In this document: in pieces, positions 1 through 19,195 of the stretch
Position numbering within the stretch: position 1 is the stretch's first letter
How the letters are laid out: each line of letters begins with the position of its first letter
Assembly (NCBI RefSeq): GCF_000454545.1
Contig: NZ_CM002140.1
Location: 16,345 to 35,539, forward strand
Direction: 5' to 3'
Length of the DNA: 19,195 bases
From: Xanthomonas cassavae CFBP 4642
GTDB taxonomy: Bacteria > Pseudomonadota > Gammaproteobacteria > Xanthomonadales > Xanthomonadaceae
The notes under the pieces: model-generated
Told to the model about the DNA's origin: nothing
The model's database searches: none
The model's input: the letters and a program-made list of their open reading frames with translations, nothing else
Program-made: the position numbers and the translations under genes

Positions 1-176
1 TGCATGTAGGGGTAGCGAATGGCGTATTCGCGCGGCCGGACGCGGGTGGCCGTCTTGTCGTCAGAGCAACGCGGCAGATAGGGCGCTTCGGTGAGCACGC
101 GATTGAGCGCGGTGCCCGACTGGAAAAAGCGGTCTGCTGTCTGGTTGTCTAGTTTCTGTACCGTTGTACCTGCCAT
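1..176 (-). CDS. plasmid replication initiation protein, N-terminal part (runs off window)
   Basis: An open frame starts at the ATG at 174-176 and reads leftwards off the window, giving 58 residues with no stop. In-frame stop codons just upstream of this ATG leave no earlier start. The visible part, with the motifs APYLPRCSDDKTATRVRPRE and YAIRYPYM, resembles the N-terminus of plasmid Rep proteins of the Replicase/primase-C-terminal type (PF03090), as I recall them. Those proteins bind the origin and start replication. A GAGGGG ribosome-binding sequence sits only about two bases from the ATG, so unassisted initiation may be poor. That fits control through the leader (177-423), which carries a probable antisense RNA. 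The catalytic part lies outside the window, so the family call is tentative. Confidence 0.6.
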   Translation of the reverse strand, partial: MAGTTVQKLDNQTADRFFQSGTALNRVLTEAPYLPRCSDDKTATRVRPREYAIRYPYM

Positions 177-202
177 AACCCCTCATCACACGTCCCGTAG
201 GG

Positions 203-214
203 GCGTGCGCACGC
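203..214. repeat. 12-bp perfect palindrome GCGTGCGCACGC
   Basis: A perfect palindrome lies directly beside the -35 box of the rightward antisense-RNA promoter and inside the rep mRNA leader. It could be a repressor site or an RNA hairpin near the rep start. The role is inferred from position only. Confidence 0.4.
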
Positions 215-243
215 TTGCGCGCAGGGGCTAAGACTCGTACAAT
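215..243 (+). promoter_or_regulatory. promoter of the putative antisense RNA
   Basis: TTGCGC at 215-220 and TACAAT at 238-243 are separated by exactly 17 bases, close to the sigma-70 consensus. The promoter points rightwards, against rep. A transcript starting near 250 would reach the terminator hairpin at 342-361. Confidence 0.65.
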
Positions 244-249
244 GGAAGC

Positions 250-368
250 ACTTTCAGTCGCTTTATTGCACTGGTACAGAGTTCACTCGCCAAAGCGAAC
301 GCTGTATTTGTCTGGGCACCCTGCCCTGTTTATCTGTCAAGGCCCGCTCGCCAAAGCGGGCTTTGTCG
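250..368 (+). ncRNA. putative counter-transcribed RNA controlling rep expression
   Basis: The predicted RNA is about 115 nt, from the promoter at 215-243 to the hairpin at 342-361, and is fully antisense to the rep mRNA leader. It has two 20-nt stem-loops, 281-300 and 342-361, each with a 7-bp stem and the loop CGCCAA. The second doubles as a terminator. On the rep mRNA the loops read UUGGCG, which contains the YUNR U-turn motif and is the loop I recall from antisense-controlled plasmids of the IncI-alpha, IncB and IncL/M groups. Loop-loop kissing would start duplex formation and repress rep. The two hairpins carry identical loops, which is unusual and might allow double kissing. No longer ORF on the plus strand here looks real. 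Confidence 0.6.
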
Positions 369-418
369 TTTCTGACTCTCCAGTTTTCTGCTGTCTGGTC
401 AGCTCTCTCCTTTGCCAT
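263..418 (-). CDS. possible leader peptide ORF upstream of rep
   Basis: An open frame of 51 codons starts at the ATG at 416-418, just after the stop of the upstream ParC-like gene, and ends at the TAA at 263-265, 87 bases before the rep ATG. It runs through both UUGGCG hairpins. In IncFII and IncI plasmids a translated leader peptide (Tap, RepY) couples ribosome passage to unfolding of the rep start, and the antisense RNA blocks that leader. The layout here is the same. The peptide (starting MAKERADQTAEN) resembles nothing I recognise and its ribosome-binding site is weak, so coding status is uncertain. Confidence 0.35.
   Translation of the reverse strand: MAKERADQTAENWRVRNDKARFGERALTDKQGRVPRQIQRSLWRVNSVPVQ
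342..371 (+). terminator. intrinsic terminator of the antisense RNA
   Basis: GCCCGCT and AGCGGGC form a 7-bp stem around CGCCAA, followed by TTTGTCGTTT. The U tract is imperfect. The same hairpin read on the other strand is the UUGGCG kissing loop of the rep leader. Confidence 0.6.
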
Positions 419-423
419 GACGG

Positions 424-738
424 TCACTCGTCTGCATCCACAGACGCCGGGGCTTGCTTGTAGCCCCGCACCATCGTCTTGGGCACCCAGTGCTCCGTGT
501 TCACATCAAACTTCATGATCCCGTAGCCCTGCAAAACGCTTGCAGCGCCATCGAGACTCTGGAAGTACCGGAGGCCGCCACGGGCAGCCCCCAGCACTCG
601 CTCATTCATTCCGGCCCGCACTAGGATCAGAAGGCCCTTGTCACCGGGTTCCACTCGGGCGGCGGAAACCGACCCAGCGGCGATGAGTTCCTTCAAAACC
701 TTCGGCGCGACCACACTAGCAGTTGTCGTCAGCATCAT
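424..738 (-). CDS. small plasmid protein, ParC-like partition-associated (tentative)
   Basis: A 104-aa protein begins with two Met codons (736-738 and 733-735), with AGGG about eight bases upstream. The segments GSVSAARVEPGDKGLLILVRAGMNE and GGLRYFQSLDGAASVLQGYG recall small proteins found beside parA and rep on proteobacterial plasmids, often labelled ParC-family partition-associated. The first of these segments is residues roughly 22-46. There are no membrane spans or signal peptide. The gene lies between the parAB operon and rep, all read leftwards, so it may share a transcript with rep. The name rests on recalled resemblance; the biochemical role is unknown. Confidence 0.6.
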   Translation of the reverse strand: MMLTTTASVVAPKVLKELIAAGSVSAARVEPGDKGLLILVRAGMNERVLGAARGGLRYFQSLDGAASVLQGYGIMKFDVNTEHWVPKTMVRGYKQAPASVDADE

Positions 739-818
739 TTATACCCTGTTCCGCGCCCAACCGCAACAATATCAGAATTCGTTGCGCCTTCTGCTGCATG
801 GCGTTAGTGTCGTCGCTT

Positions 819-838
819 GTATGGACTATAGTCCATAC
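819..838. promoter_or_regulatory. 20-bp perfect palindrome, probable operator
   Basis: GTATGGACTATAGTCCATAC is a perfect 20-bp palindrome in the gap between the end of parB (883) and the start of the ParC-like gene (738). It is well placed to be a dimeric repressor site for the leftward ParC-rep transcription unit. It differs from the TATATAC-type repeats nearby, so a different protein probably binds it. Confidence 0.5.
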
Positions 839-847
839 TGGAAATCG

Positions 848-884
848 TTATATATATACATAGATAAGTATATATATACCTATC
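848..884. repeat. AT-rich parS/operator-like repeat, two units, downstream of parB
   Basis: Two units of the form TATATATAC followed by A/CTA lie side by side, the second reading AAGTATATATATACCTATC. The same unit recurs upstream of parA at 1842-1860, 1918-1941 and 2137-2172. Repeats bound by ribbon-helix-helix partition proteins often lie on both sides of type Ib par operons. The repeats overlap the last codons of parB. Confidence 0.5.
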
Positions 885-1206
885 AACCCTTGAGGAAGGC
901 CTCCAGTGCCTCGATCACGATGTCCTTCTCCGTGACCCGGCCGCCCTTCTCTTCCGAGCGCTTGAGCGCTTCGCGCCGCAGGTGATCAGCCAGTTCCTCG
1001 GGGAAGTTGAAGATTTTTTGCACCCGTGCGCGGCCGTAGCGCTGCGTTTCCTCAGCAGCGGGCGGCGTGGCTGCCGGTGTCGTGGTCACGGCAGCAGGTG
1101 CCACCAGCGGCTTCTCGGCCTTGTCCGCCTCCCCGCCTTCGAGGAAGGCGGTCGGGTCTTTGGGCGGCTTGAACTGCGCCGTGTTGGGCTTGCCCTTCAT
1201 GCTCAT
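883..1206 (-). CDS. parB: ribbon-helix-helix partition protein, ParB analogue of a type Ib system
   Basis: The protein has 107 aa. Residues 1-55 are low-complexity, rich in Pro, Ala and Thr, and look disordered. Residues about 60-107 hold an RHH-like segment: a short strand (ARVQKIFNFPEE) followed by two helices (LADHLRREALKRSEEK and VTEKDIVIEALEAFLKG). This is the design of ParG/ParB-small partner proteins of type Ib partition, where the flexible N-terminus stimulates the ParA ATPase and the RHH domain binds centromere repeats and represses the operon. Its ATG overlaps the parA stop (ATGA), and the parA 3' end supplies GGAGGTG at good spacing. AT-rich repeats flank the operon. It could be another RHH regulator, but the coupling to parA argues for partition. 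Confidence 0.75.
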   Translation of the reverse strand: MSMKGKPNTAQFKPPKDPTAFLEGGEADKAEKPLVAPAAVTTTPAATPPAAEETQRYGRARVQKIFNFPEELADHLRREALKRSEEKGGRVTEKDIVIEALEAFLKG

Positions 1207-1829
1207 GCCATCACCTCCTTGAAGAAGGCTTCCATCTCGGCGATGGCGGCTTGATCGCGGCCCAGCTCCTGAACGGTCGCACCCTCGCCAATGGCGCGGC
1301 GGAAGGCCACGCGCTCGCAGACCTTGGTGGGCAGCACGGTCAGCTTCTGCTCGGCCAAGAATTCCAGCATCTCGGCCGCATCCTTGGTGCGTGGATCGAC
1401 GCGGGTCAGCAGCACGCGCACGTCCAGCTCGGGGTTGTAGTCGCGGGCCAGCTCGACGACTTCCAGCAGGTCAGTCATGGCCGCTGCGTCCAGATTGGAG
1501 GCACCGACCGGGATCACGGCACTCTGGGCCAGCAGCAGCGCGGAGCGCAGGCCCACGGAATCACGGCCGCCTGCATCGACGACGACGTGCTCAAAGCCGG
1601 TGGCCAGTTGCTTGCCTTCGGCCAAGATCGCCTTGCCAGCGAGGCAGGTGGTGGTGGGCGACGGGTCGTACTGCGTCTCACGACGCCATGCCGCCCAGCT
1701 CGCGGCCGAGGCCTGCGGGTCGCCGTCGATGAGCAGCGTCTTGCCCTGACGGGCCAGCATCACTGCCAGATGCACGGCGGTCGTGGTCTTGCCGACGCCG
1801 CCCTTGGTGTTGACACACGCGAAGATCAT
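1203..1829 (-). CDS. parA: ParA-family partition ATPase (type Ib)
   Basis: A 208-aa protein opens with the deviant Walker A box VNTKGGVGKTTTAVHLA (residues 6-22, signature lysine in KGGVGKT), then LLIDGDPQASA (Walker A'; about 33-43) and HVVVDAGG (Walker B; about 81-88). It has no N-terminal DNA-binding domain, which places it among short type Ib ParAs. It would bind the nucleoid with ATP and move the plasmid held by its RHH partner. The ATG at 1827-1829 has TAGGAG six bases upstream. It is translationally coupled to parB by an ATGA overlap. Expression is probably repressed by the partner through the AT-rich repeats just upstream. Confidence 0.92.
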   Translation of the reverse strand: MIFACVNTKGGVGKTTTAVHLAVMLARQGKTLLIDGDPQASAASWAAWRRETQYDPSPTTTCLAGKAILAEGKQLATGFEHVVVDAGGRDSVGLRSALLLAQSAVIPVGASNLDAAAMTDLLEVVELARDYNPELDVRVLLTRVDPRTKDAAEMLEFLAEQKLTVLPTKVCERVAFRRAIGEGATVQELGRDQAAIAEMEAFFKEVMA

Positions 1830-1841
1830 GGGTGCTCCTAT

Positions 1842-1860
1842 CTATGTATATACATACCGA
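1842..1860. repeat. AT-rich repeat at the parA start, parS/operator candidate
   Basis: A 14-bp perfect palindrome TATGTATATACATA (1843-1856) lies 13 bases upstream of the parA ATG, flanked by CTA and CCGA as in the other copies. Binding here would block parA transcription or translation start. Confidence 0.55.
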
Positions 1861-1917
1861 TGGGCAGCGCGGCGGCTGGCCCTCGACCTGCCGGGTGCAT
1901 CCCCGGCCCTGTGACTC

Positions 1918-1941
1918 GGTAAGTATATATATACCTACCGA
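1918..1941. repeat. AT-rich repeat upstream of parA, second copy
   Basis: A near-perfect palindrome is centred on TATATATATA with GGTAAG on the left and CCTACC on the right. It shares AAGTATATATATACCTA with the copy at 867-882. It lies about 75 bp from the copy next to parA. Confidence 0.55.
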
Positions 1942-1950
1942 CGCTTTTGA

Positions 1951-2139
1951 ACATCCGACCCCAAAACCTGTCGCTTCGAGCAAGCAAGCAAGCAAGCCGC
2001 TTTGCACGCCGCCGACGTGGCCGTGGTCAACGATGACACGGACGTGCAGGTCATCAGTGACCACCAGCCGCCCAAGCGCTGGCCCAGCGGCGAGCCGCTG
2101 GTGGCTGGCGTCGAGTTCGAGCGCGAGCTGTTCGAGTAG
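1951..2139 (+). pseudogene. orphan C-terminal ORF fragment
   Basis: The frame is open from 1951 to the TAG at 2137-2139 with coding-like codon use in its second half, ending in an acidic tail (PLVAGVEFERELFE). There is no ATG; the only starts are TTG at 2002 and GTG at 2017 or 2023, with no ribosome-binding site. Four CAAG units (1980-1996) sit in its first half and may mark a slippage scar. It is best read as the 3' remnant of a lost plasmid gene. I do not recognise the family. Confidence 0.3.
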
Positions 2140-2172
2140 GTATGTAGGTATATAGGTAGGTATATATATACA
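2137..2172. repeat. TAGGTA / TATATATAC repeat cluster upstream of the HAD fragment
   Basis: TAGGTA begins at 2137, 2145, 2153 and 2157, then TATATATATAC runs into the ATG of the HAD-like fragment. The motif matches the par repeats at 1918-1941, so this is probably the outermost part of the partition site and may also regulate the rightward gene. Confidence 0.5.
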
Positions 2173-2256
2173 TGAAGCCCATAAGAGCCATTGTCTTTGA
2201 CCCCTTCGGCACCCTGATCCGCTACACCGTGCGCCCTGCACCCTACGGGCGTCTCG
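2172..2256 (+). pseudogene. HAD-superfamily hydrolase, N-terminal fragment
   Basis: The frame starts MKPIRAIVFDPFGTLIRY. AIVFDxFGTL is the hallmark motif I of HAD hydrolases, with the nucleophilic Asp at residue 10. Similarity ends after about 28 residues (PYGRLV); the frame then runs into unrelated sequence, so motifs II to IV are missing. The start directly follows a par repeat. HAD genes beside par loci occur on related plasmids, so this was probably a backbone gene cut by a rearrangement. Confidence 0.6.
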
Positions 2257-2281
2257 TGGACGCGACCGGGCGGCCGGTTGA

Positions 2282-2398
2282 TCGGCTCACCTCAATGTCG
2301 TGCGGCTCGCAGGCGATGCGCAAGAACTTGATGACGAACGTGTGCAGGCGATCTAGCGCGCCCTCCGTCTGGTTCTTCTCGATGGCCTCGCGGACGTA
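2282..2398 (-). pseudogene. abortive-infection C-terminal domain (Abi_C-like), internal fragment
   Basis: The minus strand encodes about 39 residues from YVREAIEKNQ to IEVSR, including EGALDRLHTFVIKFLRIACE. This resembles the ALDRLHTFxxKFLRxLC block of abortive infection (Abi_C, PF14355) proteins as I recall them. Neither the start nor the usual continuation (a DKPLHS-like block) is present; the frame breaks off into unrelated sequence at both ends. It is a dead fragment of a probable phage-defence gene, wedged between a HAD fragment and an IS3 fragment. Confidence 0.5.
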
Positions 2399-2409
2399 CG
2401 GCCCAGAAG

Positions 2410-2475
2410 GTGCGCATTCGCTTGATCCACCACAGCGACCGGGGCGTGCAGTACGTGTCGATCCGCTACACCGAG
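2410..2475 (+). pseudogene. IS3-family transposase OrfB fragment
   Basis: The plus strand encodes RLIHHSDRGVQYVSIRYTE, the block around the second catalytic Asp of IS3-family OrfB integrases (HHSDRGxQY). It stops after IRYTE, where full-length proteins continue with a helix and the DNALAE block. Only about 65 bases remain, so it is an IS scar and may have caused the surrounding truncations. Confidence 0.7.
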
Positions 2476-2505
2476 GCAGGAAGGCGTGCAGCGCACGGCG
2501 CTGCT

Positions 2506-2530
2506 CCCCGCCCTGAACGGCGGGGTTTGT
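2506..2530 (+). terminator. GC-rich hairpin with T tail
   Basis: CCCCGCC and GGCGGGG form a 7-bp stem around CTGAAC, followed by TTTGTC. It may terminate rightward transcription. A hairpin of this look also occurs at the right ends of IS200/IS605-type elements, so it could be an insertion-sequence remnant. Confidence 0.45.
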
Positions 2531-2614
2531 CGCGCACCGGGTCAGCCGCCGGCGCTGCCGGCGTTCGTGTTGGAGCGCCCGTCCGGATGCAGGTGCGCCG
2601 GCGCGAGGGCCGAG

Positions 2615-2706
2615 ACGTCCACGCCTGGCCCACCGATCGCCGCCGGCGGGCGGAACCGCCCACCGGCGGGCCTTGCGGCCGCGCTCCGTGGACCAGGCGT
2701 GGACGT
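2615..2706. repeat. inverted repeat with inner hairpin (cruciform-capable)
   Basis: ACGTCCACGCCTGG (2615-2628) is exactly inverted as CCAGGCGTGGACGT (2693-2706); with one mismatch the arms extend to 19 bp. Between them, 2641-2653 and 2656-2668 form a second inverted pair of 13 bp with one mismatch. Confidence 0.7.
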
Positions 2707-2828
2707 TCGGCAATCGGCAGGTCCGCCCACCCTTCGCCCACCGCTTCCCCCACCCCTGGGGGTGCAAGGGGCACCCCCGACGGGCCGGGGCGGCGCCGCT
2801 GGCGCCGGCCGTGGACGAAGCGTGGACG
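2688..2828. repeat. direct 18-bp repeats GTGGACnnnGCGTGGACG
   Basis: GTGGACCAGGCGTGGACG at 2688-2705 and GTGGACGAAGCGTGGACG at 2811-2828 differ at three bases. A third, inverted copy lies at 2616-2633. Each unit itself contains two GTGGAC half-sites 11 bp apart, one helical turn, which looks like a protein-binding site. Confidence 0.6.
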
Positions 2829-2925
2829 GCCGCGCACCTGAGCTGGCCACCCTTGGGGTGTCCAGCCTCCGGGCCGCTGTTCAGCGTCCCTGCGCGCCCC
2901 TACGGGGCTTGTCCGCCCCTGCGCC

Positions 2926-3315
2926 TTACATCCCGGCCAGCTTGGCGCCAACGAAGCCGCCCACCACGCCGGCGACAAACGCGAACCCAGCCAGCAGCAG
3001 CACGAACCGCCGCGCCTTGCTCTCAAACGCCGCATTCGCGGCGACGACCTGCGCCGCGCCGCTATTGAGCTGATTCCCGATCTGCGCGGCTGCATGTCGG
3101 CCAGCTTCGGTGAGCTTCTCGGCGTTCTTGTCGATGACCGACTCGAAATTGAGCTTGGCGGCCAGGAACGCCTTTCCGGCCGCGTCCGTTGTCGCCTTCT
3201 CGATCTTTCCGGACAGTGCCTCGTCTGCTTGCTCGAAGCGACGCACGAGGGTGTCGGCATCTTGCAGCAGCTCGGCCATGAGCGCTTCACGGGCCGTCGA
3301 TACGTTACTCCCCAT
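2926..3315 (-). CDS. stbC: StbC-like membrane-anchored plasmid stability protein
   Basis: A 129-aa protein is the last gene of the leftward stb operon, 12 bases after stbB. Residues about 1-100 are Ala/Glu/Lys-rich and helical, probably coiled coil. Residues about 104-126 (RRFVLLLAGFAFVAGVVGGFVGA) form a single hydrophobic segment near the C-terminus, so the protein is likely a tail-anchored inner-membrane protein. Position and order match stbC of R388, whose function is not settled. The ATG at 3313-3315 has a GGGG ribosome-binding sequence. The name is given by context rather than by recognised sequence motifs. Confidence 0.7.
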   Translation of the reverse strand: MGSNVSTAREALMAELLQDADTLVRRFEQADEALSGKIEKATTDAAGKAFLAAKLNFESVIDKNAEKLTEAGRHAAAQIGNQLNSGAAQVVAANAAFESKARRFVLLLAGFAFVAGVVGGFVGAKLAGM

Positions 3316-3327
3316 GACGTCCCCTCA

Positions 3328-4035
3328 TCACTTGAACAACGCCTTGTAGACGTCATCGAGGTTCTTGTTAGCCGACTTGGCGAGCCGCTGCGCCGAGATC
3401 ATGCTGACCGCGTGCGCCTTGGCGTCCTCGTCCTTGGCTTCACGAAGCATTGCCCGATAGTCCGTTTCATCGGCCACGATTTCCGAGACGGTCTTTTTCA
3501 GCGTCCGCAGCCGGTCGAAAATCTCGTTCTTGAACACCACGGCTTCTGGTCGCAGCGTGAAACACTTGGTTTCCGCGTGCAGGCCGAAAACCGTGCCGAA
3601 CAGGCGCGGCACGTCGTTCGCGTCTTCCAGCTCGACCTTGTTGAATACCACACGGATTTTTTTGGCGGGCACACCAAGGCCGGCCAACGTCTCGATGGTG
3701 CTCACCGTATCGAGCTGTTGTTTCTTCTCGCTAACGGTCGGTACGACGAAGTAGTCGAATTCTTCGTGGGAGCCTTCGAATTGGCCCATCTGCTTGATGA
3801 ATTCCTCGACGTTGGATGCGCCCACGTCCACGATGGCCGAGTCGAGCGTCATCAGATCCTCTTGCAGCCCGCCATAGTCCTTGCCTTTGAGGCGCTGCGC
3901 GTCGGTGTCGGTAGCCGATCCGGCATTGATGGTTTCAATCTCGAATTTCGGTGCGCCCATGCGCGGCGCAAGCAGGTTATCGACCAGCGTCGTCTTGCCC
4001 GGATTCCCACTGAAGTTGATGACGGCGACTTTCAT
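3328..4035 (-). CDS. stbB: StbB-like ParA/MinD-type ATPase
   Basis: A 235-aa protein begins MKVAVINFSGNPGKTTLVDNLL. The P-loop reads SGNPGKTT, which lacks the first lysine of the usual KGGxGKT deviant Walker A box. A Walker B-like stretch (SAIVDVGASN) follows near residue 85. In R388 StbB is an ATPase that counterbalances StbA and is needed for conjugation. The start at 4033-4035 was chosen because it overlaps the stbA stop (ATGA) and has GGAG eight bases upstream; an ATG at 4050 is possible but adds only five residues. It is translationally coupled to stbA and followed by stbC. Confidence 0.8.
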   Translation of the reverse strand: MKVAVINFSGNPGKTTLVDNLLAPRMGAPKFEIETINAGSATDTDAQRLKGKDYGGLQEDLMTLDSAIVDVGASNVEEFIKQMGQFEGSHEEFDYFVVPTVSEKKQQLDTVSTIETLAGLGVPAKKIRVVFNKVELEDANDVPRLFGTVFGLHAETKCFTLRPEAVVFKNEIFDRLRTLKKTVSEIVADETDYRAMLREAKDEDAKAHAVSMISAQRLAKSANKNLDDVYKALFK

Positions 4036-4478
4036 TTGTGCTTTCTCCATTTCTCTTTGGCCAAGCGCTCGTAACGCGCCGCTCTTTCGGCAAGTTCTGC
4101 CGGGTCGGGTTTCATCAGGCGGTCAAGCTCCTGCATCGAGATTGGACCGCGAGATGTTGGTGTTTCGGCTGAATCTGTTTCGTACGATACAGATTCACCT
4201 GATTGGGTTGATGCCGGCGCATTGTCCGCCCGTGGGGCAACAGGCTGCGCCTGCCGCCCCACGGGCTTGCCTTGCTTCTTCCGGTATCGGTACAGATAGC
4301 TCTTTAGGGTGGCTTCGGTCAGCTCAATCCCGCTGTCTTTCAGGGTCTTGAGAATGTCCGCGATACGCACACCTGCCGCGATCCTTTGTTCAATCACCGG
4401 CATCACTTCCCGCACCTTAGCCGCCTTGGTTTTTGGCTCCATAGCCGTCAAGGCTTGTGTCAGGTCAGATTTAGGCAT
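4032..4478 (-). CDS. stbA: StbA-like DNA-binding segregation protein
   Basis: A 148-aa protein. The N-terminal part (about 1-75) is helical with a likely helix-turn-helix (GVRIADILKTLKDSGIELTEATLKSYLYRYRKK); the middle is a Ser/Pro-rich linker and the tail is charged. The length is close to R388 StbA. There StbA binds arrays of direct repeats upstream of its own gene, stabilises the plasmid by positioning it in the nucleoid, and represses the stb and neighbouring operons. Here a ten-unit 11-bp array (4480-4589) lies directly upstream, which supports the call. The start at 4476-4478 has AGGA seven bases upstream. It overlaps stbB. Confidence 0.8.
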   Translation of the reverse strand: MPKSDLTQALTAMEPKTKAAKVREVMPVIEQRIAAGVRIADILKTLKDSGIELTEATLKSYLYRYRKKQGKPVGRQAQPVAPRADNAPASTQSGESVSYETDSAETPTSRGPISMQELDRLMKPDPAELAERAARYERLAKEKWRKHK

Positions 4479-4479
4479 T

Positions 4480-4589
4480 TATGCATCCTATCAGCAGTCT
4501 TTACGCACTTTAGTCGCGTGGTGTATGCAGTCTCTATGCTACCAGATTGCGCGTGATTTGCAATCTATATGCATCCTGTTTGCCTACGC
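4480..4589. promoter_or_regulatory. stbDR-like array: ten 11-bp units, StbA binding site
   Basis: From 4480 to 4589 the sequence divides into ten 11-bp units, and every one has GC at positions 4-5. The best units are TATGCATCCT (4480 and 4568), TATGCAGTCT (4524), TCAGCAGTCT (4491), TTTGCAATCT (4557) and TATGCTACCA (4535). R388 has two sets of five 9-bp repeats spaced by 2 bp with core TTGCATC, so the period, number and core agree. The array covers the stbA promoter region; TTGCAA and TAGCAT boxes on the minus strand lie within it. Confidence 0.75.
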
Positions 4590-4711
4590 CCTTCGGGCTT
4601 GATGGTTTGTACGCCCTTAACCCCTAGAGATTGCGGTCCTTAACAGGCCCAAATCTCAATACACATTACGCACCCCCTGCGGGGTTGCTAAAGTCTTGTC
4701 AAACATGGATT
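4590..4711. other. intergenic DNA between stb repeats and oriT core
   Basis: There is no ORF of note. The stretch holds small hairpins, GCCC-TTC-GGGC at 4588-4598 and ACCCC/GGGGT near 4671-4685, and a 6-bp inverted pair GAGATT/AATCTC (4627-4632, 4652-4657). In R388 the equivalent stretch carries oriT inverted repeats and host-factor sites. Confidence 0.35.
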
Positions 4712-4754
4712 TGCGGGCGATTACACCGCATAGATGACTATAGCTACTCTATAG
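4712..4754 (+). other. oriT: candidate origin of transfer (oriT) with nic site
   Basis: A hairpin TGCGG (4712-4716) / CCGCA (4726-4730) is followed after 13 bases by TGACTATAG|CTAC. R388 has a hairpin followed by TATTGTCTATAG|CC, where TrwC nicks. Eight of the last twelve bases before the presumed nick agree, and the spacing differs by one. The predicted nick is between 4743 and 4744 on the plus strand. The location between stbA and trwA is the R388 location. The loop here is 9 nt, longer than in R388. Confidence 0.65.
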
Positions 4755-4810
4755 GAAGTAGCCGGGATGCCTTATTTTTGCTAGGTTGATGCCTATAGGA
4801 TTTTCTATAG
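4738..4810. promoter_or_regulatory. CTATAG boxes, candidate TrwA binding/autoregulation sites
   Basis: CTATAG occurs at 4738, 4749, 4793 and 4805: two pairs, each spaced by one helical turn (11 and 12 bp), with 44 bp between the pair starts. The first pair covers the nic site, the second lies just upstream of trwA. TrwA of R388 binds two sites at oriT and represses the trwABC operon, so these pairs are good candidates. Confidence 0.5.
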
Positions 4811-4825
4811 CTTGAGAAAACACCC

Positions 4826-5221
4826 ATGAGCAGCGGTAAATCTATCCCTGTTTGGTACTCGGAAGAGGATCGCCGCAGGGTCGAGGAAGCGGCCGCGCTA
4901 GCCGGTTACAAGCACCTGTCGAAGTACATCCGCGACAAGTCTCTCGACCGTGGCAGCCACCGTGAGTCAGGCCGCGACAGCATGGAAGCATGGGCCGACC
5001 GACAGGAACTTGTCGGCCGTCTGGCCGAGATCGAGCGTAGCCAGAAAGGCGCGCATGTGCTTCTGGCAATGCTGCTTTTTCTGGTGCGCAAGAAGGCGAC
5101 CACGGGCGAGTTCAACGAGCTGGTTCTCGCATGCGAGAACGTCGGCGTGCCGGCCGACGTGCTGGCCGTTTCCTTGCCCGAGCTGGCTGCACTGCTAACC
5201 CGCTTTACGGAGGATTCGTAA
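4826..5221 (+). CDS. trwA: TrwA-like relaxosome accessory protein (ribbon-helix-helix)
   Basis: A 131-aa protein. The N-terminal 45 residues (IPVWYSEEDRRRVEEAAALAGYKHLSKYIRDKSL) have the strand-helix-helix layout of RHH DNA-binding proteins, followed by a helical region that would mediate oligomerisation. Length and position between oriT and trwB match R388 TrwA (about 121 aa), which binds oriT, helps TrwC nick, stimulates the TrwB ATPase and represses its operon. A Gly/Glu-rich GAG sequence precedes the ATG. The stop overlaps an ATG (TAATG, 5219-5223) with a good AGGAG-type site, as if a coupled downstream gene once began there; now a toxin-antitoxin module follows. Confidence 0.75.
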   Translation: MSSGKSIPVWYSEEDRRRVEEAAALAGYKHLSKYIRDKSLDRGSHRESGRDSMEAWADRQELVGRLAEIERSQKGAHVLLAMLLFLVRKKATTGEFNELVLACENVGVPADVLAVSLPELAALLTRFTEDS

Positions 5222-5292
5222 TGCCACCAAAAGGAGGCGACAAAGGTACTGCTCTGGTATATACTCGATATAGTAGAAAAACAGGGGCCATT

Positions 5293-5586
5293 ATGTCAAC
5301 GAAAGCCGTTTTCACGATGAAGCTGGAACCGGAGCTGCGCGACACGTTCATGGCCGAAGCAGCCGCAGATGACCGCCCGGCGGCGCAGGTCGTGCGCGAG
5401 CTGATGCGCGACTACATCACCCGCCGTCGCGAGGCACGGGAATACGACGAGTTCGTGCGCCGCAAAGTGGAGGTCGCCCGCAAGCAGCGTGACGCCGGCC
5501 TGCACTTCTCCAATGAGGAAGTGGAAGCCGATGCGGCCTCGCGCCGCGTGGACCTGCTACGCCGCGCCGGAGATGCTGGATTGTGA
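5293..5586 (+). CDS. antitoxin of a ParD/ParE-like type II module
   Basis: A 97-aa protein starting MSTKAVFTMKLEPELRDTFM, an RHH-type N-terminus (strand then two helices to about residue 45), followed by a charged C-terminal helix region ending in NEEVEADAASRRVDLL that would wrap the toxin. The frame is open upstream to an ATG at 5221, but the ATG at 5293 has AGGGG five bases upstream and gives the family-like N-terminus, so it was chosen. TATACT at 5260-5265 may be its -10 box. It overlaps the toxin by GTGA. It probably represses its own operon with the toxin. Confidence 0.8.
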   Translation: MSTKAVFTMKLEPELRDTFMAEAAADDRPAAQVVRELMRDYITRRREAREYDEFVRRKVEVARKQRDAGLHFSNEEVEADAASRRVDLLRRAGDAGL

Positions 5587-5876
5587 AAGTCCGCTGGATC
5601 GCGGCCGCAAGGCAGGACCGCGCCGATATCATCGATTACATCGCGGTAGAGAACCCGCGCGCAGCGCTCAAGATGGATGATCTTTTCAGCGAGGCGGCCA
5701 AGCGGCTGGGAGAGTTCCCCAAGCTCGGCTGCACCGGGAAAATTCCTGGTACTCGCGAGCTTATCCCGCATGAAAGCTACCGGCTCGTCTACGAAGTGGA
5801 CGAAGCTGCCGACACGGTATGGGTGATGACCCTTATCCACACAGCGCGCCAGTGGCCCCCGGCACGGGACGACTAA
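5583..5876 (+). CDS. ParE/RelE-family toxin
   Basis: A 97-aa protein with the ParE/RelE fold signature: VRWIAAARQDRADIIDYIA at the start (strand, then helix), a middle helix pair with RLGEFPKLGCTGKIPGTRELI, and the strand pair YRLVYEVDEAADTVWVMTLIHTARQWP at the end. Family members poison DNA gyrase (ParE) or cut mRNA on the ribosome (RelE); the sequence looks more ParE-like. The GTG start at 5583 overlaps the antitoxin stop. The module sits between trwA and trwB and would select for keeping the plasmid. Confidence 0.88.
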   Translation: MKVRWIAAARQDRADIIDYIAVENPRAALKMDDLFSEAAKRLGEFPKLGCTGKIPGTRELIPHESYRLVYEVDEAADTVWVMTLIHTARQWPPARDD

Positions 5877-5988
5877 CGATGGTGACAAAACGAAGCTGGC
5901 CAGGCGCATCAAATTTGCCGCGCACTATGCTTGCATTCAAACCGTTGCCTGTTCTAGAAATCGCTCACGTCCCAAGGAAGGAGGAAGC

Positions 5989-6608
5989 ATGAAGTTCTTC
6001 AGCGCGGCCGTCATCGCCATGTCGGCCCTGTGTGTCCCTCAGGCCCACGCACAGCAGCAGCCCGTGAACACGGGATTGGGCCAATGCGTGGATTTCGTGA
6101 TATTCGGCTCCGGCACGCTCACCGGCCAGGTCAACGGCACCACGTTCCCCTTCGTGTACGGCCCAGCCACCTATCTGGACAAGCCCGGAAGCACCGTCTA
6201 TATCCAGAACTATTCTTGTGCCTCCAACGACATCCCGGGGTTGTACTCCAGGGTGTCCATGGTCAGCCACGAGATGGGCCACCTGTACCTGGCCAGGGCT
6301 GGGTGCTCGGCACGCGGGAGGACTACATCGCCAAGGCCTGCACCAATGAAGGCCGGGCCGTGCTCAACAACTCCACGGCGCGCAACGAGATCCTGGACAC
6401 CTCCCAGGGAGGCGCCGACATCAGCCTGATCGCGGCGAACGCCCCGGCGCTGCTGTCCACCATCGCGGCCGGAGGGACCGATCTGGCGCAACGTGTGGGT
6501 GACGCATTCTGCGAGGCCAATGTCACGTCCACCACCGGTGAGAACTACAAGGTGTACTACGGCAACGAGTACGACAAACTCAATCCCCTGTCGCAAGAGG
6601 AGCAATAA
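5989..6608 (+). pseudogene. exported HExGH protein, frameshifted
   Basis: The frame starts MKFFSAAVIAMSALCVPQAHA, a clear Sec signal peptide likely cut after AHA, with AAGGAGG upstream. It runs to VSHEMGHLYLA, then must shift by one base near 6296-6297 to continue as GWVLGTREDYIAKACTNEGRAV to the TAA at 6606-6608. Restored length would be about 206 aa. HEMGH resembles the HExxH zinc site of metallopeptidases, and TNEG downstream could supply a third ligand, but overall I do not recognise the family. One G appears lost from a G run. No slippery heptamer is seen, so this is a mutation or a sequencing error. It is followed three bases later by another exported protein. Confidence 0.7.
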
Positions 6609-6611
6609 GCC

Positions 6612-7148
6612 ATGAAGACTCTCGTCGCCGCCCTGGGCGCGGTCGTCCTCGCGACTGCTCCGCTCGTGCCTGCCGCAGCCGCACCGCGCGCTCCCGCCGC
6701 CGCTGAAAAGCAGCTCTGGGCCTTCTCTGAAAAAATCGCCCTGGCCCTTCCGGGGGACGGGAAGGACGTGCTGAAACTCGTCTCCCCCCGCTCCGCCGCT
6801 ACCGCTGCATCCAATCGGCAGGAGCCTCGCGGGAAGTCGACGGAAATCGCGCCATCGTTGTTCGCGTCGAATGCCGTGGTGGTCATGGGAGCGGACAACC
6901 GCGCCGATTCGGCGTCCTTCGAGGTGACAGGCAGCTGCGTCTCGATGGCATCGCTGCGGAAACAGTATCCGAGGCTCATCGTGATGGACTACGCGCGCGG
7001 CGTCAATGAGCATGCCGTCTACACCTTGGGCGCGCAGATCGGCGATGCGATCGTCGCGTACTCGTTTCCTGCCAGCAAGCTCGATTGCATGAGCCGCGTG
7101 TTCATCACGCCCGCAAAGATCACGAAGAAAAAGCTCGGAATTGCATAG
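6612..7148 (+). CDS. exported protein of unknown function
   Basis: A 178-aa protein with an N-terminal signal peptide (MKTLVAALGAVVLATAPLVPAAAA, cut near residue 24). The mature part is soluble with no membrane span and has two cysteines, in TGSCVSM and SKLDCMSR, which could form a disulfide in the periplasm. It ends in a basic tail (KITKKKLGIA). The start lies three bases after the stop of the HExGH gene, so the two are one operon. A partner or inhibitor role for this protein is possible but only inferred from that pairing. I do not recognise the family. Confidence 0.7.
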   Translation: MKTLVAALGAVVLATAPLVPAAAAPRAPAAAEKQLWAFSEKIALALPGDGKDVLKLVSPRSAATAASNRQEPRGKSTEIAPSLFASNAVVVMGADNRADSASFEVTGSCVSMASLRKQYPRLIVMDYARGVNEHAVYTLGAQIGDAIVAYSFPASKLDCMSRVFITPAKITKKKLGIA

Positions 7149-7196
7149 GCGACGAGCATGAAATTCGAGGGCAGCGGTCTTATTTCTCCAGGGTGA

Positions 7197-7377
7197 CATC
7201 GGGGGTCACAGACCACCGGCCAGATCGAGGCCGAAATCAATGCCGTGATCGAGCACTGGCGACGAGGCGCTGGCTTAAGGGAGCGCTCACCGATGCGCTG
7301 CACCGCGATTGCGTTGATGCGGCCCACGCTGCTGGCCGACCTGTTGGGTAGCCGCTGCGATTCCAGGAGGGTGTAAG
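7197..7377 (+). pseudogene. orphan 3' ORF fragment before trwB
   Basis: The frame is open from 7197 to the TAA at 7375-7377, encoding TTGQIEAEINAVIEHWRRG and a hydrophobic stretch ALMRPTLLADLLGS. The only ATG starts are internal (7231 is out of frame with a clear site; 7291 region in frame), and no ribosome-binding site is evident. The stop is two bases before the trwB ATG, as expected for a coupled backbone gene. It may be the remains of a gene that once linked trwA to trwB. The family is not recognised. Confidence 0.25.
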
Positions 7378-7379
7378 CA

Positions 7380-8954
7380 ATGCAGAAGCACGAAGTCGAA
7401 AGCGCAACCTTGCTCTTTGGTGTTGGCCTGCCACTTGCCGGCTGGCTGGCCGGCACATACATCGGCAATGTGCCGCTGTCGCCGTTCCCGCAAGCGCTCA
7501 CCGCTGCGCTACACGCGACACCGAACAATCCGTTCATCGTCGGCGGGGTTGTGGCCGGTTTGGGACTGGCCGCGAGCGCCGCGTATTTGTTCCACGAGTA
7601 CGGGGACGATGGTTTCCGGGGCGCGCCGTATCGCCGCTGGATGCGCGGCTCAAAGATGGCGAACTGGCACAAGGTAAAGAGCCAGGTCAACGCGGCCAAT
7701 CGCGGGGAGAATCGCCGCCGACGGGCCGAGCAGAGGGGCGCGAAAGATTTGCCGCCTGTCATGATCGGCCCCATGCCCATGCCGCTGCACCTTGAGAACC
7801 GTAACACGCTGATTTGCGCGTCGATCGGCGCGGGTAAGTCGGTCGCGATGGAAAGCATGATTTCGTCGGCCGTGAAACGGCGCGACAAGATGGCCGTGAT
7901 CGACCCGAACGGGACGTTCTACTCGAAATTCAGCTTTCCCGGCGACACGATTCTCAACCCGTTTGATCGTCGCTCGTCGGGATGGACGTTGTTCAACGAG
8001 ATCAAGGGCGTGCATGACTTCGACCGGATGGCAAAAAGCGTCATCCCGCCGCAAATCGATCCAAGCGATGAGCAGTGGTGTGCCTATGCTCGCGACGTGC
8101 TGGCCGACACCATGCGCAAGCTGGTCGAGACGAACAACCAGGATCAAGACACGCTGGTCAATCTGCTGGTGCGCGAGGACGGCGAAGTCATCCGCGCGTT
8201 TCTCGTCAACACGGATTCGCAGGGCTACTTCCGCGATAACGCCGAGAAGGCCATCGCATCGATCCAGTTCATGATGAACAAGTACGTGCGGCCGCTGAGC
8301 TTCATGACCAAGGGCGATTTCTCGTTGCACAAGTGGGTGAATGACCCCAACGCCGGCAACCTGTTCGTCACGTGGCGCGAAGACATGCGAGCCGCGCAGC
8401 GCCCGCTTGTTGCGACATGGATCGACACGATTTGCGCGACGATTCTCAGTATCTCCGACGACGCGCAACACCTCTCCCGGCGCCTGTGGCTGTTCCTCGA
8501 TGAGCTGGAATCGCTCGGCAGGCTTGAATCGTTCGTGCCGGCCGCGACGAAGGGCCGTAAGCACGGGCTGCGCATGGCAGCCTCAATACAGGATTGGGCG
8601 CAGCTCGATGAGACCTACGGCAAGGATGCGGCCAAGACCTTGCTCGGCTGCTTCCGCAATTACCTCATCTTTGGCGCGTCGAACGCGCTCAATGCCGACA
8701 AGGCGAGCGAGATTCTTGGCAAGCAGCACGTTGAGCGCATCCAGATCACGACCAACGCGGGGGGGATCGGTGGAGGCGGCCGCAGCCGCCATGTTGTCGC
8801 CAGCCCACCGGAGCCGGTGGTATTGGACTCGGAAATCTCGAACCTCAAGGACTTGGAGGGCTACGTCATGTTTGCCGAGGACTTCCCCATTGCGAAGATC
8901 AAGCTGCCCTACGTGAAGTATCCGCATCGAGCGGCCGCTATCGACATCAAGTGA
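7380..8954 (+). CDS. trwB: TrwB/TraD-type type IV coupling protein
   Basis: A 524-aa protein (R388 TrwB is about 507). Two N-terminal membrane segments (about residues 8-28 and 45-66) anchor a cytosolic motor. Walker A is ASIGAGKSVAME (about 147-158) and Walker B LWLFLDELESLGRLE (about 369-383). A Gly-rich turn, GGIGGGGRSR, is near residue 465. TrwB-type coupling proteins form hexameric DNA pumps that bring the relaxosome to the type IV secretion channel. The ATG at 7380 has AGGAGG nine bases upstream. The trwC gene starts 13 bases after the stop, so the two are co-transcribed. The gene looks intact, but it is separated from trwA by a 2-kb insertion. Confidence 0.95.
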   Translation: MQKHEVESATLLFGVGLPLAGWLAGTYIGNVPLSPFPQALTAALHATPNNPFIVGGVVAGLGLAASAAYLFHEYGDDGFRGAPYRRWMRGSKMANWHKVKSQVNAANRGENRRRRAEQRGAKDLPPVMIGPMPMPLHLENRNTLICASIGAGKSVAMESMISSAVKRRDKMAVIDPNGTFYSKFSFPGDTILNPFDRRSSGWTLFNEIKGVHDFDRMAKSVIPPQIDPSDEQWCAYARDVLADTMRKLVETNNQDQDTLVNLLVREDGEVIRAFLVNTDSQGYFRDNAEKAIASIQFMMNKYVRPLSFMTKGDFSLHKWVNDPNAGNLFVTWREDMRAAQRPLVATWIDTICATILSISDDAQHLSRRLWLFLDELESLGRLESFVPAATKGRKHGLRMAASIQDWAQLDETYGKDAAKTLLGCFRNYLIFGASNALNADKASEILGKQHVERIQITTNAGGIGGGGRSRHVVASPPEPVVLDSEISNLKDLEGYVMFAEDFPIAKIKLPYVKYPHRAAAIDIK

Positions 8955-8967
8955 CCGAGGCCGGGCC

Positions 8968-11961
8968 ATGCTTAATGTGACGCCGATTCGCGGCAACAAC
9001 CAGTACGCGGCCGCGCATTACTTCTCGGCGGCCGACGACTACTATGCCAAGGAGAACCCCGGCGAGTGGCAAGGCCAAGGCGCACAGGTGCTTGGCCTGA
9101 CGGGGCCGGTGGAACAGGCGCAACTCTCGCGGCTGCTGGACGGCCGGCTCCCCAACGGCGAGCGTATCCAGACGACCTTTGACCCGATCGACAACAAGAA
9201 GCGCATGGGGCTGGACCTGACGTTTTCCGCTCCGAAGTCGGTTTCCATGCAGGCGCTTGTTGCTGGCGACAAGGACGTAACCGCTGCGCACGACCGTGCC
9301 GTGACGCGCGCACTGGAGCAGGTCGAGCGGCTGGCCGAGGCCCGGAAGAAGGTCAAGGGCAAGAGCTACCGCGAGCGCACTGGGAACATGGTCATCGGCA
9401 AGTTCCGGCACGAAATGAGCCGCGCCAAAGACCCGCAGCTACACACGCATTCTGTCGTGCTCAACATGACGCAGCGCGCAGACGGCGCTTGGCGCGCACT
9501 GTCGAACGAGGACATATTCCGCGTGCAGCACGAGGTAGACGCGCTCTACAAGGCCGAGCTGGCGAGGGGCTTGCAAGCGCTTGGCTACGCGATACGCCTG
9601 GTCGATGACCAGGGCAATTTCGAGCTGGACCACATCAGCCGCGACCAGATCGAGGCGTTTTCGGCGCGTAGTCGCATCATCGAGGAAGCGCTTGCCAACG
9701 AGGGCAAGACGCGAGCGACGGCGACGACGCTTGAGAAGCAGATCATTTCGCTGGCCACGCGGCCGCGCAAAGATGAGTCCGACCGCGACCTGGTCAAGCA
9801 GTATTGGGTCGAGAAAAGCCGCGAGTTTGGTATCGACTACGGCCCGCGCTCGCAGCTCGACGGCCGTACTTACGAGGCAGGCGACAGCATCGGCGGCCGT
9901 GGCCGTGGCCGTGGCCGTGGCCGTGAGCGAGGCGACGCCGGCGACCGCATCGCAGCCACGAGCCTGCCGGCGCGCCTCACACCGGCGCAAGCCGTCGTGC
10001 AGTACGCCATCAACCACCTGACCGAGCGCGAAGCCGTTGTCCGCGAAACTGCGCTCACCGCCACCGCGCTGCGCCGAGCGGTCGGGTTGGCAGGCCCGGA
10101 TGAGGTTCGCGCCGAAATCAAGCGGCTCGTCGGCCAAGGCGCACTGATTGAGGCCGTGCCGGCGTACCGCATGGCCGACCGCAAGGATGGGCCGGCGCTC
10201 TCGTCGGCCGGCTGGAAGAGCTACCTGCAAGACCTGAAAGGCTGGTCCGACAAACAGGCGCAGCAGTACGTCAGCAATGCGATCAAGCAGGGTTCGCTCG
10301 TGCCGGCCGAGAAGCGCTACACGACACAGAAGGCGCTCGCCCGCGAGAAAGCGATTCTCGCCATCGAGCGCACCGGGCGCGGAGCTATCGAGCCGATCAT
10401 GACGGCGGCCGCCGTCAAAACGGCGCTGGAAAGCTCGGCATTGAACGCTGGCCAACGTTCCGCCGTGGAAACCATCGTGAGCACCAAGAATCGGTTCGTC
10501 GGCATCCAGGGCGACGCCGGCACCGGGAAAACCTACACCGTGAATCAGGCAGTTGCACTCATCAAGCAGGCGTCGGCCGTGAGCGAGGGCTACCGTACCG
10601 TTGCACTCGCGCCCTACGGCAATCAGGTCAAGGCGCTCAAGAACGAAGGGCTGGAAGCGCACACGCTGGCGAGCTTTCTATATACCAAGGATAAGCCCAT
10701 CGACGGCAAGACGATCATCGTTCTGGACGAGTCGGGCGTCGTTGGCGCTCGCCAGATGGAACAAGTCATGCGAATTGTCGAGAAGTCGGGCGCTCGCATG
10801 GTCCTGCTCGGCGACACCAAGCAGACCGAAGCCATCGAGGCCGGCAAGCCGTTCGCGCAGCTCCAGCAGGATGGCATGCAGACCGCACGAATCAGCGAGA
10901 TTCAGCGCCAGAAAGACCACGAGCTGAAAACCGCTGTCGAGCAAGCGGCCGAGGGCCGCGTCACGCAATCGCTCGCGCACATCAAGCACGTTGAGGAACT
11001 GAAAGAGCCGACCGAGCGGCACCGGGCCATCGTGAACGACTACATCCAGCTCACTGAACCCGAGCGCCGCGAGACACTGATTGTTGCCGGCACCAACGAG
11101 GCTCGCCGCGAGATCAATCGCATGGTGCGCGAGTCGCTGGACCTGACCGGCAAGGGGCGGGAGTTCGAGACGCTGACTCGTGTCGACATGACACAGGCGC
11201 AGCGCCGCTTTGCGCCAAGCTATCAGCCGGGCATGGTCATCCAGCCCGAGAAGGACTATCAGAAAGCCGGCCTGACGCGAGGCGAGACCTACCGCGTCAA
11301 GGAAGCATTGCCCGGCAATGCGCTGGTCCTGCAGCGGCAGGACGGCACCACCACCACGATCAACCCGCGCAAGGCGACGCAGCTCAGCGTCTACCACCTT
11401 GAGCGCGCCGAGCTGTCGGTCGGGGATACCGTACGGATCAACCGCAACGATCCCGGTCGCGACCTCACGAACGGCGACCGCATGCGCGTTGCCGGCGTGA
11501 TCGGCGGCGTCGTCAAGCTCGAATCGGTCGGGCAGCGCGACGGTCGGCCGGCACGCGCGCTCGAGCTGCCGACGAATCGACCGCTCCACCTTGAGCACGC
11601 CTATGCGTCCACCGTCCACAGCGCGCAGGGCTTGACCAACGACCGCGCCCTCATCGCGCTCGATACCAAGAGCCGCACCACGTCGATGAATCTGTATTAC
11701 GTTGCCATCAGCCGCGCCTGCCACGAGGCGCGCGTCTACACGAACTCGGTCAAGGAGCTGCCGGCCGCCATCGCGCGGCGCTTCGACAAGACGACGGCCC
11801 TAGCGATCCAGCGCGAACGCCAATTGCAGCGCCGCGCCGCCGGTATGCAACCCAAAGGCGCAGCCGACGGCAAGCAGGCGTTGCAGCGTCAGCAGCTCCA
11901 ACAGCAGCGCAAGCAGCCGGCGAGCGGCAAGAAACCGTCCGAGTACGGACGCTTTGGCTAG
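8968..11961 (+). CDS. trwC: TrwC-type conjugative relaxase-helicase (MOBF)
   Basis: A 997-aa protein (R388 TrwC is 966). The relaxase domain (1-300) has catalytic tyrosines Y18 and Y25/Y26 (HYFSAADDYY), as in TrwC Y18 and Y26, an acidic residue at D83, and the metal-binding histidines H148, H159 and H161 (FRHEM, LHTHS). The helicase domain has Walker A GDAGTGKT (about 515-522), Walker B IIVLDESGVVG (about 580-590), and the late motif YASTVHSAQGLT (about 878). A GRGRGRGRGR run lies in the linker at about 310-321. The protein nicks oriT, stays bound to the 5' end, unwinds the strand and is piloted into the recipient. The C-terminus is Gln/Lys-rich. It appears intact. Confidence 0.97.
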   Translation: MLNVTPIRGNNQYAAAHYFSAADDYYAKENPGEWQGQGAQVLGLTGPVEQAQLSRLLDGRLPNGERIQTTFDPIDNKKRMGLDLTFSAPKSVSMQALVAGDKDVTAAHDRAVTRALEQVERLAEARKKVKGKSYRERTGNMVIGKFRHEMSRAKDPQLHTHSVVLNMTQRADGAWRALSNEDIFRVQHEVDALYKAELARGLQALGYAIRLVDDQGNFELDHISRDQIEAFSARSRIIEEALANEGKTRATATTLEKQIISLATRPRKDESDRDLVKQYWVEKSREFGIDYGPRSQLDGRTYEAGDSIGGRGRGRGRGRERGDAGDRIAATSLPARLTPAQAVVQYAINHLTEREAVVRETALTATALRRAVGLAGPDEVRAEIKRLVGQGALIEAVPAYRMADRKDGPALSSAGWKSYLQDLKGWSDKQAQQYVSNAIKQGSLVPAEKRYTTQKALAREKAILAIERTGRGAIEPIMTAAAVKTALESSALNAGQRSAVETIVSTKNRFVGIQGDAGTGKTYTVNQAVALIKQASAVSEGYRTVALAPYGNQVKALKNEGLEAHTLASFLYTKDKPIDGKTIIVLDESGVVGARQMEQVMRIVEKSGARMVLLGDTKQTEAIEAGKPFAQLQQDGMQTARISEIQRQKDHELKTAVEQAAEGRVTQSLAHIKHVEELKEPTERHRAIVNDYIQLTEPERRETLIVAGTNEARREINRMVRESLDLTGKGREFETLTRVDMTQAQRRFAPSYQPGMVIQPEKDYQKAGLTRGETYRVKEALPGNALVLQRQDGTTTTINPRKATQLSVYHLERAELSVGDTVRINRNDPGRDLTNGDRMRVAGVIGGVVKLESVGQRDGRPARALELPTNRPLHLEHAYASTVHSAQGLTNDRALIALDTKSRTTSMNLYYVAISRACHEARVYTNSVKELPAAIARRFDKTTALAIQRERQLQRRAAGMQPKGAADGKQALQRQQLQQQRKQPASGKKPSEYGRFG
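9892..9935 (+). repeat. GGCCGT microsatellite inside trwC
   Basis: Five consecutive GGCCGT units encode alternating Gly-Arg in the relaxase-helicase linker. A six-base unit keeps the frame when copies are gained or lost. Confidence 0.8.
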
Positions 11962-12013
11962 GGCTGGAGGCCGGGGAGCAACGGAACAGCCAACTCAGTT
12001 AAGCGGTTTTTCG

Positions 12014-12340
12014 TCACTTAGCGATGCCCAAGAACACGGCCAGGCAGCGCTCAATTTCCACCAACGCATCAGCGTCTACGCGCCCAAAGGCTCGACCTAC
12101 CTTGTCACGCTTCACGGTCATGGCCTTGTCCACCATCACCTGAGACGGCTTCTGCAAACCATTGTCGGTACTTGGATGAATGGTAATGCGCAGCAGCGGC
12201 GCAGCAACGAGCGTGCTTGTCACCGGCAGCACCGTCACGGTGGTGTGTGCGTCAAACTGGTCGGCCTGGATCACCAGAGCGGGCCGTGGTTTTCCGAAGT
12301 CGCCTTGCATGGCGATGGTCACAAAGTCACCCCGCATCAT
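12014..12340 (-). CDS. mazF: MazF/PemK-like mRNA-interferase toxin
   Basis: A 108-aa protein starting MMRGDFVTIAMQGDFGKPRPALVIQAD. RGDxVxxxxxxxxGKxRPAlViQ is the hallmark start of MazF/PemK/ChpB toxins; further family-like blocks are TVTVLPVTSTL and PSQVMVDKAMTVKRDKVG. Such toxins cut mRNA at short motifs. The ATG at 12338-12340 overlaps the antitoxin stop; the second Met (12335-12337) gives the more family-like MRGDF start. The pair reads leftwards, facing the end of trwC, and is probably repressed through the repeat pair at 12568-12612. Confidence 0.92.
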   Translation of the reverse strand: MMRGDFVTIAMQGDFGKPRPALVIQADQFDAHTTVTVLPVTSTLVAAPLLRITIHPSTDNGLQKPSQVMVDKAMTVKRDKVGRAFGRVDADALVEIERCLAVFLGIAK

Positions 12341-12555
12341 TCCGTCCAGCCATCCATGTCTGCTAGCGCCTCATCCATGAAGCGCTGCATGTCGGTGTCC
12401 GCCATGTCCGCTTGTGCAGCAAGACGACACTGACGGCGGCATTCCTCGGCGAAGTCAGGCCGCCGTGTGTCCGGCACCCAAATTTGCACCGGACGCAGCC
12501 CTGCCATGCGCAGGGCGTCGCGGTGCTTTTGAACTCGTGAATTGACGTGTGCCAT
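12337..12555 (-). CDS. mazE: MazE-family antitoxin (DUF3018 type)
   Basis: A 72-aa protein starting MAHVNSRVQKHRDALRMAGL and containing LRPVQIWVPDTRRPDFAEECRRQ, which I recognise as the DUF3018 MazE-family antitoxin pattern. The acidic C-terminal helix (MQRFMDEALADMDGWTE) would bind and block MazF. The frame is open further upstream to 12663, but only the ATG at 12553-12555 lies downstream of the promoter and gives the family N-terminus. Stop and toxin start overlap. Confidence 0.88.
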   Translation of the reverse strand: MAHVNSRVQKHRDALRMAGLRPVQIWVPDTRRPDFAEECRRQCRLAAQADMADTDMQRFMDEALADMDGWTE

Positions 12556-12567
12556 GTTGGCCTCACC

Positions 12568-12612
12568 GTTACATGCAACAAGTTTACGCCTCATTTTTGT
12601 TACATGCAACAA
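12568..12612. promoter_or_regulatory. mazEF promoter with two operator repeats
   Basis: GTTACATGCAACAA occurs twice, at 12568-12581 and 12599-12612, 31 bp apart (three helical turns), each nearly palindromic around CATG. Between and within them, on the minus strand, are TTGCAT (12604-12609) and TAAACT (12581-12586) with a 17-bp spacer. Both boxes are overlapped by the repeats, a typical autorepression layout. Confidence 0.7.
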
Positions 12613-12732
12613 AAGTGGGACTTTCGGTGGTTCCGGCTTGGTGCCCCAAGAAGCCGCCGACACCGCGCAAGCCGCGCCAGTACGGCCGGTTCCAGTGACA
12701 AGCCCTAGCGCGCGTCTGGCTTTGGGAGCCGG

Positions 12733-13128
12733 TCACAAAAGATGCGCTGATTGCCCTTGGGCAGAGAGAAGTGTCACTGCCTTCTTATCGAAGGAAACGA
12801 AGGTTTCCCCACCAAGCCAATTACCTTCGTAGGCAATGACGCCATCGGCAAAGTCACCGCCTGCGTCGAGCACCAGCAAACCGGCCTCCACGGCGGGCCG
12901 GTTCACTTCCACGTTGGCGGCGGCCAGTAGCGCCCGGATCGCGTCGGCCGCGTCAGATTGCTGGAAGCCATAGACGCGCATCAGCACCCAGACAAATTCG
13001 CATAGGCACGGCAGCGCGACCGCGATCAACTCGGCATCGGTCAAGACTGCGGCGGCAACGTCCGCTTGTGCGGGATCGTCACGCACAACAGCACGCACAA
13101 GGACGTTGGTATCGACTGCGACCTTCAT
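12733..13128 (-). CDS. vapC: VapC-like PIN-domain ribonuclease toxin
   Basis: A 131-aa protein starting MKVAVDTNVLVRAVVRDDPAQ, the PIN-domain opening with the first catalytic Asp (D6 in VDTN). Other acidic residues fit the active site: E in LCEFVWVL (about 44), DFADGVIAY (about 94-102) and FVSFDKKA (about 113-120). VapC toxins cut tRNA or rRNA. The start at 13126-13128 overlaps the antitoxin stop (ATGA); an earlier in-frame ATG at 13143 lies inside the antitoxin and gives a less family-like N-terminus. Confidence 0.93.
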   Translation of the reverse strand: MKVAVDTNVLVRAVVRDDPAQADVAAAVLTDAELIAVALPCLCEFVWVLMRVYGFQQSDAADAIRALLAAANVEVNRPAVEAGLLVLDAGGDFADGVIAYEGNWLGGETFVSFDKKAVTLLSAQGQSAHLL

Positions 13129-13376
13129 TGCTTGCCTGCCCATCCTTGTGCAGCCGCCTCGTTGATTTCTTCGATGGTGGCAACTTTCTGCGTCTTACCC
13201 GCGAGCAGGCCGACAAAGCTGGCTATCGTCCCTGCGGGCCGTGCCGCCTTGAGTACTCCCCGACCATCTGGCAGCAAGTCAAGCTCGATCTTGTCGCCTG
13301 GCCTAATGCCGAGGTGTTGCAGTACGTCCTTCCGAAACGTCACTTGTCCACGTGCGGTAACGGTCAATGTGGTCAT
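13125..13376 (-). CDS. vapB: VapB-like AbrB/SpoVT-fold antitoxin
   Basis: An 83-aa protein starting MTTLTVTARGQVTFRKDVLQHLGIRPGDKIEL, a swapped-hairpin AbrB-type DNA-binding domain (residues 1-45), followed by a toxin-binding tail (ATIEEINEAAAQGWAG). The frame is open to 13517 but the ATG at 13374-13376 gives the family start and has GAGG nine bases upstream. It would repress its operon via the palindrome at 13412-13433. It overlaps vapC by four bases. Confidence 0.92.
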   Translation of the reverse strand: MTTLTVTARGQVTFRKDVLQHLGIRPGDKIELDLLPDGRGVLKAARPAGTIASFVGLLAGKTQKVATIEEINEAAAQGWAGKQ

Positions 13377-13411
13377 GGTGATGTGCCTCGCAATCTCATG
13401 GATCGACGTAT

Positions 13412-13433
13412 AGTAATGCAAAAAAGCATTACT
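13412..13433. promoter_or_regulatory. vapBC operator palindrome
   Basis: AGTAATGC and GCATTACT are exact inverted 8-bp arms around AAAAAA, 36 bp upstream of the vapB ATG. TATACG on the minus strand next to it may be the -10 box. Confidence 0.6.
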
Positions 13434-13437
13434 TGCA

Positions 13438-13554
13438 CTGTCCGTCAAACGATCGTTTGTCGGTCGTGCCGGACGCTGTCCTGAAAACTGCTTGTGCAAC
13501 GGGTTGTCGGACACCAAGATAGACGGACGGAATGGCGGACAAGATGGATGGCAA
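13438..13554. other. candidate resolvase recombination site (res)
   Basis: The 14-bp palindrome CAAACGATCGTTTG (13446-13459) is flanked by CCGT and TCGG, giving a 22-bp near-perfect dyad with AT at its centre, as expected for a crossover site. TGTCGGACA and GCGGACA-like half-sites follow up to the resolvase ATG and could be accessory sites. The position beside the resolvase gene is typical. Confidence 0.45.
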
Positions 13555-14127
13555 ATGGCACTGATCGGCTATGCGCGGGTATCAACGGCGGAACAGGACA
13601 CCGCTTTGCAGACGGATGCGCTGCGCAAAGCAGGCTGCGAGCGCGTTTTCGAGGACACGGCTTCCGGGGCCAAGGCTGACCGCCCCGGTTTGGCTGATGC
13701 GCTGGCCTACCTGCGCAACGGCGACGTGCTGGCCGTCTGGCGGCTGGACCGGCTTGGGCGCTCCATGCCGCACCTGATCGAAACGATAGGCGCGCTGGAA
13801 GCGCGAGGCGTCGGCTTTCGTTCGCTGACGGAAGCCATCGACACCACCACGCCGGGCGGGCGGCTCATCTTCCACGTGTTCGGCGCGCTGGGCCAGTTCG
13901 AGCGCGACCTGATTCGCGAGCGCACCAAGGCCGGGTTGAGTGCCGCCGCCGCTCGCGGGCGCAAGGGCGGACGCAAACCAGTCATCACCGCCGACAAGTT
14001 GCAGCAGGCACGTAAACACATCGCCAACGGGCTAAATGTCCGGGAGGCCGCTACACGGCTCAAGGTGAGTAAAACAGCCTTGTATGCAGCTCTGCAATCC
14101 ACCAGTGCAGGAGATCTCCAAAAATGA
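13555..14127 (+). CDS. Tn3-type serine resolvase
   Basis: A 190-aa protein starting MALIGYARVSTAEQDTALQ, with the nucleophilic Ser in ARVST (residue 10), the DRLGRS block (about 64-69), the LIFHVFGALGQFERDLIRERT helix (about 101-121), and a C-terminal helix-turn-helix (NVREAATRLKVSKTALYAAL). Enzymes of this family resolve cointegrates or plasmid multimers at a res site. The frame continues upstream, but the ATG at 13555 gives the canonical N-terminus. No Tn3 transposase is in the window, so it could serve as a stand-alone plasmid multimer resolver or be a Tn remnant. It reads away from vapBC. Confidence 0.93.
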   Translation: MALIGYARVSTAEQDTALQTDALRKAGCERVFEDTASGAKADRPGLADALAYLRNGDVLAVWRLDRLGRSMPHLIETIGALEARGVGFRSLTEAIDTTTPGGRLIFHVFGALGQFERDLIRERTKAGLSAAAARGRKGGRKPVITADKLQQARKHIANGLNVREAATRLKVSKTALYAALQSTSAGDLQK

Positions 14128-14182
14128 CAACCGCCTCACGGGCATTACACCTTCCAGAGCGACGCCAAGATGCTCGACCTAG

Positions 14183-15481
14183 CAGGCTGCTGAAATATCT
14201 CTAGCCAGCATAGACTGTTCTCGTTCCACCAACGGTAGATCATCGATGCGCGGCGTAGACGTCTTCAGCGAGCAGTTGTTCACGGTGAAGCGGCTGGATG
14301 ACTTCATCCCGGGCACGCATCCGTTGCGCCCCGTGCGCGAGATGGTCAACGCGACGCTGAGGCGCCTGGATGGCTTGTTCGAACCCATGTACGCGCCGAG
14401 CTACAAGGGAGGCCGCCCGAGCATTGCGCCAGAGAAGCTGGTGCGGGCCATGTTGCTGCAGGTGTTCTACAGCATCCGTTCCGAGCGTCAGTTGATGGAG
14501 CAGGTGCAGTACAACCTGCTGTTCCGCTGGTTCATCGGACTGTCGATGGATGACGCGGTCTGGGTGCCAACGGTGTTCACCAAGAACCGCGAGCGACTGA
14601 TCGAGCATGACGTGGTGGTGGCGCTCTTCAACGATGTCGTGGCGATGGCTGACGCCGAAGGTTGGTTGTCGGGCGAACACTTCAGCGTGGACGGTACGCT
14701 GATCCAGGCCTGGGCCGGGCACAAGAGCTTTGTGCGCAAGGATGGGGCTGACGATGGAGATGGCGCCGACTTCCGTGGCACGTCGCGTAGCAACGATACG
14801 CATGCATCGACCACCGATCCGGACGCACGCCTGTACCGGAAGGGTAAGACAGCCAGCGAACTTCGCTACATGGGCCACACCCTTACGGACAACCGTCATG
14901 GCTTGATTGCCAATGCGCGGGTGACTCATGCCGATGGCTACGCCGAACGTGAAGCGGCCAAGGCCATGATCGGCGATGCATGCCAGGCCAACCCGGAAGG
15001 CGCACTGACGCTGGGTGCGGACAAGGGCTATGACGCGGCCGAGTTCGTCAAGGCCGTGCAGGAGATGAAGGTTGTCCCGCACATCGCGCAGAACACCAGC
15101 AACCGGCGCTCAGCGGTCCCGAACGCCATTGCCGCAAGCGATGGTTATGCGATCTCGCAGAAAAAACGCAAACTGATTGAACAGGGCTTCGGCTGGGCCA
15201 AACTGATTGGACGCATCCGGCAGGTCATGGTGCGCGGCTTGGACAAGGTGGATCAGATCTTCGTGTTGAACATGACCGCCTACAACCTGGTGCGCATGCG
15301 CACCTTGGGGCAGTTGCGCCTGCAGAGCGAAAAACCAGCATGAAAGGCAGCAAAATTGCACTGAATTGGGCTATCGAGACCCCGAAACGGCTCAGCGACG
15401 GTCAAGCTTTCACCAACGCATCCAGATCGACTTTCCTGGACGATCATCGTCGTTGATCTTCAGTCGTATTTCCGCAGCCTG
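14183..15481 (+). mobile_element. IS5-family insertion sequence
   Basis: The left end CAGGCTGCTGAAATAT (from 14183) and the inverted right end, CAGGCTGCGGAAATAC read from 15481 leftwards, match at 14 of 16 bases. They bound one transposase gene. The flanking tetranucleotides, CTAG on the left and TTAA on the right, each fit the YTAR target of IS5 elements but differ, so no target duplication remains. The 138 bases after the transposase hold no gene. Confidence 0.7.
14246..15343 (+). CDS. IS5-family DDE transposase
   Basis: A 365-aa protein. The N-terminal part (KRLDDFIPGTHPLRPVREMV, then PSIAPEKLVRAMLLQVFYSIRSERQLMEQ) is the IS5-type DNA-binding region; DDE residues are visible in FSVDGTLIQAW (first Asp, about 149), LGADKGYDAAEF (second Asp, about 253) and LIEQGFGWAK (Glu, about 312). 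An insertion with HASTTDPDARLYRKG between the first two acidic residues is typical of one IS5 subgroup. Full length and apparently intact. Confidence 0.95.
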   Translation: MRGVDVFSEQLFTVKRLDDFIPGTHPLRPVREMVNATLRRLDGLFEPMYAPSYKGGRPSIAPEKLVRAMLLQVFYSIRSERQLMEQVQYNLLFRWFIGLSMDDAVWVPTVFTKNRERLIEHDVVVALFNDVVAMADAEGWLSGEHFSVDGTLIQAWAGHKSFVRKDGADDGDGADFRGTSRSNDTHASTTDPDARLYRKGKTASELRYMGHTLTDNRHGLIANARVTHADGYAEREAAKAMIGDACQANPEGALTLGADKGYDAAEFVKAVQEMKVVPHIAQNTSNRRSAVPNAIAASDGYAISQKKRKLIEQGFGWAKLIGRIRQVMVRGLDKVDQIFVLNMTAYNLVRMRTLGQLRLQSEKPA

Positions 15482-15918
15482 TTAATGGCCGCCACGGGCG
15501 CACGGGTACGCTATGGGAAGGTCGGTACAAAGCATGTCTTGTGGACAGTGCGGACTACGTCCTTCGCTGCTATCGCTACATTGAGCTCAATCCGGTGCGT
15601 GCTCGCCTGACCGATAACCCGGCAGCGTATCGTTGGTCCAGCTGCCCAGCCAATCTAGGCAAGCGCAAGCACTCCGCACTGACGCCACATCCCTGTTGGC
15701 TTACGCTTGGCAGCGACCCGATCCAGCGATCCAACGCGTACCGTGCTCTGCTCAATGAAGCCCTCTCCGACGAACTGCTCGCCAACATTCGTCTTCATCT
15801 ACAGCAGCAGCGAGCCCTGGGCCACGACACCTTCCGCGCAATGGTCGAAGTCAAGACCCACCGCTTTGCTGGCGTCAGGCCCGCTCATCGGCCACGCAAA
15901 CCGAACACCGACGACTGA
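15481..15918 (+). pseudogene. REP-associated tyrosine transposase (RAYT), C-terminal part
   Basis: The frame is open from the IS5 border and reads VNGRHGRTGTLWEGRYKACLVDSADYVLRCYRYIELNPVRA, which is the C-terminal half of Y1/RAYT transposases. The N-terminal half with the HUH metal-binding motif is missing, cut off at the IS end, so it cannot be active. The stop is at 15916-15918, followed by AAGTTAACCTGACCCC. RAYTs are usually chromosomal single-copy genes mobilising REP elements; here it is probably a transferred remnant. A GTG at 15541 might still start translation, without a clear site. Confidence 0.85.
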
Positions 15919-16072
15919 AAAGTTAACCTGACCCCGCTTTACCGCGTCCCCTCTTTCTTCTGTCAAGTGTGACCGAGCTCCACATTCGGAAATTACGACT
16001 AAATTTAGGTTTGACGATAGGAGGTGACGGGGTGAACCTGCCATGGCAGGGGATCGAAAAGGAGTTTTTTTA

Positions 16073-16954
16073 ATGATTAAGACGGTTGTGATGCTTAGCA
16101 GCCTGCTAGTGCTCGCAGGATTTGTTGGACAAGCTACTGCGAATGACATCCACTTCTGTGATGCCTGCACACAGGCGCAACGAGGAGCTCTTGCAAATCA
16201 GCTGACTTCTGGTCTCGGTCAAACCTACATCGGTGACCGTTCGACCGGCGTTCCATACCTCTACACGGTCAATACTGTAAACGGTCCCGTCTCTGTGGCG
16301 CCACCGGGGATTCAAGAGCGAGCTGTGGCACAGGCAGATGTCGACCAGTTTGCCATTTACTCGTCCGTATATCGGAGTTACGGAAATATCGGCACGCTCA
16401 ACGTGAAGATTGACTTAGCTAATGGAACTGTCACACCCAGCTCAGTCAAGAAGATGGCCGCGCCTGCAGCAGACCAATCAGCAGCATTCGCTAGTGCATT
16501 TGACGTGCGTCGGGAAGGGGCAACGCGTCAACAGGTCATACAGTGGCTTGAAGCAAATGACTGGCAAGTGCCCAACACCGGCGAAAATTTCATCTTCTTC
16601 ATCCAACAAGTTCTGTCTAATGCCTACAAGTGGAGGAGCTCGGAGGATTACAGCATCCGCATTGACACAACGTTCAATGATAAAAGCAGGGCGATTTTCG
16701 CTTACGATTCCGCCAAGCGAGCCATCGTTTATGTTGAGGCCTACGATTCAGCAGGCAACCTCATTGGGACTTCTAGCAACGAGCCTATCAAGGTCGATTA
16801 CAGTTCTTACGAGAGCCCGGACGCGGCATCTCGACCTGATTACCAGCGTGGGATAGACTGGCTCACGTCAAGTGGCGCAGCGACCATTTCTGGAGGCACA
16901 GTGACTGTAGGCAGCGGAACCGTCCTTGTCGGCGATGTAGTCCAAGTCAAGTAA
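16073..16954 (+). CDS. exported protein with N-terminal CxxC, unknown function
   Basis: A 293-aa protein starting MIKTVVMLSSLLVLAGFVGQATA, a Sec signal peptide cut near residue 23. The mature N-terminus carries the only two cysteines as FCDAC. The rest is Ser/Thr/Gly-rich with strand-like segments and ends in a repetitive tail (GGTVTVGSGTVLVGDVVQVK). The start at 16073 follows GGAG by nine bases; a longer frame to 16043 would spoil the signal peptide. Its stop overlaps the start of the next gene (TAATG). AT content is visibly higher than in the tra region, suggesting separate origin. I do not recognise the family. Confidence 0.75.
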   Translation: MIKTVVMLSSLLVLAGFVGQATANDIHFCDACTQAQRGALANQLTSGLGQTYIGDRSTGVPYLYTVNTVNGPVSVAPPGIQERAVAQADVDQFAIYSSVYRSYGNIGTLNVKIDLANGTVTPSSVKKMAAPAADQSAAFASAFDVRREGATRQQVIQWLEANDWQVPNTGENFIFFIQQVLSNAYKWRSSEDYSIRIDTTFNDKSRAIFAYDSAKRAIVYVEAYDSAGNLIGTSSNEPIKVDYSSYESPDAASRPDYQRGIDWLTSSGAATISGGTVTVGSGTVLVGDVVQVK

Positions 16955-17550
16955 TGAACACAGTCCGTATCAGGGAGCGCAGGATTAGCCTGCGCTCCCG
17001 TGAAGCAGCTCTTCTCCTTGGGACTTTGGCTTGCTCGGCCCTCTTTCTGGTGACTCAAAACCAAGTTGGGCTGCTTGGCTACGCAATAGCGCCATTTCTG
17101 TTGTTAGCATTCTTCGTGCTGCAAGCAGATTTGGTGTGGCGTGGACACAAAACACCAGGGTCAGCCTTCGCTATCTCCGGCGCGGCTTGGCTGGCGTTCT
17201 CAGCCCTAGCCGCCTACGTTTTCACTGGTCCCGGACGAACACAGGTTTTCTTGGACACCTGGCTAAAGGCGCTTGCGGGAGCAGGCTTCCTTGCTGCCCT
17301 TTTCTTTTTGTCGGTGCTGACCGCTAGAAAGCGATCAGTGAACCTGTATTGGTATCTGGCCGCAAGCTTAGCGATAGCAACTGCAGCCGCAGCAGTTCAC
17401 CCTGGTAAATCTGGGAAAATAGAAATCCAATGCGAGCGAGGCACCTGTGCTGCGGGCATTATTGCCTTTTGGCCTGGCGCATTTCAGGCCTCAAATGGCA
17501 AAAGATCGATTTCCGTTGTCCTTCCTCAATCCAATGGCAAGGCGCAATAA
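16954..17550 (+). CDS. multi-pass inner-membrane protein, unknown function
   Basis: A 198-aa protein with about five hydrophobic segments: AALLLGTLACSALFLV, GLLGYAIAPFLLLAFFVL, AFAISGAAWLAFSALAAYVF, ALAGAGFLAALFFLSVL and YWYLAASLAIATAAAA. A hydrophilic tail (about 150-198) contains two cysteines (QCERGTCAAG) and would lie in the periplasm if the N-terminus is cytosolic, where it could meet the exported CxxC protein encoded just upstream. The ATG overlaps the upstream stop, so translation is coupled. No family recognised; a two-gene exported/membrane pair of this kind could act in surface exclusion, immunity or protein maturation, all unproven. Confidence 0.7.
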   Translation: MNTVRIRERRISLRSREAALLLGTLACSALFLVTQNQVGLLGYAIAPFLLLAFFVLQADLVWRGHKTPGSAFAISGAAWLAFSALAAYVFTGPGRTQVFLDTWLKALAGAGFLAALFFLSVLTARKRSVNLYWYLAASLAIATAAAAVHPGKSGKIEIQCERGTCAAGIIAFWPGAFQASNGKRSISVVLPQSNGKAQ

Positions 17551-17610
17551 GCACTTGTCAGGTCGGCCAACGTCTTGCCCTGCTTAACGCTTTAATTATC
17601 TCCATTCCCT

Positions 17611-18686
17611 TTCCTGATTAGCCCCATCGCTCAGCCGGCAGTTGCAGGATTTGCGACGAGTCGGTTGGACAATGGTCCCACGTGAATACAACGCAGGTGG
17701 GAGATGGGCATCAACATCGTGCAGTTTCAGCCAGGCTTGTCGCTGAGCGAGTTCATGGATCGCTACGGAACCGAAGCCAAGTGCTACCGGGCGTTGTATC
17801 GGTGGCGCTGGCCGAAGGGATTTCGCTGCCCGCAGTGCGACGGCCGCGCGCGCTCGCGCTTTCGACGCGATGATCAGGTGTACTACCAGTGCCGGGCGTG
17901 CCGGCATCAAACCACCTTGCGTGCCGGCACGCTGTTGCAATCCAGCAAGCTGTCTTTGCGCCTGTGGATGCAGGCGATGTACCTGCTGACATCCAGCAAG
18001 ACCAACCTGGCAGCCCTGGAGTTGAAGCGGCATCTTGGAGTGACCTACAAGGCGGCCTGGCGCATGAAGCACAAGATCATGCAGGCGATGACCGAGCGCG
18101 AAGAGCCACGAAAACTCAAGGGGTTTGTGCAGATCGACGACGCCTACCTTGGCGGCGAACGCAGCGGAGGCAAGCGCGGACGAGGCTCGGAGAACAAACA
18201 GCCGTTCGTGATCGCGGTGCAAGTGGACCAGAACAATGAACATCCTAGCTTTGCGGTGATCGAGCCGGTGAAGGCCTTCGACAACGCCTCGCTGAAGGAC
18301 TGGATCGCGCGCCGTCTGGAACCGGAGTGTGAAGTCTATAGCGACGGCCTGGCGTGCTTTCGCCGTCTGGAGGAGGCCGGGCATGCCCACACCACCCTCG
18401 ATACCGGCGGCGGTCGTGCTGCAACCGACGTCCAGGGAGCGCGTTGGTTGAATGTGGTGCTGGGCAATATCAAACGCGCCATCAGCGGGACCTACCATGC
18501 GGTGGGCCAGGCCAAGTATGCAAGGCGCTACCTGGCCGAGGCGGCCTATCGCTTCAACCGCCGATTCGATCTGAAACAGATGCTGCCGCGGCTGGCGACG
18601 GCGCTGCTGCGCTGCACACCTTGCCCAGAACGCGTTTTGCGTATGGCAAGCAACTTCCATGGCTGAGGGATGGGGCTAATCAGGAA
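17611..18686 (+). mobile_element. IS1595-family insertion sequence (ISXo type)
   Basis: The terminal inverted repeats at 17611-17636 and 18661-18686 match at 25 of 26 bases; the shared outer part is TTCCTGATTAGCCCCATC. One transposase gene fills the 1.08-kb element. The expected 8-bp target duplication is not visible: CATTCCCT precedes the left end and TGATTAAG follows the right end. Confidence 0.85.
17704..18666 (+). CDS. IS1595-family transposase (ISXO2-like DDE)
   Basis: A 320-aa protein. Residues about 40-75 form a zinc ribbon (CPQCDGRAR ... YYQCRACRHQT). The catalytic domain shows FVQIDDAYLGG (first Asp), VYSDGLACF (second Asp) and the YLAEAAYRFNRRFD block with the Glu. The Gly/Arg-rich loop SGGKRGRGSENKQ after the first Asp is typical of the ISXO2 group. 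The start at 17704 has GGTGGGAG just upstream. Full length and apparently functional. Confidence 0.95.
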   Translation: MGINIVQFQPGLSLSEFMDRYGTEAKCYRALYRWRWPKGFRCPQCDGRARSRFRRDDQVYYQCRACRHQTTLRAGTLLQSSKLSLRLWMQAMYLLTSSKTNLAALELKRHLGVTYKAAWRMKHKIMQAMTEREEPRKLKGFVQIDDAYLGGERSGGKRGRGSENKQPFVIAVQVDQNNEHPSFAVIEPVKAFDNASLKDWIARRLEPECEVYSDGLACFRRLEEAGHAHTTLDTGGGRAATDVQGARWLNVVLGNIKRAISGTYHAVGQAKYARRYLAEAAYRFNRRFDLKQMLPRLATALLRCTPCPERVLRMASNFHG

Positions 18687-18883
18687 TGATTAAGGCTCTG
18701 CTCGTGGTGCTCGGTGCATTCGGCGGCCTGGCCCTATCGATGATCTATCTCGGTATGGTGGGCGCTCCGCCGAGCGCGCGATGGTTCTTCCCCATCTTCG
18801 CAGGCTTGCTGTGCGGAACAGTCTTCGGGCTGCAGTTCGGCGCTTGGGCGGTCAAGAAGACCGGGAAGGCGCCGGCCAAGTAG
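18686..18883 (+). CDS. small two-span membrane protein, possibly 5'-truncated
   Basis: A 65-aa protein with two hydrophobic segments (ALLVVLGAFGGLALSMIYLGMV and FFPIFAGLLCGTVFGLQFGAW) and a basic tail (KKTGKAPAK). Its ATG at 18686-18688 shares its first base with the last base of the IS1595 repeat, and the ribosome-binding sequence (AGGA) is in the IS end. Either the IS landed immediately before the gene or it removed the 5' part. A strong terminator follows. Family unknown. Confidence 0.55.
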   Translation: MIKALLVVLGAFGGLALSMIYLGMVGAPPSARWFFPIFAGLLCGTVFGLQFGAWAVKKTGKAPAK

Positions 18884-18908
18884 CGCCCGCCCCTGCGCCA
18901 ATCAACCG

Positions 18909-18932
18909 AGGCCGCCATACGCGGCCTTTTTT
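18909..18932 (+). terminator. intrinsic terminator
   Basis: AGGCCGC and GCGGCCT form a 7-bp stem with loop CATAC, followed by TTTTTT. It lies 25 bases after the small membrane protein gene. Confidence 0.9.
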
Positions 18933-18977
18933 GTGCCGCCGCGCGGCGCGGGCCGCCGTTGCGGCTCCTACGGCGGT

Positions 18978-19195
18978 GCCGATCGCGTAGCTAGCTGGCC
19001 ACCTGCAGCTGCAGGGCGGCGTCTGTGCGCGCCTGCACCCCGCCGTCGGCGGCGCCGGCGCAGCAGATCCACGACCAGGGCGCCAGGCCGCGCGATCGCG
19101 GCGCTGGCCACCAGCAGCTGCAGGGCCGCGCCTGAGCGCGTCTGCAGCTCGTCGCCGGCGGCGCCGGCGCAGCAGATCCATGACCAGGGCGCCAG
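18978..19195. repeat. two tandem copies of a 109-bp GC-rich repeat
   Basis: CTGGCCACC starts at 18995 and 19104, and CCAGGGCGCCAG ends at 19086 and 19195, so the period is 109 bp. Shared parts include GCAGCTGCAGGG and GCGGCGCCGGCGCAGCAGAT. The array reaches the window edge, so more copies may follow. The period is not a multiple of three and no frame stays credible through both copies, which argues against coding repeats. Confidence 0.75.

Follow-up and report, generated by a model that had tools for sequence, protein, structure and literature searches.

We describe a rep control module in a 19,195-nt stretch of Xanthomonas cassavae CFBP 4642 DNA (contig NZ_CM002140.1, positions 16,345 to 35,539; hereafter the window). 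A predicted plus-strand antisense RNA of ~115 nt probably pairs with the rep leader through two UUGGCG loops and shuts off translation of a ColE2-type Rep, by way of a switch between a linker and an anti-Shine-Dalgarno (anti-SD) strand. What is unusual here is the duplicated loop, together with a likely translational switch, in a conserved antisense-type module of a known replicon class; the replicon itself (pHS87a/pTiK12) and UUGGCG as a generic kissing loop are already known. Antisense control of rep, proposed in a first-pass annotation of this DNA, stands as the best reading, with the RNA itself predicted.

Locus layout and the predicted antisense RNA

The minus strand carries, in order, parA, a small ORF, parC, a 247-base leader and the start of rep. 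The ParA ATPase gene (1203..1829) was assigned from its ORF and domain match, and the small ORF in the ParB position (883..1206), annotated as hypothetical, matched no Pfam family. parC (424..738), encoding a ParC family partition-associated protein and lying immediately upstream of the control module, was assigned from the annotation of the matching gene and from tblastn relatives. The window contains the first 58 codons of rep (1..176), which are preceded by a Shine-Dalgarno-like GAGGGG in rep-mRNA sense (179..184, minus strand), located 2 bases short of the ATG by sequence and leader alignment. Plasmid matches to window 1-900 were headed by ten Xanthomonas citri plasmids (99.4-99.7%).

The Rep family was determined from a full-length relative (P0002) that is 97% identical to the window Rep across the first 59 residues and contains PF03090 Replicase (E 3e-48) and PriCT_1, which places it in the ColE2/PFP type; PF03090 is also the family of ColE2 Rep. 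A chromosomal ColE2-type rep without the leader module occurs elsewhere in the same genome (L004 2775-4256; G000 contig 6, ~3906894) as a 493-codon frame with 97% identity to residues 10-401 of P0002. It adjoins ssb-like and parA-like ORFs, labelled by eye, and resembles a piece of an integrative element. Further along the window, translations read by eye suggest a MazF/PemK-type toxin, a VapBC-type pair, a resolvase and two transposases (ORFs 12014-12340, 12733-13517, 13492-14127, 14246-15343 and 17704-18666).

Within the leader, a predicted plus-strand promoter (215..243) consists of TTGCGC (215-220), a 17-bp spacer and TACAAT (238-243). The first-pass annotation called it near-consensus; the elements are present as described, but the wording was too generous, because the -35 matches the consensus at 3/6 positions and the -10 at 5/6, below the 9-of-12 threshold of the promoter scanner, which left it unlisted. 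Across 26 aligned leaders, every column opposite the TTGC core of the -35 or one of the six -10 bases is invariant or at least 90% conserved. From the promoter and terminator positions and the fold, the antisense RNA would extend over 250..371 (~115-120 nt).

This predicted RNA contains the two hairpins with identical CGCCAA loops that the first-pass annotation had reported. Both are indeed present on the plus strand: SaL2 at 281..300 (loop 288-293) and SaL1 at 342..361 (loop 349-354), each supported by folding and covariation and each presenting UUGGCG in the rep mRNA. The window plus strand has 13 CGCCAA and 10 TTGGCG in total, and the 11-mer CTCGCCAAAGC occurs on it twice, both times in these hairpins. 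SaL1 doubles as the terminator-like end of the antisense RNA and scored as terminator-like on the plus strand, with U merely scattered in its tail; SaL2 did not appear among the terminator-like hairpins in the window scan. One inner pair of the window SaL2, a G-U in the mRNA, becomes A-C in the antisense RNA.

Folding of both strands, the check proposed by the first-pass annotation, bore out the structure. The plus-strand RNA 250-376 folds at -46.6 kcal/mol (z = -4.25), a value that 0/200 shuffles equalled, and the rep strand 150-420 gives z = -3.75. Rfam returned nothing in the window at gathering scores.

Conservation of the twin loops and a second Rep family

To place the module in a wider context, we searched plasmid sequences with window 150-440 and obtained 103 records at E <= 1, of which 91 cover at least 80% of its length. 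Most are Xanthomonas (79/103), and the others include Comamonas (4), Pseudomonas (2), Vitreoscilla, Diaphorobacter, Pandoraea and Chitinibacter. A Rep scan of one genome per species yielded 40 loci, with start codons estimated from the match. The window, 11 plasmid loci and 14 of these 40 were aligned with MAFFT (n = 26), three near-duplicates (L005, L006, L008) being omitted. The 26 Rep-scan loci left unaligned are chiefly PFP Pseudomonas and more distant loci lacking twin loops; L046 and L047, where the start was not reached or the leader was cut off, fall outside this judgement.

Both loops read UUGGCG in 23/26 aligned leaders, and in the Comamonas endophytica leader (L016) both have changed to UUGACG. 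Twin identity is broken in L056 (UUGGCG with UUGACG) and in L026 (UUGGCG with a different second loop). The stems, in contrast, vary with compensation: SaL2 exists in several sequence versions with double changes at 6/7 pairs, and SaL1 has double changes at 4/7 pairs with 99.4% of cells paired. For the two hairpins and a third small stem together, pairing holds in 96% of cells and 47 are doubly changed, against 10.4 in shuffles; 0/500 shuffles reached any of five measures, and slid controls came nowhere close. The hairpin structure is under selection, its stems varying with compensation while its loops stay constant.

Hairpins with related loops were also seen among the unaligned loci. L039 has three UUGGCG hairpins at a different spacing and L055 has one. 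Five PFP leaders (L032, L037, L041, L052, L053) each have one TTGGCG-loop hairpin (AGCCCCGG TTGGCG CCGGGGCT) in terminator position at ~-309 to -323, where other PFP Pseudomonas leaders have a different loop.

A covariance model of SaL1-SaL2 matched 8 of 297 family genomes. Three of these matches were useful, namely the window's own genome (G000), G231 and G254; the other five were weak (E 1.6e-4 to 8.7e-4), with a TTGGCG hairpin in 1/4 inspected. Across 369 class genomes, the model gave 3 matches: G000 and two weak ones without a TTGGCG hairpin.

Plasmids with dissimilar Reps were reached through ParC relatives (393 records). The Reps of six of them (L077, L078, L079, L102, L103, L105) are mutually 69-86% identical, contain no PF03090 and show no blastp match to the ColE2-type Rep at E 1e-3; the plasmid database assigns four (L077, L078, L103, L105) to IncP. 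In these second-family plasmids, the module occupies the same site between parC and rep, in the same layout. The first-pass annotation had presented the duplicated loop, next to a Rep of apparently different family, as a new arrangement. The duplication is real and conserved, and the Rep does belong to another family, but the arrangement is no one-off, as it recurs in 91 plasmid records and with a second Rep family.

We examined 16 further modules, partly by eye (L075, L076, L077, L078, L079, L080, L081, L082, L085, L096, L102, L103, L104, L105, L106, L107). In 12/16, SaL1 and SaL2 have a common loop core, UUGGCG in ten, including L102 and L104 with one additional U in SaL1, and GUGGCA in two (L081, L105). 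The standard SaL2 is missing or different in the remaining four, where an extra hairpin upstream of SaL1 is involved; counted with that hairpin, the loops are both GUGGCA in L079 and L096, both UUGGCG in L106, and UUGACG plus UUGGCG in L080. The twin-loop identity rule thus has exceptions. However, because identical pairs occur with different loop sequences, a single optimal loop can hardly explain twin identity by itself. We counted the constancy of the loops in 23/26 leaders and their paired changes (UUGACG in L016, GUGGCA in L081 and L105) in favour of a twin-loop antisense reading. At the parC 3' ends of L077, L078, L085, L103 and L104, a further GGTGGCACC-like hairpin lies upstream of SaL1 and is a possible third module loop.

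The ParC search matched 13/297 family and 3/369 class genomes. Among 17 stretches following ParC matches, those judged by eye (all but L086, L088, L090 and L094) contained the module in L096 and L085 and none in the others. L096 lies on the window's own contig, to the left of the window, where a second par-rep unit of pXAS25/IncP-6 type (12120-14072; L096, L108) comprises a 485-codon frame, a Rep sharing 75% identity with the L079 Rep, and loops that read GUGGCA. The plasmid or scaffold carrying the window may therefore have two replicons.

A long-range helix and a candidate translational switch

RNAalifold on the 26 leaders pairs part of the SaL1-SaL2 linker with a strand just before rep. The linker (301..327, minus strand) forms the 5' strand of this helix and lies within the antisense target; the 3' strand (218..243, minus strand) includes an anti-SD C-run at ~223-228, and duplex tests support both assignments. 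The DNA strand opposite the 3' strand is the antisense promoter. Because the 3' strand is the complement of that promoter, the predicted antisense RNA would lack it, yet would span the linker.

Since the register of the helix shifts between clades, we used a register-free duplex test on 22 hand-chosen leaders and 15 hand-chosen clade representatives. Left out of the 22 were L079/L096 and L080/L106, which lack the standard SaL2, and L075, L076, L081 and L107, which resemble included leaders. In the 22 leaders, cognate linker/3'-strand duplexes averaged -25.9 kcal/mol, while permuting the partners gave -19.2 (sd 0.9; 0/5000); the corresponding values in the 15 one-per-clade leaders were -25.4 and -18.5 (sd 1.1; 0/5000), and a test on 16 leader types likewise counted in favour. 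For three control pairings of neighbouring segments, the counts were 3854, 131 and 46 of 5000 (22 leaders) and 4083, 96 and 303 (15 leaders), so that two of the three were also low, though far weaker than linker/3'-strand. Held to fixed MAFFT columns, the helix is weakly supported: 77.7% of cells are paired and the covariation score is reached by 2/500 shuffles, while its double changes stand at shuffle level (3 pairs versus 2.7; 292/500 reach it).

In 22/22 leaders, the anti-SD and the 3' strand have at least 3 bases in common, and SD/anti-SD complementarity taken alone was not significantly above shuffles in any of them (lowest p 0.06). When leaders were ended before the SD, the helix was predicted in 22/22 (6-23 expected pairs). 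Locking the helix left the SD more open than covering the antisense region did in 19/22 (medians 0.57 versus 0.22); the window follows this trend at 0.28 versus 0.18, and L012, L013 and L025 go the opposite way. In equilibrium folds of the 26 leaders, the free SD was more open than the covered one in 16 and no different in 10, the window included, and a cruder SD segment gave little difference in most of the 22. For the full-length window leader, locking the helix costs 5.2 kcal/mol relative to the best fold, and long-range pairs amount to 0.1 at equilibrium, a preference for the closed site. Since it is the helix-locked comparison that separates the states, in 19/22, the argument for the switch is a kinetic one.

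Under the favoured reading, the linker of the nascent mRNA would pair with the strand upstream of rep and hide the anti-SD, leaving the ribosome site open; this open form would be the kinetic product, formed first. The antisense RNA would kiss one or both loops, zip along the leader and mask the linker while the anti-SD has yet to be transcribed; left free, the anti-SD would then close the rep Shine-Dalgarno. Twin identical loops would offer two equivalent docking sites, and more plasmid copies would give more antisense RNA and less Rep. In pT181/pIP501 attenuation, antisense binding to the nascent leader chooses between two exclusive helices, with a terminator as the outcome. The logic of choice would be the same here, the outcome being a closed ribosome site.

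A plainer antisense block of translation, which we consider unlikely, would have the duplex alone lower Rep, through RNase III cleavage or enhancer loss, with the long-range complementarity as a by-product and no anti-SD switch. It accommodates all the antisense evidence without calling on the weaker switch evidence, the predicted SD difference in the window is nil or small, and ColE2 is described as controlled post-transcriptionally by a small antisense RNA (PMC5304414). Against it stand the co-variation of linker with anti-SD strand across clades (0/5000) and the overlap between anti-SD and helix 3' strand in every one of the 22 leaders.

Rival readings and relation to known systems

The first-pass annotation took UUGGCG as a pointer to the control of the IncI-alpha, IncB and IncL/M plasmids, in which the loop also forms an activating pseudoknot. 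Such I-complex type control would have UUGGCG pair with a CGCC upstream of rep, the antisense RNA blocking the pseudoknot, and we regard it as improbable. The loop sequence is identical, the 4-base CGCC does occur in the window leader, and L016, with loop UUGACG, has CGUC there. However, a 4-mer partner of the SaL2 loop (G-U allowed) was found within the last 53 bases before rep in 18/22 leaders, against 18.3 expected from mononucleotide shuffles, and an exact one in 8/22, so that the pseudoknot was rejected on partner frequencies at chance level. The full CGCCAA is missing from the rep-sense strand opposite window 1-2941, in agreement with the first-pass observation that no such partner lies near the rep start. 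A coupled leader peptide is doubtful: no conserved frame was seen in the 26-leader alignment, and one-base gaps between the hairpins (e.g., in L012) shift any frame through both. The Rep, moreover, is of PF03090 type, and RepZ, the I-complex initiator, belongs to another family. As a pointer to such control UUGGCG found no support: the same loop is described for loop-loop regulators derived from R1, IncB pMU720 and ColIb-P9 (PMC3753616), which marks it as a generic kissing loop. IncI-alpha, IncB and IncL/M share this kissing loop in the rep leader (PMC7646527, PMC3753616), and the present module differs from them in its two loops, its absence of a pseudoknot signal and its Rep family. The co-varying linker/anti-SD helix, which the first-pass annotation overlooked, could take over the role of the absent pseudoknot.

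Alternatively, there might be no antisense RNA at all, the hairpins being a pair of ordinary intrinsic terminators that share a favoured loop, end the par operon and insulate rep. SaL1 is indeed terminator-like, and the same 26-bp SaL1 hairpin precedes a U run in a Vibrio phage-plasmid, in plain-terminator style (L057, ~2501-2526; L058 matched likewise). Ten Vibrio records matched, with 26 bp each among the six listed, and in the two inspected the hairpin is single, with no twin; the Vibrio matches were accordingly rejected as module members. This occurrence means that a CGCCAA loop alone is no evidence of antisense control. We nevertheless hold the terminator reading to be very improbable: SaL2, which the scan did not list as terminator-like, has a conserved loop and a co-varying stem, and the plus-strand promoter bases are conserved as well.

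The closest described replicon is that of pHS87a (L012) from P. aeruginosa HS87, which matches window 150-440 over its full length (100%) at 92.4% identity, with the same control region and RepA type. It was reported as nearly identical to the pTiK12 replicon of Thiobacillus intermedius and linked to pXAC33 and pXAC64, with mention of an upstream stem-loop (PMC4739549). The word "antisense" occurs 0 times in that paper, and the available part of its text mentions neither a twin loop nor a switch. Within the literature searched, as far as its text was available, we found no description of twin loops or of a linker switch, and no copy-control mechanism for these plasmids; older ColE2-related and ColIb-P9 papers lay outside that scope, so novelty in print is uncertain.

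The REx-C element of PFP/RepJ replicons offers a precedent. There, one control module can be swapped between Rep families and determines incompatibility; few changes, clustered in a single stem-loop of the putative antisense RNA, lift it (Bardaji et al. 2017, PMC5304414). The present module would work in a similar way to REx-C, which has three stem-loops upstream of ColE2-type and unrelated reps, a putative antisense RNA and an incompatibility determinant (PMC5304414); judged from natural plasmids, the present module is likewise portable between two non-homologous Rep families (no blastp match at E 1e-3). In the accessible part of that work, REx-C is reported from Pseudomonas only, its SaL2 loop is variable and a pseudoknot is argued against, while a linker/anti-SD helix is not described (PMC5304414). 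In contrast, both loops are nearly constant in our module, and the leaders of its PFP relatives lack twin UUGGCG. Homology to the REx-C core (175-194 nt) was not found: Pseudomonas accounts for 2/103 records matching window 150-440, versus 136/249 when 1-900, with the rep start and parC, was searched.

Other systems share single features. ColE2 has a PF03090 Rep, as here. Its 5' leader is the target of an antisense RNA (PMC5304414), where ours is predicted. The IncP-6 cluster (Rms149, p10265-KPC) consists of parABC followed by rep (PMC4785139). The window has this gene order, parABC directly upstream of rep; the IncP-typed L105 and L081 share its module anatomy with twin loops, but these read GUGGCA. 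Unlike IncP-6, the window has a PF03090-type Rep with no blastp match to the six IncP-6-type Reps. RA3 (IncU) was set aside as a model, control there being exerted by RepA and RepX (PMC9455977).

Taken together, the control module looks like a portable cassette, judged from natural plasmids. We tentatively extend this to a copy-number cassette of beta- and gammaproteobacteria, a reading we hold at somewhat less than even confidence, in which the paired loops (UUGGCG, UUGACG, GUGGCA) would serve as an address and the linker as the actuator of a kinetic anti-SD switch; the cassette could be plugged in before unrelated Reps, and incompatibility would change via both loops. Loop-loop chimeras from pMU720, R1 and ColIb-P9 share TTGGCG yet are orthogonal, their differences lying just below the loop (PMC3753616), and this orthogonality would fit stems that vary while loops stay in this module. 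Two modules with different loop pairs in one genome, as on the window's contig, fit the address model as a single case. Conversely, pXAC33 and pXAC64, both of strain 306, have identical control regions over window 150-440 (the same differences to the window). This is not expected if incompatibility depends simply on the loops, unless pXAC64 relies on its second typed replicon, as it may.

Antisense shut-off of Rep is predicted to set the number of plasmid copies per cell, and the module offers a simple way to ask why an antisense loop should be duplicated. If true, a loop-pair address combined with a linker switch would explain both how one cassette serves unrelated Reps and how related plasmids become compatible.
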